This document shows, one piece after another, positions 1-64,000 of a DNA stretch of 64,000 nucleotides; the first letter of the stretch is position 1, and every line of letters starts with the position of its first letter. A program made the position numbers and the translations under genes. The notes beneath the pieces are model-generated. The model did not search any database. It had not been told where the DNA came from and was given only the letters and a program-made list of their open reading frames with translations. This stretch comes from Pedobacter schmidteae (GTDB lineage: Bacteria; Bacteroidota; Bacteroidia; Sphingobacteriales; Sphingobacteriaceae). The DNA lies in assembly GCF_900564155.1 (NCBI RefSeq), contig NZ_LS999839.1, positions 4,709,097 to 4,773,096 on the forward strand, in the 5' to 3' direction.

Positions 1-664
1 ATCGTAAAGCAGTCAATGTACGGTTATATTCCAAGACCTGTCCTGTTAATTCAGACTGTGCCACTCCGCCCGGAGGCTTTACTGTAACTCGAATTTCCAA
101 TCCAGATCTCCATTTTAACGCCTTCGAAACGGTCGGAAAATTCGCTGGAGAAACACCATACGTTGTGCCGGTCAATCTTCTGTTTACGGTGACAATTGTT
201 CCGTCCGGTAGAATTTCACTATTACTTGCTGGGGTTCCGTTCATGGTCATGCTGGTTACGGTCACCACCCAACCGTCAGCTGTCATCCATTGCGCCCCCA
301 AGGCAATTAAGTAGGGAACACTTGCTGCGTCTACATCAATGTCTTCATACCACTCTTTAGGTACTTGCCCTGGCAAGTACGGCACTGCTGCACTAACTGA
401 ATTTTCCGGTTCTAGGATTTTGTCTTTTATAACAGATATTCCAGTTACTTTCCGGCGTCCGTCGCTATAGGCAAGTGTTTTTACACCATTATTATCAATA
501 ATGGAATTAGGAGTTGAAGCAAGGATACTATCCAATACAAACTTAGCCCTTGCCTGGGGGGCGGAAAGTTTTGGATTTTCATTTGATTTTTTGCATCCAG
601 CGGCTAAAAACAACGCGGATAAGGACAGTACCTTTAAAGTGAGAACGAAATTTTTAAATTTCAT
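1..664 (-). CDS. Secreted lipoprotein of unknown function (partial, runs off left edge)
   Basis: An open reading frame starts with ATG at 664 and is still open at base 1 (221 codons), so the C-terminus lies outside the window. The N-terminus MKFKNFVLTLKVLSLSALFL is a typical signal peptide and ends in a lipobox LAAGC near residue 23, so the protein should be lipidated and exported to a membrane. The rest is rich in Thr, Val and Pro, with a beta-strand-like composition, and contains no motif I recognise. It lies 44 bp downstream of the frameshifted GG-leader peptide gene on the same strand, so the two may be co-transcribed. The product is unassigned; lipoprotein status is well supported by the lipobox. 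Confidence 0.72.
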   Translation of the reverse strand, partial: MKFKNFVLTLKVLSLSALFLAAGCKKSNENPKLSAPQARAKFVLDSILASTPNSIIDNNGVKTLAYSDGRRKVTGISVIKDKILEPENSVSAAVPYLPGQVPKEWYEDIDVDAASVPYLIALGAQWMTADGWVVTVTSMTMNGTPASNSEILPDGTIVTVNRRLTGTTYGVSPANFPTVSKALKWRSGLEIRVTVKPPGGVAQSELTGQVLEYNRTLTALR

Positions 665-708
665 AATTGGAGGTTAGGTTAAATTATTAGACGATTTGAT
701 TTAAATTA

Positions 709-856
709 TTATTTGTTGTATTTCTTCAGTTCAAATGCTGCCATAAAAGGGTCATCAATATAGATCTGCCCGTGTAGGTAAATCCCAGTAGAGCAGTCTG
801 TTCCCCCCCACTGCCTTTTTCATTTCTGCTTTATCCATTTTCTTAAAGTTTTTCAT
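709..856 (-). pseudogene. Double-glycine-leader peptide gene, frameshifted in a poly-G tract
   Basis: Read from ATG at 856, the frame gives MKNFKKMDKAEMKKAVGG, which looks like a double-glycine leader of the bacteriocin/ComC type cleaved by C39 peptidase transporters. The GG is encoded inside a run of seven G (minus strand; C-run at 803-809). With seven G the frame continues NRLLYWDLP and stops after 33 codons. With six G it would continue TDCSTGIYLHGQIYIDDPFM and end at a TAA at 709-711, giving a 48-residue precursor with a 30-residue core. The restored frame is the more convincing product. The extra G may be a sequencing error, a true mutation or a slippage switch. No C39 transporter is visible in the window. 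Confidence 0.5.
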
Positions 857-1410
857 TGGAACAGTTATTTGTGGTTATAAATGTACTTTCACTCAACATT
901 AAACCGAAACTTTTTACGCGAAAAATATGATTTCTTACGTCAACTAGCTTCTCCACTACGTGAATAAAAGAATCCACTTAAAATCATATTGAAACTGCGC
1001 CCCATCGTTTTGTAACACTTCGTTTACTTTTTTAGCAGCGACTTCAGCTCACCGCTCAACTCCGTTCAAAGAATCCTTTTTGCACCAAGGAATAATGCAG
1101 TGTTTAACAAACACTAGATATTTGCCAGATCGTTTCATAAAAATATGTTTTAATTCCCTTTGAAATTGACAAATCAAAATTAACGACAATTAATTTTTTT
1201 TAAAATACCCCCACACTGGCAATTAAATTAAGTTTAAATAAACAACTTAGATGTTCAGCTTATTTCGTATAGATTTATTTATAATCTTGCTTTTATTTCA
1301 AGCAATAAATTGATTAAGCTAAATAACAACAGTATTTTTTTGTAGATAATAATTTTCCTGTTGTATAACCAATTGTAAGATACATAATTCATAAACTTGC
1401 ATAATCAAGA
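857..1410. other. Intergenic region without a recognisable gene
   Basis: This 554-bp AT-rich stretch separates the leftward peptide/lipoprotein pair from the rightward mobile-element genes. I found no convincing coding frame on either strand and no tRNA. It should hold two divergent promoters and possibly the left end of the mobile element, but I could not identify an attachment-site repeat. Confidence 0.4.
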
Positions 1411-2226
1411 ATGCATAAATTTGAAAACTCTTTCAGTCAATTACCTATGAGTACCAGCTATTTTAAACCCCGACACCGTTTTGATTTCAGTAGTGATACT
1501 TTAGATATTGGAAATCCTTTAAGCTGGAAACGTTCGCATTTTTTTAAATTCCTATTCAAAAGAGTATTTGCCATCAATGAAGACCGTATTGAAGAATTTT
1601 ACCAACGGCATCTTAATTACTATTTGGAAAAAAATCCCGATGGTAACGAAGAAACTTTTTTTAGGTATCTATGGGATTTGATAGATCGTCAGTTGAATGT
1701 GCTGCTACACAAAGATGTTTATGACAAAAACCATGTTCGGAATGAGCGGGAAATAAAGCAGCTTAAAAAATTCACTGAAGTATTGATCTCACATGACCAA
1801 TGGAATTTACATAAATCTACTGAAGCAGCGGTCGCAGCGCAGCAATTGGAAATCCATTGCTTAAATCAAGAGAATATTCAGTTAAAAGCAGAAATAGCGG
1901 AATACCGCCAATTTGATGGTTACATTGAAATCAGGGATGGGCAGGTCTTGCCTCTTTTAGACCTTTTTATAAAAATGCAAGCATTGGAAACTGCCGAAGG
2001 TGCCCAATTGTTAATCACTCCCGCACAAAACACTTGGGCAAAGATGATAAGCAGACACTTCAGGGAGATTGACAGTATAAATACAGGCCAGACCAAAGAA
2101 ATTAAAATAGAAAGATTAAGGTATTATTTACGGGGAATTGACCCCAAAGACCCTACAAAAAGAGAACACGAGATACCGAAAAAACATCAGCTTTATACGA
2201 TCTCTAACTTGAAAACAAATAAATAA
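1411..2226 (+). CDS. Hypothetical protein of the mobilizable element
   Basis: This 271-residue protein has no signal peptide or membrane segment and looks cytoplasmic. A Glu/Gln-rich helical stretch at roughly residues 135-165 could form a short coiled coil. The C-terminal part is basic, with several Lys/Arg pairs. I do not recognise a named domain. It is the first rightward gene before the excisionase-like HTH gene at 2615, from which it is separated by 388 bp of hairpin-rich DNA, so it is probably part of the mobile element rather than core genome. A role in regulating excision or transfer would fit its position but is only a guess. The ATG at 1411 is the first in frame; no clear Shine-Dalgarno sequence is visible, as is usual in this phylum. 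Confidence 0.6.
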   Translation: MHKFENSFSQLPMSTSYFKPRHRFDFSSDTLDIGNPLSWKRSHFFKFLFKRVFAINEDRIEEFYQRHLNYYLEKNPDGNEETFFRYLWDLIDRQLNVLLHKDVYDKNHVRNEREIKQLKKFTEVLISHDQWNLHKSTEAAVAAQQLEIHCLNQENIQLKAEIAEYRQFDGYIEIRDGQVLPLLDLFIKMQALETAEGAQLLITPAQNTWAKMISRHFREIDSINTGQTKEIKIERLRYYLRGIDPKDPTKREHEIPKKHQLYTISNLKTNK

Positions 2227-2326
2227 ATGCTTTATAGTTTGCCAAAATCTACCAAAGAGATATTTTTGTATTTAATTGGTATTAAGCTACTTAAATAACT
2301 GAACTATACACATCCAAACCAGTCGT

Positions 2327-2351
2327 TTTACCACGCAGACTTCGTGGTAAA
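2327..2351. repeat. Hairpin, 9-bp arms
   Basis: The arms TTTACCACG and CGTGGTAAA are perfect inverted repeats around a 7-base loop. The hairpin lies 100 bp after the 271-aa gene and has no T-run on its plus-strand side, so it is a weak candidate terminator or a protein-binding dyad. Confidence 0.5.
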
Positions 2352-2361
2352 TTAAAGTTAA

Positions 2362-2401
2362 TTCCATAACATTCTTTTGTTCCAAAACAAAGGTTATGGA
2401 A
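2362..2401. repeat. Long imperfect palindrome upstream of the HTH gene
   Basis: TTCCATAAC at 2362-2370 pairs with GTTATGGAA at 2393-2401. The interior CTTTTGTT and AACAAAG pair as well, with a small bulge. The whole 40-bp stretch can therefore form one extended hairpin. It sits in the 388-bp intergenic region before the excisionase-like gene and may be a regulatory or transfer-related site. Confidence 0.5.
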
Positions 2402-2562
2402 ATCACGAACAAACAATCCCCTTCCCGTTGCATATATCATGCAATCAATACAGTTAAACTTGGCAGATCATCGCTTAGGCTTGATAGTTCTTAAGTATTA
2501 AGCAGCCATACAGCGATATGTTTAGCTGTATATCCAGCCTAACAGCCCTATAGTTATACCGA

Positions 2563-2572
2563 TAACCGGTTA
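2563..2572. promoter_or_regulatory. Perfect 10-bp palindrome upstream of HTH gene
   Basis: TAACCGGTTA is a perfect dyad 42 bp before the ATG at 2615. Its position near the expected promoter suggests an operator for one of the element's HTH regulators. The binding protein is not known. Confidence 0.3.
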
Positions 2573-2614
2573 CACTAAAAAACTATTGTAATCATCAAAT
2601 AAAGGAGGAATAAG

Positions 2615-2875
2615 ATGCAAGTAGAAATCATCACTAAAGACGATTTAAAGCAGTTTAAGGCCGAACTGCTGAACGACATAAGCGCTATTGTTAAACCACA
2701 AGAAAAGGCTAGTGAGTGGCTTAAAAGCGCAGAAGTGCGCAAGATGCTAAATATATCACCGGGTACGTTACAAAATCTGCGCATTAATGGAACATTGCGA
2801 TACACGAAGATTGGCGGGATGATGTATTACAAATTAGAAGACATTACCAGCTTATTAGAAGGAGGTCAGAGGTGA
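2615..2875 (+). CDS. Helix-turn-helix (excisionase-like) DNA-binding protein
   Basis: This 86-residue protein belongs to the MerR/Xis-like HTH_17 group that is common in mobile elements of Bacteroidota. The N-terminal 30 residues are a charged helix. Residues about 33-82 hold the winged helix: an AEVRKMLNISPGTLQNLR helix-turn-helix followed by the TKIGGMMYYKLEDI wing, matching the family pattern in which a hydrophobic Tyr/Tyr strand precedes the last helix. Such proteins act as excisionases or small regulators of integration. The start is preceded by AAAGGAGGAATAAG, an unusually good ribosome-binding site for this phylum. It overlaps the next gene by 4 bp (GTGA), so the two are translationally coupled. 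Confidence 0.82.
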   Translation: MQVEIITKDDLKQFKAELLNDISAIVKPQEKASEWLKSAEVRKMLNISPGTLQNLRINGTLRYTKIGGMMYYKLEDITSLLEGGQR

Positions 2876-3222
2876 TAGAAACGGGCATCCAAAGTAAAAC
2901 CGCTGATTATAGTAAATGGATCAGACGTATGGGTTCAGACAGCAGAATGCTGTCCACCCATGTCAGTCTGCTTACAGCGCTCTTTGTCCTTTGGCAACAA
3001 AGCGGATTTACCAACCCCTTTGCCGTGAGCCGGAAAAAGCTGATGGCTTTTTCCAGAATTGCATCCATTGCCACCTACCACAAATGTATCCGTGAACTGG
3101 ATACATTTGGGTACATCCGTTATCAACCGTCCTACCATCCGATTAAGGGAAGCCTGATCTGGTGGCCGCTCCTTTCGGACGGACCACCAGATCAGAAAAA
3201 GGAGCCGGGAAACCCGGCGTAG
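2872..3222 (+). CDS. Small winged-helix-like protein of the mobile element, function unknown
   Basis: The gene starts with GTG at 2872, overlapping the stop of the HTH gene by 4 bp, with GGAGG 6 bp upstream. The 116-residue product has no membrane segment. The middle (about residues 30-95) reads like a winged-helix domain: a Leu/Ala-rich helix, a helix with SRKKLMAFSRIASIATYHKC, and a wing with YIRYQPSYHP. Proteins of this size and position sit between excisionase and mobilization genes in Bacteroidota mobilizable elements and may take part in replication or regulation. The specific role is unknown. The Lys/Pro-rich tail runs to 3222. Confidence 0.62.
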   Translation: MIETGIQSKTADYSKWIRRMGSDSRMLSTHVSLLTALFVLWQQSGFTNPFAVSRKKLMAFSRIASIATYHKCIRELDTFGYIRYQPSYHPIKGSLIWWPLLSDGPPDQKKEPGNPA

Positions 3223-3226
3223 TATT

Positions 3227-3260
3227 TACCCGGATGCTCCTTTGGGGAGCTATCCGGGTA
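3227..3260. terminator. GC-rich hairpin after the HTH operon
   Basis: TACCCGGAT at 3227-3235 pairs with ATCCGGGTA at 3252-3260, and GCTCC pairs with GGAGC inside. The stem begins 5 bp after the stop at 3222. No T-run follows, so it could be a Rho-independent-like attenuator, or part of the structured transfer-origin region immediately downstream. Confidence 0.45.
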
Positions 3261-3320
3261 GTGGAAACCGCAGGATTAAGGCGAGGCTTTCAGCACGCCA
3301 AAATATGCGGTTTGTAGGAA

Positions 3321-3409
3321 GCAAGTTTGTGTTTTTGTTACACAAAAACTCCCCCAAGCCTACGGCAAGGGGGACAAACTTGCCTCAAGCTCCCGATGGT
3401 CGCATGAGG
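3321..3409. other. oriT: Candidate origin of transfer (three-way junction of inverted repeats)
   Basis: An outer stem GCAAGTTTGT (3321-3330) pairs perfectly with ACAAACTTGC (3374-3383). Inside lie two hairpins: GTTTTTGT/ACAAAAAC (3331-3338, 3342-3349) and TCCCCC..GCC/GGC..GGGGG (3350-3373). Both end in a TAC triloop. A further CCTCA/TGAGG stem spans 3383-3409. The block is 53 bp upstream of mobC and the relaxase gene, where mobilizable elements usually carry oriT. The structure is directly visible; the oriT role is inferred from position. A structured RNA leader of mobC is the main alternative. Confidence 0.5.
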
Positions 3410-3461
3410 TAGCAAAGCGCATAAACTAAGAGCCGATAAACGATTTAATAAATGAGTAATT

Positions 3462-3875
3462 ATGACCGATACCATATCAAAGACAGGTTTTAAAGACCAA
3501 ATAAATAAATCAGCTGAACGCACCAGGTATAAAGGTGGTGCACCACAAAAGAAGGTTAAACGTGCCAGTGGCATCCGTGTACGGTTGACCACTTCGGAGC
3601 GTTTCCTTATTGAATCCAAAGCTGGGCAAGCAGGTGTTCGTATCAGTGATTGGTTCAGGGCGGCTGCCCTAAAAGCTAAGGTCGTGGCCAGAATAACATC
3701 CGAAGACAGACGGGTTTTGCACCTGCTTGCAGGAATGGCCAACAATTTAAACCAACTCACAAAATTGGCGCACACCAGCGGGATCATGAGTATAGCTATC
3801 AAGTGCGGTTATTTGTTAGCAGAGATTGACCAAACCCTAAAATACCTCAATAGCGATGATGGGAAAGATACCTAA
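3462..3875 (+). CDS. mobC: Plasmid mobilization relaxosome protein (MobC family)
   Basis: This 137-residue basic protein fits the MobC family, an accessory factor that binds oriT and helps the relaxase open the nick region. The N-terminal about 35 residues are Lys/Arg-rich. Residues about 40-75 carry the ribbon-helix-helix-like segment RVRLTTSERFLIESKAGQAG followed by ISDWFRAAAL. The conserved C-terminal helix reads LAGMANNLNQLTKLAHTSG, a typical MobC signature (GxNLNQLTK-like). It overlaps the relaxase start by 20 bp, indicating translational coupling, and follows the candidate oriT. Identification is by motif and context. Confidence 0.85.
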   Translation: MTDTISKTGFKDQINKSAERTRYKGGAPQKKVKRASGIRVRLTTSERFLIESKAGQAGVRISDWFRAAALKAKVVARITSEDRRVLHLLAGMANNLNQLTKLAHTSGIMSIAIKCGYLLAEIDQTLKYLNSDDGKDT

Positions 3876-4842
3876 GTCCGGTAAAAGTTTTAAAGGATGC
3901 GTAGAATACTGTATGCTGAAAACAGATGCGGTAGTATTGGATGCTACAGGCTTGCGAACAGGCGAAGTCAAACATACCATAGCTGATTTTAACATGCAGC
4001 GGAAAATGCGACCATCTTTAGGTCAGGCCGTAGGTCACATTGCCTTAAACTGGAGTCCAGAGGACAGCGCAAAACTTACCGATGAACTGATGGTGAGCAT
4101 TGCTAAAGAGTACTTGAAAAAAATGAAGATTTCCGATACGCAGGTACTCATGGTCAGACATCACGACACGAATCACGACCATTTACATATTGTTTACAAC
4201 CGGGTAAATAATGATGGCAAAACAATAAGTGATGCTAACCAGCGATGGAATAATGTAAAAGTAAGCAAGGCATTAACCCTAAAATACGGATTCCATATCG
4301 CCAAAGGTAAAGACAGGGTAAACCGTCAGCAGCTTAAAGGAGCCGACAAAGCAAAATACCAAGTCCATGACCAGATCAAAGCCATACTCCCAAAAGTTAA
4401 GAGTATGGCTGAACTGGAAAAAAAACTGGCTATGCAGGGCATTAAAATGTTGTACAAGTACAAAGGCGGAACACAGGAGGTACAGGGTATCAGTTTCAGT
4501 AAAGGGGAATACCAGTTTAAAGGGTCGGAAATTGACCGTAGTTTAAGCTATGGAAAAATCAGTAAAACAATCTCTCACCGTTTACAAGAGCAGCAGGAAC
4601 AGCAGCAAAAAGAAAGAACGGTGGCTAAAAGTTTGGCCGATGAACTTAGGGAGGTTATTAAACAATCCAGCAATGAAACCCATTATTTGAAGCAAGAACG
4701 CCCAACGCAATACTTAGAGCATAAAGCAAAGACAGATTATTTGGACACTTTGGGGATTGATATATCGGACGATGTCGATGATGAGGCCGTTTATGGCGGT
4801 AAACGGAATCGGCAACAGAAAGGCCAAACCATGAGCAGATAA
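3856..4842 (+). CDS. mobA: Relaxase / mobilization nuclease (MobA/VirD2 type)
   Basis: This 328-residue protein is the DNA-nicking relaxase that starts conjugative transfer by cutting oriT and staying bound to the 5' end. The N-terminus has the catalytic-tyrosine region GCVEYCMLK (Tyr near residue 18). The metal-binding three-His motif is clear at about residues 98-106: HHDTNHDHLHIVYNRV. These match the relaxase domain PF03432. The C-terminal third is Gln/Lys/Glu-rich and probably a helical tail. The start codon lies inside mobC (20-bp overlap). The absence of a coupling protein and type IV secretion genes means the element is mobilizable rather than self-transmissible, as far as this window shows. 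Confidence 0.9.
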   Translation: MMGKIPKSGKSFKGCVEYCMLKTDAVVLDATGLRTGEVKHTIADFNMQRKMRPSLGQAVGHIALNWSPEDSAKLTDELMVSIAKEYLKKMKISDTQVLMVRHHDTNHDHLHIVYNRVNNDGKTISDANQRWNNVKVSKALTLKYGFHIAKGKDRVNRQQLKGADKAKYQVHDQIKAILPKVKSMAELEKKLAMQGIKMLYKYKGGTQEVQGISFSKGEYQFKGSEIDRSLSYGKISKTISHRLQEQQEQQQKERTVAKSLADELREVIKQSSNETHYLKQERPTQYLEHKAKTDYLDTLGIDISDDVDDEAVYGGKRNRQQKGQTMSR

Positions 4843-4867
4843 TGAAATTAACTGATAGAAACATATT

Positions 4868-5290
4868 ATGAGCAATCAACAAACACCCGAAAGAACAGTT
4901 CTGGACGAAGTAGTGGAAACCCTGATCAAAAGGACAGAGCTATTGGAAAAGGGACTAATTGCCAAAAATGAAGCACTTTTGGCAAAGGAAGAGCAAACAC
5001 AAGCATTAATAGCAAACTTTGAGCAAAAATTTGGCAACGTGGTGATCCAGCCCCCTAAAGCTGACTTATCTGAAATCAACACGATCGTGAAAAACGGCTT
5101 AGCCAGCATAAACCATAACATGGAAAAATGGCCTAAACCATTAAAAAGGGAATATCGTTTTTCGTTATTCCCCGAACAACTTAGGAGTGTAGAATATATT
5201 AGGGCTGTACTAACAAGGGTAATCTTATGCGTACTGGCATTAGTCCTCATGACTTTTGCTTATCTATTAATAGATAAACGTATCCAGTAG
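4868..5290 (+). CDS. Coiled-coil protein with C-terminal membrane anchor (mobilization-associated)
   Basis: This 140-residue protein starts 25 bp after the relaxase stop. Residues about 8-60 form a long charged helix rich in Glu, Lys and Leu, likely a coiled coil. A single hydrophobic segment at about residues 113-134 (VLTRVILCVLALVLMTFAYL) is followed by a short positive tail, suggesting a tail-anchored inner-membrane protein. Proteins like this commonly follow relaxases in Bacteroidota mobilizable elements. A role in bringing the relaxosome to the membrane or to a helper secretion system would fit, but no characterised family is recognised. Confidence 0.65.
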   Translation: MSNQQTPERTVLDEVVETLIKRTELLEKGLIAKNEALLAKEEQTQALIANFEQKFGNVVIQPPKADLSEINTIVKNGLASINHNMEKWPKPLKREYRFSLFPEQLRSVEYIRAVLTRVILCVLALVLMTFAYLLIDKRIQ

Positions 5291-5314
5291 ATTTGTAAAT
5301 TTTTATCTACAGAA

Positions 5315-5572
5315 CTATTTTCGATTTTGTGAAACTTCAAAAGCCCTTTTTGGCAAAAATTCCTGTGGCGATATACCCCAGTGATCTGCAAGTTTATTAA
5401 TATGATTCAGATTATATTTTGCATTATGCTCAGGGTTCTCAATTTTATTTATAAACGTTCGACTTACCCCCAGTATAAAGCCCAAATCCTCTTGCGTAAG
5501 TTTCTTTTCAATCCTAGTTTTAAATACAAAATCTACGACAAACTGCTCTATATCCGTTAAGGTATTTTCCAT
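5315..5572 (-). CDS. XRE-family helix-turn-helix regulator
   Basis: This 85-residue protein is a single-domain Cro/C1-type repressor. The HTH spans about residues 15-65, with RIEKKLTQEDLGFILGVS as helices 1-2 and RTFINKIENPEH as the recognition helix. It is convergent with the coiled-coil gene (25-bp gap) and divergent from the HEPN-like gene. The 407-bp intergenic region it shares with the latter contains several interleaved inverted repeats. It could repress its own promoter and that of the HEPN-like gene, or the transfer genes; the target is not shown by the sequence. Confidence 0.8.
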   Translation of the reverse strand: MENTLTDIEQFVVDFVFKTRIEKKLTQEDLGFILGVSRTFINKIENPEHNAKYNLNHINKLADHWGISPQEFLPKRAFEVSQNRK

Positions 5573-5755
5573 TGTCCTAACAACAGAAAAAAAAGTAAAT
5601 AAAAAGTAACATATATGTCTCTTTTTTACTTATATTTGATTTGAGCTTATCTAATAACTGGTTGAAGTTTTACCTAGCCAATTATTTATTGTTGCTCACG
5701 GTATTTAAATAAAATTGATTTATGAATTAATATTTTTTTGAGAATTTATTTTTAA

Positions 5756-5949
5756 GAGTCTTGCGGCGATTATCTGAGGCCGTATCGCAGGACAGCAGAA
5801 TATCCCTTAATCTATGCTTAGATATGTTATCTTTGCATATCAGGATAGATTTGGGGTCTGCTGTAATCCCGTGTTACGTAAGGCCTCAGAAACTTTAAGT
5901 CGCCACGGTTGGCAGATCCCAAATTTATCTATCCAACTCTCCAAGACTC
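5756..5949 (+). ncRNA. Structured leader / candidate regulatory RNA with interleaved inverted repeats
   Basis: Several complementary segments are directly visible. GAGTCTTG (5756-5763) pairs with CAAGACTC (5942-5949). GGCGA (5765-5769) pairs with TCGCC (5900-5904), and TGAGGCC (5775-5781) with GGCCTCA (5882-5888). GGATAGATTTGGG (5843-5855) pairs with CCCAA..ATCTATCC (5918-5934), and TCTGC (5857-5861) with GCAGA (5912-5916). The second and third sets interleave, which in RNA would be a pseudoknot. A competing pair, ACAGCAG (5792-5798) with CTGCTGT (5858-5864), would make part of the structure switchable. The block ends 30 bp before the HEPN-like gene. RNA or DNA-level function is inferred. Confidence 0.45.
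5828..5835 (+). promoter_or_regulatory. Putative -7 promoter box (TAnnTTTG) for the HEPN-like gene
   Basis: TATCTTTG matches the Bacteroidota -7 consensus TAnnTTTG exactly. Transcription would start near 5842, right where the large hairpin 5843-5934 begins, so the 5' end of the mRNA would be base-paired. I see no good TTTG -33 box at the usual spacing, so the call is tentative. Confidence 0.4.
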
Positions 5950-5979
5950 ATTTAAGTAGCAAACTAATTAAATGAGAAT

Positions 5980-6870
5980 ATGGAAATGCAACCTTTGTCA
6001 ATCGCCAGTGAACACTCAAAGTCCTTTAAAAAACTAATCAGATTATTAATCTGGAAATTCAAACCGCAGCAACTTTTCTGCTTTGCTCAAATTGCTGCGT
6101 TTAAAGAAAGTTGTGGCATTTTTACGAGCACAAAGGCCAGTAGTCAATTTCATTATTGCCTGCTAATGGTTACTGAATCTCATCAACCTACTGAATATCA
6201 AGTGCAGAAATTTATCAATTCACGCTTTAAAACGGGTGAAATTACGGTCTTATGCTACCCTAAAAAAGAGGTTTCAGATGCTTTAACCGCCAACAGCAGG
6301 TTTTTCAAAGCTATTTACAGCAATTCAATTCTACTTTACAGTTACAATAATCTAGTACAATCGGATTATCATAGCAATCCAAGTCCTTCAAATGTATTAA
6401 GAAAGGTCGAAAAGAAATACCTGTATTATATCCCGTTAATAGATGGTTTTCTTACTGGCGCTACTCATTTCATCAAAAACCAGGAGTTTTCCATATGCAC
6501 AATGATGTTGTATCATGCCGTTCAGCAATGTACTGAACTACTAATCAGTGTACATCTTTCCTGTCCAATTAAAATACGGAGTTTATATACCCTTATTAAC
6601 CTGTGCCGTAGTTTTTCAGATGAACCATATCGGATTTGGTTGGCAATAGAACAAGATAAAAGGCTGTTTGACCTCTTGATAAAAACCTATTCAGAGGCTG
6701 GATTTGGGATTACTTATCCGGTTTCAGAAGACAACCTTACCAGTTTGTTTGTAAAAGCAACCACTTTCGTACACCTGACCAAACAGATGTGTAGAAACAA
6801 AATTGAGCTGTTGCATGAGGAAATTCTACATCTAACATCGAATCAACAATCAAGTTTTAATACAGTATAA
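5980..6870 (+). CDS. Nucleotidyltransferase-like / HEPN domain protein
   Basis: This 296-residue protein resembles the Bacteroidota family in which a minimal-nucleotidyltransferase-like N-terminal half is fused to a HEPN domain. Residues about 30-125 follow the MNT-like layout, ending in NSRFFKAIYSNSILLYSYNN, but the GS(x)nDxD catalytic signature is missing. Residues about 150-270 form a HEPN-like helical bundle with MMLYHAVQQCTELLISVHL and IRSLYTLINLCRSF. The R-x4-6-H ribonuclease motif is not evident. HEPN/MNT pairs are toxin-antitoxin modules; here both parts look degenerate, so a binding or decoy role is possible. It follows the structured leader and is 17 bp upstream of a small gene. Confidence 0.6.
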   Translation: MEMQPLSIASEHSKSFKKLIRLLIWKFKPQQLFCFAQIAAFKESCGIFTSTKASSQFHYCLLMVTESHQPTEYQVQKFINSRFKTGEITVLCYPKKEVSDALTANSRFFKAIYSNSILLYSYNNLVQSDYHSNPSPSNVLRKVEKKYLYYIPLIDGFLTGATHFIKNQEFSICTMMLYHAVQQCTELLISVHLSCPIKIRSLYTLINLCRSFSDEPYRIWLAIEQDKRLFDLLIKTYSEAGFGITYPVSEDNLTSLFVKATTFVHLTKQMCRNKIELLHEEILHLTSNQQSSFNTV

Positions 6871-6887
6871 ACCTAAATCTAATTATT

Positions 6888-7163
6888 ATGGAAGATTTAA
6901 TGAAACGGCTGGACTACCAGCCATCCAGTTTAACAAGCCATGAACTGGAAAACCCCTTAGAAGTGATAACAGATTTCTTTGATAATCATGCCTTGCATGA
7001 GGTAAGAAATTCAGTTTGGGAACTCTATAAGGGATGGGTAAACTATTCCTGTGATTTTCTAGAGGCTAAGGAAACTACTGATATGCTGTTTTTCTATTCA
7101 CAGCTAATTAATTTTGTAAACGCCAGTTATCTATATGCCGAGAGGAAAAAAGCAGAAGTCTAA
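6888..7163 (+). CDS. Small hypothetical protein, partner of the HEPN-like gene
   Basis: This acidic 91-residue protein begins 17 bp after the HEPN-like gene on the same strand, so it is probably co-transcribed. It has no signal peptide or clear membrane segment. The composition suggests an all-helical fold with aromatic residues (SVWELYKGWVNYSCDFLEA, FFYSQLINFVNASYLYA). I do not recognise a family. Its size and position are consistent with a small partner protein, for instance an antitoxin-like factor, but nothing in the sequence proves that. A strong terminator follows at 7209-7240. Confidence 0.55.
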   Translation: MEDLMKRLDYQPSSLTSHELENPLEVITDFFDNHALHEVRNSVWELYKGWVNYSCDFLEAKETTDMLFFYSQLINFVNASYLYAERKKAEV

Positions 7164-7208
7164 ATCTAAAGTCTATGTACAAATTGAAAGGCTATAACGC
7201 CTGTATGT

Positions 7209-7240
7209 AAAAAGCCACCGCATTACTGTAGTGGCTTTTT
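7209..7240 (+). terminator. Rho-independent terminator after the HEPN-like operon
   Basis: AAAAAGCCAC (7209-7218) and GTGGCTTTTT (7231-7240) are perfect 10-bp arms around a 12-base loop. The T-run on the right arm suits the rightward operon ending at 7163, and the A-run on the left allows leftward termination too. Confidence 0.8.
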
Positions 7241-7285
7241 ACATTTTGGTTCTTTTCTTTCCCCCGCACATTACGGCCTGCGAAA
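7236..7285. repeat. Copy 1 of a dispersed ~50-65 bp element (partner at 36543-36590)
   Basis: The segment from the terminator tail through CCCCCGCACATTACGG and CTGCGAAAC closely matches 36543-36590, with a few substitutions and a short length difference. In both places it follows a CCAC/GTGG hairpin and lies just downstream of a leftward gene (AbiEii here, the M57 protease there). Confidence 0.6.
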
Positions 7286-7381
7286 CCCCACCGCCAAAAC
7301 CCTTCCCGCTGTTCTCGCTTTTAGCATTTACGGAATGGTATACCCCGGTTCCTGCAATTTAGGTAAGGCTACAGGACGCAC

Positions 7382-8086
7382 TTAACGGCTCATCCCTCGG
7401 CCACGGTCTTTACCAAGATCGTTTTTTGTTTCCTGCAATTTCCGGTATAATTCCCGGCTCTCTTGCAAGCTGGTGTATTCCTGAACAGCTTTTGAAATGC
7501 TCAATCTCACGTCCTGCCATTTCAACTTACCGTCCATCAGCAACACAGGGACATTAAAATCAATATCTTTTTGGTACAGCAATGATGATTTCGCAATATT
7601 AGGGTCAACATTTGGATATTTGCTGCAATAGTAGTGCATGATCATGTCTAATGACATTTCTTTTAGCAGGTAATGTATATCTATAAAATCTTTAATTCTT
7701 TGTCCGCTGTTGACAATCGCATTTATTTTCATAGCAGAAATATCCGCATTGGACATGATCCTGATCCCCTCAATAGTTTCAATTGGCTTTATAGACGGAT
7801 ACCTGTGTGAAATAAAATCAAAATCTACCTCACCGATACTACCGCTTACATAATTGCTTTTATGGCGTTTTACATTGGCATCATAAGTCTGCTGAAGGTG
7901 CAGGGCTAGTTTGTCCCCGTCAAAGTCCGAGGAATTGAACAGATCGATATCTATGGATTGCCTGTGGCCGATCCTTAAAGACAATGCGGTGCCACCTACG
8001 AGGTAAAATGAATTAAGATGCTGATCCTGCATCAGCTTTTGGATTAAATCCAGTGTCCCTGGTTTAACTGTTTCTTTGTATAACAT
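7382..8086 (-). CDS. abiEii: Nucleotidyltransferase toxin, AbiEii/AbiGii family
   Basis: This 234-residue protein is the toxin of an AbiE-type system. The nucleotidyltransferase core is clear at residues about 28-50: LVGGTALSLRIGHRQSIDID, giving the GG(x)T and DID metal-binding signature, with a third acidic site in GEVDFDFIS near residue 90. AbiEii proteins transfer nucleotides to RNA (tRNA in studied relatives) and stop growth, often giving phage resistance or stabilising mobile elements. The start lies inside the upstream gene (43-bp overlap), a strong sign of translational coupling. It is placed between the HEPN-like operon and the integrase in the mobile element. Confidence 0.88.
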   Translation of the reverse strand: MLYKETVKPGTLDLIQKLMQDQHLNSFYLVGGTALSLRIGHRQSIDIDLFNSSDFDGDKLALHLQQTYDANVKRHKSNYVSGSIGEVDFDFISHRYPSIKPIETIEGIRIMSNADISAMKINAIVNSGQRIKDFIDIHYLLKEMSLDMIMHYYCSKYPNVDPNIAKSSLLYQKDIDFNVPVLLMDGKLKWQDVRLSISKAVQEYTSLQESRELYRKLQETKNDLGKDRGRGMSR

Positions 8087-8547
8087 TTGAGCTTTTCTTT
8101 GCTCAACTGGAAATACTTACAAACGGCATCCATAGTCATGTCAGATAGATAGGTGATGTCATTTTTAAGGGCTTCAATTACATTTTCCCTTCCGTAAAAC
8201 CTGATCATTTCTTCCCATTCCGATGGGCTGCCTTTATCAAGAACCCTTTCTATTATAGTCTTATAACTTCTGTTCCAATCCAGTTTATCGTAATCAAAAT
8301 CCCAGAACAATACCTTTGGCAAATCCGGTCTTTTGACCTGATGGATCAGTGGTTGCCGCTCAATTTTGATCTCGTCATTTTCAAACGGGATTTTCTTTTT
8401 AGATAGATAGTTATTTAAAGTATGATAATTATAAACCGGGTAGCTGTCACAAAATCCTTTAAGACTTGAAAAAACATCAATCTCTGTTCCGCCAAATCTT
8501 TTCCAGTGTACTACAACTACCCGTTTATTAATCTCTTTTATCATCAT
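8044..8547 (-). CDS. AbiEii partner / probable antitoxin (DUF6922-like)
   Basis: This 167-residue protein precedes and overlaps the AbiEii gene, the usual position of the antitoxin. The C-terminal half (about residues 75-155) has the pattern LPKVLFWDFDYDKLDWNRSY with SEWEEMIRFYGRENVIEAL, which I recognise as DUF6922, commonly found next to AbiEii in Bacteroidota. The N-terminal half has a winged-helix feel (FSSLKGFCDSYPVYNYHTLN), fitting a DNA-binding autorepressor. It differs from classical AbiEi. A 16-bp perfect palindrome lies 32 bp upstream of its ATG and may be its operator. The antitoxin role is inferred from gene order. Confidence 0.72.
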   Translation of the reverse strand: MMIKEINKRVVVVHWKRFGGTEIDVFSSLKGFCDSYPVYNYHTLNNYLSKKKIPFENDEIKIERQPLIHQVKRPDLPKVLFWDFDYDKLDWNRSYKTIIERVLDKGSPSEWEEMIRFYGRENVIEALKNDITYLSDMTMDAVCKYFQLSKEKLKCYTKKQLNQGHWI

Positions 8548-8578
8548 ACGAATTTAACCATAAAAGAAAGAAATGCCT

Positions 8579-8594
8579 AATATTTATAAATATT
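8579..8594 (-). promoter_or_regulatory. Perfect 16-bp palindrome in the AbiE promoter region
   Basis: AATATTTATAAATATT is its own reverse complement. It sits 32-47 bp before the antitoxin-like ATG at 8547, just downstream of a TTGACAAA-like stretch on the minus strand. This is a plausible autoregulatory operator; AT-rich palindromes also occur by chance. Confidence 0.4.
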
Positions 8595-8648
8595 TGTCAA
8601 TTGAAGGTGAGTATTTGGGTTAATTGTTGTTTCAGAATTGACAGCCAT

Positions 8649-9953
8649 TTATATTGCCTGTTGGTATTTCTCCCTTAAAAGGGCAACATCTGCGCTTATT
8701 TTGGTTTCTGTAACTTCACCTGCTCGGGCGTGTTGGTTAACAAATTTCTGCATCAGTGGTGCCATATCCTCACTTACTTTGTTGTCCAGCACCTTAGCGT
8801 ATAATTGTGTAGTCCGTATATTGGTATGCCCAAGCATTTTAGATACGCTTTCAATAGGTACACCATTAGTTAGAGTTACGGTAGTACCGAATGTCCGTTT
8901 TGCGATCCGGTTGCCTAAGGTCTTGTTTACCCCCGAAAGCGCTGCAATTTCTACCAGATATTCATTCATCTTTTGGTTGCTGGAAACAGGTAAAGCCCGG
9001 TCGTTGCTTATACAGGCAGGATGACTTCTATATTTATCAAGAATGCTTGCTGCTATTGGCAATAAAGGTATTGCTACCCTGGTATCTGTTTTCTTTCTGT
9101 AGGTAAATATCCAGCGTTCCCCATCCACTCCGATACCGATGTCTGATAGTTTAAGCTTTTGAACGTCTGCATAAGAAAGTCCGGTATAACAGCTAAACAG
9201 GAAAAAATCACGCACCTGCGACAACCTTGCGGTAGTAAATTGCTTTTCGGTGATCTTACACAGTTCATCTGCGGTCAAGTATTCCCGATGTACAGGTTTG
9301 GATTTTAAGATATGCCCGAAGAACGGATCAGTACTGATCCATTTATATTTCCGGCAGATGGTAACTATTTTTTTGAGGTTTTTAAGGTGTTTATTTGCGG
9401 TATTGGTATCGTTCTCTTTAGTGGTATGCAAATAGAAGTCGAAACCATCTATAAATTCATGGTCTATACACCTTACTTCTAAATCATCTTTGCGGTATTG
9501 ATGGGCAAGGTAATCTTTAACATGCCTTACCAGTACTTCAAACCTTTTTAGTGTTCCTTCAGCATATTCGTTTTTATCCACTAATGTTTTCATTTTTTCA
9601 TTGTGGATTTTAATAGCTTCCAGTATCGTATGTGATTTTTCTTCTTTGCCTAAGTATTTGCATTTAACGCTATCAGCAGTTACTTTAATCCCTTCAACAC
9701 TAAGCAGGGTATGCGCTGCGTAAACTTTGGCCTTTATGTTTTCCAGATAGGCATTCAGGGTTTTAACATCTTCTTTCGTTCCGATAACTTTCCCGGCCTT
9801 TGCGTTCCACTTTTCAGGTTCGCAAGTTCTGCTAGTAGACATTTCCGAACGGATGCCGTCTACTGTAATTCTTAAAAAGATGAAATAAACATCGCCTTTT
9901 TTGTAGTTCTTTGGTCTTTTCAAAAAGAAAAGCACGCTAAAATTAGTCTTCAT
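8649..9953 (-). CDS. int: Tyrosine recombinase / integrase of the mobilizable element
   Basis: The protein has an arm-type DNA-binding domain (residues about 5-85, with FLKRPKNYKKGDVYFIFLRI), a SAM-like core-binding domain (about 100-200), and the catalytic domain. The box around FSCYTGLSYADVQKL has Ser where lambda integrase has the first Arg, as in IntDOT-type enzymes. The nucleophile region SKMLGHTNIRTTQLYAKV is intact, with Tyr near the C-terminus. The second box reads NRIAKRTFGTT, where relatives have HxxRKTFATT, so its His and Arg appear replaced. I chose ATG at 9953, since MKTNFSVLFFLK is the typical family start; an ATG at 9977 adds eight residues. It lies 248 bp from tRNA-Lys, a common integration setting. 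Confidence 0.9.
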   Translation of the reverse strand: MKTNFSVLFFLKRPKNYKKGDVYFIFLRITVDGIRSEMSTSRTCEPEKWNAKAGKVIGTKEDVKTLNAYLENIKAKVYAAHTLLSVEGIKVTADSVKCKYLGKEEKSHTILEAIKIHNEKMKTLVDKNEYAEGTLKRFEVLVRHVKDYLAHQYRKDDLEVRCIDHEFIDGFDFYLHTTKENDTNTANKHLKNLKKIVTICRKYKWISTDPFFGHILKSKPVHREYLTADELCKITEKQFTTARLSQVRDFFLFSCYTGLSYADVQKLKLSDIGIGVDGERWIFTYRKKTDTRVAIPLLPIAASILDKYRSHPACISNDRALPVSSNQKMNEYLVEIAALSGVNKTLGNRIAKRTFGTTVTLTNGVPIESVSKMLGHTNIRTTQLYAKVLDNKVSEDMAPLMQKFVNQHARAGEVTETKISADVALLREKYQQAI

Positions 9954-10144
9954 AATGATAACATTAAGGTTAAACAAAATTAGCTTTGCAGTTCTATGTA
10001 CACAAGATATTCAATTATTGAACTAGCTTAATATCAGATTGTTAATTCAATTTAGGGGAGTTTGATAAGATAAAGAACAACGCCCCGAATGACGCCCATT
10101 TTATATGCGATGTATTGCATATTTTGATATATCCACCAAAAACA
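9954..10144. other. Integrase-to-tRNA intergenic region, possible attachment site
   Basis: This stretch should contain the integrase promoter and perhaps one element end. The most visible feature is a dyad ATATGC (10103-10108)/GCATAT (10117-10122). I could not find a matching direct repeat in the left part of the window, so the attachment core remains unassigned. Confidence 0.3.
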
Positions 10145-10177
10145 AAAGCCTTGCAATCATTTGATTTGCAAGGCTTT
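10145..10177 (-). terminator. Terminator of the tRNA-Lys gene
   Basis: AAAGCCTTGCAA (10145-10156) and TTGCAAGGCTTT (10166-10177) form a perfect 12-bp stem. Read leftward it is followed by a T-rich tract. It lies 25 bp downstream of the tRNA 3' end. Confidence 0.8.
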
Positions 10178-10201
10178 AAGTCTTTTTGATACTGTTGTTT
10201 G

Positions 10202-10274
10202 TGATCCCGCTGGGATTCGAACCCAGGACCACTACATTAAAAGTGTAATGCTCTACCAGCTGAGCTACGGAATC
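10202..10274 (-). tRNA. tRNA-Lys (anticodon TTT), copy 1
   Basis: The 73-base minus-strand sequence folds into a full cloverleaf. The acceptor arms GATTCCG/CGGGATC form seven pairs (one G-T) with discriminator A. The D arm is GCTC/GAGC, the anticodon arm TTACA-CTTTTAA-TGTAG has anticodon TTT, and the T arm is CTGGG-TTCGAAT-CCCAG. CCA is not encoded. It is identical over all 73 bases to the copy at 39471-39543. A TACCTTTG promoter-like box lies upstream at 10296-10303. Confidence 0.96.
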
Positions 10275-10295
10275 ATTCCCTTTCTTAAAGGAATG

Positions 10296-10303
10296 CAAAG
10301 GTA
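10296..10303 (-). promoter_or_regulatory. -7 promoter box of tRNA-Lys copy 1
   Basis: TACCTTTG on the minus strand matches the TAnnTTTG consensus and lies 22 bp before the tRNA 5' end. No TTTG -33 box is evident at the usual spacing. Confidence 0.5.
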
Positions 10304-10413
10304 TTAATTTTATACAAATTTCATAGCTTAACAGAGGTTTAATTTCATTTTAACATGCTTATCTAATTTAAGCCACTGATTTATAATCAATAAAAAAAGC
10401 CATCTTCATAAAA

Positions 10414-10734
10414 TTATACACTTTCTTTCGATGTCTCGATAGTTTTTTCCAAAGCATTGGCTAATACATCTCTATATTTAATGAAATTGCTTTGACGCAT
10501 TTCCTCATTTTCTGATTCCTTAAGGGATCTTTTAGCTTCCTTCACCTCCTGCAGTTCATTTTCATAAAGCCCCATAAATGTATCAGGATTTTTATTTTTC
10601 AATATTCTCACTGTATGTGAATATTGTTCGTAAATATCTGTTATAACAGCAGAACTTTTATCACCATAAACCGTTAAAGCAGCCACTTTTGCCGAAAGCT
10701 TTTCAAGCTTTCCTCTTTCTTTTGCGTAACCCAT
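10414..10734 (-). CDS. Small hypothetical helical protein
   Basis: This 106-residue highly charged protein has no signal peptide or membrane segment. Almost the whole length is predicted helix from composition (ERGKLEKLSAKVAAL, ELQEVKEAKRSLKESENEEM), consistent with a coiled coil. It ends about 140 bp upstream of the tRNA-Lys gene, on the same strand, and is 47 bp downstream of the ECF sigma gene, so it could be read from the same transcript. I do not recognise a family or a function. Confidence 0.55.
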   Translation of the reverse strand: MGYAKERGKLEKLSAKVAALTVYGDKSSAVITDIYEQYSHTVRILKNKNPDTFMGLYENELQEVKEAKRSLKESENEEMRQSNFIKYRDVLANALEKTIETSKESV

Positions 10735-10781
10735 ATTCAGGCAAATATACTGCTTTCTCCACTATGCCTAAAACAGAATTT

Positions 10782-12020
10782 TCAAGCGCTTTGCTTCAAC
10801 CGTTTAATATGTTTTTGCATCATAGCTTTGTCTGTAGTCGACCTGGCCAACTTTAGTGCTGTTTCAAAATGCGTGCGTGCAATGTTATTGTCGATATCTG
10901 TATACAGATAACCAAGTAGCGAATAATAAAAGTGATAATCTTTAAGATTAAGCTTTTCGGCCTCTATAATAGCTTCCGCTTTCCCTCTGGCTTTGGAAAG
11001 CGCAAAAGTGCGATTTAAAGCTGCAATGACCGAGTATTGAAACATTAACAATTGATTATAAAGTTGCAGGATATGCTCCCATTTATCAGCAGTATCTTCC
11101 TTTTGGGTATGCCAATAAGCAATTCCTGCTTCTAAATGATACTTACTGATCTCCACTCCTGTCGAAGCCTTATTTAAATAATTGGTTCCGGCAGCAATCA
11201 GGTCCTTGTCCCATAAGCTGTCATCCTGATCATCATATAAAACCTGCTCACCAGCAATATTTATACGGGCTTCAAACCGCGAAGCATGAAAACACATCAG
11301 GGCCAGCAGTGCAATAACAGTGGGGCAACTGGTCATTACATTATCCATCAGCAACCTATTCAAGCGCATCGCTTCTGCACACACCTCTTTACGCAAGCTA
11401 CTATACTGAGATGTAGAATAGTAACCTTCAGAAAACATCAAATACAATGTCTTTAATACATTGTCCAACCGCTCGTTAAGATCTTTTACCGAAGGTTGTT
11501 CAATTTTAATATTTGCTTCTCTCAGCTTTTCCTTGGCGCGACTGATTCTTTTGTACACCACTTCCTTATTGGTCAGGAAAGCATCGGCTATTTCATCAAA
11601 ACCGAATCCACACAATAAATTTAAGGCAAGTGCAACTTGTGCATCACCTGGTATCACAGGATTACAGACCGTAAAAATCATAGCTAGCTGACTGTCGGCA
11701 ATGTTCTTTTTTGATAGGTCCAGATCCAGTTCCTCCAACTTTTCTGTCCGGTATATAAGTTCAGGTGTCAGCTTTTGCCTAAAAACAGCATTGTGCTTTA
11801 AGTAGTTTCTGGTCTTATTTTTGGCCACAGTATATAACCAGGCAACCGGATTTTCGGGTATACCTTTCAAACTCCAGGTCTCTGTAGCTGTTAAAAAAGT
11901 ATCGCTCACCAAATCCTCAGCAACTTCAATATGCTCAATACCAAATAGCGAACAGAGTACCGCAACAATCTTCTGGTACTCTGTTCTAAATAAATTAGGC
12001 AATAATCCGCTTTCGGCCAT
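10782..12020 (-). CDS. RNA polymerase sigma factor, ECF42-type (with DUF6596 extension)
   Basis: This 412-residue protein is far longer than a plain ECF sigma factor. Region 2 is at about residues 10-75 (DLVSDTFLTATETWSLKGIP, NPVAWLYTVAKNKTRNYLK), and region 4 at about 120-170 (ALNLLCGFGFDEIADAFLTN followed by KRISRAKEKLRE). The rest holds a DUF6596 segment and a TPR-like helical tail (LAIEIAYWHTQKE-like, YSLLGYLYTDIDNN). This architecture defines the ECF42 group, which typically sits next to DGPF/YCII genes, exactly as here (10-bp gap to the YCII gene upstream). No anti-sigma gene is seen; the C-terminal extension probably controls activity, as proposed for the group. Confidence 0.88.
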   Translation of the reverse strand: MAESGLLPNLFRTEYQKIVAVLCSLFGIEHIEVAEDLVSDTFLTATETWSLKGIPENPVAWLYTVAKNKTRNYLKHNAVFRQKLTPELIYRTEKLEELDLDLSKKNIADSQLAMIFTVCNPVIPGDAQVALALNLLCGFGFDEIADAFLTNKEVVYKRISRAKEKLREANIKIEQPSVKDLNERLDNVLKTLYLMFSEGYYSTSQYSSLRKEVCAEAMRLNRLLMDNVMTSCPTVIALLALMCFHASRFEARINIAGEQVLYDDQDDSLWDKDLIAAGTNYLNKASTGVEISKYHLEAGIAYWHTQKEDTADKWEHILQLYNQLLMFQYSVIAALNRTFALSKARGKAEAIIEAEKLNLKDYHFYYSLLGYLYTDIDNNIARTHFETALKLARSTTDKAMMQKHIKRLKQSA

Positions 12021-12029
12021 ACCGATTAT

Positions 12030-12380
12030 TTATTGCGGGTTAGGAACCGCCATGCGCACTTCAACCGTTGCTCCCCATTGTAAAATCGGGCAGCCCTTTG
12101 CAAACTCAACAGCCTCCTCATAATTTTCGGCTTTAATGATCAGCACACCTCCTATTGATTCTTTAATTTCGGCATATGGTCCATTAATTACCGCATTATC
12201 CTTTTTAACTACCCGGCCGTCAGTATCCCATCGTTGGGGTCTACTCACCAGTCTATTCTGTGCCGCAATTCCCCCAATCCAGTCTTGAAACGGTTTGATG
12301 GCCTGCTGCATTTGCTCTGGCGACGGACTTGCATCTTTGCTACTTAGATCTCTGTGTATAACTATTAAAAATTCGTTCAT
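12030..12380 (-). CDS. YCII/DGPF-domain protein
   Basis: This 116-residue protein belongs to the YCII-related (DGPF) family, small dimeric alpha/beta-barrel proteins of unclear biochemical role. The family-name motif appears as NGPYAEIKESIGG near residue 70, with the core strand GGVLIIKAENYEEAVEFAKG after it. Such genes are the standard neighbours and likely targets of ECF42 sigma factors. It lies 10 bp upstream of the sigma gene and 38 bp downstream of the AhpD-like gene, forming a three-gene operon. Whether it is enzymatic or a sensor is not known. Confidence 0.85.
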   Translation of the reverse strand: MNEFLIVIHRDLSSKDASPSPEQMQQAIKPFQDWIGGIAAQNRLVSRPQRWDTDGRVVKKDNAVINGPYAEIKESIGGVLIIKAENYEEAVEFAKGCPILQWGATVEVRMAVPNPQ

Positions 12381-12418
12381 GATTTTCTTTTTATAAAGGT
12401 GATATAATTTAATAACAA

Positions 12419-12871
12419 TTAACCGAATTGACCTACTTTATAAGTACCAATAGCATTCGGAAAGGCCAAATTAATACGGTTCCATGTGTTAATAGTTGTA
12501 ATGGCTAGTGTTAGATCTATCAATTCCTGATCAATAAATTGAGCTTTCACTATATCATAAACGCTATCAGGCACATGACACGCGGTAATAGCCTCGGCCC
12601 AGGCAAAAGCTGCCCGTTCACGGTCTGTGTAGTAGGGCGTTTCGGCCCATGTGCTTAATCCATACAAACGTTGTTCACTTTCTCCGGCTGCACGTGCATC
12701 TTTTGAGTGCATATCTAAGCAATACGCACAGCCGTTGATTTGTGATACACGAAAATAAACCAGCTCAAGCAGTGATTTTTCTACAGGACTTTTCTTTAGG
12801 TAAGTACCAATACCAAAAATAGTTTTCATTGCTTCCTGTCCTTTTTGATGAATGTTAATTCTCTGTTCCAT
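12419..12871 (-). CDS. Carboxymuconolactone decarboxylase / AhpD-like protein
   Basis: This 150-residue protein is a member of the CMD/AhpD-like fold family. The key motif is visible near residue 50: VSQINGCAYCLDMHSKDARA, giving the CxxC and a His three residues later that in AhpD form a peroxidase active site. It is the first gene of an operon with a YCII protein and an ECF42 sigma factor. A function in peroxide or organic hydroperoxide defence under ECF42 control is a reasonable inference. The true decarboxylase activity is unlikely, since the annotation name comes from a distant homologue. Confidence 0.87.
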   Translation of the reverse strand: MEQRINIHQKGQEAMKTIFGIGTYLKKSPVEKSLLELVYFRVSQINGCAYCLDMHSKDARAAGESEQRLYGLSTWAETPYYTDRERAAFAWAEAITACHVPDSVYDIVKAQFIDQELIDLTLAITTINTWNRINLAFPNAIGTYKVGQFG

Positions 12872-13027
12872 GTTTTTATCTTTTATTTTTAAAACCTAAT
12901 AACAACCGAACTTTCCGCATTGGACAAAATTGTAAAAATATTTTTCTCATGTAACATCTATCGGAAATTTTGATCTATCCATCAACGTGTTAACAGTTCT
13001 TCATCAAATACGATCTAACTATTGCAA

Positions 13028-13777
13028 ATGATATTAATACCCGAAAACATGATCACATTAGTAGTCGGAGCAAGCGGTAAAACCGGAAAACAGTTGGTAG
13101 ATCAATTGTTAATAGCGGGCCAGCATGTAAAGGTCATAGTTCGATTAACCAGCAATATTCCTGAACGGTGGGAAAACAACCAAAAGGTAACAGTGATCAG
13201 AGTAAGCAGCCTATCAAACATCACTGTTAGTGAAATGACAATGTACCTCAAAGACTGTCATGCAGTAGCATCTTGCTTAGGACATAGCCTAAGCTTTAAG
13301 GGGATTTATGGCGCTCCCCGACAGCTCGTTACGGATACTGTTCAATCGCTTTGCCAGGCAATTCTCCATAATGCACCCGAAAAACCGCTCAGGTTTGTAT
13401 TGATGAATACTGCGGGAAATAGCAACCGGAACTTAAACGAGCCAATTTCTTTTGCACAAAAAATCCTGATCCATCTGTTTCGTTTACTGTTGCCACCACA
13501 CCTTGACAATGAAAATGCTGCAGACTATCTACGGTCAAAAATAGGCAAAACAAACATTGCAATTGAATGGGTTGTGGTCCGCCCGGATAGTTTAACCGAC
13601 ACAGAAATCATTACGGGATACCACTCTCACGCGTCGCCTACCCGAAGTGCACTATTTGATCCCGGACAAACAAGCCGTATCAATGTAGCACATTTTATGT
13701 GTCAGCTTATCGTTGATGAAGCGGTATGGAATAAATGGAAAGGACAAATGCCGGTAATTTACAATTCGCCAAACTAG
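13028..13777 (+). CDS. NAD(P)-binding Rossmann-fold protein (NmrA/atypical SDR)
   Basis: The protein begins with a nucleotide-binding motif VVGASGKTGKQLVDQLLIAG (GxxGxxG form) just after its N-terminus, typical of atypical short-chain dehydrogenases such as NmrA-like or NAD(P)H-binding proteins. A later NTAGN segment and a CLGHSLSFKG segment fit the Rossmann fold; the catalytic YxxxK of classical SDRs is not seen, so it may be a redox sensor or a quinone-type reductase. ATG codons at 13028 and 13049 are both possible; the motif starts right after the second. It is divergent from the AhpD-like operon and convergent with the pentapeptide gene. Confidence 0.78.
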   Translation: MILIPENMITLVVGASGKTGKQLVDQLLIAGQHVKVIVRLTSNIPERWENNQKVTVIRVSSLSNITVSEMTMYLKDCHAVASCLGHSLSFKGIYGAPRQLVTDTVQSLCQAILHNAPEKPLRFVLMNTAGNSNRNLNEPISFAQKILIHLFRLLLPPHLDNENAADYLRSKIGKTNIAIEWVVVRPDSLTDTEIITGYHSHASPTRSALFDPGQTSRINVAHFMCQLIVDEAVWNKWKGQMPVIYNSPN

Positions 13778-13791
13778 CACCTCTTCTTTTA

Positions 13792-14799
13792 TCATGTTAA
13801 TAATGTGAGGCCACTCAAATCTGCTTTGGCAGTTTTCAGAAATCCGTAAGTCATAGGATCGGCTTTACAATCAACAAAACGAACTCTGATCTGTTTAAAT
13901 CTGTTATTTTTTAAAAAAGTGTTCTTAAGTGTTGCCTGCTCAAATTTCACCCAGTTAAACACACAGTTTTCAAAATGACAGTCTTCCAGCACACCGTCAA
14001 AAACGATATCTTCCAAGTGCATTCCAATAAAGGAAGTACCATTCCATATTGCATTTACAATGATATTATTTGCGAAACCTCCAGATTTAAACACTGTTCC
14101 GGTAAAATTGGCGCCAGAGAAATCGCAGCCATTCATATAGCTTTTCAAAAATTCAGCTGCGCTCCATGAACAGTCTTTAAAAATATTTTTATCTAAGTAA
14201 GTAGTTTGAAATTGGCTGTTACTCATATCAGAACCCGAAAAATCACAACCCTGGATATGGCTTTTTGAGAACTCAGCTGTATTGAGCGAGCAGTTCTTAA
14301 AAACATTGTTAGCTAAGTTGGAGGTTTTAAAATGGCTGCTACTGATATCGGATCCCGAGAAATCACAACGATCAACATTGTTGCTTTTTAGCATTAATCC
14401 CGACAAATCTGAATTACAAAACAAGCAGTTCTGTATATTGGAAGAACTAAATTTTTCTTGCAAATTTTTCAATCCTGAGAAATCGACGCCTTCCCAATTC
14501 CCGCTTGACATATCCCAAGCAGTTTTATTCTTTGGCTTTTCTAATGATATCCTTTCTGGTCGATTAACCACTAACGTATCGATTGCCTTTTCGGTAGTAG
14601 TCGAGTGGAATTTCCCAGAGAAATAGTTAAGGTCAACGCCTAAAATTTCGGCAAGCCGGTTAAAAGTAAGGATATCTGGAAACGACTCTCCACGCTCCCA
14701 TTTTCCAACCGCCTGTGGACTAATAAATAAACGCTCGGCAAGTTGTGCTTGAGAGATATTTATTTTCTTGCGGGCTGAGGCAATTTTGTTGCCAATCAT
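13792..14799 (-). CDS. XRE regulator fused to pentapeptide repeats
   Basis: The N-terminus carries a Cro/C1-type HTH (KKINISQAQLAERLFISPQA followed by VGKWERGESFPDILTFNRLA). From about residue 100 to the end runs a pentapeptide-repeat region with the A(D/N)LxF-like pattern, for example CDFSGSDMSNSQFQ and CDFSGANFTGTVF, predicted to form a right-handed quadrilateral beta-helix. DNA-like pentapeptide proteins include quinolone-protection (Qnr) proteins, but this fusion is more likely a regulator. I took ATG at 14799, since MIGNKIASARKK is the natural HTH start; ATG at 14811 adds four residues. It is divergent from the beta-lactamase gene (281-bp gap). Confidence 0.82.
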   Translation of the reverse strand: MIGNKIASARKKINISQAQLAERLFISPQAVGKWERGESFPDILTFNRLAEILGVDLNYFSGKFHSTTTEKAIDTLVVNRPERISLEKPKNKTAWDMSSGNWEGVDFSGLKNLQEKFSSSNIQNCLFCNSDLSGLMLKSNNVDRCDFSGSDISSSHFKTSNLANNVFKNCSLNTAEFSKSHIQGCDFSGSDMSNSQFQTTYLDKNIFKDCSWSAAEFLKSYMNGCDFSGANFTGTVFKSGGFANNIIVNAIWNGTSFIGMHLEDIVFDGVLEDCHFENCVFNWVKFEQATLKNTFLKNNRFKQIRVRFVDCKADPMTYGFLKTAKADLSGLTLLT

Positions 14800-15092
14800 C
14801 TTAGATTCCATAATTACAATCTTTTGTTTTTTCTACATTACAAAGATATTCTAACTCACCCCCAGAATCGATAACAATACAGCACCTATTAGTTGTATTG
14901 ATGCTATTTATTGTTGTTTTTCAACAACTAACAGTAGTATTTTTATATTTCGGTTAAAACAGCCCGCTGATTTGCCATCCAGATCCCATTTTTTTACACC
15001 ATGCAATTAGTTGTTCAATAGCCTTACATTTGCAAAAGCAAAACACAACAAACAGCAATAAATAAATTGCTTAACTTTTTATCAGCCGCCAT

Positions 15093-15980
15093 ATGAAAAG
15101 AAATTCCCATATATTTTTGATATTAATAGCCACTCTTTTTTGCCCAACATTATTTGCTCAAACCACCCTTCAGCATAAGCTGGATAGCATTGTTAAGTCA
15201 AAAAGGGCTGACGTAGGATTTTCCGCCTTGTTTTTACCAGATCAAAAAAACATCTCTGTAAATGGGAATAAGCACTATCCTATGCAAAGTGTCTATAAAT
15301 TTCATCTCGCGCTTACCGTATTGAATCTGGTAGATAACGGCAAGTTTAGCCTTCAACAAAAAATACGGATTAAAAAAAGCGATCTGCTCGCCAACACCTG
15401 GAGTCCATTACGAGACAAATATCCGGAAGGCAATCTGATGCTACCTTTAGCAGAAATACTGAAATATACCGTTTCACAAAGTGATAATAATGGTTGTGAT
15501 ATCCTGTTCCGGCTAATTGGAGGACCTAAATCTGCAAACGACTTTATCAAGAAACAAGGCATTAAAGACATCAATATTGTAGCAACCGAAGAAGAGATGC
15601 ATAAGGATGATCAGGTTCAGTTCAGCAATTGGACTACGCCAAATGCAGCTAATGAGCTGCTCAGAAAGTTCCTTGCAGGAAAAATTCTCAGGAAAACAAC
15701 GCAGAACTTTCTAATGAAAATTATGGAAGAAACATCGACAGGACCAGGAAAGATTAAAGGTTTATTGCCGCAGGGAACACGTGTGGCGCATAAAACGGGA
15801 AGTTCGGGTGTAAATAAAGCCGGTATTACCGCTGCCTCTAATGACATTGGAATAGTTAGTCTGCCTGGCGGAAAAAAAATAATCATTTCTGCTTTTGTAT
15901 CCATGTCCAAAGAAAATGAGGCAGAGAACGATAAAATCATCGCAGAACTTACCAAAGCCGTATATGATAAAGGCTTATAG
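15093..15980 (+). CDS. bla: Class A beta-lactamase (subclass A2-like)
   Basis: This 295-residue protein hydrolyses beta-lactams in the periplasm. A signal peptide ends near LFAQ (residue 23). All active-site motifs are visible: SxxK as SVYK (S66-K69), SDN at residues 130-132, an omega-loop Glu in ATEEEMH (about 166-168), and KTG at 234-236. The pattern SQSDNNGCDILF and lack of the classical omega-loop sequence point to subclass A2, the group of CfxA, CepA, PER and VEB enzymes found in Bacteroidota. The substrate range cannot be read from the sequence. It is divergent from an XRE/pentapeptide gene; no mobile element flanks it closely, so it may be intrinsic. Confidence 0.93.
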   Translation: MKRNSHIFLILIATLFCPTLFAQTTLQHKLDSIVKSKRADVGFSALFLPDQKNISVNGNKHYPMQSVYKFHLALTVLNLVDNGKFSLQQKIRIKKSDLLANTWSPLRDKYPEGNLMLPLAEILKYTVSQSDNNGCDILFRLIGGPKSANDFIKKQGIKDINIVATEEEMHKDDQVQFSNWTTPNAANELLRKFLAGKILRKTTQNFLMKIMEETSTGPGKIKGLLPQGTRVAHKTGSSGVNKAGITAASNDIGIVSLPGGKKIIISAFVSMSKENEAENDKIIAELTKAVYDKGL

Positions 15981-16049
15981 CTCTCCTCCTCTTTTCAAAA
16001 TCAATTTTTAGAACTTCCCGGGATGGTAAATTATAGCTACAAAATAGCA

Positions 16050-17606
16050 TTAGGCCGCTGCTCCTTTAAATTTGGTGATGATCGTTCCCGTTAAAAAAAT
16101 AGACAGCGTTCCCACCACAATGATCATATTCGCATGCAGCGGATTCCTAAGATAAGCGTATTGCTCGGGAACCAGATAGGAAAGTGACATCCAAACAATC
16201 ACCAATAAGCCAACAACTGTGGCAGCAAAAGCTTCCATGTTACCCGATTTTTTACTGATAATTCCTAAAAGGAATAAGCCGAGCATACCACCTGCAAATA
16301 TTCCCGATAATTGCCACCAGATATCAAGGATACTCTTTACGCCAATCATAGCAATACCGCAAATCATACCAGCCACACCAAAAACAATGGTCGAGATATG
16401 TAATAAACGCAGATTTTGCTTGTCATTAATTGTTGGCTTAAAGTAACGCTTATAAATATCCTCAGAAAATACTGTAGCTGAAGCATTCATACCTGAGCTA
16501 ATGGTACTCATTGCCGCAGAAAGAATAGCAGAAACAATCAAACCAATTAACCCTGTGGGAATCATGGTTACCATAAAATGTGGCATCACCTTATCTCCAT
16601 AATCAGCAGGCTGAAGTGTTGCAGCTAAATGTTGAACATCGGCTGCTGATACCCCAGCCCCCAAACGCTCGGCCGCCACCTGCAGTTTTATCGGCACTAT
16701 CATCTCGGGATTGATCTGATAGTAAGCATATAAACAAGTTCCTATCACAAAAAACAATAAAGAGGCGGGTACGTAAATCCACACACAAAGCCATACAGAT
16801 TTTGAAGCTTCTTTTTCTGAAGTTGCTGTATGATAACGTTGTACATAGTTTTGGTCCATACCAAAATTATTCAGGTTAATAAAAAACCCATAAAGCATCA
16901 CCACCCAGAAGGTTGTTTGTGTAAAATCGGGACTAAAACTGCCAAGACTAAACTTATTGTCCTTGTTTCCTATTTCAATAATTTTTGATATTCCGCCTGG
17001 CATATTAGACACTACAAGGTAGATAATTAATACAGCACCAAGTGTTTTCAAAACACCCTGCACCACTTCGGTCCATATTACGGCCTCTATCCCCCCCATT
17101 ACGGTATAAATAATGATGCAAATACCGGTTACCAGCATAATCATTTGCATATTGTAGCCAGTTAAAGCCTGTAAGGTTAAAGAGATACCAAAAAAAATGG
17201 AGCCCATACGCGCCAGTTGTGTAAGTAAAAAACAAACTACGGCGTAAGTACGTGCCCACGGACCAAAGCGTTTCTCCAGGTTGGTATAGGCCGACACCTC
17301 TCCCGTATTGCGATAAAACGGAACAAAATATTTGGCAGCAACCCATGCAGCAATGGGCATAGAAATACTAAATACAAAAGCATTCCAATTGGAGCCGAAA
17401 GCCTTGCCCGGAACACCTAAAAAAGTATTACTGCTTAAAAAAGTTGCATAAATAGATAATCCGATGGCCCAGCCCGGTATAGCGCCCGAAGCTTTGGAGT
17501 ATTGATCCGAATTTTTGTTTCTACGGGAAAAATAAACGCCAACCATCACCATTGCCACCAAATAAGCAAGTATAATAGCAAGATCTAATACAGGTAGATT
17601 TTTCAT
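16050..17606 (-). CDS. Sodium:solute symporter (SSS family)
   Basis: This 518-residue membrane protein has about 13 hydrophobic segments, beginning with DLAIILAYLVAMVMVGVYFS. Family features include FLSSNTFLGVPGKAFGSNWN, the GFFINLNNFGMDQNYVQRYH segment and GLIVSAILSAAMSTISSGMN, which matches the sodium-site helix of SLC5 transporters. It imports a solute, probably a sugar or sugar acid, with Na+. It lies 73 bp downstream of a FucI-like gene on the same strand, so the transported compound may be the substrate of that enzyme. Closest named relatives would be sialic-acid or sugar SSS transporters, but the substrate is not determined. Confidence 0.9.
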   Translation of the reverse strand: MKNLPVLDLAIILAYLVAMVMVGVYFSRRNKNSDQYSKASGAIPGWAIGLSIYATFLSSNTFLGVPGKAFGSNWNAFVFSISMPIAAWVAAKYFVPFYRNTGEVSAYTNLEKRFGPWARTYAVVCFLLTQLARMGSIFFGISLTLQALTGYNMQMIMLVTGICIIIYTVMGGIEAVIWTEVVQGVLKTLGAVLIIYLVVSNMPGGISKIIEIGNKDNKFSLGSFSPDFTQTTFWVVMLYGFFINLNNFGMDQNYVQRYHTATSEKEASKSVWLCVWIYVPASLLFFVIGTCLYAYYQINPEMIVPIKLQVAAERLGAGVSAADVQHLAATLQPADYGDKVMPHFMVTMIPTGLIGLIVSAILSAAMSTISSGMNASATVFSEDIYKRYFKPTINDKQNLRLLHISTIVFGVAGMICGIAMIGVKSILDIWWQLSGIFAGGMLGLFLLGIISKKSGNMEAFAATVVGLLVIVWMSLSYLVPEQYAYLRNPLHANMIIVVGTLSIFLTGTIITKFKGAAA

Positions 17607-17679
17607 AGTTCGTTTATCAGTACTGCTTCGCTGTACAAATTTTTCCTAAATTATATATTATCATATCAATAACCAATTG

Positions 17680-19320
17680 CTAGCTGTACGCCTGGTATTT
17701 TCCCTCACAATCCACATCGCCACAGAAATGAACTTTTATCCCCATTTCTTCCAGTGCTGCAGCTTTTATACGACAAGCCTGATGTGCTGTAGCCTGATCT
17801 GTAGCATAGACCACATGGATGTGATTTGCCTGATGGCGGGCCATCATCTGATCGCGGGTTACCCCGGCCAATGTAGCGTGCATAATAGGCCATTGCGGTG
17901 TAGTATTCTGCCAGCGTCTTTCGGTTTCTTCATTTGGAAGAAATACGGACTCACCAACCCCCATATCACAATGCAAAGCGTCATTCATGATATAAATCCG
18001 GCTCCAAACCAAGCTTCCAGGTTTACTGATTCCTTTAAGACTTCCTCCCCCCAGATGAAAAAACATTGGTGGTTGCCGTTCGCTGGTGGCACCAGCATAC
18101 CCATCAATGAAATGCGCGGCTGGTGCAGCTCCTGAAATCAGAAAAAGCCATACAAAATCATCAATTCCGTTACCGGTATAATGTTCTCCCCATCTAATGT
18201 CGTGCAAAGTATTTTCACCAGACATTCCAAGTTCATTCCATAAATTATAGGTTACTAATGCATCAATTCCGGCACATTCATCCACTTCATTAAAATGTGG
18301 CAAAGCCTGTTTTGCAAATAATTCCTTACCCGACTCAGAAAATACAGGAGGCCGATCCTGGTTATTTAATAAGCCCTCTGCCAGGTCGCTGGTTGCCGTT
18401 AAATCTTTCAGGCCCTGCTGATATTGAATTCCAATCGTATCACAACCAAACTCATCCGCTATACGCAGTGCAGCGATATACATCTTGCACTGGTTCAGGG
18501 TTTGTTCTTTTGTCAATTCAGTTAAACTATCTGTTCCCCATTTAAAAGTCATTCCTTTATCCAGCAACCAATTAAGCACAGCTTCCGCTTCACTATCGGT
18601 AACAGTTAGCATTTTTGCATATAAGGCCGATTGGCTTAGTCGTTCCTTAAATATTCCGGTTTTATGCAACAAATCATCGGGAACAATAGCATTAAACATC
18701 CCCATGCATCCCTCATCAAATACGCCCATAATGGCTTTCTTACTGCGCAATGCACGTCCAAATGCCCTGCCTTTTTCTTCATCCGCAGCAGGAATAGCAA
18801 CAACATCAAAATCTTTTACATGACTGCTGTCATGTTTTATCGTCCCCGTCGATAACCATTCTGTTAAACCTTTATTAAAAAAATCATCGGTAAAATCTTC
18901 ACTCCACAAGCTACTGTAAACTACCTCTGCTTTTGTCAGCGAGCCATTTAAATTCAACATTCCTACAAGCCCTGGCCATTGCCCACTCCAATTGGCAACA
19001 GTTAAAATAGGTCCCTGGTGGGTGGTCAAACCTGCCAATACATGATGAGAATATTGCCATACACTCTCTGCAACAATCAATGGAACTTCTGCAGGTATAT
19101 TTTTAAATACCTCAATACCCATTCTCTGCGAGTCAATAAAGCCATGCTTTTTAACTCCATCGTAAGCATGCGCTCTTTTTACGGTCCAACCTTGCCTGGC
19201 CAATGCCTTGGCTAGTAACGCTTCCATTTCTTGTTGCGCAGCCCAGCAATTTAAGTTGGCCGACAAACGTAAATCGCCGCTGCATACCAGATAAACTTGC
19301 TTTTCGGTATTTGTTATCAT
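17680..19320 (-). CDS. Fucose/arabinose-isomerase-like protein
   Basis: This 546-residue cytoplasmic protein resembles the L-fucose/L-arabinose isomerase fold family (COG2407-like). The N-terminal half has a Rossmann-type series of strands (VYLVCSGDLRLSANLNCWAA, GPILTVANWSGQWPGLVGML). The C-terminal half carries CDTIGIQYQQGLKDL, and the end reads AALEEMGIKVHFCGDVDCEG. Acidic residues that could bind a metal are present, but I cannot match the Glu/Asp/His triad with certainty. Together with the SSS transporter downstream it suggests uptake and isomerisation of a sugar. It might also be a binding protein that has lost activity. Confidence 0.55.
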   Translation of the reverse strand: MITNTEKQVYLVCSGDLRLSANLNCWAAQQEMEALLAKALARQGWTVKRAHAYDGVKKHGFIDSQRMGIEVFKNIPAEVPLIVAESVWQYSHHVLAGLTTHQGPILTVANWSGQWPGLVGMLNLNGSLTKAEVVYSSLWSEDFTDDFFNKGLTEWLSTGTIKHDSSHVKDFDVVAIPAADEEKGRAFGRALRSKKAIMGVFDEGCMGMFNAIVPDDLLHKTGIFKERLSQSALYAKMLTVTDSEAEAVLNWLLDKGMTFKWGTDSLTELTKEQTLNQCKMYIAALRIADEFGCDTIGIQYQQGLKDLTATSDLAEGLLNNQDRPPVFSESGKELFAKQALPHFNEVDECAGIDALVTYNLWNELGMSGENTLHDIRWGEHYTGNGIDDFVWLFLISGAAPAAHFIDGYAGATSERQPPMFFHLGGGSLKGISKPGSLVWSRIYIMNDALHCDMGVGESVFLPNEETERRWQNTTPQWPIMHATLAGVTRDQMMARHQANHIHVVYATDQATAHQACRIKAAALEEMGIKVHFCGDVDCEGKYQAYS

Positions 19321-19528
19321 GTTCTTTAAAAGGTTTAAATCATATTAGGTTATATGCCTCAATCTGACGGATAATGCATTACCCACTATCGGTCCAAAAA
19401 TCAGCACTACACAAATATGAGAAGCCTTTGTTTCAAAACTCTGCGACTTGTTGCCTACTTTATGTGAAATATTATCATTTATTTACCTTTTTGAGTATCC
19501 CCGTAAAGTACCGCAGCAGGTATTTGGC

Positions 19529-20287
19529 CTAATTAAAATTCTCTTCAATATACTGTCGCGCCTGTTCCTGTGTTAAAACAGCAAAATCCTTATAACGGTC
19601 ATGAACATCAATGATCTCTTCAAGAGCATCGGCAACAAGTTTTTTATTTTCCCAACCTTTAAGGTGAGCTACTACAGTTTGAATGCAGCCCTTTTTATAG
19701 GCAATCTGCCCAATAACATGTACTAATGTATTTCTTACCCGGGCAGTTTTATCGTGTTGCAGTTCCTGCAACATAGGTAAAATATCCTGAGGGTATTTTC
19801 GTCCCCTAAGCTCTATACCGTGGCATATTTCGCGGCGTATCTCTTTCTCCTCATGATGCAGGTATTGTTGTGCCCATTGTAGCACAGGCACCGGGTTTAC
19901 TTCTCCCATTTTTTTTATAGAACCGATTACCGCATTACGGGGCGAATGGTGACTATCAAACAACCCTTTCTCAAAAAACCGCCTGACGTTTTCAAAATCC
20001 GTTTTACCCACTTCCCCGGCGGCGTTGATTGCCGTTTGCCTGATTTTAAAATCTTCAGCCTCAAACAAATGTTCCAATGCACCAATTATTTTGGGTTGAA
20101 GTATTACCTTGGCATGGTATATTTTGCCAAATGATAAATACGCAGATTTCCGGATATAAGTATCTTCGTCGGCAAAATATCGGATAATCATCTTAAATGT
20201 TCCTTTCTCTAATTCTGCCAAAATGTTGCGGTTAATTTCAGCAACAACCTCTATCCGTTCCTGTTTATTTAAATCATAAAACCCCAT
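19529..20287 (-). CDS. HEAT-repeat protein
   Basis: The protein (252 residues from ATG 20287) consists of about six HEAT-like helical pairs: DEDTYIRKSAYLSFGKIYH, EDFKIRQTAINAAGEVGKTD, SPRNAVIGSIKKMGEV, EKEIRREICHGIELRGRKY and KTARVRNTLVHVIGQIAY. HEAT-repeat proteins act as scaffolds, and some bacterial ones bind DNA or modify proteins. I prefer MGFYDLNKQERIEV as the start; an upstream codon at 20338 would add 17 unlikely residues. It lies 208 bp upstream of the FucI-like gene on the same strand. A link to the sugar genes is only positional. Confidence 0.75.
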   Translation of the reverse strand: MGFYDLNKQERIEVVAEINRNILAELEKGTFKMIIRYFADEDTYIRKSAYLSFGKIYHAKVILQPKIIGALEHLFEAEDFKIRQTAINAAGEVGKTDFENVRRFFEKGLFDSHHSPRNAVIGSIKKMGEVNPVPVLQWAQQYLHHEEKEIRREICHGIELRGRKYPQDILPMLQELQHDKTARVRNTLVHVIGQIAYKKGCIQTVVAHLKGWENKKLVADALEEIIDVHDRYKDFAVLTQEQARQYIEENFN

Positions 20288-20574
20288 AATGCAATAATAA
20301 CGTTTATTGGTTACGCTTGCTATACAATATTTTATCAATTAACTTAACATGTGCCGTTTAAAAAGCTAATCCTGTTTAACTTCGTCTGTTTTATTAAACA
20401 TCACGATTCTTTTTGAATCGCCCTTATGATGAGTTATCGGAGGACAGTTACATTTCCTGCCAATATGTTTCCAGAGAGCAAGACATTATTTTTAATTATA
20501 CCCTATTGTTTTTTTTGCATACCTTAAATTCGTAATACTACGTTTATCCAAATCTTGCTGGTCATTTTAAAATT

Positions 20575-22248
20575 ATGACAACTAAACTAACCCTTATGAT
20601 GAAGTGTACAAACTTATTACTCCTCTTTTTAAATTGTGTATTTGTAACACAGGCGCAAAATAAGATACCGAATGAAAACAATGTTGTAATCACGTCTATA
20701 GAGGATAAAACCCGGGTGTACACCAGCGACAATGGGGAATTGCACGTCAACGTATCGCCAAAAGATTTGCTTAAACTTAAAGCAGCCGGCGCAGTTCACT
20801 ACAGCGACTTCGGTGCTAAAGGTGATGGAAAAACCGATGATATAGACATTATAGCCGCAACGCATGCATTTGCCAACATTCATGGCCTTTTGGTGAAGGC
20901 CGATGATGGAGCCACCTACTATATTGGGGGTAAGGAGCGTCGGGCTGTTATCCAGACAGATACCGATTTCGGCACAGCAAACTTTATCATTGATGATACT
21001 GATGTTAAAAACTCCAATGCGCCTGTTTTCATAGTGAGTTCTAGCTTGAAACCCTTTAACCTGAAAACGATATCTTCACTTAAACGAGGCCAGGTAAAAA
21101 TCAATGTCTCTTTACCCAGTCCTTGTTTAATCACGGTCACGAATTCCAACGTCAAGCAATACATCCGGTACGGACTAAATCAAAACAATGGTTCTTCGCA
21201 AACTGACATCTTTCTTGCCGACAAAAACGGCAACATAGATATGAATGCACCAATTATCTGGGATTTCGAACAGATCACCAATATCACCGCTCAGCCCATC
21301 GATGAACATCTGCTAAAGATCACCGGAGGTCATTTTACCACCATCGCTAATAAAGCTGAATCAAAATCCTATTACAACCGAAACATTGCAATCAGGCGAT
21401 CACATGTAGTTGTTGAAGGGCTGCAACACCTGATCAAGGGCGAAGGAGAAAACGGTGCACCGTATGGAGGATTTATCAATATTGGTGACTGCGCCTATGT
21501 AACCGTAAAAAATACCATCCTAACCGGACATCTGACCTATGGCAAGATTGGAGCAGCAGGTAAACCTGTCTCCATGGGTACTTACGATCTGTCTGTAAAC
21601 CGCTCACTCAATGTGTCTTTCATCAATTGCAGCCAAACCAACGATATTAACAACAGCAAATACTGGGGTATTTTAGGCTCAAACTTTTGCAAAAATCTGT
21701 TTTATGACAATTGTGTACTCTCCAGGTTTGATGCGCACCAAGGTGTTACCAATGCCACTATTCGCAACTCAACCCTGGGGCACATGGGAATCAATGCCAT
21801 TGGTAGCGGAATCCTAACAATCGAGAATTCGACAGTTCGGGGAAGGAGTTTTGTCAACCTACGCTCCGACTACGGCAGTACCTGGCAGGGACAGATTGTG
21901 ATACGTAACTGTGTCTTTGTACCGGCAGGTGGCAAATCAATCGTAGCTTCCCTCATCAGCGGATCCTATTCAGGACAACATAATTTCGGCTACACCTGCT
22001 ATATGCCAGAGCGAATCACCATTGAAAATCTAAAAATTGACGACTCCAATCATCCTGATAATTATCAGGGTCCTACCATTTTCGCCAATTTCAATCCGAA
22101 AATGACAGACAATACCTATCAGGAAAAATTCCCGTATGTAAAAACTAAAGAAGTCATTTTAAAAAACGTAACAACTACTAGTAAGAAAGCCCTGAGGATT
22201 AGCGACAATCCGTTTATGTTCAAGGATGTAAAAGTTAAGGAGGATTAA
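20575..22248 (+). CDS. Secreted right-handed beta-helix protein (pectate-lyase-3 type)
   Basis: This 557-residue protein has a signal peptide (CTNLLLLFLNCVFVTQAQ), so it is exported. The hallmark VHYSDFGAKGDGKTDDIDII near residue 80 is the N-terminal motif of the Pectate_lyase_3/GH28-related beta-helix family. Downstream are repeated short strands typical of a parallel beta-helix (for example NATIRNSTLGHMGINAIGSG, LTIENSTVRGRSF). It probably cleaves or binds a polysaccharide. I cannot identify catalytic residues or assign a CAZy family. Start codons at 20575, 20596 and 20599 are all possible. It is followed by an AraC regulator. Confidence 0.78.
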   Translation: MTTKLTLMMKCTNLLLLFLNCVFVTQAQNKIPNENNVVITSIEDKTRVYTSDNGELHVNVSPKDLLKLKAAGAVHYSDFGAKGDGKTDDIDIIAATHAFANIHGLLVKADDGATYYIGGKERRAVIQTDTDFGTANFIIDDTDVKNSNAPVFIVSSSLKPFNLKTISSLKRGQVKINVSLPSPCLITVTNSNVKQYIRYGLNQNNGSSQTDIFLADKNGNIDMNAPIIWDFEQITNITAQPIDEHLLKITGGHFTTIANKAESKSYYNRNIAIRRSHVVVEGLQHLIKGEGENGAPYGGFINIGDCAYVTVKNTILTGHLTYGKIGAAGKPVSMGTYDLSVNRSLNVSFINCSQTNDINNSKYWGILGSNFCKNLFYDNCVLSRFDAHQGVTNATIRNSTLGHMGINAIGSGILTIENSTVRGRSFVNLRSDYGSTWQGQIVIRNCVFVPAGGKSIVASLISGSYSGQHNFGYTCYMPERITIENLKIDDSNHPDNYQGPTIFANFNPKMTDNTYQEKFPYVKTKEVILKNVTTTSKKALRISDNPFMFKDVKVKED

Positions 22249-22378
22249 TATCTCCCGGAACTTTTGCAATGACCAGTTTACTAATTATTTTGGCTGAAGC
22301 ATTACATCAGCATTTAACCTAAGCAATTTCCTGGATAGATTTTGTGCATCATATGGTATATGCTATTAATTTTGTATT

Positions 22379-23269
22379 GTGACCAAAATAAAGCGAATAA
22401 CCGCAACAGATTTTAGAGGACAATATATGTCAGAAATGTCAACTGATTTTGCAGTTTTAAAAACAGCAATTCAGATACATGATATTGGAAAAACATCTGG
22501 CTTCATCAAAGTCCCTACCCCTTTGCACAGGCCCGAATACAATTTTATTGTTCACATTACCAAAGGAAGTGCAAAACAGCAGGTAGATGCTGATTTGGCT
22601 TCTATAAAAAAGAATGAAATCTTATTTGTCAGACAAGGGAATGTAACCTCCTTAAGGGAAGTAAGCCCCGATGCCAACGGGCACATCATTTTATTCGAAG
22701 ATCAAACGCTCAATCAATTGTTATCAAAACAGGAACTCATTAAGCTATTTTCCTCGAATATAATCATTCATTTATCAGAAGAAAGTAGCAGATGGCTAAC
22801 CTCCTTATTTGAGCTGTTGAGCATTGAACTTTATTACCCAAATCCAAATCTTAATATTTGCTATTCTCTTTTGCAAGCCGGACTGCAGAAAATTTTTAGT
22901 TCCAGTAAAGAACTGAATAAGGGTATAAACCGCAGTACCGAAATTACTTTCAATTTTAAGGAACTGGTTTACAAGCACCATTTAAAACATAAAACGATCC
23001 TGTTTTATGCTGGCAAATTATCCGTTTCCGAAAATTACCTCCACAGATGTATCAAAGAAACTATCGGTCAAAGCCCCAAAGAATGGATCAACAAAGTAAG
23101 CATCCTGCAAAGCCAGCTCCTTTTACAGGATCTGACCAAAAGTATTTCAGAAATAGCATTTGAGCTCAACTATGGCGATCCTAGTTATTTTGGGCGGCTT
23201 TTTAAAAAGATAACCGGAGTAACCCCTTCGGAATACCGGCTTGCATTTATGCAAGATTTGTCCGAGTAA
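22379..23269 (+). CDS. AraC-family transcriptional regulator
   Basis: This 296-residue protein has an N-terminal cupin-like sensor region (about residues 30-150) and the two-HTH AraC domain at the C-terminus. The second HTH carries the family signature LTKSISEIAFELNYGDPSYF followed by GRLFKKITGVTPSEYR. The start at 22379 is GTG; an ATG at 22427 or 22436 would shorten it by 16-19 residues. It lies between the beta-helix enzyme and the DUF6268 protein, both rightward, and may regulate one of them. The ligand is unknown. Confidence 0.88.
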   Translation: MTKIKRITATDFRGQYMSEMSTDFAVLKTAIQIHDIGKTSGFIKVPTPLHRPEYNFIVHITKGSAKQQVDADLASIKKNEILFVRQGNVTSLREVSPDANGHIILFEDQTLNQLLSKQELIKLFSSNIIIHLSEESSRWLTSLFELLSIELYYPNPNLNICYSLLQAGLQKIFSSSKELNKGINRSTEITFNFKELVYKHHLKHKTILFYAGKLSVSENYLHRCIKETIGQSPKEWINKVSILQSQLLLQDLTKSISEIAFELNYGDPSYFGRLFKKITGVTPSEYRLAFMQDLSE

Positions 23270-23332
23270 ACCGTGGTTTCGTTTTAAAACAATTCTTGTT
23301 TTCAATTCACCTTTGTAACAAATACAAAGAAA

Positions 23333-24337
23333 ATGAAAACATTAACAACTGTTAGAAACTATAGCATCAGGAATAAACCCCAAATGACTTCATACTGCGA
23401 ACACAAAGCGATCACCATCTTGATGTATTTGTGTTTAATTACTTTAACTCTTCTTTTTTCAAGTAAAAGTTACAGCCAGATTATTCAGGATGTTGGTGGC
23501 GTTGCCACAACAGTCCATGCAAAAACTACTTTTAAAAATAAGGATCTGCCATCAGAAAGTTCACTTTCCGGAAATAAGTTTCAACTGAATACCTACGACG
23601 CATGGCTACCTGTTCCTCCTTTTAAAATTGGCAGAACGAGCATTTTCAGTAACCTTAATTATCGTTTGATGGATTTTAAGTACGACAACAATTCTATAAA
23701 TGATCCAAATCGGATTGAAAGAATTCATGAAATAAAGTCCGTAATTATCATCCGCCATCCCATTACAAGTAAATGGTCTGTTCTGGCAATAGCAATGCCC
23801 ACCCTTGCTGCAGATTTTAAAAAATCTGTTTCTGTAGACGACCTGATTCTGGACGGGATACTTGGAATATCGAAAAAATTTGGTAGCGCATCAAATCTGG
23901 AAATTGGATTTGGAGTTCACGCACTACACTCGTTCGGAGAAACTTTAATTACCCCCGGGATATCAATTGACTACAGAAGCACAAACAATAAATGGTTAGC
24001 CCAATTTTATTGGCCAAGGTTAAATGTGCTTTATAGCGTAAGCGCAAATACCCAGATAGGTTTGGCCGGTTCAATAGACTGGACACGCTTTAATCTGAAA
24101 AACTATCAAGGCTATTCGGGCAAGGAAGTCGATTATGCTCAGTTCTCCACTATCCATGGTGGCTTGCAGGTACATCAACGTTTAATAGGTGGAATATGGT
24201 TTCAGGCACAAGCTGGAATGGGGCTTTTGAACCGTTATGAGCTGTTCAATGCCAACCAAAAAACAGTGAATGATTTCTCTATTTCCAACATGGGCTATGG
24301 AAAAGCGGCCCTCACCTATCGTATGGGTAGAAGATAA
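23333..24337 (+). CDS. DUF6268-like outer-membrane beta-barrel protein
   Basis: This 334-residue protein has a hydrophobic signal segment ending at KSYSQ (about residue 49, with a long N-terminal extension; a start at the ATG before YLCLITLTLLF would be more typical). The remainder alternates short amphipathic strands with turns (SNLEIGFGVHALHSFGE, KWLAQFYWPRLNVLYSVSAN, GLLNRYELFNANQK) and ends in an aromatic-containing strand, as expected for an outer-membrane barrel. I recognise DUF6268, whose role is unknown. It is 12 bp upstream of a small membrane protein gene. Confidence 0.72.
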   Translation: MKTLTTVRNYSIRNKPQMTSYCEHKAITILMYLCLITLTLLFSSKSYSQIIQDVGGVATTVHAKTTFKNKDLPSESSLSGNKFQLNTYDAWLPVPPFKIGRTSIFSNLNYRLMDFKYDNNSINDPNRIERIHEIKSVIIIRHPITSKWSVLAIAMPTLAADFKKSVSVDDLILDGILGISKKFGSASNLEIGFGVHALHSFGETLITPGISIDYRSTNNKWLAQFYWPRLNVLYSVSANTQIGLAGSIDWTRFNLKNYQGYSGKEVDYAQFSTIHGGLQVHQRLIGGIWFQAQAGMGLLNRYELFNANQKTVNDFSISNMGYGKAALTYRMGRR

Positions 24338-24349
24338 TGCAACGGTACA

Positions 24350-24763
24350 ATGAAAAATAGAAATCACCTTTATTCAACGTTCAACCTGCGTTCCTTATTT
24401 GTTGCAGCTGTGCCCGCTTACGTATTTCCTACACTAATGTCTTTTACATCGGGCTTTTTGCTTCAAAAAAAGGAGCTGATGGCGGCTAGCTACACCACCA
24501 TTGGGTTGTCGTCTTTATTGTCAACAATATTTAGCTTTATTATACTTTGGCAATGCGAATCCAGACTAATCTTAGTACAGAACAAGCTGACCAGATCTGT
24601 GCTCATCATTTTGGTGATGATGAGCCTGGGAATGTTGTGCACATCGATACACAAGCTTCAATCCGAACGTATCAATATAACATTCTCCGCATTCCTTGGT
24701 GCAGCAATATTAATGATCCGTTATCAGATAAAAAATACGAAGAGGATAAACAAAGGAAATTAA
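24350..24763 (+). CDS. Small integral membrane protein
   Basis: This 137-residue protein begins 12 bp after the DUF6268 gene, so they are likely one transcript. Four hydrophobic segments can be seen: SLFVAAVPAYVFPTLMSF, TTIGLSSLLSTIFSFIILW, SVLIILVMMSLGMLC and ITFSAFLGAAILMI. The N- and C-termini are positively charged. It does not match a family I recognise. Its role is probably linked to the barrel protein upstream, but this is inferred from gene order only. Confidence 0.6.
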   Translation: MKNRNHLYSTFNLRSLFVAAVPAYVFPTLMSFTSGFLLQKKELMAASYTTIGLSSLLSTIFSFIILWQCESRLILVQNKLTRSVLIILVMMSLGMLCTSIHKLQSERINITFSAFLGAAILMIRYQIKNTKRINKGN

Positions 24764-24886
24764 TTGTATCCTTCTATGTTAGATAATTTGCCGCATTACC
24801 CACCTAATATTGTCCGTTTTACCCTCATAATTAGCATGAGCTAACACATAACTTTACATTGAACAATATCTATAAACTGTGAAATT

Positions 24887-25699
24887 ATGATACTTCAAAA
24901 TAAAAATGCGATCGTTTATGGAGCAAGTCCTTCTCTGGGAGGAACTGTTGCCCAATCCCTGGCTGCAGCTGGTGCCACCGTTTTTGTAACCAACAAAAAC
25001 TTATCAATTGCCCGGCAGGTTGCCGACAAAATTATCGCAGCAGGTGGTAAAGCTCATGCTGATGTAGTTGACGCAATGGATGAAGACTCTATCAGAAAAC
25101 ACATGGAATACGTTCAGCATAAAGTCGGTACAGTTGATATATCTTTTAATTTAATAGGCATTAAAAATGTGCAGGACATTCCACTAATCGAGATGTCACT
25201 TGAGGATTTCACCTCACCGGTTAATGATGCGATGCGTACTCAGTTTCTGACCATGACAGCTGCGGGTAAAATTATGAAAGATCAAAAATCGGGGGTAATC
25301 CTTTCCCTAACGGCAACTCCGGGCGGGATTGGCTATGCGATGGTGGGAGGCTTTGGTCCGGTATGTTGCGCAATAGAGAGTCTTTCCAAAAATCTGGCAG
25401 CAGAACTTGGCCCATTTGGTGTCAGGGTTGTGAATATCAGGTCTGCCGGTTCTCCGGATTCGCGTCCATTTAAAGAATTTTTAGCTGCAGGTGGAGATGA
25501 AGCCGAATCTTTTTTGCAAAAACTTGTAGATGATACCATGCTCAATCAATTGCCACTGATGCAGGACATTGCAAATACTGCTGTTTTTTTAGCATCAGAT
25601 ATGGCTGGAAAAATAACCGGCGTTACCATAGATATTACCGTAGGAACAACAGCTGCACTAAATTACAAAATGACAAAGCCTGCTTTTGTTAAAGTTTAG
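24887..25699 (+). CDS. Short-chain dehydrogenase/reductase (SDR)
   Basis: This 270-residue protein has the SDR cofactor motif near the N-terminus (NAIVYGASPSLGGTVAQSL; here GxSxxxG rather than TGxxxGxG). It also has a central ILSLTATPGGIGYAMVGGFG segment, where classical SDRs carry Ser and a YxxxK. The Tyr-x-x-x-Lys is not present in that form; PVCCAIESLSKNLAAELGPF follows with a Lys in helix position. This could be a divergent or enoyl-ACP-reductase-like SDR. The C-terminal GVTIDITVGTTA is typical. Substrate is unknown. Monocistronic from spacing. Confidence 0.82.
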   Translation: MILQNKNAIVYGASPSLGGTVAQSLAAAGATVFVTNKNLSIARQVADKIIAAGGKAHADVVDAMDEDSIRKHMEYVQHKVGTVDISFNLIGIKNVQDIPLIEMSLEDFTSPVNDAMRTQFLTMTAAGKIMKDQKSGVILSLTATPGGIGYAMVGGFGPVCCAIESLSKNLAAELGPFGVRVVNIRSAGSPDSRPFKEFLAAGGDEAESFLQKLVDDTMLNQLPLMQDIANTAVFLASDMAGKITGVTIDITVGTTAALNYKMTKPAFVKV

Positions 25700-25918
25700 T
25701 TAATTACTCAAGCTATGTAATGGTACAAAACTTACGGTTCTACCCATTACCGTCTTATTGCAATAAAACTAAAGGCTCAAAAGCAATAAAATATACCATA
25801 AAGGCCAAGCTACTCTCCCGCCAATTTTAGGTAATGGTCTAATTTTTGACCGCCAAATAAAGGTTGCTTATTTAATTAGATTTATTTTGATGAAACAATC
25901 CCATTTTTACATAGCAAT

Positions 25919-26524
25919 ATGAATCAATATCACTTCCGTTTTAATAGCGGCAAAAAATCTTTGCCTATTATACTTTGGTTCTTTGCTACGTTACTGGCCA
26001 TTGCATGCAACCTTTTAGCAGCATTTACGCCAATTATCCCCTGGCTGTTGGCACTCTCCTTCCCTTTGATGGGAATAGCCATTTACCAACTGATTAAAAA
26101 GAGCCGCGAAAGACAATCAACCGAAACTATTTCGCTACATCCTGAAGGTTTTAGCAGTACCTGCTTCGGTTCTATTTTGTTTACAGAAATATCTACCATT
26201 CGGCTTTCTGTAAGGGATATATCCTTATTGGGGGGATTACCATACGATTATTACTTACGAACAGAGAATAATTTTCCGATTACGGAGTTTTTCATCTCCA
26301 CACAGAATGGGAAAACACTAAATTGGATATTACAGGAATGGGGCGGTCTTTACAACTCCAAAGAAGATTTTTCAGCTTTCTTTCATTTTCTAACAGCATT
26401 GACTGATCAACTGTACCAACTTTATCATAGTAACCAGGCTCATGGCAAGTATTTAAAAATTCTTGACGAAGAAGGTCGCTGGGAAAAGCTGTCCACTCCT
26501 GCTCCCCATTTTTCCATAAATTAA
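25919..26524 (+). CDS. Hypothetical two-helix membrane protein
   Basis: This 201-residue protein has two adjacent N-terminal membrane helices (LPIILWFFATLLAIACNLLA and WLLALSFPLMGIAIYQL) separated by a Pro-rich turn. A basic stretch follows, then a soluble C-terminal domain with mixed strands (TISLHPEGFSSTCFGSILFT). That layout resembles small membrane proteins with a PH-like cytoplasmic domain. I do not recognise a named family. It stands between the SDR gene and a serine hydrolase gene with gaps of more than 200 bp, so no operon partner is apparent. Confidence 0.6.
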   Translation: MNQYHFRFNSGKKSLPIILWFFATLLAIACNLLAAFTPIIPWLLALSFPLMGIAIYQLIKKSRERQSTETISLHPEGFSSTCFGSILFTEISTIRLSVRDISLLGGLPYDYYLRTENNFPITEFFISTQNGKTLNWILQEWGGLYNSKEDFSAFFHFLTALTDQLYQLYHSNQAHGKYLKILDEEGRWEKLSTPAPHFSIN

Positions 26525-26615
26525 TTTGCCATATAAGACGAGCGGATAAGGAGAAAACCCATCGGCAACACACCAACAAGCCATCATAAACACCTGTAAA
26601 GCAAAACCTTGTAAT

Positions 26616-26646
26616 TACCCGTACTACTCTTAAAAATACCCGTACT
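26616..26646 (+). promoter_or_regulatory. Pair of direct repeats with 21-bp period (LytTR-like operator)
   Basis: TACCCGTACT occurs at 26616-26625 and again at 26637-26646, exactly 21 bp apart (two helical turns). Two imperfect 9-10 bp direct repeats at this spacing are the form recognised by LytTR response regulators. The pair lies about 105 bp before the serine hydrolase ATG at 26752. No LytTR gene is in the window. Confidence 0.45.
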
Positions 26647-26751
26647 TAATTTTTGAAACAAAAGCGTTCGAATACTTTTACTCGGTCGCGCAGATTTGAT
26701 TTCTTCCGCACATTTGTATCGAAACATTTTTTAACCCCAAAAAACGATACA

Positions 26752-27810
26752 ATGAAAACATCCTTACTTTTTCTAGCAGCACTATTACTAATAGGCAATT
26801 TTAGCTTTGGACAAGGCATTTATAAAAAGATCGATTCCATAATAAAAGATAATCATCAAAAAAATCCCGCCATAGGTGTTAGTGTCGGTTTTATCAATAA
26901 CGGCAAAGAATACTATACAGCCTATGGTAAACTTAGTAAAGACAGCCAAACAGATATCAATAAATATTCTGTATTCGAAATCGCCTCTATTACTAAAATT
27001 CTGACATCAAATTTAATTGCTCAAGCAGTTATGGAGCATAAAATAAAAATAGATGATTATATCGACAACTATCTTCCAAAGAATTATGTGCTACAGAAAA
27101 ACCTTAAAAATAAAATCAAAATTTCTGACCTGGCCTCTCATCAATCGGGTTTGCCTGATATAGATTTTGTAAAGCTAATCGAACTTAATCCACAACAACC
27201 TGTAAGTAATGTAACTAAAGAAACACTAGCCATTATGGTTAATAACTGTACCGAATTAACAGATTATGGCAAATATCGTTACTCTACCATTGGCTATACT
27301 TTACTGGGGCAAATTTTAGAAAAAATATATGGCAAGAGTTACGATGAAATCATTAGCTCCAAAATAATAAAGCCACTCCAGATGACCAATACATTAACGA
27401 AAGATTTTAATGTGAAAAACATAACTACAGGTTATAACCCAAATGGTGATATTCAGGAATTTTTCAAGTGGAATGTCACTGCATCTGCAGGATTGGTAAA
27501 ATCTAATGCTGCCGACATGGTTAAGTTTTTAAAAGCCGTTTTAAATAAGGAAAACACTGTAGCCAAAGCTGCAATCATAACTGAAAAAATCTTCTATAAA
27601 GATGAAAAAAGGGAAATGGGATTAGGGACGAACATCGTAACAGACGATAAAAATACCATTTATATAAAAACAGGAGATTCTATGGGACAATCTTCAATTA
27701 TCTGTTACAATAGGGCAAAAAAATGGGGTATCATCATACTTTTAAACCAACGGAACTCAAAAATGAGGCAAAACCTTTTAAATGAAATCTATGAAACAGT
27801 ATTAAAATAA
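26752..27810 (+). CDS. Serine hydrolase (beta-lactamase/PBP-like, class C fold)
   Basis: From ATG 26752 the protein starts with a signal peptide (MKTSLLFLAALLLIGNFSFG), which favours this start over an upstream in-frame codon. It has the serine-hydrolase motifs: SxxK as SITK in FEIASITKILTS, the Tyr motif as YSTIGYTLLG, and a KTGDSMG in place of the HTG/KTG box. These put it in the class C beta-lactamase-related family of esterases, D,D-peptidases and unknown hydrolases. True beta-lactamase activity is not implied. It is preceded by LytTR-like direct repeats and followed by a hairpin before the convergent lipoprotein gene. Confidence 0.87.
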   Translation: MKTSLLFLAALLLIGNFSFGQGIYKKIDSIIKDNHQKNPAIGVSVGFINNGKEYYTAYGKLSKDSQTDINKYSVFEIASITKILTSNLIAQAVMEHKIKIDDYIDNYLPKNYVLQKNLKNKIKISDLASHQSGLPDIDFVKLIELNPQQPVSNVTKETLAIMVNNCTELTDYGKYRYSTIGYTLLGQILEKIYGKSYDEIISSKIIKPLQMTNTLTKDFNVKNITTGYNPNGDIQEFFKWNVTASAGLVKSNAADMVKFLKAVLNKENTVAKAAIITEKIFYKDEKREMGLGTNIVTDDKNTIYIKTGDSMGQSSIICYNRAKKWGIIILLNQRNSKMRQNLLNEIYETVLK

Positions 27811-27836
27811 TTCAATATAAATAAACGAAAAAGGCT

Positions 27837-27873
27837 ACTTCCCGAAGGCCTTAAATAGATGCCTTCGGGAAGT
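27837..27873. terminator. Hairpin between convergent genes
   Basis: ACTTCCCGAAGGC (27837-27849) and GCCTTCGGGAAGT (27861-27873) are perfect 13-bp arms around an 11-base loop. It lies between the serine hydrolase stop (27810) and the convergent lipoprotein stop (27900). A clear T-run is missing, but position suggests bidirectional termination. Confidence 0.7.
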
Positions 27874-27899
27874 GTAGAGATGGGATAACCTAAAGAATT

Positions 27900-28187
27900 T
27901 TACCAAATAAATTTATAGTCATCAAAACGATCTGATTTTACAAAACGTGCCAACTTACCTCCATGGAAATAAAAAAATGAATAAGGTTCGGGTTTGGGGA
28001 TAAATGAACTGGAGATGATACGGTAAATATTCGTTCCATCATTATCAACCGACATCAATTCCGCAGAACGGTTGGCTCGTTTGAATTCATTTTCCGACAT
28101 ACCGATCTTAATTGACGACTCTTGATACGACATACTCTTGCAGCCTAAAGCTATTACTGCAAGGCAGATTAAAATTACTTTTTTCAT
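27900..28187 (-). CDS. Small lipoprotein
   Basis: This 95-residue protein begins with a signal peptide and lipobox (ICLAVIALGCKS, Cys about residue 16). The mature part reads SSIKIGMSENEFKRANR, a pattern of the SmpA/BamE-like fold family, where a short helix follows a conserved IxxGMxxxE motif. BamE proteins aid outer-membrane assembly, but small proteins with this fold have diverse roles. I would call it a BamE-like lipoprotein with low confidence. It is not obviously in an operon; the gap to HTTM is 147 bp. Confidence 0.65.
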   Translation of the reverse strand: MKKVILICLAVIALGCKSMSYQESSIKIGMSENEFKRANRSAELMSVDNDGTNIYRIISSSFIPKPEPYSFFYFHGGKLARFVKSDRFDDYKFIW

Positions 28188-28334
28188 ACGTGTTTTATTT
28201 GTGTGTGCTGAAGCTGGCCCAATAATGATGCCTTTTTATCTCCCTAAAATTTATAAGCGCCAACAGCTCCGACAAAGGCAAATAAGACACTGAAAATCAC
28301 CTATTTTACTTAGCGTAATTTTTTGTTTACACAT

Positions 28335-29255
28335 TTACTTTTTCATCCGCCGGAAATCAGCTAATGCTTCCGGACCAAATGCAAAGGCCGACAAAATGAT
28401 CATGATAAAGCCAAAAAGCCACATCCCCAGAAAAACGCCTATGGACAAATGCAGCAGCAATACGGCCAGTATACCGTACACTCTGATTTTGGGCACCAGC
28501 AGTAATACCGGATAAAACACTTCCATTAAAACAACCAGCCATCCGGACACGATCAATATAAATGGATATTGTGCAAGCCAGGTTAAATCGTGCTGACTAA
28601 AACTGGGCAGCATCAACGATCTCCACATGGCATCACCGTTCCACCATTGTATACCAAGCCCCTTCTCAATTCCCGAAGAGGTATACACCAGGATCAATTG
28701 CAATTGAACCAATTTGCGCAGCATCCCTGCCGATACAGATTTGTATTTTTTCTTTACAAAATTAAAGGCTACATCGAGCGAAAAATAACTTCCAGCCGGC
28801 ATAAACATCAGGTAAAACAAAGCCATCTGCGTAAATACGTCAACTCCGTACATAAGCCCCGAACCGGTGTCAATCCAAAGCAAATGCAGGTAAAAACAGA
28901 GTATGGTGCTTAACCGCGTAAATAAACCAAGGCTCATCAACACCAAAACAAGCACATAAAACCAGAAAAATGAGTATAAAAAATTAGTGCTGCAACCCAC
29001 ATAAGGTTTAAACAATTCATAAAAATCCCCCAGGTGAGGCAGAAAATCGTACAACCCCGATTTGGAGATTGCCCATTGTACGTACCCATACTGACCATAA
29101 ACGTCATTCAGGTAGTGGTAAAGGACTGCAATTTTAGCAATAGCAAATATGCCTAGGGTAATACGAAAAAAAACAACAGGCTTTATAGAACCGGGCTTTT
29201 CCAGATATGACCATACAGGCCAGTCCTTTTTTGCTACAAAAGTTGATACCTTCAT
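28335..29255 (-). CDS. HTTM-domain membrane protein
   Basis: This 306-residue protein has several membrane helices (FFRITLGIFAIAKIAVLYHY, FLYSFFWFYVLVLVLMSLGL, GWLVVLMEVFYPVLLLVPKI and the last GVFLGMWLFGFIMIILSAFA). The N-terminal motif EKPGSIKPVVFFRI and the later SSGIEKGLGIQWWNGDAMWR fit the HTTM (horizontally transferred transmembrane) domain, found in vitamin K-dependent gamma-carboxylases and in bacterial proteins of unknown role. It begins 1 bp after the stop of the frameshifted partner gene, so they are one unit. The bacterial function is not known. Confidence 0.85.
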   Translation of the reverse strand: MKVSTFVAKKDWPVWSYLEKPGSIKPVVFFRITLGIFAIAKIAVLYHYLNDVYGQYGYVQWAISKSGLYDFLPHLGDFYELFKPYVGCSTNFLYSFFWFYVLVLVLMSLGLFTRLSTILCFYLHLLWIDTGSGLMYGVDVFTQMALFYLMFMPAGSYFSLDVAFNFVKKKYKSVSAGMLRKLVQLQLILVYTSSGIEKGLGIQWWNGDAMWRSLMLPSFSQHDLTWLAQYPFILIVSGWLVVLMEVFYPVLLLVPKIRVYGILAVLLLHLSIGVFLGMWLFGFIMIILSAFAFGPEALADFRRMKK

Positions 29256-29256
29256 T

Positions 29257-29735
29257 TTACTTAACAGCTACATCAGTGATATAAATAGAATCTTGCGTAA
29301 TCCGCTTGCCAGCAACAAACTCCTTCATGGTAGGAATCACATTTTGCATTACCAGGATGTTTACCCGGCGCATGGAAGGATTTTCGTTCAGACATTTTAG
29401 TCCCCAGGATTGCGCAAACAAATCCATGGTCGATTGACTATTGTCCTGCGCAAAATTTCCACCAAGGGAATAAATGCGGGTCTTTACCTCAAAGTTATCT
29501 TTCGATAAAGAAAATTGGTTGTTGTGTTTTCCGTCCGACATTTGCATACAGATCTTCAAATCGCTGCCCACCGTTGGGGCAAAAAAGCCGAAACACCGAT
29601 TGGTATAGGTAATGGCTGAGTAAACGTTATTTAAAACCAGAAAATTTGGATGATCAATAAATTTATAAAGGTGGGAGATTGTTAAAAAGACAAAAAAAAA
29701 TGCACGCAGATGAGCGTTCTTATCAGGTATTTCAT
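29257..29735 (-). pseudogene. HTTM partner gene, frameshifted in a homopolymer
   Basis: From ATG at 29735 the frame reads MKYLIRTLICVHFF, then hits a run of nine T (minus strand; A-run 29692-29700) and stops at once. One more T joins it to an open frame that reads FLTISHLYKFIDHPNFLVLN and continues through CFGFFAPTVGSDLKICMQMS to the stop at 29257. The restored product of about 160 residues would have one N-terminal membrane helix and a soluble domain. The gene is directly upstream of the HTTM gene (1-bp gap). The alternative is a later GTG start at 29571 giving 104 residues. Sequencing error or real frameshift cannot be separated here. Confidence 0.55.
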
Positions 29736-29756
29736 AGACAAAGCAGGGAGGATGAA

Positions 29757-29797
29757 TAAAAGGCAGATGTGAATTGCTTCACACCTGCCCTTTTTTA
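29757..29797. terminator. Terminator after the repeat-protein gene
   Basis: GGCAG-A-TGTGAA pairs with TTCACA-C-CTGCC around TTGC, with an A-run on one side and a T-run on the other. It lies just downstream of the leftward gene ending at 29804. Confidence 0.75.
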
Positions 29798-29803
29798 CTA
29801 CAA

Positions 29804-30277
29804 TTAATATTTTGAAAGTATGGTGTGAAGCTGTTGCATTTTAGACAACTGGTCATCAGAAGGCTTGAAAATGTTGTTCTTGTTGACCGTTGCAGCCACA
29901 AAAATGTTATTTTTATTGACTGTAGAAGCTACAAAAATGTTATTGGTGTTTACTGTTGCAGCCTTAAAGATGTTGTTGGTATTTACCGTACCGGCTACTG
30001 CCCCGCCACTTGGTTTAATAACCCTGGTGTTCTCCAATTTAACATTGCCCAGTCCCTTTGCTTTTCCAACAGAAGTAGTTTTTACCTTACCAGAAGCGTC
30101 TTTGTAATTGGCATTGAAGGAATAAGTTTGTGGATCGAAGCTTTTTAACAATTCTTCCACTGCGGCCTTATCTTCCATAGATAAAGGCTTTGAAATTTTC
30201 AGTCCGACCGGCTTTTGCGCCTGTGCACAAAATGCGAATCCAGATAGGAAACACGTGATGATAAATAGTTTTTTCAT
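29804..30277 (-). CDS. Secreted protein with four 11-residue NNIF repeats
   Basis: This 157-residue protein has a signal peptide (LFIITCFLSGFAFCAQAQ) and is therefore exported. Residues about 22-94 form a soluble part with KISKPLSMEDKAAVEELLKS. Residues 95-138 contain four tandem copies of an 11-residue unit, consensus A-[AGS]-T-V-N-[TK]-N-N-I-F-[KV], followed by a short helical tail. The repeats look like a beta-solenoid or an adhesive repeat. I do not recognise the family. It is monocistronic with a terminator right after it. The repeats are also present as 33-bp units in DNA, so their number may vary between strains. Confidence 0.7.
   Translation of the reverse strand: MKKLFIITCFLSGFAFCAQAQKPVGLKISKPLSMEDKAAVEELLKSFDPQTYSFNANYKDASGKVKTTSVGKAKGLGNVKLENTRVIKPSGGAVAGTVNTNNIFKAATVNTNNIFVASTVNKNNIFVAATVNKNNIFKPSDDQLSKMQQLHTILSKY
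29864..29995 (-). repeat. Four 33-bp tandem repeats within the secreted protein gene
   Basis: Four in-frame 33-bp units encode the repeated TVN[T/K]NNIF segment. They differ by a few substitutions only, suggesting recent expansion by unequal recombination or slippage. Confidence 0.75.
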
Positions 30278-30762
30278 TAAGGATGATTTTAAATAATGCT
30301 TACTCTTTATAGGATTTTCAGCTAACTCCTTTTTTCATAGCTAAAACTAAATTTTAAATAAAAACGCAAACAATAGGCAATAGTAAACTCATAAACAGCA
30401 GGTTAACTACTGTAACAAATTTGATATTTTTCATGTTAAATGCCAATACCCGGGTATAACATCGGCAAAACAGACGTTCATTTGGTTTGGATACCAAATG
30501 AAATTTGGAATGGTAAAATTAAATGGTTCCAATTCCCAATAATATTTCAAACCAATTTTTCTTTTCTCTCTTCAATCTGGTCTATTATCCCCTGTTCAGC
30601 TTTCCATAAAATTTACAGTCAAAGAAAACCTGTATTTGGAGAGGGGCACGTTAATGACTCTATGATATGATTAGTTGATTTATTGCCTCTTCCCGTCTTC
30701 ATCATTACATCATAGCCATCATTCAGTAGAAGTTGGGTAAAGGACAATTTCAACCTTCAACA
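30278..30762. other. Intergenic region with several palindromes, no gene recognised
   Basis: This 485-bp stretch holds a perfect 12-bp palindrome ATACCCGGGTAT (30446-30457) and a hairpin ATTTGGT/ACCAAAT (30480-30499). A 76-codon open frame at 30440 has no convincing protein features and I treat it as non-coding. Part of it is the promoter region of the repeat-protein gene. Confidence 0.4.
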
Positions 30763-30802
30763 AAAAAGAGGCTGTCTCATTTTTTAAAGACAACCTCTTT
30801 TT
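30763..30802. terminator. Bidirectional terminator after DinB gene
   Basis: AAAAAGAGG..TGTCT pairs with AGACA..CCTCTTTTT with one C-A mismatch, around a T-rich loop. It lies 28 bp after the stop of the leftward DinB gene. Confidence 0.75.
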
Positions 30803-30830
30803 GGTAAATATTAATCTTCTTCTACAAAGT

Positions 30831-31334
30831 TTAGGATCGTTGGGATTCTTCATAATTAGGACCGTACAGAGATGGCACTTTATTTCCTGTCGCCCTTAGG
30901 TGTGCGATAAGTTCTCCACGATGATGATACAAATGATTATAAAGAAATCCCCTGACCACCTGAATCTTCGGCATTGGCGGCATAATTGGGCTGCCTCCGG
31001 CAGACATTGTCCAGGTATTCATATACTGTGATTCATCAGAATTTTCTATTACAGTCTTTGCTTTTGCGACATTTTCTTCAAACTTTCCGAGGATGTTAGA
31101 GGCCTTGCTGATATCGCCTTTGTCATATTTATAAGACCCCATATCAAACTCATCCTGTGCAAATGTAGCTTCATACCAGTTGTATACTTCCGCAATATGT
31201 GAAGCCAGCTGACCTACTGACCAAAGATGTGGTTGCGGACGGTATTCCAATGCGCTGTCTGGAATCATTGAGAGTAACTTCCTGGTGTTTTCTGCTTCAT
31301 GCATAAATTCACCTATTAATGCTTGTTTCATCAT
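30831..31334 (-). CDS. DinB-family protein
   Basis: This 167-residue protein is a DinB/YfiT-like four-helix-bundle protein. The metal-binding His pattern is seen: SVGQLASHIAEVYNWYEATF near residue 45 and FLYNHLYHHRGELIAHLRA near residue 133, the two His clusters that bind a divalent metal in this superfamily. DinB proteins are DNA-damage-inducible in Bacillus or act as thiol transferases, but the role here is unknown. It is followed by a terminator. Its promoter lies in the divergent 463-bp region shared with the histidine kinase. Confidence 0.85.
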   Translation of the reverse strand: MMKQALIGEFMHEAENTRKLLSMIPDSALEYRPQPHLWSVGQLASHIAEVYNWYEATFAQDEFDMGSYKYDKGDISKASNILGKFEENVAKAKTVIENSDESQYMNTWTMSAGGSPIMPPMPKIQVVRGFLYNHLYHHRGELIAHLRATGNKVPSLYGPNYEESQRS

Positions 31335-31427
31335 TTTTATAATATTTATGGTATATAAAAATAAGGAATATTTTCCTGACTTACTCGACTTCTATTTCCT
31401 CTTGCGTTTCTTTACTCCTGTTCAAGA

Positions 31428-31574
31428 TCAACCGACAACGGACAAATTAATAAGCACATCCATAGCTTCTAATCCTTTGCCAAACATCCTGCCCGAGTCC
31501 AGTAATGCACCGCCAATGAAAACAATGCGTGTAATCAGCCAGATGTAATAGGTTTGATGAAAAAAGTGTTTCAT
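31428..31574 (-). CDS. Possible small membrane peptide or gene remnant
   Basis: A 48-codon open frame starts with ATG at 31574 and encodes MKHFFHQTYYIWLITRIVFI and then GGALLDSGRMFGKGLEAMDV. The hydrophobic stretch could be a single membrane helix and the rest reads like a natural protein segment, but the frame is short and I recognise no family. It might be the remnant of a longer gene. It lies upstream of the DinB gene on the same strand within an otherwise empty 463-bp gap. Confidence 0.28.
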   Translation of the reverse strand: MKHFFHQTYYIWLITRIVFIGGALLDSGRMFGKGLEAMDVLINLSVVG

Positions 31575-31797
31575 AAAATTTATCTGGTTTCAATTTTAGT
31601 GAAGGTTTCGGGTTCTCCTGATTGACTATTCAAACAATTTATTTTGGAAAACAGTGTTATCTTCGCTATACGATTAAAGGACTTTGCGGTACCCACCCTA
31701 GGATCGTTAATCCATATATCGGAAAAGAATTTCAAAAGTTATTGATAAATAAAATAGTGTTACTTTTTGTTTTGAACATTTACTGCTTTAATTAATT

Positions 31798-33621
31798 ATG
31801 CCTTGCTTACTACTAAAACGATGTTTTACCCTGATTTTATTAATTTGTTTTTGCAACAATTCCTTACAAGGTCAAATCCGGCAAATTGAGCGGGAATTAC
31901 AAGGATTACCTTTAATCAAAGACAGTGTTGCCCTGATCAATAGTTTAAATAGGCTGGGAACACTTTACCGGGCCAGAAATGCAGACAGTTCCTTTTACTA
32001 TGGAGTTAAGGCCAAAGGTATGGCTGCCAATATACATTATCAAAAGGGACAAACAGATGCAAGCCATTCAATTGCCTACGCTTTTTATAAAAGAGGCTTA
32101 TATGCGGAATCATTGGAGTTGCTCGGAAAGGTATTATCACAGTATCAACAACTTAATGATAACGAAAAAATCATCCAGGTATACCTGGATATGAGCGATG
32201 TTTTGAACAAGGGTGTCTCCGATAGAGCAAAAATTATTTCACTTTTGCAAAAAACTATCCAAATCGGGGAAAAATTGAAAAAAGACAGTATTATGTCCAG
32301 GGTATATGCGCATTATTGTCTCCGAAACCCGGATCTTCCGCAAGATAGTGTTCATTACTACATGAACAAATCCAAAGAAATTGCAAGCCGCTACAAAGAA
32401 GAAGACATGATAATTTACAATCAGTTATGGAAAGGAGATTTGTTATTTTCAAAAGGTCAATTACAGGAAGTTTTACCACTTGCAAGACAGTCGTTACTAG
32501 ATGCAAAGCGTACTGGCAACACAAACCTGGTGATCAACGCGCTCTTCCTAATGACAGGTGTTTATGAAAAGAATCCTAAAAAAGCGCTTGAGTATCTTTA
32601 TCAGGCTTATGAAGCAGCTCAAAAAAGTGGAGACCGTTCTATAGAAATTTACATTTTACATAGTGCATTAGAGGTTGCAAAACAGTTAGGAGATAAAGAC
32701 GAAATCATCAAGGTTTATTCCGACCTGGATAAGTCGATTACAGCAGATTGGGAAAAATCAAAAGAGTTTATCAAGGATTATGTCGAATACAACGCTGTAC
32801 AGGATCAAAATAAGTTATTAAGCGAAAAAAATGCGCAACGGGCCCTATGGTTACTGATCATTTCATTTTCCGCAATAATGATAGTATTGACCATCTATTT
32901 AATCATGCTCCGTCGGGACAGAAAGGCGAAAGCTCGGATAGAAGCCCTCAACGACATGGCAAATATGCAAATCATGACTATGGAAGAGGCTAAACACCAG
33001 GCGGTAAAAGAAGAGCAACAACGGCTTGGTCAAGATCTTCATGATGGCCTTTCATCGTCTATTGCTGCTATCAGATATCAATTAGAAACACTAATGATGG
33101 ACACCAGTGATATCGACCTGAAAAGGAAATTAGATATGCTCCAAAAGGAAGTAGAAAACGCTTATAAAGCAGCTCGAAACAAAAGCCATGAATGGTTCAG
33201 TGCCGCTGAAGACCAACAAGAGCAATCTTTTGAAAAACAAATTATATTATTGACTGATAATTCTCTGCCTGATAGCAGATACATCAAGAATATCCACATA
33301 GACAATAACGCATTATCCGATGTTGACATGGACATACGAATAGCATTACTCCGTATTATTCAAGAGGCCATCACCAATATTATCAAACATGCCAAGGCTA
33401 AAAATGTAGATATTCTGATTTATGAAGAGGATGATAACTTATTATTAACCATCAATGATGATGGAATAGGCTTAGATGAGAAGAAAGCTGACACTGGAAG
33501 ATCCACAATAGGCTTGAAATCCATTCGCCGTCGCGTTCAATATCTAAATGGAGAAATTAAAATAAATTCAAATACCAAAGGCACTGAAATCGTTGTATCC
33601 ATTCCGCTGGAGAAATCCTGA
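31798..33621 (+). CDS. Sensor histidine kinase with TPR sensor (NarL-type partner family)
   Basis: This 607-residue protein has a signal peptide (CFTLILLICFCNNSLQG), a periplasmic helical TPR region (about residues 25-340), one membrane helix (WLLIISFSAIMIVLTIYLIM) and a cytoplasmic kinase. The phospho-acceptor motif RLGQDLHDGLSSSIAAIRYQ near residue 415 defines HisKA_3, the type paired with LuxR/NarL response regulators. The ATPase domain is clear (EAITNIIKHAKA, NDDGIGLDEK, GLKSIRRRVQYLNG). No response regulator lies next to it, so it is an orphan. The TPR sensor probably reads an envelope signal. Confidence 0.93.
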   Translation: MPCLLLKRCFTLILLICFCNNSLQGQIRQIERELQGLPLIKDSVALINSLNRLGTLYRARNADSSFYYGVKAKGMAANIHYQKGQTDASHSIAYAFYKRGLYAESLELLGKVLSQYQQLNDNEKIIQVYLDMSDVLNKGVSDRAKIISLLQKTIQIGEKLKKDSIMSRVYAHYCLRNPDLPQDSVHYYMNKSKEIASRYKEEDMIIYNQLWKGDLLFSKGQLQEVLPLARQSLLDAKRTGNTNLVINALFLMTGVYEKNPKKALEYLYQAYEAAQKSGDRSIEIYILHSALEVAKQLGDKDEIIKVYSDLDKSITADWEKSKEFIKDYVEYNAVQDQNKLLSEKNAQRALWLLIISFSAIMIVLTIYLIMLRRDRKAKARIEALNDMANMQIMTMEEAKHQAVKEEQQRLGQDLHDGLSSSIAAIRYQLETLMMDTSDIDLKRKLDMLQKEVENAYKAARNKSHEWFSAAEDQQEQSFEKQIILLTDNSLPDSRYIKNIHIDNNALSDVDMDIRIALLRIIQEAITNIIKHAKAKNVDILIYEEDDNLLLTINDDGIGLDEKKADTGRSTIGLKSIRRRVQYLNGEIKINSNTKGTEIVVSIPLEKS

Positions 33622-33781
33622 AATTAATTATGCAGTCCATCTTATCTAGCACATTCACAGAAAATTAAACCATAAAAAAAAACTGAGTATCTTAGAATTA
33701 ATTATTGAACAAGATATTTTAAAACGAAAAAAGCCACCGTTTGTCAATCAAATGATTGTAGAGTACAAAAAAACATTTTAG

Positions 33782-35212
33782 ATGAATTTAAAGATACTAT
33801 TACCGCTTTTATTTTTTACAACCAATTTTGCTCTTGGGCAAAACACTGAATCAAAAAAAACAGAGTTGCTTAACAGATCGCTAAAAAAAGACAGCGTTGT
33901 TGCCGAATTCTCAAAATTATATAATTTAACAAATACAATTCATCCCGGACAATTTATGTTTTGTTCAAAAAAAGAATTTGATAAAACATATTTCTCTTTA
34001 AAAAACACCATAAAAACTGACCTTTCACTTGTAGAATATTATAAATTAACAGCCACCTTAATGGCAAAAATTAAAGACGGACACACAGCAGTTGACAGGG
34101 GGCAAATTGTTGGCTTACTAAATAACAGATTAATTTTTCCTTTCAGCGTCTATGAAATTAAGGGTAATTATTATTTAGATAAATCGTCTCCTGAAAATAG
34201 GGAATATGCCGGATTGAGAATTTTAAAAATAAACGGGAAAGACATCAGTTCTGTGATGAACCAAATTAAACAATATATTCATCTTGAAGGCAGAAACGAA
34301 ACAGGATTAAATGCACGATTTAGTAATTTTCCCTTCTATTATTTTATTTACAATCAAACGGAAAAATTTGAAATTGAATACATAGATCGTAACCATCATA
34401 AACTGAAAAGCATATTCAAGGGAATGCCGTTTAAGAGATATACAAGTACTATTTCAAAAAAAACAGAACCTTTAACAACAGAGTTCAGAACAAAGGATTT
34501 AGCTATTTTAAAATTTCGTTCATTTGAAAATGGTTATAATGAAACGGACAGAAAAATTGCAGAGAAACAATTGGACCACTTTTTTACACAACTTGACAGT
34601 TTAAAAACTGAAAATTTAATTATCGATTTACGAGATAATGGTGGTGGTTCTGCCGATATTGCAAACTACTTATTTTCATATTTAACTAGCAGCCCTTATT
34701 ACTATTTTGATTATGCAGGTGCAAAATATAAAAGTGTAAAAGAATGGAAGCATTACGCCCAATATCCAGACAATATCGAAGAGATAAATTTGAATGAAAC
34801 AACACTCAGGGATGGATTAAACTGCTACACAGAAACTGACGGCACAGATTATTGGTGGTTTGAACAACAACAAAACAAACCAAATTTTTACAAAGGGAAG
34901 ATCAGCGTTTTGATAAATGGTGGATGTTTTTCAACCACCGGACATCTATTAGCATTGATGAGAGAATATAAAATCGGGAAATTTTACGGAGAATATTCGC
35001 AAGGAAGTAATTATAGCAATTCGGGCGGACAGGCATTTGTTTTGCCCTATTCCAAAACACTGGTTTGGATACCTACTTTTCAATACAAAATGAGAACACC
35101 CCATTTCATAAATGACCCAAAAGGAATTAAGCCGGATGTTGAAATACAAATAGAGCCAAACGACCTGAGGACAGGATTTGACAGACAAATTGATTTTGTG
35201 ATTAAACAATAG
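33782..35212 (+). CDS. S41-family peptidase (C-terminal processing type)
   Basis: This 476-residue protein has a signal peptide (ILLPLLFFTTNFALGQ) and so works in the periplasm or outside. The S41 core is visible: LIIDLRDNGGGSADIANYLF about residue 280 and GKISVLINGGCFSTTGHLLA, the latter carrying the Ser nucleophile in the family's FSxxG-like context. A tricorn/CTP-like layout with a short N-terminal helical domain is likely; a PDZ domain is not evident, though NYYLDKSSPENREYAGLRIL resembles part of one. Substrates are unknown. No adjacent gene suggests a specific role. Confidence 0.85.
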   Translation: MNLKILLPLLFFTTNFALGQNTESKKTELLNRSLKKDSVVAEFSKLYNLTNTIHPGQFMFCSKKEFDKTYFSLKNTIKTDLSLVEYYKLTATLMAKIKDGHTAVDRGQIVGLLNNRLIFPFSVYEIKGNYYLDKSSPENREYAGLRILKINGKDISSVMNQIKQYIHLEGRNETGLNARFSNFPFYYFIYNQTEKFEIEYIDRNHHKLKSIFKGMPFKRYTSTISKKTEPLTTEFRTKDLAILKFRSFENGYNETDRKIAEKQLDHFFTQLDSLKTENLIIDLRDNGGGSADIANYLFSYLTSSPYYYFDYAGAKYKSVKEWKHYAQYPDNIEEINLNETTLRDGLNCYTETDGTDYWWFEQQQNKPNFYKGKISVLINGGCFSTTGHLLALMREYKIGKFYGEYSQGSNYSNSGGQAFVLPYSKTLVWIPTFQYKMRTPHFINDPKGIKPDVEIQIEPNDLRTGFDRQIDFVIKQ

Positions 35213-35316
35213 TTATCAGTGCTTTCATTTTTGAATTATGATCATTAACGGCTTCCCAAAAGGGTATGTATTTTTTCTTCCCTGCCCAAAAACTTGTTTT
35301 TGATGCTATTTATCTA

Positions 35317-35757
35317 TTATTTGGACGTTATTAAATTGTCAAGGGATAATTTTCCGCTTCCATTTAATAACAGAGCTAAACAAAGTCCTATTACCAATAA
35401 ATGATATTCAAAGCCTTCACCTTGCTGCTTTCCAAACCAATTCATGAAAAATCCGTATTGAATATGCGCTGTAAAGATTATGCCGATAAACAGGATGATA
35501 AATGCAAATGCCCACAGGCGGCTTGCAAAACCAAGCACAAGTGAAATAGCTCCAAAAAATTCTATAAGGATTACCATTAATGCAATTATCCAAGAAATGC
35601 CCAAATGTTGAAGATGCTCCATTTCGTTGCTAAAGCCTGGACCGCCAAACCAGCCTAAAGTCTTTTGCGCTCCGTGTGGAAACATTATCAAACCTGTTGT
35701 CAACCGTAAAATAAGTCCTACCCAGTCGTTGTTAGTGCCAAAAATTAATTGTTTCAT
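35317..35757 (-). CDS. DoxX-family membrane protein
   Basis: From ATG at 35757 the protein has about 146 residues and four membrane helices (WVGLILRLTTGLIMFPHGAQ, ISWIIALMVILIEFFGAISL, LWAFAFIILFIGIIFTA and YHLLVIGLCLALLLNGSG). The motif LRLTTGLIMFPHGAQKTLGW is typical of DoxX, a family tied to oxidative stress and quinone or thiosulfate metabolism. I prefer the start just before KQLIFGTNND; an upstream codon would add 13 polar residues. It is 69 bp upstream of the Crp/Fnr gene end, both leftward. Confidence 0.88.
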   Translation of the reverse strand: MKQLIFGTNNDWVGLILRLTTGLIMFPHGAQKTLGWFGGPGFSNEMEHLQHLGISWIIALMVILIEFFGAISLVLGFASRLWAFAFIILFIGIIFTAHIQYGFFMNWFGKQQGEGFEYHLLVIGLCLALLLNGSGKLSLDNLITSK

Positions 35758-35826
35758 CCTATTATATTTTGTTCGACACAAAATTGAAGATAGCAAACTG
35801 CAAAAAGATTAAAGTAGTTTAATAAA

Positions 35827-36408
35827 TTATGGTGATGAAAGTTTTTTTCTAAGCATACTCAAAAATACGGGTGTCATCCCCAAATACGCTGCTATATATT
35901 TTTGAGGTATTCTCTGCTCCAATTGAGGATACTGTTTCAGAAAATCTGCATAACGTTGTTCGGCAGTAAATGAAAGATTTTTATTAATTCGATTTTGCTG
36001 TGCAATAAAGGCATTTTGAAACATAAGACGGTAGAAGTGTTCAAATTTTGGAATTTGCTCAAATAACAAGTCAAAATTTGTTTTATTTATCTGCAATACT
36101 TCCGTATCCTCCAATGCACTAATAGAATAATTTGCAGGCGTTTTTGTCAAAAAACTACAGAGGTCACTTATCCACCAGTCTTCTATTCCAAATTGGACGA
36201 TATGCTCAAATCCGTTTTCGTCAATAGAATACATCTTTAAACAACCTTTTATGATGAAGTTTTCCGTCCGGCAGATTTCACCTTGTGTCAACAACCGTAC
36301 ATTTCTCCTAATCGTCTTATTTTCTAACAATGAAGTAAAAAAGTCCGTTTCAGTTTTGTCAAGTTGAATGTGTTGAGATATGTTTTGTAGTATCAGTCCG
36401 AAATTCAT
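35827..36408 (-). CDS. Crp/Fnr-family transcriptional regulator
   Basis: This 193-residue protein has an N-terminal cyclic-nucleotide-binding-like domain (residues about 15-120, with RLLTQGEICRTENFIIKGCL and QFGIEDWWISDL) and a C-terminal HTH (about 155-190, KYIAAYLGMTPVFLSMLRKK). The phosphate-binding GExxAxxS signature is weak, so cAMP binding is doubtful, as in many Bacteroidota members. It lies upstream of the DoxX gene with a 69-bp gap and may regulate it. The 204-bp region before it separates it from the M57 gene. Confidence 0.88.
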   Translation of the reverse strand: MNFGLILQNISQHIQLDKTETDFFTSLLENKTIRRNVRLLTQGEICRTENFIIKGCLKMYSIDENGFEHIVQFGIEDWWISDLCSFLTKTPANYSISALEDTEVLQINKTNFDLLFEQIPKFEHFYRLMFQNAFIAQQNRINKNLSFTAEQRYADFLKQYPQLEQRIPQKYIAAYLGMTPVFLSMLRKKLSSP

Positions 36409-36523
36409 TTTCTATTAACTATCTGTTACAATACCATGTTTACCATTTGTAGTTAGCTTTTATAGCTGTTTATTTCCATTTCAGAAACCGACTGAAATGG
36501 AAATATCTCATCTTTTTTTGTAG

Positions 36524-36590
36524 CACCACAGTTATGCAGTGGATTTTTACATTTTGATTCCTTTCCCCCGCACATTTCGTTCTGCGAAAC
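36524..36590. repeat. Copy 2 of the dispersed element seen at 7210-7285
   Basis: After a CCAC/GTGG hairpin (36526-36542) comes the sequence CATTTTGATTC..CCCCCGCACATT..CTGCGAAAC, matching the copy by the AbiEii gene. It lies 23 bp after the stop of the M57 protease gene. Confidence 0.55.
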
Positions 36591-36612
36591 TCGGGTTAAG
36601 TGATTTTACTGG

Positions 36613-37848
36613 TTATGGTTCAATTTCTGCTGCACATTGATAAAGAACGGTTTCATAATAATTTATACTTATACTTCCGTCACTCCACTGGTAGTGATAT
36701 GTATTATCAAAATAACCACTAGCAGATAAAGCTGGCACCGAAAGTGTACATTTTCGGATACCAACTTCCTTGATTCCGTTAATATATCTAACGCTCTCAC
36801 GTAGATGACAACCGAATGATGTATTGGCATATTGTTGCCCGTTTGACGATAAGTCAGATGTTGCTTTTTGATCCGCATCGGCTTGTGAAATCACTGATTG
36901 ATGCTTTCCTGCTATAACTACATAAGTAACATCACCACCAACATAACCGTCTGGACAATCATTTTTTGTAAAAACACCAGATTGAGCTGCATTATAATAT
37001 ATCGTCTTTGGATACAAATTAATCAAGGCCAGCTTATCTTTAGCAGAAAGAACACCTGAAAGCGTATTATTAGGACCACTATTCATAATTGAATTAGTAT
37101 CTGTTCCTCCTGCATTTGGCACTTCAATAGCGGTAACTTGTGTACCATTATCATCATAACCGTTAATAGGTTCTCTTCCTTCCCAGTCCGTATGTCTAAA
37201 ACCGATACAATGCCCAAGTTCATGTGCAATTACAGTTTTCATTTGACTAGAAGTAAGCCCTCCATTTGACATGCTTAATGAATTAATCCTAACCAAAGCA
37301 CCAGCACTGCCATTAAGCGGAAAATAAGCGGATCCGTAGCCACTAATATTCGCGTTCCTAATTTCAATATCATATGAGCCACTAGAAACAATACTAAAAT
37401 AAATAGCCGAATTTTCAACATTATTCCATAAGCCGATAGCTCCATTTATTTCATTTGTTAAGTTCGCCAAATTAGAGTTTATAAAAATCCTAATATTAAT
37501 GCGATTAGTTTCACCTACCAGGTGGCCAGTGTAGGCTTGACTAATCCTGGAATGCCCAACTGTTGGGGTCGTCATTAATTTTGAATTAAATGTAAGCGGG
37601 TTTTCCACCCTCATGTTTATACTCGAAGGTATTTTCATATCCTTCGGAAACGATATATCTCCATCAACCAAATACTCGTCTCCTAAATCTTTAATTACTG
37701 ATTCAGAAAATCCAAGACTCTTTATATAGGAAAGTAACTCTTGGTTTTGGGTTAATTCAGGCTTATGGTCATCACTTACCTTACTACATGATACTACAAA
37801 TGATAGAATGATTAGCAGGATCAAATTTAAAATTTTGTTTGTTTTCAT
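36613..37848 (-). CDS. M57-family zinc metalloprotease lipoprotein with DUF5977 domain
   Basis: This 411-residue protein has a lipobox (LLIILSFVVSCSK). The zinc motif HExxHxxGxxH is present as AHELGHCIGFRHTDW near residue 214, typical of M57/M10-type metallopeptidases. The final third reads like DUF5977: FTKNDCPDGYVGGDVTYVVI, then ISQADADQKATSDLSSNGQQ with paired Cys. It is likely anchored to the outer membrane and cuts extracellular proteins. An inhibitory propeptide may be included before residue 100. It sits next to a sequence element that is shared with the mobile element at 7 kb. Confidence 0.85.
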   Translation of the reverse strand: MKTNKILNLILLIILSFVVSCSKVSDDHKPELTQNQELLSYIKSLGFSESVIKDLGDEYLVDGDISFPKDMKIPSSINMRVENPLTFNSKLMTTPTVGHSRISQAYTGHLVGETNRINIRIFINSNLANLTNEINGAIGLWNNVENSAIYFSIVSSGSYDIEIRNANISGYGSAYFPLNGSAGALVRINSLSMSNGGLTSSQMKTVIAHELGHCIGFRHTDWEGREPINGYDDNGTQVTAIEVPNAGGTDTNSIMNSGPNNTLSGVLSAKDKLALINLYPKTIYYNAAQSGVFTKNDCPDGYVGGDVTYVVIAGKHQSVISQADADQKATSDLSSNGQQYANTSFGCHLRESVRYINGIKEVGIRKCTLSVPALSASGYFDNTYHYQWSDGSISINYYETVLYQCAAEIEP

Positions 37849-38098
37849 AGGTTTTAGTTTATAGAGGTTTTTACATAAGTTAAAAAATTATCTAATTTAA
37901 AGATATCAACAAATATTTAATAATATTTACTTTTTTCAGACATGAATTATTAGCTCCATAAAAATTTTTCTACACTTAGAATGCCTACGAATGGTAAGCT
38001 GGCTAACAATGCCTAACACCGGATTTCAAACAACAATTCAGTAATTAATTTTCGACTATTCCTTACATTAGCAATACTTTTGAATCAAAACAATACCA

Positions 38099-39154
38099 AT
38101 GAAGAAATTTTTAAAAATCATCAAGTTCACATTTATCACTGTTTTCAGTATTTGTTTACTGTTTTTCTCATACTTTTTTATAAGCAATAAATTATTTCTT
38201 GAATCACAAGACGAAAACAACGTAGCTTATTTAACAAAAAACAAAACTAAAATTACCAACTCAATTGATGATAAATTATTTGATGATTCGTTTTATGCTT
38301 CTAAAGTTTTCCTTTTGGGAGAAATTCACGGCTATGCCGACAATCAAAAATTAGACAAGGACTTGCTGTTTTTTCTTAATAAAAAACTGAGTGTTAAATA
38401 TTACGTTGCAGAAATGGATAGTTTAACAGCTAAAAGGCTTAATAGCTTCTTAACAGATCGTTTGAAAAACCAGCAAACCTTACGAGATGTCGTTTTGGCT
38501 ATTAACAAAAGAATTCCGCAACAATCAAGTCAGGAATTATTTGATAAATGGAATGCTATTTACGACTACAATCAAACACTAACTGATTCTTTAAAAATTA
38601 CTGTAATTGGCATCGACAAGGATTTTGATGATGATTCAAAAGTAGCAAGGGATTCAGCCATGGCAATTAATTTTAAGCATGCAATAAAGGAACTGAAGCT
38701 TGAAAATGAAAAATTTTATGGCCTTTTTGGTTATTTCCACGTATTGCAAAACATAACTGAAAATGGAAAAAAAACATTTGCATCTGAACTAAAAAAGTCA
38801 GGCATCAAAACCACCAGTTTTGTTAGTTATACCCTAGATAGCGAAATGTATTTACCAAAAAATCCCCAGTTCCCAACACCGGAAAATGAAAGAGTAGATT
38901 GGATAAATGCAGATGGCCCACTACAGCTTGTTAAGGGAATTAATGACTTGAAAGCCCTAAGCGAACCCAATACCACTACACTTTTCAATATCAATGCGCA
39001 ACATTCACCGTACCAAAAATCGCAATATTTAATACATATAAAATCCAGGATTTTCGGAGAAAATGTAATCCCTCAAAAAGGTACATTTACAACGGATTAT
39101 TTTCAGTATGTTTTTCTATTAAGAAATTCCAAAGCGCTAACAAAGCTGAAATAA
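38099..39154 (+). CDS. Membrane-anchored EreA/ChaN-like domain protein
   Basis: This 351-residue protein starts with a single membrane helix (FTFITVFSICLLFFSYFFIS), leaving most of the protein outside the cytoplasm. The segment FLLGEIHGYADNQKLDKDLL, followed by AEMDS, and the later FYGLFGYFHVLQN, resembles the GE(x)H motifs of the EreA/ChaN-like fold (erythromycin esterase-like and haem-binding relatives). I cannot assign a substrate. True macrolide esterase activity is not implied. It ends 317 bp before the second tRNA-Lys gene, next to the duplicated tRNA flank. Confidence 0.65.
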   Translation: MKKFLKIIKFTFITVFSICLLFFSYFFISNKLFLESQDENNVAYLTKNKTKITNSIDDKLFDDSFYASKVFLLGEIHGYADNQKLDKDLLFFLNKKLSVKYYVAEMDSLTAKRLNSFLTDRLKNQQTLRDVVLAINKRIPQQSSQELFDKWNAIYDYNQTLTDSLKITVIGIDKDFDDDSKVARDSAMAINFKHAIKELKLENEKFYGLFGYFHVLQNITENGKKTFASELKKSGIKTTSFVSYTLDSEMYLPKNPQFPTPENERVDWINADGPLQLVKGINDLKALSEPNTTTLFNINAQHSPYQKSQYLIHIKSRIFGENVIPQKGTFTTDYFQYVFLLRNSKALTKLK

Positions 39155-39244
39155 AAAACAGCTTATCCTTATACCTTTCATCAAAAAAGTATGAGCTACA
39201 GCACCAAAAAATTCCCGCCGTAGCTGCGTTTTAAAAAATAAAGA

Positions 39245-39294
39245 ACCTGCTCAAGAGAAAGTTCGAACCAGGCCTCCCCTTCTGTTCGAATCCA
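39245..39294. repeat. Tandem-duplicated tRNA flank, unit copy A
   Basis: This 50-bp segment (starts ACCTGCTCAAGAGAAAGTTC) recurs at 39379-39428 with one mismatch, 134 bp away. Each copy is followed by a terminator hairpin and then the tRNA-Lys 3' sequence (partial here, complete in the second unit). Confidence 0.85.
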
Positions 39295-39307
39295 TTAATA
39301 ACGCAAA

Positions 39308-39333
39308 AAAGCCTCACATTTCTGTGAGGCTTT
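39308..39333 (-). terminator. Terminator T1 in the duplicated unit
   Basis: AAAGCCTCAC (39308-39317) and GTGAGGCTTT (39324-39333) form a perfect 10-bp stem. It lies downstream of the tRNA 3' fragment. Confidence 0.7.
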
Positions 39334-39336
39334 CAG

Positions 39337-39352
39337 TGATCCCGCTGGGATT
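39337..39352 (-). other. tRNA-Lys 3'-end fragment
   Basis: Sixteen bases are identical to the 3' end of tRNA-Lys (acceptor strand and part of the T arm), then the identity stops. The fragment is 134 bp from the matching part of the full tRNA at 39471. Such fragments arise by integration at tRNA ends or by tandem duplication. Confidence 0.8.
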
Positions 39353-39378
39353 TTTCGCTCGCTCCAAGCCAAACACAT

Positions 39379-39428
39379 ACCTGCTCAAGAGAAAGTTCGA
39401 ACCAGGCCTGCCCTTCTGTTCGAATCCA
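39379..39428. repeat. Tandem-duplicated tRNA flank, unit copy B
   Basis: This second copy of the 50-bp unit differs by a single base (G for C) from the copy at 39245. It lies between the tRNA fragment and the terminator of the intact tRNA. Confidence 0.85.
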
Positions 39429-39442
39429 AATAAATAAAACGA

Positions 39443-39468
39443 AAAAAGCCACCTGTTGGTGGCTTTTT
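39443..39468 (-). terminator. Terminator of tRNA-Lys copy 2
   Basis: AAAAAGCCACC (39443-39453) and GGTGGCTTTTT (39458-39468) form an 11-bp stem with a 4-base loop, directly after the tRNA 3' end. Confidence 0.85.
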
Positions 39469-39470
39469 AG

Positions 39471-39543
39471 TGATCCCGCTGGGATTCGAACCCAGGACCA
39501 CTACATTAAAAGTGTAATGCTCTACCAGCTGAGCTACGGAATC
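39471..39543 (-). tRNA. tRNA-Lys (anticodon TTT), copy 2
   Basis: This is a 73-base cloverleaf identical in sequence to the copy at 10202-10274, with anticodon TTT and no encoded CCA. It has a good promoter upstream (39563-39594) and a terminator directly downstream. Confidence 0.96.
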
Positions 39544-39562
39544 GTTCTCCTTTAAAGAGCGG

Positions 39563-39594
39563 CAAATATAGCTTTAACTAGCCTTTATCACAAA
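39563..39594 (-). promoter_or_regulatory. Promoter of tRNA-Lys copy 2
   Basis: On the minus strand a TTTG box (39594-39591) is followed after 20 bp by TATATTTG (39570-39563). This matches the Bacteroidota TTTG / TAnnTTTG promoter pattern. The predicted start is about 13 bp before the tRNA 5' end. Confidence 0.65.
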
Positions 39595-39714
39595 TTATAA
39601 AACCAATTATTCTATAGCAGGCTGATTTATAGCCTAAAAAAATTTACAAAGTGGTGTTTCCACAATAAAAGCAAGCGTACAAGCCACATAACACATGAAA
39701 CAACAAGGTATCTC

Positions 39715-41298
39715 TTACTTTTTAACAACTGTCACATCATCAATAACCACTGCGCCCCCTCCGGTATTTGTAAACTTAATCTTAACCGTTTTCTTATAGT
39801 CGCTATATTCGCTACCGGTTTTAAACAACAATACCTGCTCTTTAAATACCGCATTCCCTTCAGCAACCTGTGCAAACGCAGATTCCGTCTTTCCTTCCAC
39901 CAGTGTAATGTTTTCTGCCTTCAGTTCCACCTTTCCCTGCCCCTGCAGCCAGTATCGCAATTTATAATCAGTATGGTTATTCAGGTACACATACTGCTCC
40001 ATATGCTGGCCTGGCTGCAGCACTAAAGCACTGTTACCACTTCGTTTCGTTGCCAACGATAAGGTTCCTGTACCTCCCCAGGGCAGCAGGTTTGCATTGG
40101 CTTCAAAACCAGGGTTAGGTAATTCGTTACCGCCTGTTAAAGGCCATTGATACCCCCTGATGTAATCTACCTCCATATCTACCGACCCACCCGCACCATA
40201 GCTTCCTAAAAAAACATTCATAAAATGATTTGGCGAGTAGATCTCATGCGGATTGTCATACGCCTTAATCAACTTGCCATTGATGTAATGTTTAATGCTG
40301 TTGGGCGTCCACAGTATGCCATGGGTAACCCAGGTGCCAATATGCGTATAGCCTTCGGCGATATGTGTAGCCAGGTTATGGATAAATTCACCCTTTTCGC
40401 TCACATGGCCATGCAGCACGAACTGGGCATTCAGCATTTCAAAAACATCTATTTCAAACACCTGCCCCTTTGGCCTTACTCCTGCTACTCCATCCAGTAC
40501 GGTTCCCTTCTGAAGGTAGTTCCTCAGATCGGGCCCTGGCGAATCGAACCAAAAAGCTGTATTTACACCTTGTGGTTTCCCTGTGCTCCAGCGTTTTACC
40601 CGTACCTCAAAATAACCGCCCCGACTGTTGTCCAGGTAATTTTCATTCGTCCGCCAGTCGTACGTTTGTATAGAAGATATTTTCCTCCCACTTGCTGGAT
40701 AAAAGCTTTTTAAAGGCACAGAATCATTGGTAAACAGATGGATGGTGCTACCGTTAAAACGCATGGCCGGCTGCGGAAGACTATCCTGCAACATCAAGGC
40801 CAGATTGTCCTTTTTCAGAAGGTCTATGTTCGAATAATAATTCGTGCTCCACTTGTTCCTGTTCAGTAGCAGATCGTTAAATTCGTCGTTCCAGAACAGT
40901 TCCATACCTTCTGGTACGGCCGCAGAACTCGCTACGCTTAAGGACTGTAATTCATCCTTGTCCAGCGACCAGCTTTTTACCGTAGTCACCCTGGCGGTTA
41001 ATGAAGCGCTTGCGCCATGCTGGTTGTATGCCTCAAGCCATATATAGTATGTGCTTTCTGCTTTTACATTTTCAATGTAATAACGCTGTATGTCCTTTCC
41101 AACAACAGCACCAGGCTGTGCGGGCTTTTTATTTTCGGCCGACCAGTATACCCTGAAGCCTTGTTCGTCAGCTGCGCGGTCTGTCCACTGTACACGTATC
41201 CAGCTCCTGGTGCCCAGCAGCTTTAAACTTCCAGGAACTACAGGGGCCTGCGCGCAGGCCCCTGTAGTAAAAAATAACAATAAAAATAAAAGCCTCAT
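39715..41298 (-). CDS. Glycoside hydrolase family 16 protein (glucanase-type)
   Basis: This 527-residue secreted protein (signal MRLLFLLLFFTTGACAQA) has a fibronectin-III-like N-terminal domain (about 25-110), a GH16 catalytic domain (about 130-390) and a C-terminal carbohydrate-binding-like domain (about 395-525, NPGFEANANLLPWGGTGTLS). The catalytic signature ExDxxE is seen as FEIDVFEML near residue 282. GH16 enzymes cut beta-1,3(4)-glucans, agar, carrageenan or xyloglucan. It is the last gene of the locus ECF sigma, FecR, SusC, SusD, GH16, with a 3-bp gap to SusD, so it is the degradation enzyme of that polysaccharide utilization locus. The exact substrate is inferred only. Confidence 0.92.
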   Translation of the reverse strand: MRLLFLLLFFTTGACAQAPVVPGSLKLLGTRSWIRVQWTDRAADEQGFRVYWSAENKKPAQPGAVVGKDIQRYYIENVKAESTYYIWLEAYNQHGASASLTARVTTVKSWSLDKDELQSLSVASSAAVPEGMELFWNDEFNDLLLNRNKWSTNYYSNIDLLKKDNLALMLQDSLPQPAMRFNGSTIHLFTNDSVPLKSFYPASGRKISSIQTYDWRTNENYLDNSRGGYFEVRVKRWSTGKPQGVNTAFWFDSPGPDLRNYLQKGTVLDGVAGVRPKGQVFEIDVFEMLNAQFVLHGHVSEKGEFIHNLATHIAEGYTHIGTWVTHGILWTPNSIKHYINGKLIKAYDNPHEIYSPNHFMNVFLGSYGAGGSVDMEVDYIRGYQWPLTGGNELPNPGFEANANLLPWGGTGTLSLATKRSGNSALVLQPGQHMEQYVYLNNHTDYKLRYWLQGQGKVELKAENITLVEGKTESAFAQVAEGNAVFKEQVLLFKTGSEYSDYKKTVKIKFTNTGGGAVVIDDVTVVKK

Positions 41299-41301
41299 CT
41301 T

Positions 41302-42819
41302 CTAATTGTATCCAAAATTTTGTTTGATGATTCCATTACTCTGATTAACAACTGTTCTTGGCAACGGATACAAAACCCGGTATGCATCTGCCGTAGTCGA
41401 ACCATCGTTTGCCGCCCTTTGCGTAAACATATTCCACCTGATCAGGTCGTCCCTTCTCCAACCTTCTGCCCAAAGTTCAAACAACCTTTCGTCCTGTATT
41501 TTTTGCAGAAACTGGTCCTTAGCTAAACCCGGTGCCAGCTTTCCAAGCCCCGCCCTTTGCCTTACCGCATATACGTAATCATAAGCCTCCTGTGTTGGGC
41601 CATTGTTCACTTCATTGATGCATTCAGCAAGCATCAATAGCACATCAGCATAGCGATATACCGGAAAATCAACAGCGCTGTTCTGCGCATTGATTTTTGA
41701 AGGGTCAGGTGCAAACTTCATTGGCACGGCACCCAAATCGCCGGCAGCCCTCGCATCTTTATAAATCACATTTCCGCTTCCATCCTTACCTATCGGATAC
41801 TTGCTCATCAGCCTTTTTAAGCGCCTATCCGTAGGGTCAAACTTATCATAGGTTTTCCATGGCATTTTATAACCGCCCCAAGCCGTAAGACTAATGTCGC
41901 TGGGGTCCTTATAATCAGAAGGCAGGGAGTGGGCCAGCCACATATTGGTATACTGGTCGCCCCCGGTTGAGGTGCATACAATTGCCAGTATAATCTCTGT
42001 TGAGGCACCGCCTTTATTGGCCACACTAAACAGGTCCTCATAATTCCCCTGAAGTGAATAACCCAATGTTTTGATCTGATTGCCCGCAGCTAAGGCCTTG
42101 GCCCAGTCCTTTTCGTGCATATAAAGCTTCATCAGGCCCGTTAAAGCCGCTGCTTTAGAAAAGCGGCCATAATCGTTTCCGGTAAATTTGTCCGGCAATA
42201 CTGCCGCTGCTTCCTGGTAATCCTTTTCAATCTGTGCTACGGTAACGCTACTGGCTGGCCTTGCCAAAAAAGGCGCATCAGGATTTGCAGCAATTTTTGC
42301 ATCGGTCACAATATTTAAAGGGCCATAAGCAAAATACAGCAGCTGGGCATAATGGGCCCGTAGTGCTTTCAGCTCGCCAATAAACCTTTTCTTCAGGTTT
42401 TCGTCCATGGTTATATTTTGTACATCTTCCATGGTAATCGCAATTCTGGAAATATAAGCAAGGTACCGGCCATAATTATGGGTAACCCAATCAAAATCGG
42501 GATTATAATTCAAGCTACGCATATTTCCCCAGCTACCTCCCCAGGCACATACGCCTTCATCGGTAGTCATCATAGCCTGCGTACGCCAGGCATAGGTACC
42601 TGAAGTCCAGCCACCCTGCCAGTCAGGTCCTCCGGCCAGGCCACTGTAAGCCGTGCTGAGGGCCGCAAGTGCACCTTCCGGTGTTTTTACTACGTTATTC
42701 AGATTTCCATAACCTACAAAATCCAATTTCTTTTCGCAGCCGCCCAAAAAAAGCGTGCTGCCAAATAAGCAGGCCAACACTAACGACCGGCCCAACTTTG
42801 TATATCTGTAACTTTTCAT
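41302..42819 (-). CDS. susD: RagB/SusD-family nutrient-binding lipoprotein
   Basis: This 505-residue outer-membrane lipoprotein binds glycans and works as a lid on the SusC pore. The lipobox LFLGGCEKK lies near residue 28. Typical SusD features are a helical TPR core, the segment DFPVYRYADVLLMLAECINE in the middle and LPRTVVNQSNGIIKQNFGYN at the C-terminus. It begins 17 bp after the SusC stop and precedes the GH16 gene by 3 bp, forming one operon. Conserved aromatic residues that would bind sugar cannot be assigned from sequence alone. Confidence 0.95.
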   Translation of the reverse strand: MKSYRYTKLGRSLVLACLFGSTLFLGGCEKKLDFVGYGNLNNVVKTPEGALAALSTAYSGLAGGPDWQGGWTSGTYAWRTQAMMTTDEGVCAWGGSWGNMRSLNYNPDFDWVTHNYGRYLAYISRIAITMEDVQNITMDENLKKRFIGELKALRAHYAQLLYFAYGPLNIVTDAKIAANPDAPFLARPASSVTVAQIEKDYQEAAAVLPDKFTGNDYGRFSKAAALTGLMKLYMHEKDWAKALAAGNQIKTLGYSLQGNYEDLFSVANKGGASTEIILAIVCTSTGGDQYTNMWLAHSLPSDYKDPSDISLTAWGGYKMPWKTYDKFDPTDRRLKRLMSKYPIGKDGSGNVIYKDARAAGDLGAVPMKFAPDPSKINAQNSAVDFPVYRYADVLLMLAECINEVNNGPTQEAYDYVYAVRQRAGLGKLAPGLAKDQFLQKIQDERLFELWAEGWRRDDLIRWNMFTQRAANDGSTTADAYRVLYPLPRTVVNQSNGIIKQNFGYN

Positions 42820-42836
42820 GATTGTTTCTTTAATGA

Positions 42837-45800
42837 TTAAAATGATGCATTGATACCAAAAACATAGCTTTTTACCAGTGGATAAAAATTATTCACATCC
42901 AGTTCCGGATCTAGTCCCGGGTAATTGGTGATGGTAAAAGGGTTCTGCGCATCAAACGAGATTCTGATTTTAGAGAATACTTTTTGTTTGGCCATGATGC
43001 GCTGTGGTATTTCGTAGCCCAGTGTGATGTTCCTGCAACGTAAGAAAGAAGCATCTATCAGCCAATAATTGGATTCGCTCTGGTACCCGCCGTAGCTCTG
43101 GTCGTACAGCGAAGTAGGGAAATTGCCATTGGTATTCTGAAAACTCCAACGGGTAGCCGAAATTGGCATGGCATTAAAACCAAAAGAGTTTGTTGTTTTC
43201 TCGTTTGCCCTTCCGTCCGAATATGGCGACCATTTTTTCTGCTTGATGCCCGACATGAAAATACTCAGGTCAAAGTTCTTATAGCTAAATCTATTGCCAA
43301 TCCCGAAATTAAACTGCGGGTCTTTATTGCCAATATAGGTTTTATCGGCAGCAGATATCTTTCCATCCGGCGCAATAAGGTTATTGGAAGCATCATAACC
43401 GTGGATATCCCTGATTATAATTCCGCCTGGCAACATCCCCGGCATCTGGCCAGGTGCGGTACCAAACTGACCGGTAAATAAGCCTTCAGACTGATAACCG
43501 AAAAACGGATTAAACAAAGCCTGCTTACCAGTGGCAATTTCATACTTTTCCATTACCTTAAGCGCTTCGTCCGACCTTTTAACCCAATAGTTCAGGTAAT
43601 GAGAGAATGTAAGGTTGGTAGTCCAGGTAAAGCCATCTCCTGAAGCAGACACAATATTTTTTGTCTGCAAAGAAATATCATAACCGGTAGACCGCGTCTT
43701 GCCTGCATTGGTAAAAACCTGGTCGATAATAAAGCCTACCGGAAATTTAACTTCCGTGATCAGGTCCCTGATGGTTTTATTGTAATAATCAAATGAGCCC
43801 GTTATTCTATCCTGAAAAAGACCAAAGTCAAGTCCAACATTTAACTCTCCGGCAGTCTCCCAGGTAAGATTTGGGTTGGCAGCCTGGTATAGCGATAATC
43901 CTGAATTTACAGTGTTCGATCCAAAATAGGCCTTTAAATTTGCCCTGTATTCTGCAAAAGCATTCGCCCCAAAACTGCTATTCCCCGTTTCACCGTAGCC
44001 CGCACGAAGCTTAAGAAAAGAAATATCCTTAACAGTCTTCACAAAAGACTCGTCAGACAATACCCAGCCTGCTGAAACAGCAGGGAAATAACCCCATTTT
44101 TTATTTTGAGCAAAAATAGATGAACCATCTCTCCTTACAGAAGCCTGTAAGGTCACATTTCCATTGTAAGTATATATTGCCCTTGCAAAATACGATGCCC
44201 ATGTAGTTTGCGCTTTACTGGAACCTACAGTAGGTTTATCTGACTGCCCGGATTTTAAATCATAATACTGGCTCACATCGGAAATAAAGTTCTGATTGCC
44301 GGCATTGAAGCCCTCCCAGTCTGTACGTTGATAGGTATATCCTGCCACAGCGTTCAGGTTGTGCTGTGGTGCCAGGTTTTTGCTGTAAGACAAAGTAGAC
44401 TCAAATAATTTAGACTGCATGTCCGATTCTGCAATACTTGCAGCACCATTTGCCTGCGAACCGAACAAAAACGTGCGCGGGAAATAAGAAGACCTTTTTG
44501 AATTGGATTGATCATAACTAAAGCTTCCTTTTGCCTTCAGGCCTTCGATAATAGTCCATTCTCCATATGCCGAGCTTAAAAAGCGGTTTGTTTTTGTCAA
44601 GTCTGTTACCGTGGCGTACGACAAAGGATTTGGAATATTAGGATAATAAGGACTTAAAGGGTAACCGCCGTCAGCACTTCTCAAAGGTACTGAGGGTGCC
44701 CAGTAAATTGCAGCCGTAACAATACCCCCGTTCTCGTTCACCCCTTTTGTAATGGTATTGTTGGCGTCCGAATTGGAGGTTATAATATTCGCACCAACCT
44801 TGATTTTATCAGAAACTACCTGATCTATGTTGATCCTGCCATTGTACCTGTTGTAATCTGTGCCGATCAGCACTCCTTTCTGCCCGAAATAATTTCCCGA
44901 GACGAAATAAGAGGTTTTGCCGTTTCCTCCCGAAAGTGAGAGGTTATGTTGCTGGGTGTAACCCGTTCTCGTTATGGCATCAGTAGCCGTTTGGGTGTTG
45001 ACCAGTGGACCATTTAACTGGGCTGTTGTAAATACAGGTACATAAGGCGCCACTGAACCTGCCGCAACATTACCGTAATAAGGTGCAATGCCTTTCTCAC
45101 GGTACCACATTTCTTCTCTCAGTAGATTACGCTGGTTCATGTATTCCTTTTCTCCAAATACCGGGTACATCTTATCAGCATTCTGAGTGCCATACGAACC
45201 GGTATATTCTATCCTGGCCTTACCCTCGGCTCCCCGTTTTGTAGTAATCAAAACCACACCTGCCCCAGCACGTGCACCATAAATAGAAGCAGCACTTGCA
45301 TCCTTCAGGAACTGGATAGACTCAATATCATTCGGATTAATGAAGTTTAGCGGCGACTTGTCTACCCCATCTTCGGCATACCTTGCACTGCCCACACTGC
45401 CACCCAGGTTTGGTTGTTCTGCCGCATCAATTACCGGCACACCGTCTACCACGTACAACACCCCTGCATTGGCAAAAGAAGGGTTGCTCCTGATCTTGAC
45501 CTGTACGCCTGCGCCCGGCTGCCCGGTAGCCTGTATCACCTCTACACCTGCTGCCTTACCTTGTAATGTTTGCTGAAAGCTGGAAGCTACGCTTGAATTC
45601 AGGTCTTTGCCCTTAACCTGTACAATTGCGCCGGTAACGTTTTTCTGTTTCACGGCACCGTAGCCAATCACCACTACTTCGCCCAGCTGGCTGTTTGCCT
45701 CTTTAAGGCTGATGTCCAGTGTAGGCTGACCGTTGTAAACCAGCTCCTGGCTTTCAAAACCTATATAACTGAAAACCAACACATCACCTTTAGTCAGGTT

Positions 45801-46319
45801 CAACTGAAAACGTCCGCTTGCATCGGTTACCGTTCCCTTTGTCGTGTTCTTAACTGTAACGCTTACGCCTGGAATTGGATTTCCTGCACCATCTGTTACC
45901 TTTCCACGCACTTCGGCACTATTAAATATCGAAATTACGCGGTCAATAAAACCTTTTTCTTTCACCTTAATAACCACCACCTTATCTTTCAGTTCATAAA
46001 CCAGGGGCTGCTTTGCGAAAACGGCTTCCAGGGCTTCTTCCATAGTCGCATTTTTAAGCTCTACATCAATCGGACGGGCACTTTTAAGGTTATCTTTGAT
46101 GTAAAAGAAATCGTAGCCGCTTTGCTGCCTGATCTTGGCAATCACCTTGCGTAAAGAGCCACTCCTTTCTGACAGGGTAATTCTCTGGGCATGCCCCGCT
46201 GCATTTACCTGCATGAGTATGGCAAATAGTAGAAATGTTGTAATTCGCATAACGAATATAATTTTAGGCAGCAGGCCATGCTTAGGCACAGCAGCCTTGT
46301 AAAAAGCATTTAAATTCAT
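42837..46319 (-). CDS. susC: SusC/RagA TonB-linked outer-membrane transporter with STN domain
   Basis: This 1160-residue protein is a TonB-dependent transporter. The N-terminus (ITTFLLFAILMQVNAAGHAQ) is a signal, followed by an STN domain (about residues 45-125, SLRKVIAKIRQQSGYDFFY), a carboxypeptidase-regulatory-like domain (about 138-215, EVRGKVTDGAGNPIPGVSVT), the TonB box/plug (VVVIGYGAVKQKNVTGAIVQ) and a long barrel. STN domains connect SusC to FecR and an ECF sigma factor, so substrate uptake should trigger transcription through the FecR gene 217 bp upstream. It pairs with SusD downstream. Confidence 0.96.
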   Translation of the reverse strand: MNLNAFYKAAVPKHGLLPKIIFVMRITTFLLFAILMQVNAAGHAQRITLSERSGSLRKVIAKIRQQSGYDFFYIKDNLKSARPIDVELKNATMEEALEAVFAKQPLVYELKDKVVVIKVKEKGFIDRVISIFNSAEVRGKVTDGAGNPIPGVSVTVKNTTKGTVTDASGRFQLNLTKGDVLVFSYIGFESQELVYNGQPTLDISLKEANSQLGEVVVIGYGAVKQKNVTGAIVQVKGKDLNSSVASSFQQTLQGKAAGVEVIQATGQPGAGVQVKIRSNPSFANAGVLYVVDGVPVIDAAEQPNLGGSVGSARYAEDGVDKSPLNFINPNDIESIQFLKDASAASIYGARAGAGVVLITTKRGAEGKARIEYTGSYGTQNADKMYPVFGEKEYMNQRNLLREEMWYREKGIAPYYGNVAAGSVAPYVPVFTTAQLNGPLVNTQTATDAITRTGYTQQHNLSLSGGNGKTSYFVSGNYFGQKGVLIGTDYNRYNGRINIDQVVSDKIKVGANIITSNSDANNTITKGVNENGGIVTAAIYWAPSVPLRSADGGYPLSPYYPNIPNPLSYATVTDLTKTNRFLSSAYGEWTIIEGLKAKGSFSYDQSNSKRSSYFPRTFLFGSQANGAASIAESDMQSKLFESTLSYSKNLAPQHNLNAVAGYTYQRTDWEGFNAGNQNFISDVSQYYDLKSGQSDKPTVGSSKAQTTWASYFARAIYTYNGNVTLQASVRRDGSSIFAQNKKWGYFPAVSAGWVLSDESFVKTVKDISFLKLRAGYGETGNSSFGANAFAEYRANLKAYFGSNTVNSGLSLYQAANPNLTWETAGELNVGLDFGLFQDRITGSFDYYNKTIRDLITEVKFPVGFIIDQVFTNAGKTRSTGYDISLQTKNIVSASGDGFTWTTNLTFSHYLNYWVKRSDEALKVMEKYEIATGKQALFNPFFGYQSEGLFTGQFGTAPGQMPGMLPGGIIIRDIHGYDASNNLIAPDGKISAADKTYIGNKDPQFNFGIGNRFSYKNFDLSIFMSGIKQKKWSPYSDGRANEKTTNSFGFNAMPISATRWSFQNTNGNFPTSLYDQSYGGYQSESNYWLIDASFLRCRNITLGYEIPQRIMAKQKVFSKIRISFDAQNPFTITNYPGLDPELDVNNFYPLVKSYVFGINASF

Positions 46320-46535
46320 ACTTTTGTTCTGTTTGGGTTAATACTAAGTCTGTTAGTGTTTTTTATCGGGATCAAAATCCAGATAGGGTAATCCAAGCAT
46401 TTGGCGTGGAAGTGCTGAGAACACTTTCACGTTTTTTTTCAGACACCCTCAGCTAAAATTAATGTGGTGGTTGTCGTAGATTTCTTTTCATGTTCATTTT
46501 TTTAAGTTAATATTTGGTTGTTCATTGTACTCGTT

Positions 46536-47702
46536 TCAGGGTTTGCTGATGTAGATCTTTCTTCCCTCAACTCTGAACTTCAAAATGCCTGTACTTTCCA
46601 GTACGTCCAGTATCCTGGATGCATTCTCGAACCTCGATAAGGTACCTTCCATCTTTTTCAGCGGGATATCGTCTTCATAAATCACCTCTACATCGTACCA
46701 CCTGGCCACTTTCCGCATAATTTCATAAACGTTTTCGTCATGAAACTCAAAATAGCCTTTTTTCCAGGCCATCACGTCCTCTACATTCACCAAGGAAACA
46801 GCCACCTTACCCGTCTTGCTACTGGCCAACTGTTCACCCGGCTTCAGTATATAACTGTCATTCACCTGTACAGAGCCCTCCAGAAGCGTAGTTTTGGTAA
46901 ATGGCTCGTCGCCATACGAATTGATGTTAAAATGGGTACCCAATACCCTCACCTGCTGTTGGCCCGTACTTACCACAAAAGGATGTTTACGGTCTTTGGC
47001 CACTTCAAAATAAGCTTCACCACGTAACTCTACCTTTCTTTCTTTAAGTGCCGCAAATGAAACCGGGTACTTTAAAGAAGATGCGGTATTTAGCCACACA
47101 CTTGTGCCATCGGGCAACCGGACCTGGTATTGTCCACCCTTAGGTGTTTCAATAAAGTTATATTCATTAGCTGAGCCTGGCCTGGCCGTTTTCTCGATAG
47201 TATAAATCAATTGGCCACCGGCCGTTTTGGTAATGGTAACCCCGGCTTGTTTGGCCAGTTCGCCATTCCTGGCATCGGTAAGCTCAATGCGTTTGCCGTT
47301 GGCCAGCGTAAGATAAGCCTTGTTACCACCTGGCCTGAAGTCGTTTTTAGCCAGCTGAATTACTTTATCGGCCTTAATGGTATAGTTGTAATAGAAAAGA
47401 CCTGCTGCACATACCACAAAAAATACGGCAGCAGCAGCAATTGCAGGCCATAAGCGGATATGTTTTGATCTGGCAGCTGCTTTAGCACCCAGGATTTTGC
47501 CCAGCACACGGCTGCGACCGTTCTCGCTCAGGTCTGTCAGTTCAGTTTGGTTTTCAAAAGCATCAGATAAGAGCTGCTGAACTGCTCCACTATACAGGGG
47601 ATCATCTACATAATCCTGAAATTCCTGTTGTTCAGCAGGCGTTGCCGTATCGGACAGGTATTTTTCGAATAATTCTGAAACCCGGTGATTGCTGTTGTTC
47701 AT
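46536..47702 (-). CDS. fecR: FecR-family anti-sigma regulator
   Basis: From ATG 47702 the protein has about 388 residues: a short N-terminal cytoplasmic anti-sigma helix region (VSELFEKYLSDTATPAEQQE), one membrane helix (LWPAIAAAAVFFVVCAAGLF) and a periplasmic FecR domain (VRLPDGTSVWLNTASSLKYP, RKVELRGEAYFEVAKDRKHP, VLGTHFNINSYGDE). It senses the STN domain of SusC and controls the sigma factor upstream. I chose this start because the preceding 23 codons read as unlike coding sequence. The DUF4974-like C-terminal domain begins near residue 340. Confidence 0.92.
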   Translation of the reverse strand: MNNSNHRVSELFEKYLSDTATPAEQQEFQDYVDDPLYSGAVQQLLSDAFENQTELTDLSENGRSRVLGKILGAKAAARSKHIRLWPAIAAAAVFFVVCAAGLFYYNYTIKADKVIQLAKNDFRPGGNKAYLTLANGKRIELTDARNGELAKQAGVTITKTAGGQLIYTIEKTARPGSANEYNFIETPKGGQYQVRLPDGTSVWLNTASSLKYPVSFAALKERKVELRGEAYFEVAKDRKHPFVVSTGQQQVRVLGTHFNINSYGDEPFTKTTLLEGSVQVNDSYILKPGEQLASSKTGKVAVSLVNVEDVMAWKKGYFEFHDENVYEIMRKVARWYDVEVIYEDDIPLKKMEGTLSRFENASRILDVLESTGILKFRVEGRKIYISKP

Positions 47703-47820
47703 ACTGTTGTCCTGAGATTTTATACCCTGTTTTCTAATGATGACACACAAGCCGGGCCTCCGGGTAGTCATTTTTCAGAAAAAAAAGACAAAAACAAGTA
47801 ACAAACTGAAAATGAAACAA

Positions 47821-48411
47821 TTATTTTATCAAAAAAAGCAACACTACCGGATAAGCCACAGCGTTCTTTTTAAAATGCTCGCGGATATGGTTTAAAGCAA
47901 GCTTCATATGGTAATGCACTGTAGCTGCCGAGATATCCATCTTTTCTGCAGCCTCTTCATATTTCAGTCCGTCCTGGTGGCACAAGGTATACACCATTTT
48001 CTGCTGTGCAGGTAAAAGTTGGAGCGCCTCATCCAATACCCTTACGGCCTCCCGGTAATCCAACACCTGCTCGGTACTGTGATCTTCCTGAGGTGCCGAA
48101 AGCAACAACTTCTGATCCGCTTTTTGCTGTTGTCCCATTTGCCTTAACAGGTTAAACGAATGGTTGCGTACCAATACATTCAGGTAAGCTCCAAAATTGC
48201 CAACTTCCTTTAGCCGCTCCCTGCCTAACCATACTTTCAGGAAAACGTCCTGAACCACCTCTTCAGCGGCTTCTTCAGACCTGGTCAGCTTACGTCCAAA
48301 AGAAAATACATATTTTCGGTAATGATCAAACAGCTTGCAAAAAGCAGGCTCGTTCCCCTCTGCTATTTTAACCAGCAGTTCATTTTCTAAAGGAAGGGGC
48401 TTAATGGCCAT
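47821..48411 (-). CDS. ECF RNA polymerase sigma factor (SusC/FecR-linked)
   Basis: This 196-residue sigma factor is the first gene of the leftward locus. Region 2 is seen at about residues 25-90 (FDHYRKYVFSFGRKLTRSEE, AAEEVVQDVFLKVWLGRERL), and region 4 at about 125-180 (LLPAQQKMVYTLCHQDGLKY, EEAAEKMDISAATVHYHMKL). This is the Bacteroides-expansion family used for FecI-like control of SusC/SusD operons. FecR lies 118 bp downstream. The sigma should direct transcription of the SusC operon, and its start is divergent from the gene at 48568. Confidence 0.94.
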   Translation of the reverse strand: MAIKPLPLENELLVKIAEGNEPAFCKLFDHYRKYVFSFGRKLTRSEEAAEEVVQDVFLKVWLGRERLKEVGNFGAYLNVLVRNHSFNLLRQMGQQQKADQKLLLSAPQEDHSTEQVLDYREAVRVLDEALQLLPAQQKMVYTLCHQDGLKYEEAAEKMDISAATVHYHMKLALNHIREHFKKNAVAYPVVLLFLIK

Positions 48412-48567
48412 ATTGTGTTCAGCTTAACGTGGGGCAATGTAAGTTTTTTCTGAGCTTTTCGCCAATGGGCTGAAAAAAAAATTAAACAGTCCCTTTGTAT
48501 TATTTGTTAAATTGCGTCATCATCAAATGAAATCACATACAGATGACCAGCCTATCTACATTATTCT

Positions 48568-49974
48568 ATGAAAAAAACATTTATCCTTATTTTCCTATTC
48601 CTATCCACTGCCACGCTTGCCCAGGAAAAATATACCGATATACAAAGCAAAGTTAAAGCAGCCCTAAAAACCTATTCAACTACCGATACCAATTACAAAT
48701 TCCTGACAACGCTGCTTAGTAATTTCGAAAAAGCTAAAAAAATAGGTCTTTCCAATTTTTCTAAAGACCATATCGGCATTGCCATGGTCCTTTCGGAAGA
48801 GCAGCCCACACTACTTGTTTGGCCCGCAAAATATACTTTCCGTAACGATATGGTGAATATTTCGGCAATCCGGTCCAAATCAACCGGTGGCCTTACCGAA
48901 GATATGAAAACATATGCTTACAAATACCTCCATAAAATAGAAGAGGTAGGCAGCACAAAACTATTCAGGTCGCTGGTATTTAACAAACCCCAAACAGAGG
49001 GTACATTTACGCAAAACGCAAACGAGTTTATTATAGACGAGCCCTACAGCGTTTCCTTTGTTCGCGGAAATGAAGACTGGATGTACATCGTCAGTATAGA
49101 CAACCAATATAAAACCCTCGAGAGGCCAAGGATCATAATTTATGCCTTTAAAATAAGCCTTTCCGGAGAGGACATTTTTAATACCGGAAACTCTCTTGAT
49201 GACATGGAAAAGCGGCGCATTGCCCGGGTTGAAAATGAGAAAATCGAAAAAGAAAAATTCCCGCTGTTTCACGATTTCCGGACAGATGACATCCGTGAAC
49301 TGTTAAAGGAATTAATACTCAAAGAACCTTTCAAATCCAATCAGGAGTTGCAAAAAAATATAAACAAGCTGAACAGCAAAATCACCCGGTACAACCTGAA
49401 AGACTACCTCCCTCAGTTCAATTACTTTTTAACGCTTGACTTTTCTGCCTTCAAAGAGAAAGAACAATTCGAAGTAAATGAACTCTTAAACATTCAGCAC
49501 CTATCGGCCCATGCCCTGGCTGATTATTACGTGTCGCAGGCTGATTACAACCAGGCCATTATTTTTTATAAAAAAGCCGCTTTTGAATTTCCATACGAGG
49601 TATCCAGCGGAACAACCTTTATAAAAGATGTGGAACGCATTATTTATGACATTTCAAAGGCCTGTTATAAAGCAGGCCGTAAAGATGAGGCTTATGGGTA
49701 CCTGTTAGGATTGATTATTGACAGTCAGAACAATACCGATTTGGCGACTAAAAATCTGAAATCGTATTTACTGGCTGAAAAAGAAGACCCTAAGAAGTTT
49801 AAGGCAGACCTGGACAAGGCCATGAAAACCATAAAAACCGATCAAAAAAATCGCAGCCGCACATTTGTGTTCAGAAACAAAGAAGTATTCTTCTATCCCC
49901 TCATCAATGAATCATCAGCTGCCTATCAGCAACAGATAAAAGACAGGGAGTTTTATAAATATTTAAGTCAATAA
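48568..49974 (+). CDS. Secreted protein with TPR-like C-terminal part, function unknown
   Basis: This 468-residue protein has a signal peptide (MKKTFILIFLFLSTATLAQ). Much of the sequence is helix-rich and charged, with a TPR-like pair near residues 320-350 (LADYYVSQADYNQAIIFYKK). The middle has an alternating strand-like stretch (EPYSVSFVRGNEDWMYIVSI). I recognise no named family. It is divergent from the ECF sigma gene and stands alone, so no context suggests a role. A stand-alone exported protein involved in envelope biology is only a guess. Confidence 0.62.
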   Translation: MKKTFILIFLFLSTATLAQEKYTDIQSKVKAALKTYSTTDTNYKFLTTLLSNFEKAKKIGLSNFSKDHIGIAMVLSEEQPTLLVWPAKYTFRNDMVNISAIRSKSTGGLTEDMKTYAYKYLHKIEEVGSTKLFRSLVFNKPQTEGTFTQNANEFIIDEPYSVSFVRGNEDWMYIVSIDNQYKTLERPRIIIYAFKISLSGEDIFNTGNSLDDMEKRRIARVENEKIEKEKFPLFHDFRTDDIRELLKELILKEPFKSNQELQKNINKLNSKITRYNLKDYLPQFNYFLTLDFSAFKEKEQFEVNELLNIQHLSAHALADYYVSQADYNQAIIFYKKAAFEFPYEVSSGTTFIKDVERIIYDISKACYKAGRKDEAYGYLLGLIIDSQNNTDLATKNLKSYLLAEKEDPKKFKADLDKAMKTIKTDQKNRSRTFVFRNKEVFFYPLINESSAAYQQQIKDREFYKYLSQ

Positions 49975-50041
49975 GCCAATTAAAAGGGCAAATCGTTACC
50001 ACAAAGAGGCATTTGCCCACAAAAGACTTCAAAACAAGTTG

Positions 50042-50671
50042 TTATAGCACCGTTACAGTTCCTAAATATTGACTGTTGCTGCGGCGTTTCCTGTCTTCCG
50101 CTACAAAAGCCAGGTATACGTGTACCGTTTTACCTGAAAAATTCTCATTCAGTTTAAAAACACCGCCCTCATTTGTACGCCTTACTGCGGCAGTATCAAA
50201 GTCGGCAACACCTCCTTCTATATCATAAACCAAAAACATGGCACGATCGTCAAAATCATATGTGCCTCCCTCCCAGCTATAAGTTATCGTATTTGTACTT
50301 TCAGAAACTGCAGCTGCCGTAGTGGCTTGCTCCTGATCGCCAAAACTCACCAAAGCTTTTGCAGGATCTATATGGGCACCAGCATCGTCTGTAAACATTG
50401 CATTTTTCATAATGTGGGATTTTGCCGCTACAAAACCTTCAAAAGTAGGGGCGTAGTCCTGAAAACCTACACGTAAAAAAATGGTTAAAGGCCTTAACCA
50501 AGCCTGAACGTCACCAAATTTCTGCTGATTGGCCAACTCTTTTTTAGAGAAAGGCACAGTTCGTTGCTCCGGCTGACCGCGCATAATATCCTGTCCTTTT
50601 AACACGTATCCGTTTACGGTGCCAACTTTACCTTTAAAACCACCGAGAATTCCTTTTTTAATAATTCCCAT
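50042..50671 (-). CDS. DUF6266-family protein
   Basis: From ATG 50671 the protein has about 209 residues and begins MGIIKKGILGGFKGKVGTVN, the conserved start of DUF6266, a Bacteroidota family of unknown function that often appears in several copies per genome. The N-terminal third is Gly/Lys-rich. The rest has regular beta-strands (NTITYSWEGGTYDFDDRAMF, VHVYLAFVAEDRKR). No signal peptide is present. A set of 11-bp tandem repeats lies 96-150 bp upstream of the start and is probably part of its regulation. Confidence 0.8.
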   Translation of the reverse strand: MGIIKKGILGGFKGKVGTVNGYVLKGQDIMRGQPEQRTVPFSKKELANQQKFGDVQAWLRPLTIFLRVGFQDYAPTFEGFVAAKSHIMKNAMFTDDAGAHIDPAKALVSFGDQEQATTAAAVSESTNTITYSWEGGTYDFDDRAMFLVYDIEGGVADFDTAAVRRTNEGGVFKLNENFSGKTVHVYLAFVAEDRKRRSNSQYLGTVTVL

Positions 50672-50766
50672 AACTACAATTTTTAAGTTCCAAATAATCA
50701 ATTTAAAATCAACAAAAAATTAACTGACACATCATAGGAATATCATAAGGATTAAATAGGGATTTA

Positions 50767-50821
50767 TCCCTATTACGTCCCTGTTATCCCCCTGTTACAT
50801 CCCTATTATCTCCCTGTTATA
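50767..50821. repeat. Five 11-bp tandem repeats in the DUF6266 promoter region
   Basis: Five units of exactly 11 bp (TCCCTATTACG, TCCCTGTTATC, CCCCTGTTACA, TCCCTATTATC, TCCCTGTTATA) follow each other without gaps. The 11-bp period is about one DNA turn, so a protein could bind the same face in each unit. They lie upstream of the leftward DUF6266 gene. Confidence 0.85.
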
Positions 50822-50948
50822 TTTAACTTATTAGAGAGCCAATCTTAAATTTTGCCCCTCCTTACCCCACGAAAATTAACTGCTAATTAAACACTCATTA
50901 AAACCAAAGCATCCACCAGGGCCAAACATTATGCAATATACCTAAAAA

Positions 50949-51230
50949 TCAGACACTTCTATCAGAATGCCCCAGATTTTTCTCCGGACTCACCACATCT
51001 CTTACCAACTGCTTCAGCTCTTTTATTTCTGGAAACCGCCCCTGCTCCTTCCTGTCAAACACCATTGCGTCGTTGATACTGATGATGTAAGCCCCTCCTG
51101 TTTCTGAGGGTTTCAGCAATACGCCATTCAATTCATCAGTAAAAGTGCTCAGTAATTCCTGGGCCATATAGGCCGCACGCAGCATCCAGCCACATTTGGG
51201 GCAATACTCAATAGTTATTGTTGCTTTCAA
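50949..51230 (-). CDS. SelW/Rdx-type thioredoxin-fold protein
   Basis: This 93-residue protein has the short motif YCPKCGWMLRAAYMAQELLS at its N-terminus, giving a CxxC redox pair in the position of CxxU in selenoprotein W. The next part, GGAYIISINDAMVFDRKEQG, and the following helix match the Rdx family. The small protein likely works in thiol redox balance. Cysteine replaces selenocysteine, as usual in bacteria. It stands alone between the repeat array and the alpha-glucan phosphorylase gene. Confidence 0.88.
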   Translation of the reverse strand: MKATITIEYCPKCGWMLRAAYMAQELLSTFTDELNGVLLKPSETGGAYIISINDAMVFDRKEQGRFPEIKELKQLVRDVVSPEKNLGHSDRSV

Positions 51231-51392
51231 AACATATAAATTTATTGATCGTTATACAGGGCTCATATGCAGGCTATTTCACCAATTTACATACACTGCC
51301 CTGGCCATAAAAATAAACAATATCATTACAGCTAACTAACATATAATTGATTGATAAAGTCTTTATTAGCTTAATTTTTATAAATTAAGGCC

Positions 51393-53045
51393 ATGCTATC
51401 TAAAAAAGACATTTTTGGTTACGAGCCCAATCAGCAGTACAGTACTGCTGTGGCTTATTTTTCTATGGAATTTGCGGTACACCAGGCGCTAAAAATATAC
51501 AGCGGAGGACTAGGCTTCCTTGCCGGCTCACACTTAAGAAGTGCCTATGAAGCCAGGCAAAATCTGCTGGGCATAGGTATATTGTGGAAATACGGATATT
51601 ACGACCAGTTAAGAGACAAAGATGCGCTGATGAAGCCATCCTATACTGAAAAACAATATGCCTACCTGCAGGATACCGGCATCCTTTTTACCGTACCCGT
51701 GCACGATTCGCCGGTACATGTGCGAGCCTATCTGCTCAAACCCGAGACTTTTGGTACCGCTCCCCTATTTTTACTGAGTACCGATGTACCTGAAAACGAT
51801 TATATTTCGCGCACCATCACCCATAGGCTATACGATCCACATGAAACCACCCGCATTGCACAGTCGATAGTATTGGGCACCGGCGGCGCCATGCTTTTAG
51901 ATATATTGAATCTTACACCGCAGGTATACCATATGAACGAAGGCCACTCGGTATCGTTAAATTTTTACCTGTATGCCAAACATCAAAGCCTGGAGGAAGT
52001 AAAAAAACGGGTGGTTTTTACTACGCATACACCTGAGATGGCGGGCAATGAAGAACACAAGTACAGTTTACTGAAGGAAATGTCGTTCTTTTACCATTTA
52101 CAGGAACACGAAGTAAAATCCATACTAGGAATGGATGGCGATCAGTTTAGCTATACCCTTGCCGCTCTTAAATTTGCCAGGAAAGCAAATGGTGTGTCTA
52201 AACTGCATGGACAGGTGGCCCGCGATATGTGGAACCACAACCCCGGCATTTGCGAAATTACGGCTATTACCAATGCACAGAACCGCAAATATTGGGAAGA
52301 CCCGCTTATTGGAAAAGCTATAGCAGCCAATAAAGATAAAGAGATTGCGCAGCGCAAAAAAGAAATGAAGGCCGAGCTGTTTAAAGTAGTAGCCGATCAA
52401 TGCGGCAAACTGTTTAATCCTGACGTGATCACCATAGTGTGGGCCAGGCGCTTTGCGGGTTATAAAAGGGCCGATCTGGTGATGCAGGATTGGAACAGGT
52501 TTTTAGGCCTGATTGATAATGCTCAGTTCCCGGTGCAGTTTATTTGGGCCGGAAAGCCGTATCCCGAAGATTTTGGGGCGATTGGACTGTTCAATCAAAT
52601 CATTTCAAGGGCTTTGCCTTTAAAAAATTGCGCTGTACTTACCGGATATGAGCTTGAACTTTCGGCCTTACTCAAAAAAGGCGCTGATGTATGGCTAAAC
52701 AACCCCAGAATGTACCGTGAAGCTTCGGGAACCAGCGGCATGACGGCAGCGATGAACGGCAGTATCAACCTTTCGCTTCCCGACGGATGGGTGCCCGAGT
52801 TTGCCAGGGACAAAGTGAACAGCTTTTTGATTCAGCCGGCGCCCGATGGTTTGCCTGAGCATGAGCAAGACAGATTAGAAAACATCAATTTGATGGAAAC
52901 ACTGGAGCAAACTGTATTACCGATGTATTACCAGCAACCGGATAAATGGTTGGCAATGGTAAAAAAAGCTGCGACCGACGTGGTTCCGGCATTTGAAGCA
53001 GGCCGAATGGCAGCAGAATATTATACCACAATGTATCAGAGTTAA
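51393..53045 (+). CDS. Alpha-glucan phosphorylase-like enzyme (GT35 relative)
   Basis: This 550-residue protein is a short bacterial relative of glycogen/alpha-glucan phosphorylase. The N-terminal part carries AVAYFSMEFAVHQALKIYSG and GGLGFLAGSHLRSA, and the middle LNLTPQVYHMNEGHSVSLNF and VFTTHTPEMAGNEEHKYSLL. The C-terminal ARRFAGYKRADLVM and EASGTSGMTAAMNGSINLSL are family landmarks. In GT35 enzymes the corresponding motif has a Lys that holds pyridoxal phosphate; here it is Thr (ATG ACG). So PLP-dependent phosphorolysis is not certain, and the protein may belong to a divergent subfamily. It stands alone. Confidence 0.87.
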   Translation: MLSKKDIFGYEPNQQYSTAVAYFSMEFAVHQALKIYSGGLGFLAGSHLRSAYEARQNLLGIGILWKYGYYDQLRDKDALMKPSYTEKQYAYLQDTGILFTVPVHDSPVHVRAYLLKPETFGTAPLFLLSTDVPENDYISRTITHRLYDPHETTRIAQSIVLGTGGAMLLDILNLTPQVYHMNEGHSVSLNFYLYAKHQSLEEVKKRVVFTTHTPEMAGNEEHKYSLLKEMSFFYHLQEHEVKSILGMDGDQFSYTLAALKFARKANGVSKLHGQVARDMWNHNPGICEITAITNAQNRKYWEDPLIGKAIAANKDKEIAQRKKEMKAELFKVVADQCGKLFNPDVITIVWARRFAGYKRADLVMQDWNRFLGLIDNAQFPVQFIWAGKPYPEDFGAIGLFNQIISRALPLKNCAVLTGYELELSALLKKGADVWLNNPRMYREASGTSGMTAAMNGSINLSLPDGWVPEFARDKVNSFLIQPAPDGLPEHEQDRLENINLMETLEQTVLPMYYQQPDKWLAMVKKAATDVVPAFEAGRMAAEYYTTMYQS

Positions 53046-53102
53046 GTAGCCCTGATAAAATATCTCCTGTATATTTTCGTTTGATTTTTACAACTTTATA
53101 AG

Positions 53103-54011
53103 ATGGATCATTCTGAAAGTGTACAGGAGTTTTATAACCGGATTCCGGCAGCCAATCCGCTTAACCTATCGTTGAACAACGCAGGTGCCGGACATGTTAA
53201 TGTGTTTTCAAGAGAGGCCTGCGCCTTTGTTTCGCCCTATAGCCGGCGCGATTATTATAAGGTTTCGCTGATTATTGGTACAGGAAAACTGCACTATGCT
53301 GATAAGTGGATTGAGATTGACCGGCCTGCGCTGCTGTTCTCTAATCCGGTAATACCTTATGCATTTGAGGCCGAATCTGAAATACAGGACGGCTGGTTTT
53401 GTTTATTTACCGAGGCCTTTGTACAGCCCGGACAACAGCAAGGTATCCTGCAGGAATCGCCGCTGTTTAAGCTGGGTGGAAGTCCGGTTTTCTTCGTCAA
53501 TGAACAGCAACAGGCCGAAATTTCGGATATTTTCAAGAAAATGATGGTGGAGATCGGGTCAGATTATCCGCAGAAATACAGTCTGTTATACACCTATCTA
53601 CATCTGCTCATCCACCAGGCGATGAAAATGATCCCTGCCGAAAATTATCAGAAACAGAGCAATGCTGCTTTCCGCATCAGCAATCTATTTAAAGAATTAC
53701 TGGAAAGACAGTTCCCTATTGATAGTCCTGAGCGGGGTTTAAAATTGAATACAGCAACAGATTATGCCCGCAACCTTTCGGTACATGTAAACTACCTGAA
53801 CCGGGCGGTAAAACAGAATACCGGCAAAACCACTACCGAACACATTGCATTGCGCATTGTGCAGGAAGCACAGGCCCTGTTGCAGCATACCGACTGGAAT
53901 ATTTCGGAAATTGCCTATAGCCTGGGTTTTGAATACCCCGCCTACTTTAACAACTTTTTCAAAAAAATGACCGGTACTACTCCGGGCGAGGTTAGAAACA
54001 CTTTGGTTTGA
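53103..54011 (+). CDS. AraC-family transcriptional regulator
   Basis: This 302-residue protein has an N-terminal cupin-like sensor (about residues 25-160) and the C-terminal double HTH. The second HTH reads TDWNISEIAYSLGFEYPAYF followed by NNFFKKMTGTTPGEVR, a typical AraC signature. It lies 80 bp upstream of the aldo/keto reductase gene on the same strand, suggesting that it regulates that enzyme. The inducer is unknown. Confidence 0.92.
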   Translation: MDHSESVQEFYNRIPAANPLNLSLNNAGAGHVNVFSREACAFVSPYSRRDYYKVSLIIGTGKLHYADKWIEIDRPALLFSNPVIPYAFEAESEIQDGWFCLFTEAFVQPGQQQGILQESPLFKLGGSPVFFVNEQQQAEISDIFKKMMVEIGSDYPQKYSLLYTYLHLLIHQAMKMIPAENYQKQSNAAFRISNLFKELLERQFPIDSPERGLKLNTATDYARNLSVHVNYLNRAVKQNTGKTTTEHIALRIVQEAQALLQHTDWNISEIAYSLGFEYPAYFNNFFKKMTGTTPGEVRNTLV

Positions 54012-54091
54012 ATTTTATAATCATCCGTTTGAATACTGTACATAAATACATACTGCCGGCAGGTAAATTTGTATAATCAAAAAACAAAAAG

Positions 54092-55096
54092 ATGAAATAC
54101 AGAAAACTAGGAACAACAACAGCACAATTATCGGCCATAGGATTGGGCTGCATGGGTATGAGCTTTGCTTATGGCCCAACCGACGATACAGAAAGTATAG
54201 CCACCTTACATAAAGCGCTTGACCTGGGTATTAATTTTTGGGATACAGCTGATATGTACGGCAACGGAGCTAATGAGGACCTGATTTCGAAAGTACTGGT
54301 ACCTAACCGCGACAAAGTGTTTATTGCCACCAAATTTGGTTTTCGCTATAAAGACGATATTGCAGGCGACAGCTACGCTGCTGGCGGGACCTATTTTGAT
54401 GGTTCGCCGGCATGGATAAAAATAGCGGCAGAGCGTAGTTTAAAACGACTAAAAATAGACACCATAGACCTTTACTACGCGCACAGGGTAGATCCCTATG
54501 TACCTGTAGAAGATACCGTTGGTGCCATGGCCGAACTGGTAAAAGAAGGAAAAGTGCGTTACCTGGGACTAAGCGAAGCCTCGGCAGCTTCTATCCGCAA
54601 AGCACATGCTGTGCATCCAATTGCTGCGCTGCAAAGTGAATATTCGTTGCTTACCCGTGATGTTGAGGCCGAAATTATGGGCACGGTAAATGAACTGGGT
54701 ATTTCGCTGGTGCCCTATTCGCCACTGGCAAGAGGATTGGTAACCAATGTACTTGAAGTGGACAAACTGGCCGACACGGATTTCCGCAAATCTTTGCCTC
54801 GCTACAATGGCGAAAACTATGAAAACAACCAGTCGCTGGCCAAAGAGTTTTCCGCCATAGCTGCCGATAAAAATGTAACGGCCGCACAGCTGGCATTGGC
54901 CTGGGTACTGGCAAAGGGCGATAACATCATTCCTATTCCAGGCACCAAAAAAAGGAAATACCTGGAAGAGAACGCCGGCTCGGTTGACCTGGTATTGTCG
55001 GCCAATGAAATAAAAGAGATTGAAGCGCTAACGGCCAAATATCCAAATACAGGTGCGCGTTACAGCGAAGGAGCCTTAAAACTGGTTAATAACTAG
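54092..55096 (+). CDS. Aldo/keto reductase
   Basis: This 334-residue enzyme has the (beta/alpha)8 AKR fold. Catalytic residues are visible: Asp and Tyr in [18 protein letters not shown] (about 48-55), Lys in [14 protein letters not shown] (about 83), and His in [14 protein letters not shown] (about 128). The NADPH-binding region near the C-terminus includes [16 protein letters not shown]. It reduces aldehydes or ketones with NADPH in the cytoplasm; the substrate is not indicated. It follows an AraC regulator, a common pairing for stress-responsive reductases. Confidence 0.95.
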
Positions 55097-55123
55097 ATTT
55101 TATTGTAGCAATCATCCTGATTT

Positions 55124-56155
55124 TTAAGAAATTGCGGGGCGAAGTGAAATGAGTTGTACCTCCTTTTCCTTGCCCCGCAATTTGATACCGCCCAGCAATT
55201 GTGTAGCAAAATTATCCAGATGCAGCACCGAGGCCAGATCGGAAGATACAATCACCTCGGCATTAAATTCCCGGCACAGCCCCTGTATTCTCGAGGCAGT
55301 ATTTAACACATCCCCCGAATAGGTAATGTCCCTTTTGATAATCCCCACCTCCCCGGCTATCACCATCCCGCAGTGTATCCCCGCTTTAAAGGAGGGTACC
55401 AGACCATATTGCCGCATGTATTTTTCTTTTCGCTGCTCCAGGTAGTCTTTGATATCGAAAAAGCATTGGATACATCTCGAATCTTCAATGCCGTCTTTAT
55501 ATTTCCAGGCCACCACCACCTCATCTCCTACGTACTGATAAATTTCGCCTTTATTGTCCAGAATAGGATTGGTTATATCGGTAAAAATATCTTTTAAAAG
55601 CTCATGATATTGTTTATTACCCAGCTTTTCGGCTGTGGCGGTAGACGAGTTCAGGTCAAAAAACATAAAAATACGTTGTTCTTCGCGTGGGGTGTTGTAT
55701 TTGCCGCGAACGATGTTCCAGAATACACCGGGCCCAAATTTACTGTTTACCTGCAGCAGCAATTGGGTAATGGCCACAACAACCGCCCACACCAATCCAC
55801 TTTTAAACAGCCGGGTGGTATCGGCATAGCCGATACTTCTTAAAATCACATTGATCATCAAAATGATGAGCACGAAGAAAAAGGTTACTGCTGTAACGGT
55901 ATACCCATAAGATTTATCCTGATACCTGACATTGATATAAAATACCAGCAAACTACCTCCAATCAGGGCGCCAATAAGACCGGAGCCCATATTTACGGCC
56001 ACCGAAAACAGAAAAGAATAACCCGGAACGGTACCAGGTAAATGGTGTATGTGCAACACCAGGTAATCGTACAATGCAATCAGCAAGCCTATAAACAACC
56101 AGGCTAAAATAATGATCAGCAATAGCTTAAACTTATACCTTGTTCTTGTATTCAT
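55124..56155 (-). CDS. Membrane-bound class III adenylate/guanylate cyclase
   Basis: From ATG 56155 the protein has about 343 residues: four membrane helices (LLLIIILAWLFIGLLIALYD, FLFSVAVNMGSGLIGALIGG, AVTFFFVLIILMINVIL, WAVVVAITQLLLQVN) and a C-terminal class III cyclase domain. The domain has FFDLNSSTATAEKLGNKQYH with a metal-binding Asp, EIYQYVGDEVVVAWKYK with the second Asp, and GDVLNTASRIQGLCREFNAE with the Asn/Arg transition-state residues. It makes cAMP or cGMP. The start follows from the natural hydrophobic N-terminus; an upstream codon adds 14 residues. No partner effector gene is near. Confidence 0.9.
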   Translation of the reverse strand: MNTRTRYKFKLLLIIILAWLFIGLLIALYDYLVLHIHHLPGTVPGYSFLFSVAVNMGSGLIGALIGGSLLVFYINVRYQDKSYGYTVTAVTFFFVLIILMINVILRSIGYADTTRLFKSGLVWAVVVAITQLLLQVNSKFGPGVFWNIVRGKYNTPREEQRIFMFFDLNSSTATAEKLGNKQYHELLKDIFTDITNPILDNKGEIYQYVGDEVVVAWKYKDGIEDSRCIQCFFDIKDYLEQRKEKYMRQYGLVPSFKAGIHCGMVIAGEVGIIKRDITYSGDVLNTASRIQGLCREFNAEVIVSSDLASVLHLDNFATQLLGGIKLRGKEKEVQLISLRPAIS

Positions 56156-56266
56156 ACCTACTAATTTAACAAAAAAAGCGGCAGACCGGAAAGGCAAAAG
56201 AGGATGCCTTTAGGGCACCCTCTTTACCAAAAACACTAAAAAAACTATGGGTATTATCTTTAACGG

Positions 56267-56701
56267 CTATTTTGATTTGGCTTTCAGCAGCTGTACTTCC
56301 TGCTTTAAAAGCTCTATTTGCGCCTGTTGTTCTTTAATTGCGGCAACCAAAACCGGAATCAGGTTTTCGGTTTGCACTTCGTTATACTTGGCTACTTTTG
56401 AGCTATTTTTGCCCGATCCGTAAACCTTTGCAGCTTCGTATACCATTGCCGGAAATTCGGGTTGCACATTGCTGGCCAAAAAGCCATACTGCTCGCCTGC
56501 AGGTAATTTTAAATGCTTGTATTTATCTACATCGTATTTGAAAGTTACCGGTTCCAGGTTGATCAAATGCTGTGTTGAATTGGATATCTTACCAACATTT
56601 ACCTTTAAATCGTTTTCGCTGATTTTTTGTGCACTAGCGGTTAGCGTGGCTGCACCTAGCAAAAGTGCCATTGCCGAACCTTTAAATAGGATATGTTTCA
56701 T
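56267..56701 (-). CDS. Secreted S74-like (tail-fiber chaperone domain) protein
   Basis: From ATG 56701 the protein has 144 residues, with a signal peptide (GSAMALLLGAATLTASAQ) and a domain of the peptidase S74 / intramolecular-chaperone type: HLINLEPVTFKYDVDKYKHL, AGEQYGFLASNVQPEFPAMV and then YNEVQTENLIPVLVAAIKEQ with a C-terminal coiled coil. Such domains appear at the ends of phage tail fibres and in Bacteroidota surface proteins. No phage genes are near. The C-terminal helix (QQAQIELLKQEVQLLKAK) is a clear coiled coil. Confidence 0.82.
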   Translation of the reverse strand: MKHILFKGSAMALLLGAATLTASAQKISENDLKVNVGKISNSTQHLINLEPVTFKYDVDKYKHLKLPAGEQYGFLASNVQPEFPAMVYEAAKVYGSGKNSSKVAKYNEVQTENLIPVLVAAIKEQQAQIELLKQEVQLLKAKSK

Positions 56702-56890
56702 CTGTATATAATTTATTTTCATTTGTGATGAAGCTATCAGAAAAATTATGATGGCTTCATAAAATTAATTGTTTTGTGCTTGTAAAAGATCGCCTCAGAA
56801 CCATTAACACGGTTATCATGGGATCAAAATGTTTCAAAACGCAAATAGTTGAGATGCCTTAAATGGCACTAAAAACTGTTGCCAAAAGCC

Positions 56891-57223
56891 TTACAAGAAG
56901 TTAGGAGGCGGATAAGGCAAAGCGATATAAGGTGCGGGGACGCACAATATTTCCAGAGAACGTAATTTTTTAGTCAGTGTAATGGCATTAAGCTGTATGC
57001 CTGGCTGCCCAATAAAATCTTCATCAGCTATTTCAAACTGTTTGCATTCCTTCTGCGAATCTTCATTTTCACCGGCATTTTGGTCTGCAGTGTTTTGGTC
57101 GGCACAGCAGGTCACAACATTTTGTTGATGCTCGTGTTGATGGGCAGCAAATAACGGGGTACTTTTTACCAGGAAAAAGCACAGTAAAATAAACAGGCCC
57201 GTTAATTTTTTAAACATAAACAA
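56891..57223 (-). CDS. Small secreted His/Cys-containing protein
   Basis: This 110-residue protein has a signal-like N-terminus (LTGLFILLCFFLVKSTPLFA). The mature part starts with AAHQHEHQQNVVTCCADQNT, a His-rich and Cys-Cys stretch that could bind metal, then an acidic Asn/Gln/Glu-rich linker with another Cys. The C-terminus ends with IALPYPPPNFL. I recognise no family. A periplasmic metal-binding role (copper or zinc) is possible but is not supported by neighbours. Confidence 0.5.
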   Translation of the reverse strand: MFMFKKLTGLFILLCFFLVKSTPLFAAHQHEHQQNVVTCCADQNTADQNAGENEDSQKECKQFEIADEDFIGQPGIQLNAITLTKKLRSLEILCVPAPYIALPYPPPNFL

Positions 57224-57384
57224 CTGAATTGTATAATTTTATATTGGGTAATGTTGCAAATATAATAGCTACAAGTTATATCGCCCCATGAGAATTGTAT
57301 TTTTTTTGTCCGATTTGCGATTGTTGCATGCGCAATGTGTGTTGTATATGTAATGTCTGTTGGGTGTACATTGTTCTATATATG

Positions 57385-57449
57385 ACACGTCATCCTGAGA
57401 TAAATTTACTTCGTAGCTTCCCGCTGCGCTCCAGGTCAGGATGACGTGT
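57385..57449. repeat. Intergenic palindrome, 14-bp perfect arms
   Basis: ACACGTCATCCTGA (57385-57398) is perfectly inverted at 57436-57449, around a 37-base centre with CTTCCCGCTGCGCTCCAGG. This form resembles dispersed palindromic (REP-like or MITE-like) elements. It lies downstream of the LCP gene stop (57475). A role as terminator is also possible. Confidence 0.6.
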
Positions 57450-57474
57450 GTATATGAAAACCAACCTTCTCGTC

Positions 57475-58446
57475 TTACTTCGCTCCTGGCGTAATGTTTT
57501 TATAAATAAAATTATGCAACGAAGCCGTTGTTACTTTTAAATCGGTAGTCAGGTACCAGATGTTGTTGATTTTCTTCCCCGCACTTTGCCCATCCAGTGG
57601 AAATCTTGCCTGATCAATGGTCTTGTTTTTTGCACTTAAAACGCTCCCTGCAAAGGTCATCAGGGAAAAACTGTTCATACTGGTTTCCAGGTTTGGTAGT
57701 ACCTGTGAGGCAAGCGCCGGGAACATTTCCTGTCCTGCATTTTTCATTTTGTTGAAAAGTGCTACCAACACAGTTCTTTGACGTTCTGTTCTTTCGTAAT
57801 CGCCATTTCCTACAGCCCTGATGCGGGTATAAGCCACTGCCTGGCGTCCGGTTAGTTTCTGTAAACCTGGGTTAGTTACCGGTACAGCAGGTATTTTTTC
57901 ATAAATAGCCACCTCGTTCAGGTAATTGTTAAGGTAAGGGATCTCTTCCTTTTTTACATTTACATCTACCCCACCCAGTGCATCTGCAATTTTTGCAGCG
58001 GTATAAAAATCAACATTTACATAATCTTTGATGTCCATATCAAAGTTCTGATTGATGGTTTTTATAGCAAGCTGAGGGCCTCCAAGCGCGTAGGCTGCAT
58101 TAATTTTGTCCATACCATGACCTTCAATATTTACGTAGGTATCTCTCATAATGGACGACATTTTCATTTTTCCATTTTGCTGATCGATAGAGATCACCAT
58201 GATCACGTCGGAATTTGCTTTATCTCCATCCTGGCGCCTGTCGACTGCGAAAAGGGCCAGATTTACCGGAGGATTGGTGATTGTTTTTATCCTGTCCCTT
58301 GTTTTTTGAGAAATACCAAGTGCTTCGGGTGTTTTGTTCAATTGCACCGCTACGGGTTTTGTTTCAGCAGGTTTCACATCGGTTTCTTGCGCCCGGGTAT
58401 TGTAAAACACCACCATCAAAAACATATAAAGCATTAATCTTTTCAT
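57475..58446 (-). CDS. LCP-family protein (LytR-CpsA-Psr)
   Basis: This 323-residue secreted protein has a signal peptide (LMLYMFLMVVFYNTRAQ) and an LCP catalytic domain. Landmarks are NLALFAVDRRQDGDKANSDV (Asp/Arg), MKMSSIMRDTYVNIEGHGMD (Arg), INAAYALGGPQLAIKTINQN, and GRQAVAYTRIRAVGNGDYER. LCP proteins link polyprenyl-phosphate glycans to the cell wall in Gram-positives; in Bacteroidota their role is less clear, perhaps in polysaccharide attachment. It stands alone, with a palindrome 25 bp upstream of its start. Confidence 0.9.
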   Translation of the reverse strand: MKRLMLYMFLMVVFYNTRAQETDVKPAETKPVAVQLNKTPEALGISQKTRDRIKTITNPPVNLALFAVDRRQDGDKANSDVIMVISIDQQNGKMKMSSIMRDTYVNIEGHGMDKINAAYALGGPQLAIKTINQNFDMDIKDYVNVDFYTAAKIADALGGVDVNVKKEEIPYLNNYLNEVAIYEKIPAVPVTNPGLQKLTGRQAVAYTRIRAVGNGDYERTERQRTVLVALFNKMKNAGQEMFPALASQVLPNLETSMNSFSLMTFAGSVLSAKNKTIDQARFPLDGQSAGKKINNIWYLTTDLKVTTASLHNFIYKNITPGAK

Positions 58447-58470
58447 CTGTATAATTTTTATGTTAATAGT

Positions 58471-58487
58471 ATATGATCAGATCATAT
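58471..58487 (-). promoter_or_regulatory. Perfect 8+1+8 palindrome upstream of LCP gene
   Basis: ATATGATC-A-GATCATAT is a perfect dyad 25 bp before the LCP ATG. The position fits an operator overlapping the promoter or leader. No regulator is identified. Confidence 0.4.
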
Positions 58488-58672
58488 CATGCAATATCCT
58501 TGCCGTTGTTTTTCAGGTTACACAAAATGAATTTGGAAAATTACCTGAATTTTAATCATATTTATATAAGGAACATTAAATGTAACTGATATGGAAAGCC
58601 ATAACTGCATTAAATTTTACAACGGTGTAATCTGGCAAACCATCTCTCATTCAAAAACCAAACTATAACAGT

Positions 58673-59212
58673 ATGAAAATTTTAAAAAGAATTATTTTAA
58701 CACTTGTCGGGATTGTAATTCTGGCACTGGTTATTGCCTTATTTGTTAAAAAAGACTATGCGGTTGAAAGGCAGGTCACCATTAACAAACCCGATTCGAC
58801 GGTGTTTAATTTTATTAAATATATCAAAAATCAGGATCAGTACAGCGTTTGGAATAACCTGGATCCGGCAATGAAGAAAAGTTATACCGGCACTGATGGT
58901 ACGGTTGGCTTCATTTATGCCTGGGACAGCCAGAACAAAAATGCGGGTAAGGGGGAGCAGGAGATTGTGAATATTACCGAAGGCAGCAGAATTGATATGA
59001 AACTGCGGTTTAAAGAACCTTTTGAGGCGGAGGACAATGCCTATATGATTACAGAAGCCGACGGAGCCGATAAAACTAAAGTGAAATGGGGTTTTACCGG
59101 TAAAATGAACTGGCCAATGAACCTGATGTTGCTTTGCATGAATATGGAAGATATGATAGGAAAAGATCTGCAGGGTGGTTTGGATAAATTGAAGGTGATC
59201 ATGGAAAAGTAA
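58673..59212 (+). CDS. SRPBCC-family protein (START-like fold)
   Basis: This 179-residue protein has one N-terminal membrane helix (IILTLVGIVILALVIALFVK) and an SRPBCC/polyketide-cyclase-like domain. Typical elements are YAVERQVTINKPDSTVFNFI at the start, the central WDSQNKNAGKGEQEIVNITE and MKLRFKEPFEAEDNAYMITE, and the C-terminal helix NLMLLCMNMEDMIGKDLQGG. The fold binds hydrophobic ligands; the ligand is unknown. It is convergent with the TlpA gene, sharing a bidirectional terminator. Confidence 0.86.
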   Translation: MKILKRIILTLVGIVILALVIALFVKKDYAVERQVTINKPDSTVFNFIKYIKNQDQYSVWNNLDPAMKKSYTGTDGTVGFIYAWDSQNKNAGKGEQEIVNITEGSRIDMKLRFKEPFEAEDNAYMITEADGADKTKVKWGFTGKMNWPMNLMLLCMNMEDMIGKDLQGGLDKLKVIMEK

Positions 59213-59227
59213 CCTCATCATCAAAAT

Positions 59228-59256
59228 AAAAATGGCCGGTACAACCGGCCATTTTT
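59228..59256. terminator. Bidirectional terminator
   Basis: AAAAATGGCCGGT (59228-59240) and ACCGGCCATTTTT (59244-59256) form a perfect 13-bp stem with a 3-base loop between two convergent genes (stops at 59212 and 59271). Confidence 0.9.
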
Positions 59257-59270
59257 ATTTTACTTCTATT

Positions 59271-60344
59271 TTATTTCACTAGTTCTTCGAGTTTTCGCTC
59301 TAAGACGGCACCGCGCAAATTGGAAGCTATAATTTTTCCTTCAGGATTGATCAGATAGTTCTGAGGAATTGCACTGACGCCATAAAGCTTAGCTGCTTCG
59401 TTTTTCCAGCCTTTCAGGTCAGAAACCTGTGTCCATGGCAAACCATCTTTTTCTACCGCGTCTAGCCAGGCTTGTTTTTTAGCTTCATCATCCAGCGAAA
59501 CACCTAGCACCGTAAAATTCTTATCTTTAAAATTCTGATAAGCTTTTAATACATGAGGGTTCTCGGCACGGCAAGGCCCACACCAGGAAGCCCAGAAATC
59601 AAGCAATACATATTTACCTCTATAATCAGACAGCTTAACGGGCTTTCCGTTTACATCATTCTGGGTAAAATCGGGCGCCATCATACCTACTGCTGTTGCC
59701 TTAGATTTCGCAATAACTGCGCTGAATTGTTTCCCTTTAGCACTGTTACGTAAATCGGCAGATAAGCGGTTAAAGAGCGGCTCAATCTTTGCCGCATCCA
59801 CATGGTAGCCTGCCATCACCTTTATTGCCATAAAACTGATGTACGAATCTGGGTTTTCTTTGATAAACTGAAGTGTTTTTTCTTCCTGTTCTTTCTTTGA
59901 ATATTTACTTGTCCCTGATTTAACTCCTCCGCTGCCCCTGGGTTCAATTCCAACCAAAGCCATTAGCTTTTTATTGTCGTCATTTACTTTTGAACCTGTA
60001 ATTGTTGCGTTTTTAATGGAGTCGCGAACGGCAACGGTTATTGCGGCATTCTCCAGGTAAAAATTGAGCAGGTCGCCCCTGCTTTTTATATTACCTAGTC
60101 CAAGGCCATTGTGGTCCAGAATAAGGCGCGCGTCAATAGGCCCGTCTACCCTTCCCTTGAATTCGAAAGCCTGGTTTTTTACTACTGCGGAGTCCACTAT
60201 ACGGTTACCATCAGCAAAGCTCAATAGATATGCCTTTGCAGAAGGGCTTGCATTAGGGACATCCCCCTTTAAGGTATATCCATTGTTTTGCGCCATGGCC
60301 AGTACAGGAAATGCAAAGAATAGCGATAAAATAGTTTGTTTCAT
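59271..60344 (-). CDS. TlpA-family thiol-disulfide oxidoreductase with DUF4369-like domain (paralogue 1)
   Basis: This 357-residue secreted protein (signal SLFFAFPVLAMAQ) has an N-terminal DUF4369-like domain (about 20-115, GYTLKGDVPNASPSAKAYLL) and a C-terminal thioredoxin domain (about 220-355). The active site is LLDFWASWCGPCRAENPHVL near residue 255, with cis-Pro in AIPQNYLINPEGKIIA. It reduces periplasmic disulfides. The gene is 115 bp downstream of its paralogue but has its own terminator before it, so the two are separate or partly separate units. Confidence 0.92.
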   Translation of the reverse strand: MKQTILSLFFAFPVLAMAQNNGYTLKGDVPNASPSAKAYLLSFADGNRIVDSAVVKNQAFEFKGRVDGPIDARLILDHNGLGLGNIKSRGDLLNFYLENAAITVAVRDSIKNATITGSKVNDDNKKLMALVGIEPRGSGGVKSGTSKYSKKEQEEKTLQFIKENPDSYISFMAIKVMAGYHVDAAKIEPLFNRLSADLRNSAKGKQFSAVIAKSKATAVGMMAPDFTQNDVNGKPVKLSDYRGKYVLLDFWASWCGPCRAENPHVLKAYQNFKDKNFTVLGVSLDDEAKKQAWLDAVEKDGLPWTQVSDLKGWKNEAAKLYGVSAIPQNYLINPEGKIIASNLRGAVLERKLEELVK

Positions 60345-60427
60345 TTGATGATTTTATAAGTTGTTCAAAGTTATTTTATTTGCCGGTAAATGTCTAGTTG
60401 GATTTGTAATTCCATCGTGACGGATAT

Positions 60428-60457
60428 AAAAAAAGACCGGTTGATGCCGGTCTTTTT
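60428..60457 (-). terminator. Terminator of TlpA paralogue 2
   Basis: GACCGG pairs with CCGGTC with A- and T-runs on either side, 3 bp downstream of the stop at 60460. Confidence 0.85.
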
Positions 60458-60459
60458 CT

Positions 60460-61590
60460 TTATTTAATCACTTCTGCCAGTTTCTTTTCCAAAGCTTCTC
60501 CCCTAAGGTTTTTAGCGATGATTTTTCCATTGGGATCAATCAGGAAATTTGAAGGAATGGCTTTGATGGCGTATAAGTTACCGGCTCCTTTTGGATTGTC
60601 ATGATCTGGATCTACCAGTTGCATCCAAGGCATACCATCATCTTTAATTGCCTTTAACCATTGTTTTTTATCTTTATCAACTGATACACCTAAAACGGTG
60701 AAGTTTTTGTCTTTAAATGCATTATAGGCTTTCAATACCTTTGGGTTTTCGGCGCGGCAAGGGCCACACCATGATGCCCAAAAATCGACCAGTACATATT
60801 TTCCTCTGTAATCTGTTAATTTAACGGATTTGTCTTCCGTATTCAGCTGTGCAAATTCGGGGGCCATTTTACCTACCTCTGTAGCTTTACTGGCAGCGAT
60901 TGATGCTGCAAAAGCTTTTCCTGCGGTAGAATTACGATTTCCTGCAGAAAGGCCGTTAAACAGGGGCTCTACCTTACTAACGTCAAAATAAGAACCTCCA
61001 ATTTTCTGCAAGGCCTCAAAACAAAAGTAAGAATCAGGATTCTGTTTAACAAAATTCACGAGTGCAAGTTTCCCATGCTCTTCTGCCTGCTCCATTTTAC
61101 CTTCCAGTGCTTTCATTTTTTCTGAATCTTTAACTTCAGCAGATCTGAGCCTGGTGTATTCTTTTCTCAAAGCCATGGTTTCTGCCTGTCCGGCGTCCAC
61201 CGCAGCACTGTATTTTACATGGTCTGCATTGATGGGTGCTCCTTCAAGGATTGCTGTTTTGATAGAATCACCAGCATTGACAATGATGATCCCTCTATCC
61301 AGATAAAGTGATCTGGAATCGCGGCCGGCTCCAGAAGTTTTAGCTGATGTTCCTTTATTTACATAGGTCATATAAACTTGCTGAGGGCCATCCGAAACGC
61401 CCTTAAATTCAAACAGACCATTTTTTACCATAGTGCTGTCTTTTTGAGTTTTGCCCCCTTTATAGTAGCTCATATACATCATACCATTTTTATTGGCGTC
61501 TTTAAATTTACCTTTTACCAGATAGGTATTGTTTTGTGCCCAGCCCAATACAGGGAATAAAAAAAAGGCAGGAATAATTAGTTTTTTCAT
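60460..61590 (-). CDS. TlpA-family thiol-disulfide oxidoreductase with DUF4369-like domain (paralogue 2)
   Basis: This 376-residue secreted protein shares the layout of its neighbour: signal peptide (IIPAFFLFPVLGWAQ), DUF4369-like domain, an acidic central helix, and a thioredoxin domain with LVDFWASWCGPCRAENPKVL near residue 274. It differs in the middle, where a longer charged stretch occurs (ALRKEYTRLRSAEVKDSEKM). It comes right after the PKD-like and DUF4843 lipoproteins on the same strand, so it probably belongs to the SusC/SusD-type operon that begins off the right edge. The upstream gap of 142 bp contains a split conserved motif. Confidence 0.92.
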   Translation of the reverse strand: MKKLIIPAFFLFPVLGWAQNNTYLVKGKFKDANKNGMMYMSYYKGGKTQKDSTMVKNGLFEFKGVSDGPQQVYMTYVNKGTSAKTSGAGRDSRSLYLDRGIIIVNAGDSIKTAILEGAPINADHVKYSAAVDAGQAETMALRKEYTRLRSAEVKDSEKMKALEGKMEQAEEHGKLALVNFVKQNPDSYFCFEALQKIGGSYFDVSKVEPLFNGLSAGNRNSTAGKAFAASIAASKATEVGKMAPEFAQLNTEDKSVKLTDYRGKYVLVDFWASWCGPCRAENPKVLKAYNAFKDKNFTVLGVSVDKDKKQWLKAIKDDGMPWMQLVDPDHDNPKGAGNLYAIKAIPSNFLIDPNGKIIAKNLRGEALEKKLAEVIK

Positions 61591-61732
61591 CTGCTTAAAT
61601 TTTGTTTTCTTTTATGATGAAGCTATCAGATTTTTCACAAGCTTTTAATTGTTCTGGTGTTCAAGAACCCGAAAGCCCGGTTTATTCATCCCAGGTGTGG
61701 TCTGAAAAATCATGATGGTTTCATGAATTTGA

Positions 61733-63205
61733 TTATTCATTAGGATTACGGTAATTGATTTGAACGATATCGGCAAAGCCACCAAATTTCTGACTATAGG
61801 TATTTTTGTCGACATCTCCGGTAGAAGTGAGATCTAAATAGTATACTTCGCCTTCAGTACCGTTATAAGTAGCCACAACCAGGCGCCTGTTGAACATAGG
61901 ATCGGTAAATTTACCCCAACCTTTCCCTTTATACATTTCGATATCTTTGACCTTTGTATTGACCGGGAATTCATAAACTACTCTTGATCTGTTGGCCATA
62001 ATATCATAAACGTATACCCTGTTGTTAGCTGCATAGTACATTTGCTGCAAGGTACCTGAGGCGGCAAATGTAGTTGCCTGTTCAATTTCAGGGCTGTTCT
62101 GAATGCGCTGTGCAACTCCTGCCGGAACAGCCAGACTAGGCAGGAAAGAATAATAAAAGTAGCCGGTATTGTCCTTCATAATGGTATAAAACTCATTTTG
62201 AACTCCTCTGTCGGCAGCAATCATTGTTTTTCCAACATTATTCAAATCATAGCTTGCACCAGCCATATTTCCAAATACATAAACTGTACGACTATTGTAA
62301 GTGGTTTGCATAAAGCGCTTATTCTTATTATCATAGAAACAGGCATAAAATTTACTGCCAGAAAAATAATAAGGAAACGCTTCATAATCCAAACCGCCAA
62401 AAGTTTCGGAGTACTTACCGGGGGCACCAAAATATGGAGATATGGTGGCATAAATATCTCCGTTATCAACAATATATTGATCTGTATTGATGTAATTGAT
62501 GGTATAATATGGATTTGTAGGGGTAGGAATGCTATTAAACATATTTTTACCAGTAGCTGTTAAAACAAAGTCATTTGCCCTGAATCTGTATACATCCTGA
62601 TTGGTAAACACATATACATCGCTCATCAATGTAATTACCCCCGAATAAACAGCCAATCCTTTTCCGCTCAGGTCAAGACCGTTGATTTCTTTAACAGGAT
62701 CTTTGTAAACCTGATTGTCTTTCCTGATAAAGGAAAGTACGGCTTTTTGGTCTTTATTGCTCAATACCAGCCAGCCTTCATAAAAAGCACCATTAACCGT
62801 TACTGAATAAATTTTAAAAGTTTTTATACCACTGGTTTGATCTGTAACGGTGAATCGTAAAAAATAATCGTTAGGGGGCAAAGTAATATTTGCATCCAGA
62901 TCTTTGGCCGTAGAGAGTAAGACAGGCTTTTCTTTTTCCTGGGCTACACCTGAAAGCGAAACTGGGGGAACTTTAGGATAAATATGCCATTCATAAGTAT
63001 ATGGTCCGCCACCGGCTGTAGTAGTTTCTTTTAATGTGGTCACAATTTTTAAGGATTGCAACTGCTGTACACTGAACACCGAATCGGTGGTTTTAACAGT
63101 TACCCTATTCACCTCATGATATTCATAATTCCCTTTATCTTTTGAACAGGAAAAGAAAACAGTAACTAAAAGGACCGTAATCAATATGATATATTTCTGT
63201 TTCAT
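61733..63205 (-). CDS. PKD-like family lipoprotein
   Basis: This 490-residue protein has a lipobox (VLLVTVFFSCSKD, Cys about residue 20). An early segment (TTTAGGGPYTYEWHIYPKVP) matches the PKD-like fold used by Bacteroidota surface lipoproteins. The remainder has repeated beta-strands with short loops, possibly a beta-propeller. It sits between DUF4843 and TlpA genes, a known Bacteroidota arrangement downstream of SusC/SusD. The ligand and the transported compound are unknown. Confidence 0.82.
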   Translation of the reverse strand: MKQKYIILITVLLVTVFFSCSKDKGNYEYHEVNRVTVKTTDSVFSVQQLQSLKIVTTLKETTTAGGGPYTYEWHIYPKVPPVSLSGVAQEKEKPVLLSTAKDLDANITLPPNDYFLRFTVTDQTSGIKTFKIYSVTVNGAFYEGWLVLSNKDQKAVLSFIRKDNQVYKDPVKEINGLDLSGKGLAVYSGVITLMSDVYVFTNQDVYRFRANDFVLTATGKNMFNSIPTPTNPYYTINYINTDQYIVDNGDIYATISPYFGAPGKYSETFGGLDYEAFPYYFSGSKFYACFYDNKNKRFMQTTYNSRTVYVFGNMAGASYDLNNVGKTMIAADRGVQNEFYTIMKDNTGYFYYSFLPSLAVPAGVAQRIQNSPEIEQATTFAASGTLQQMYYAANNRVYVYDIMANRSRVVYEFPVNTKVKDIEMYKGKGWGKFTDPMFNRRLVVATYNGTEGEVYYLDLTSTGDVDKNTYSQKFGGFADIVQINYRNPNE

Positions 63206-63222
63206 AATTTTATTTCTAAGTT

Positions 63223-63936
63223 TTACAATGGGAAACTCACCTCTTTACCTGTTTCATCCAGCAATGGACCGTGCAGCGCATTGTAGGCTTCCAGCGCATT
63301 TTTCAAGGTTCCGTTAAAATTGATGAAATCTGAGTAGGGAATTGTGCCACCGTTTACATCCGGTCGCAGATATGAAATCCCCAATACATCAATCATAAAC
63401 TTATATTTTACATTGCTGTAATCGCCAAAATAGTTCTGGATATACAACCAGTAATCGGGCTTGATCATTTGATTGTTAAAGTTAATTTTGTAAGATGCGT
63501 GGCCGCGTACATTGGAAAATCCAATTGGTCCCTGGCCCAGATCTTTGCTCTGCCCTACTTTTAGCACCAACCGGGCAGTTTTTGTTTTTAAGTCGGCGGT
63601 ATTGTAAATGACCACAGGGTAACGAATGGTATATTGATTGGCAGGTAACACCATTTTAGGTAATTTGTAGTGCGTTCCTTCTACCGCTGTTGTGCCTTCG
63701 GCGGGTACAACCAGCACCTCCCTTGGCTGATCGGAAAGTACCCCATTTGCCTGCATATCCACAAAAATAGTATCAGTAGTTACAATCCCCACCTGATTGG
63801 CAAAAGAGTAGTTTACACTGTCGCCATATATACTGTAAAAATAAATGCCTGTTCCGCCTTCATAGCCGTCAACTGTTTCCTTTTTACAGGCTGTAAAAGA
63901 AATGGCTATTAATAAAATAACAATTATATTTTTCAT
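63223..63936 (-). CDS. DUF4843-domain lipoprotein
   Basis: This 237-residue lipoprotein has the lipobox ISFTACKKE near residue 17 and then the DUF4843 start YEGGTGIYFYSIYGDSVNYS. Strand-rich parts (LPANQYTIRYPVVIYNTADL, RHARLVLKVGQ-like) follow. The protein is a surface-exposed partner of SusC/SusD-type transporters. It lies 17 bp upstream of the PKD-like gene and 17 bp downstream of the SusD stop, so all are one operon. The specific role is not known. Confidence 0.86.
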   Translation of the reverse strand: MKNIIVILLIAISFTACKKETVDGYEGGTGIYFYSIYGDSVNYSFANQVGIVTTDTIFVDMQANGVLSDQPREVLVVPAEGTTAVEGTHYKLPKMVLPANQYTIRYPVVIYNTADLKTKTARLVLKVGQSKDLGQGPIGFSNVRGHASYKINFNNQMIKPDYWLYIQNYFGDYSNVKYKFMIDVLGISYLRPDVNGGTIPYSDFINFNGTLKNALEAYNALHGPLLDETGKEVSFPL

Positions 63937-63952
63937 AATCTACAAGATTAAA

Positions 63953-64000
63953 TTAGTTGTAACCGGTGTTAAACTCCAACTCTGAATCAGGAATCGGAAG
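63953..64000 (-). CDS. susD: RagB/SusD-family lipoprotein, C-terminal end (partial)
   Basis: Only the last 15 codons are in the window: LPIPDSELEFNTGYN then a TAA stop at 63953-63955. This matches the usual C-terminus of SusD proteins, (P)IPxxE..xNxGY. The start and body lie beyond the right edge. It places DUF4843, PKD-like and TlpA genes downstream of a SusD gene. Confidence 0.75.
   Translation of the reverse strand, partial: LPIPDSELEFNTGYN

Follow-up and report, generated by a model that had tools for sequence, protein, structure and literature searches.

In translational attenuators, such as the erm leaders and the tetQ leaders of Bacteroides, mutually exclusive hairpins are formed, one of them at the start codon, while the repZ leaders of IncI/IncB plasmids are controlled by a pseudoknot, in which the upper part of a hairpin pairs with a downstream loop near the start codon. 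In Bacteroidota, which are described as generally being without Shine-Dalgarno sequences, structure near the start is reported to inhibit translation readily in Prevotella bryantii and possibly in other Bacteroidetes (PMC3155529). A structured RNA in front of a HEPN gene is RCd22, which lies in the 5′ untranslated region of abiF in Clostridioides difficile (PMC12373285). According to that report, it acts in cis on AbiF expression, in which it can be likened to the leader described here, counteracts AbiF and has a Rho-independent terminator at its end. Pedobacter, one of the genera in which the leader occurs, also has a candidate structured RNA of its own, the Pedo-repair RNA (RF01715; PMC2864571).

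The window is the whole stretch of DNA that was analysed, 64,000 nt of Pedobacter schmidteae. Upstream of a HEPN-like gene it holds two crossing inverted repeats, stems A and B, which the original prediction had read as the switch-like leader of that gene, with a promoter inside it, and for which it had offered an RNA antitoxin and a repressor-binding array as alternatives. The features of this region are collected in Table 1. The outer stem P0, hairpins D and S, and the upstream box P1 were not part of that prediction.

Table 1. Features of the leader and the neighbouring genes in the window (position 1 is the first nucleotide of the window)
Feature	Position	Strand	Remark
Divergent HTH (Cro/C1-type) gene, 85 aa	5315..5572	-	Pfam HTH_3 E 9.9e-7, HTH_19 E 2.9e-7
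Upstream promoter box P1, TATATTTG	5631..5638	+	Putative; Bacteroidota -7 type; corresponds to L083 1375-1382
Outer stem P0, 5′ strand, GAGTCTTG	5756..5763	+	Helix with 5942-5949
Hairpin A (match to models R1/R2)	5757..5908	+	Nested helices, including stem A and 5792-5799/5857-5864
TAnnTTTG box TATCTTTG in the apical loop of hairpin A	5828..5835	+	Candidate for an RNA loop motif or for an inner promoter (P2)
Stem B, 5′ strand	5843..5863	+	Also serves as the 3′ side of upper hairpin A
Hairpin D	5908..5937	+	5908-5912 with 5933-5937, from the sequence
Stem B, 3′ strand	5910..5934	+	Within the hairpin D loop
Outer stem P0, 3′ strand, CAAGACTC	5942..5949	+	CTC common to P0 and hairpin S
Hairpin S	5947..5976	+	5947-5955 with 5968-5976; directly before the start codon
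Cargo gene, HEPN-like, 296 aa	5980..6870	+	N-terminal half of nucleotidyltransferase-like appearance
Second cargo gene, 91 aa	6888..7163	+	No family

Both stems and the TAnnTTTG box were found in the sequence where they had been predicted. Stem A is made up of the pairings 5765–5771/5898–5904 and 5773–5781/5882–5890, and stem B of 5843–5863/5910–5930, with 5843–5850/5927–5934 as an alternative; 20 pairs join the two strands of stem B in the window copy. RNA folding gave −86.2 kcal/mol for 5742–5985 (z −7.4) and −51.5 for 5842–5985 (z −6.3), and in neither case was any of the 200 shuffles as good. The upper part of hairpin A and stem B use common bases and are therefore mutually exclusive; judging from the topology, the lower part of hairpin A and stem B could coexist as a pseudoknot. 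A third pairing, which had been proposed as a competitor of stem B, is real and does compete with it, because its 3′ strand and the inner end of stem B have bases in common; yet it is no separate element, but helix 4 of the long hairpin A, paired in 99.7% of the cells of the family alignment. With the translational attenuators the leader shares mutually exclusive hairpins, one of them at the start codon, and with the repZ leaders a long-range pairing between a hairpin and a downstream loop near the start codon; unlike in repZ, stem B has ∼18 pairs and replaces part of the hairpin, and we noticed neither a replication gene nor an antisense RNA.

Homologues were searched for with covariance models R1, built from the window leader and seven others upstream of HEPN genes, and R2, of which the window copy is itself a member (149.8 bits, E 4.1e-37). 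R1 matched hairpin A in 126 of the 399 genomes sampled from the family to which the window belongs, in 9 of 25 genera. R2 matched in 100 of 250 genomes of an order-wide sample and in 4 of 296 genomes of a phylum-wide sample, all four of them in the window's own family; weak matches were lost in the large searches, which ran with stricter filters. A conserved part of the leader was present in four named records (two Pedobacter, two Sphingobacterium); the taxonomy of two of the species places them in Sphingobacteriaceae, and we take this to be the family in question. The plasmid and phage collections gave no match. Elsewhere in its own genome the window leader has a paralogue at 85% identity, in which one stem A pair is changed on both sides, from G-C to C-G. 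The paralogous cassette L002 (2183673–2186926 of the same genome) has a HEPN frame without its middle part, seen as a gap in the blast alignment. A third, diverged leader copy (L164, 3023137–3023285; 34 bits, E 4.5e-5) had no HTH-like ORF that we noticed beside it, and its cargo resembles the window ORF 6888–7163 by eye.

For the comparative analysis we used 90 elements, namely 30 loci returned by the search, L002 and 59 of 60 further places taken in order of E-value (L103 was dropped as a duplicate of L002, and only a few of the weaker R1 matches were fetched); with seven duplicate rows counted once, they comprise 83 distinct sequences. Pairing was kept in 94.2% of the cells of hairpin A, and 34 of its 51 pairs had changes on both sides. 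The double-change cells numbered 435, compared with 117.3 (sd 11.4) in shuffles and 39–80 in slid controls; these counts lean towards the model, to which the alignment was fitted, but an unfitted alignment of eight leaders agrees with them, 13 of 52 pairs being compensated. Stem B, which is not part of the covariance model, had a mean energy of −29.4 kcal/mol with its own partner strand, −22.1 with foreign partners and −13.1 with shuffled ones. The cognate partner beat the median foreign partner in all 83 sequences, and in 21 of them it beat all 25 foreign partners. As both crossing stems covary, the reading as a switch-like leader is supported. Among the mismatch cells of the 45 pairs with a Watson-Crick commonest type, 243 were G-U, 72 A-C and 66 other; this excess of G-U over A-C argues for a plus-strand RNA and not for a DNA palindrome.

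The remaining parts of the element were compared in the same sequences. P0 was mostly invariant; where the 83 sequences depart from it, 44 cells are G-U, 5 are A-C, 4 are double changes and 48 are mismatches of other kinds, in a count that favours pairing since the 3′ strand was located by a list of allowed motifs. Hairpin D, at −8.8 kcal/mol with its cognate strand versus −6.6 with foreign ones and better than the median in 61 of 83, is moderately supported by this comparison. In 86 of the 90 loci, hairpin S surpassed the mean of its shuffled versions, and an ATG follows it within 8 nt in 69 of 90, across unrelated cargos; in the window, three bases separate the end of S from the ATG of the cargo gene (5980). 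A compensated and conserved RNA structure thus lies upstream of a coding start, as in a cis-regulatory mRNA leader. At the level of sequence comparison, these results demonstrate a conserved RNA with two mutually exclusive folds and a fixed relation to the start codon.

That the start codon after hairpin S is translated is supported by a mini-ORF of 14–21 codons, which is the first ORF in 31 of 90 loci and mostly ends in APE or PPD. The single-base codon differences in it numbered 989 at position 3 versus 136 and 40 at the other two, and this third-position excess argues for translation; overall, 892 codon differences were synonymous and 1197 were not (28 distinct strings compared pairwise, so that the pairs are not independent). 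We also observed that this conserved mini-ORF, such as MNKKQRSKNIITAPE, stands directly after the leader, for example in L144, L145 and L138, that its stop codon lies inside a CCGAG-TAG-CTCGG hairpin in several copies, and that it is often found upstream of an ORF with a thioredoxin-like motif. In the position of the mini-ORF the leader differs from the attenuators, and it differs from them also in that hairpin A has no start codon common to all loci. A leader peptide inside hairpin A was rejected on this ground: the commonest start codon there occurs in 57 of 90 loci, opens frames of very different lengths and is absent from the window. Separately, in 28 of 90 loci (e.g. L086, L087 and L092; not in the window) the 5′ strand of stem B holds a five-codon frame, MWxLL plus stop; it would be the first frame of an RNA started at the inner box, and it may be a by-product of pairing.

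We then compared the predicted folds of a long RNA started upstream of the element with those of an RNA started just after the inner box. The long RNA had at least 60% of the hairpin A pairs in 83 of 83 predicted folds and fold B in none, and the inner-start RNA had fold B in all 76 predictions, made for the 76 of 83 sequences that have the inner box. Forcing nested B on the long RNA cost a mean of 13 kcal/mol relative to the best predicted fold; a single RNA could therefore switch only with the help of a pseudoknot, a binder or an inner start. The mean probability of hairpin S was 0.92 in the inner-start RNA (n=61) versus 0.61 in the long RNA (n=66, those with a clear S hairpin and ATG; 61 of these were folded for the inner start). 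On average the start region was slightly more accessible in the long RNA (0.51) than in the inner-start RNA (0.46); of 61 sequences, 36 showed a gain in the long RNA and 9 a loss. For the window copy, S was predicted to be closed in both RNAs (0.97 and 0.98), the probability of P0 was 0.03, and the start region gained no accessibility in the long RNA (0.34, against 0.36 in the inner-start RNA).

With moderate confidence, we propose that the element is the structured 5′ leader of a regulatory cassette, consisting of the HTH gene, P1, the leader and an exchangeable cargo, in which the fold would decide on the translation of the first ORF. The full-length RNA, started at P1 under the control of the HTH protein, would take fold A, and P0 would thereby keep three bases of hairpin S engaged. 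Stem B would form instead through the pseudoknot after a signal, or through a start at the inner box. Once B is formed, P0 or one strand of it would be lost, and S, closing over the start region, would lower the translation of the first ORF. We infer that transcription starts at P1, that the HTH protein exerts control and that translation is controlled at S. The direction, A being on and B off, is a guess, which the folding numbers favour weakly over the family and do not favour for the window copy, and the step from fold to expression is the weak one.

TAnnTTTG is the promoter consensus of Bacteroidota. In the 150 nt ahead of the leader, 59 of 90 loci have a box of this type (16% by mononucleotide shuffles), most often near −30 to −40 and −50 to −62; the reverse strand has such a box in 4 loci of the 90 (10% expected). 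A box TATATTTG like that of the window P1 is also found at −126 in L085 and at −125 in L002. Of the 63 upstream boxes, 36 (35 when counted a little differently) have a TTG starting 17–25 nt above them, versus 14.3 in shuffles; in the window copy of P1, no −33 TTG was seen by eye. Within the element, the first box is TATATTTG in 74 and TATCTTTG in 9 of the 90 loci, and 7 have none; all 83 inner boxes sit 60–89 nt into the element. None of these 83 has a TTG 17–25 nt upstream, where shuffles have 9.0. The box that had been predicted to start transcription at the first base of stem B is therefore conserved, but a start there looks weak when its missing TTG is set against the upstream boxes.

These data bear directly on the main competing explanation, that the apical TATATTTG is a real promoter P2, that A and B belong to the long and the short transcript, respectively, and never compete, and that B is a protective or inhibitory hairpin at the 5′ end of the short mRNA. 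The conservation of the inner box speaks for it, and so do the same two-letter preference as in the P1 boxes (TA 31 and TC 12 of 63 upstream), the uniform fold B of the inner-start RNA and the energy lost by nested B in the long RNA. However, the missing TTG speaks against it, the box is absent from some of the elements, and, sited where hairpin A forms its loop, it could owe its conservation to the RNA. We regard this explanation as doubtful, though not far-fetched. From the letters alone, the inner box is a candidate for either a promoter or an RNA loop motif, and the missing TTG argues against a strong promoter. It is also unlikely, in our estimate, that the apical loop holds a second promoter by which a start chosen by the HTH protein would select the fold and hence the translation of the cargo, in a plug-in cassette for unrelated cargos, defence-like HEPN genes included; this reading is less probable because no inner box has a −33 TTG.

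The cargo genes show how far the leader is tied to HEPN proteins. The HEPN-like protein of the window had no Pfam, NCBIfam or PADLOC match, but Pfam HEPN (PF05168) was found in 5 of 5 tested relatives (E 2.1e-11 to 2.3e-8). Its AlphaFold model, made from three sequences and with a mean pLDDT of 69.6, matches the HEPN structure 4nqf_A (E 2.0e-6, TM by target 0.89) and weakly matches the nucleotidyltransferase-like protein 3c18. The window 91-aa protein is similar by eye to a 195-aa partner encoded downstream of HEPN genes elsewhere. A HEPN cargo is present in ∼22 of 90 loci, 19 found by script and three by inspection (L088 was recognised as HEPN; L080 and L105 are apparently broken). The description as the leader of a HEPN-like gene thus holds for the window and is too narrow for the family. 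The other cargos include six proteins of ∼430 aa, a 200-aa protein in four loci and two ORFs that look like ECF sigma factors by eye. In 58 of 90 loci the script found a short first ORF (two broken HEPN genes included), and in 26 of the 58 the ORF that follows carries the thioredoxin-like motif FWATWC; the labels TlpA, SusC and sigma denote motifs read by eye or script and not the result of a family search. With a riboswitch in mind, the cargo genes were inspected, and no metabolite theme was evident among them.

A leader or antitoxin specific for HEPN was ruled out by the many non-HEPN cargos found in the model search. Improbable, too, is the broader possibility that the leader is processed to a stable partner RNA acting in trans, for example an antitoxin of the AbiF type, on HEPN or on other RNAs. 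In its favour, a compact architecture precedes a HEPN-fold gene, as in AbiF/RCd22 (PMC12373285). Against it, unrelated first ORFs stand behind the same leader, for which reason the suggested RNA antitoxin has gained no support, and in sequence the leader is tied more closely to the HTH gene than to the HEPN gene (see below). Functionally, AbiF with RCd22 comes nearest to the leader. In both systems, as far as the RCd22 report describes them, a structured RNA lies in the 5′ untranslated region of a HEPN-fold gene (Abi_2 in AbiF) on a mobile element; however, the architecture is different, the leader has non-HEPN cargos, and the window protein gave no Abi_2 match. No terminator-like site was detected in 5560–6060 of the window, hence no Rho-independent terminator between the leader and the gene, in contrast to RCd22; two features that define the AbiF system, Abi_2 and the terminator, are thus absent here. 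Attenuation by an intrinsic terminator was likewise rejected, as such a site is absent from this stretch.

The partner that accompanies the leader almost everywhere is a divergent ORF, found at most 260 nt upstream in 88 of 90 loci; 48 of the 88 match Pfam HTH_3 and 42 match HTH_19. Among 18 HEPN loci (those of the 19 found by script that have a divergent ORF), the similarity of the leader was correlated with that of the HTH protein (Mantel r 0.86, and 0.89 with cargo held) and much less with that of the cargo (r 0.23, p 0.01, and 0.45 with HTH held), while HTH and cargo were unrelated (0.005). Over 88 loci, r between leader and HTH was 0.45. As the leader tracks the HTH gene more than the cargo, HTH and leader behave as a cassette relative to the cargo, although mere physical linkage may also account for the tracking. 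The window cassette is near relaxase and NikA/MobC-like genes and a tyrosine recombinase, and it likely sits on a mobilisable element. At 7382–8547 of the window there is an AbiEii-type nucleotidyltransferase gene together with a DUF6922 gene, perhaps a toxin-antitoxin-like pair, likewise on this element.

The element was also considered as an inverton, which was rejected: no inverted copy was found, 88 of 90 loci have the divergent ORF on the side where it is expected, and the ATG follows S in 69 of 90. Very improbable, finally, is a DNA element that would serve the HTH protein or the tyrosine recombinase as operator array or recombination site: the leader variant tracks the HTH variant, P0 is a terminal inverted repeat, and HTH and leader are combined with different cargos, but the G-U preference, the nested structure over 150 nt with bulges and the absence of any sign of inversion all speak against it. 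The suggested repressor-binding array is weakened in the same way, because a DNA palindrome would not show the G-U preference; binding of the HTH protein to part of the element may remain.

In Rfam 15, the window region 5300–6300 gave 7 matches, all far below the gathering threshold, as the original prediction had expected, and 20 loci (18 with the leader, and L004 and L012 with other types) gave none; the Pedo-repair RNA, in particular, had no match at the Rfam threshold in the window stretch or in these loci. No earlier description of the leader was found in the literature that was searched. We regard it as a new family of structured leader, with no Rfam match at threshold.

Leaders of different sequence but, by eye, of similar layout were seen at other loci (type II: L004, L007, L009 and L013; type III: L012, L034 and L035), with a long hairpin, a downstream hairpin with complementary loop and a start-codon hairpin. 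Type II leaders had double changes in 8 of 68 pairs (4 sequences). R2 does not recognise these types (best E at the right place 0.7), and we therefore do not claim their homology. Distant HEPN relatives (all but the window, L001–L003, L006–L009, L012, L013, L015, L019, L022, L034, L035 and L041) had an upstream fold of z > −3, many of them with other short conserved elements. Such elements, GTTAAAAACAAC..TTGTATTTAACAAC..GGTTCGGTACG and GTAAGATACCA..GGTAGGTTACGG, were noted upstream of the HEPN relatives L020–L032, L010–L018 and others, within ∼110 nt of the start codon, in some cases with a hairpin directly before it.

With the leader, Bacteroidota gain a large RNA family that covaries strongly and has no Rfam match. 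As both competing folds are compensated over more than 80 sequences, it offers a good test system for the control of translation by leader structure. The HTH-leader cassette, standing before many different cargos, gives a handle on how mobile elements may restrain defence-like genes.
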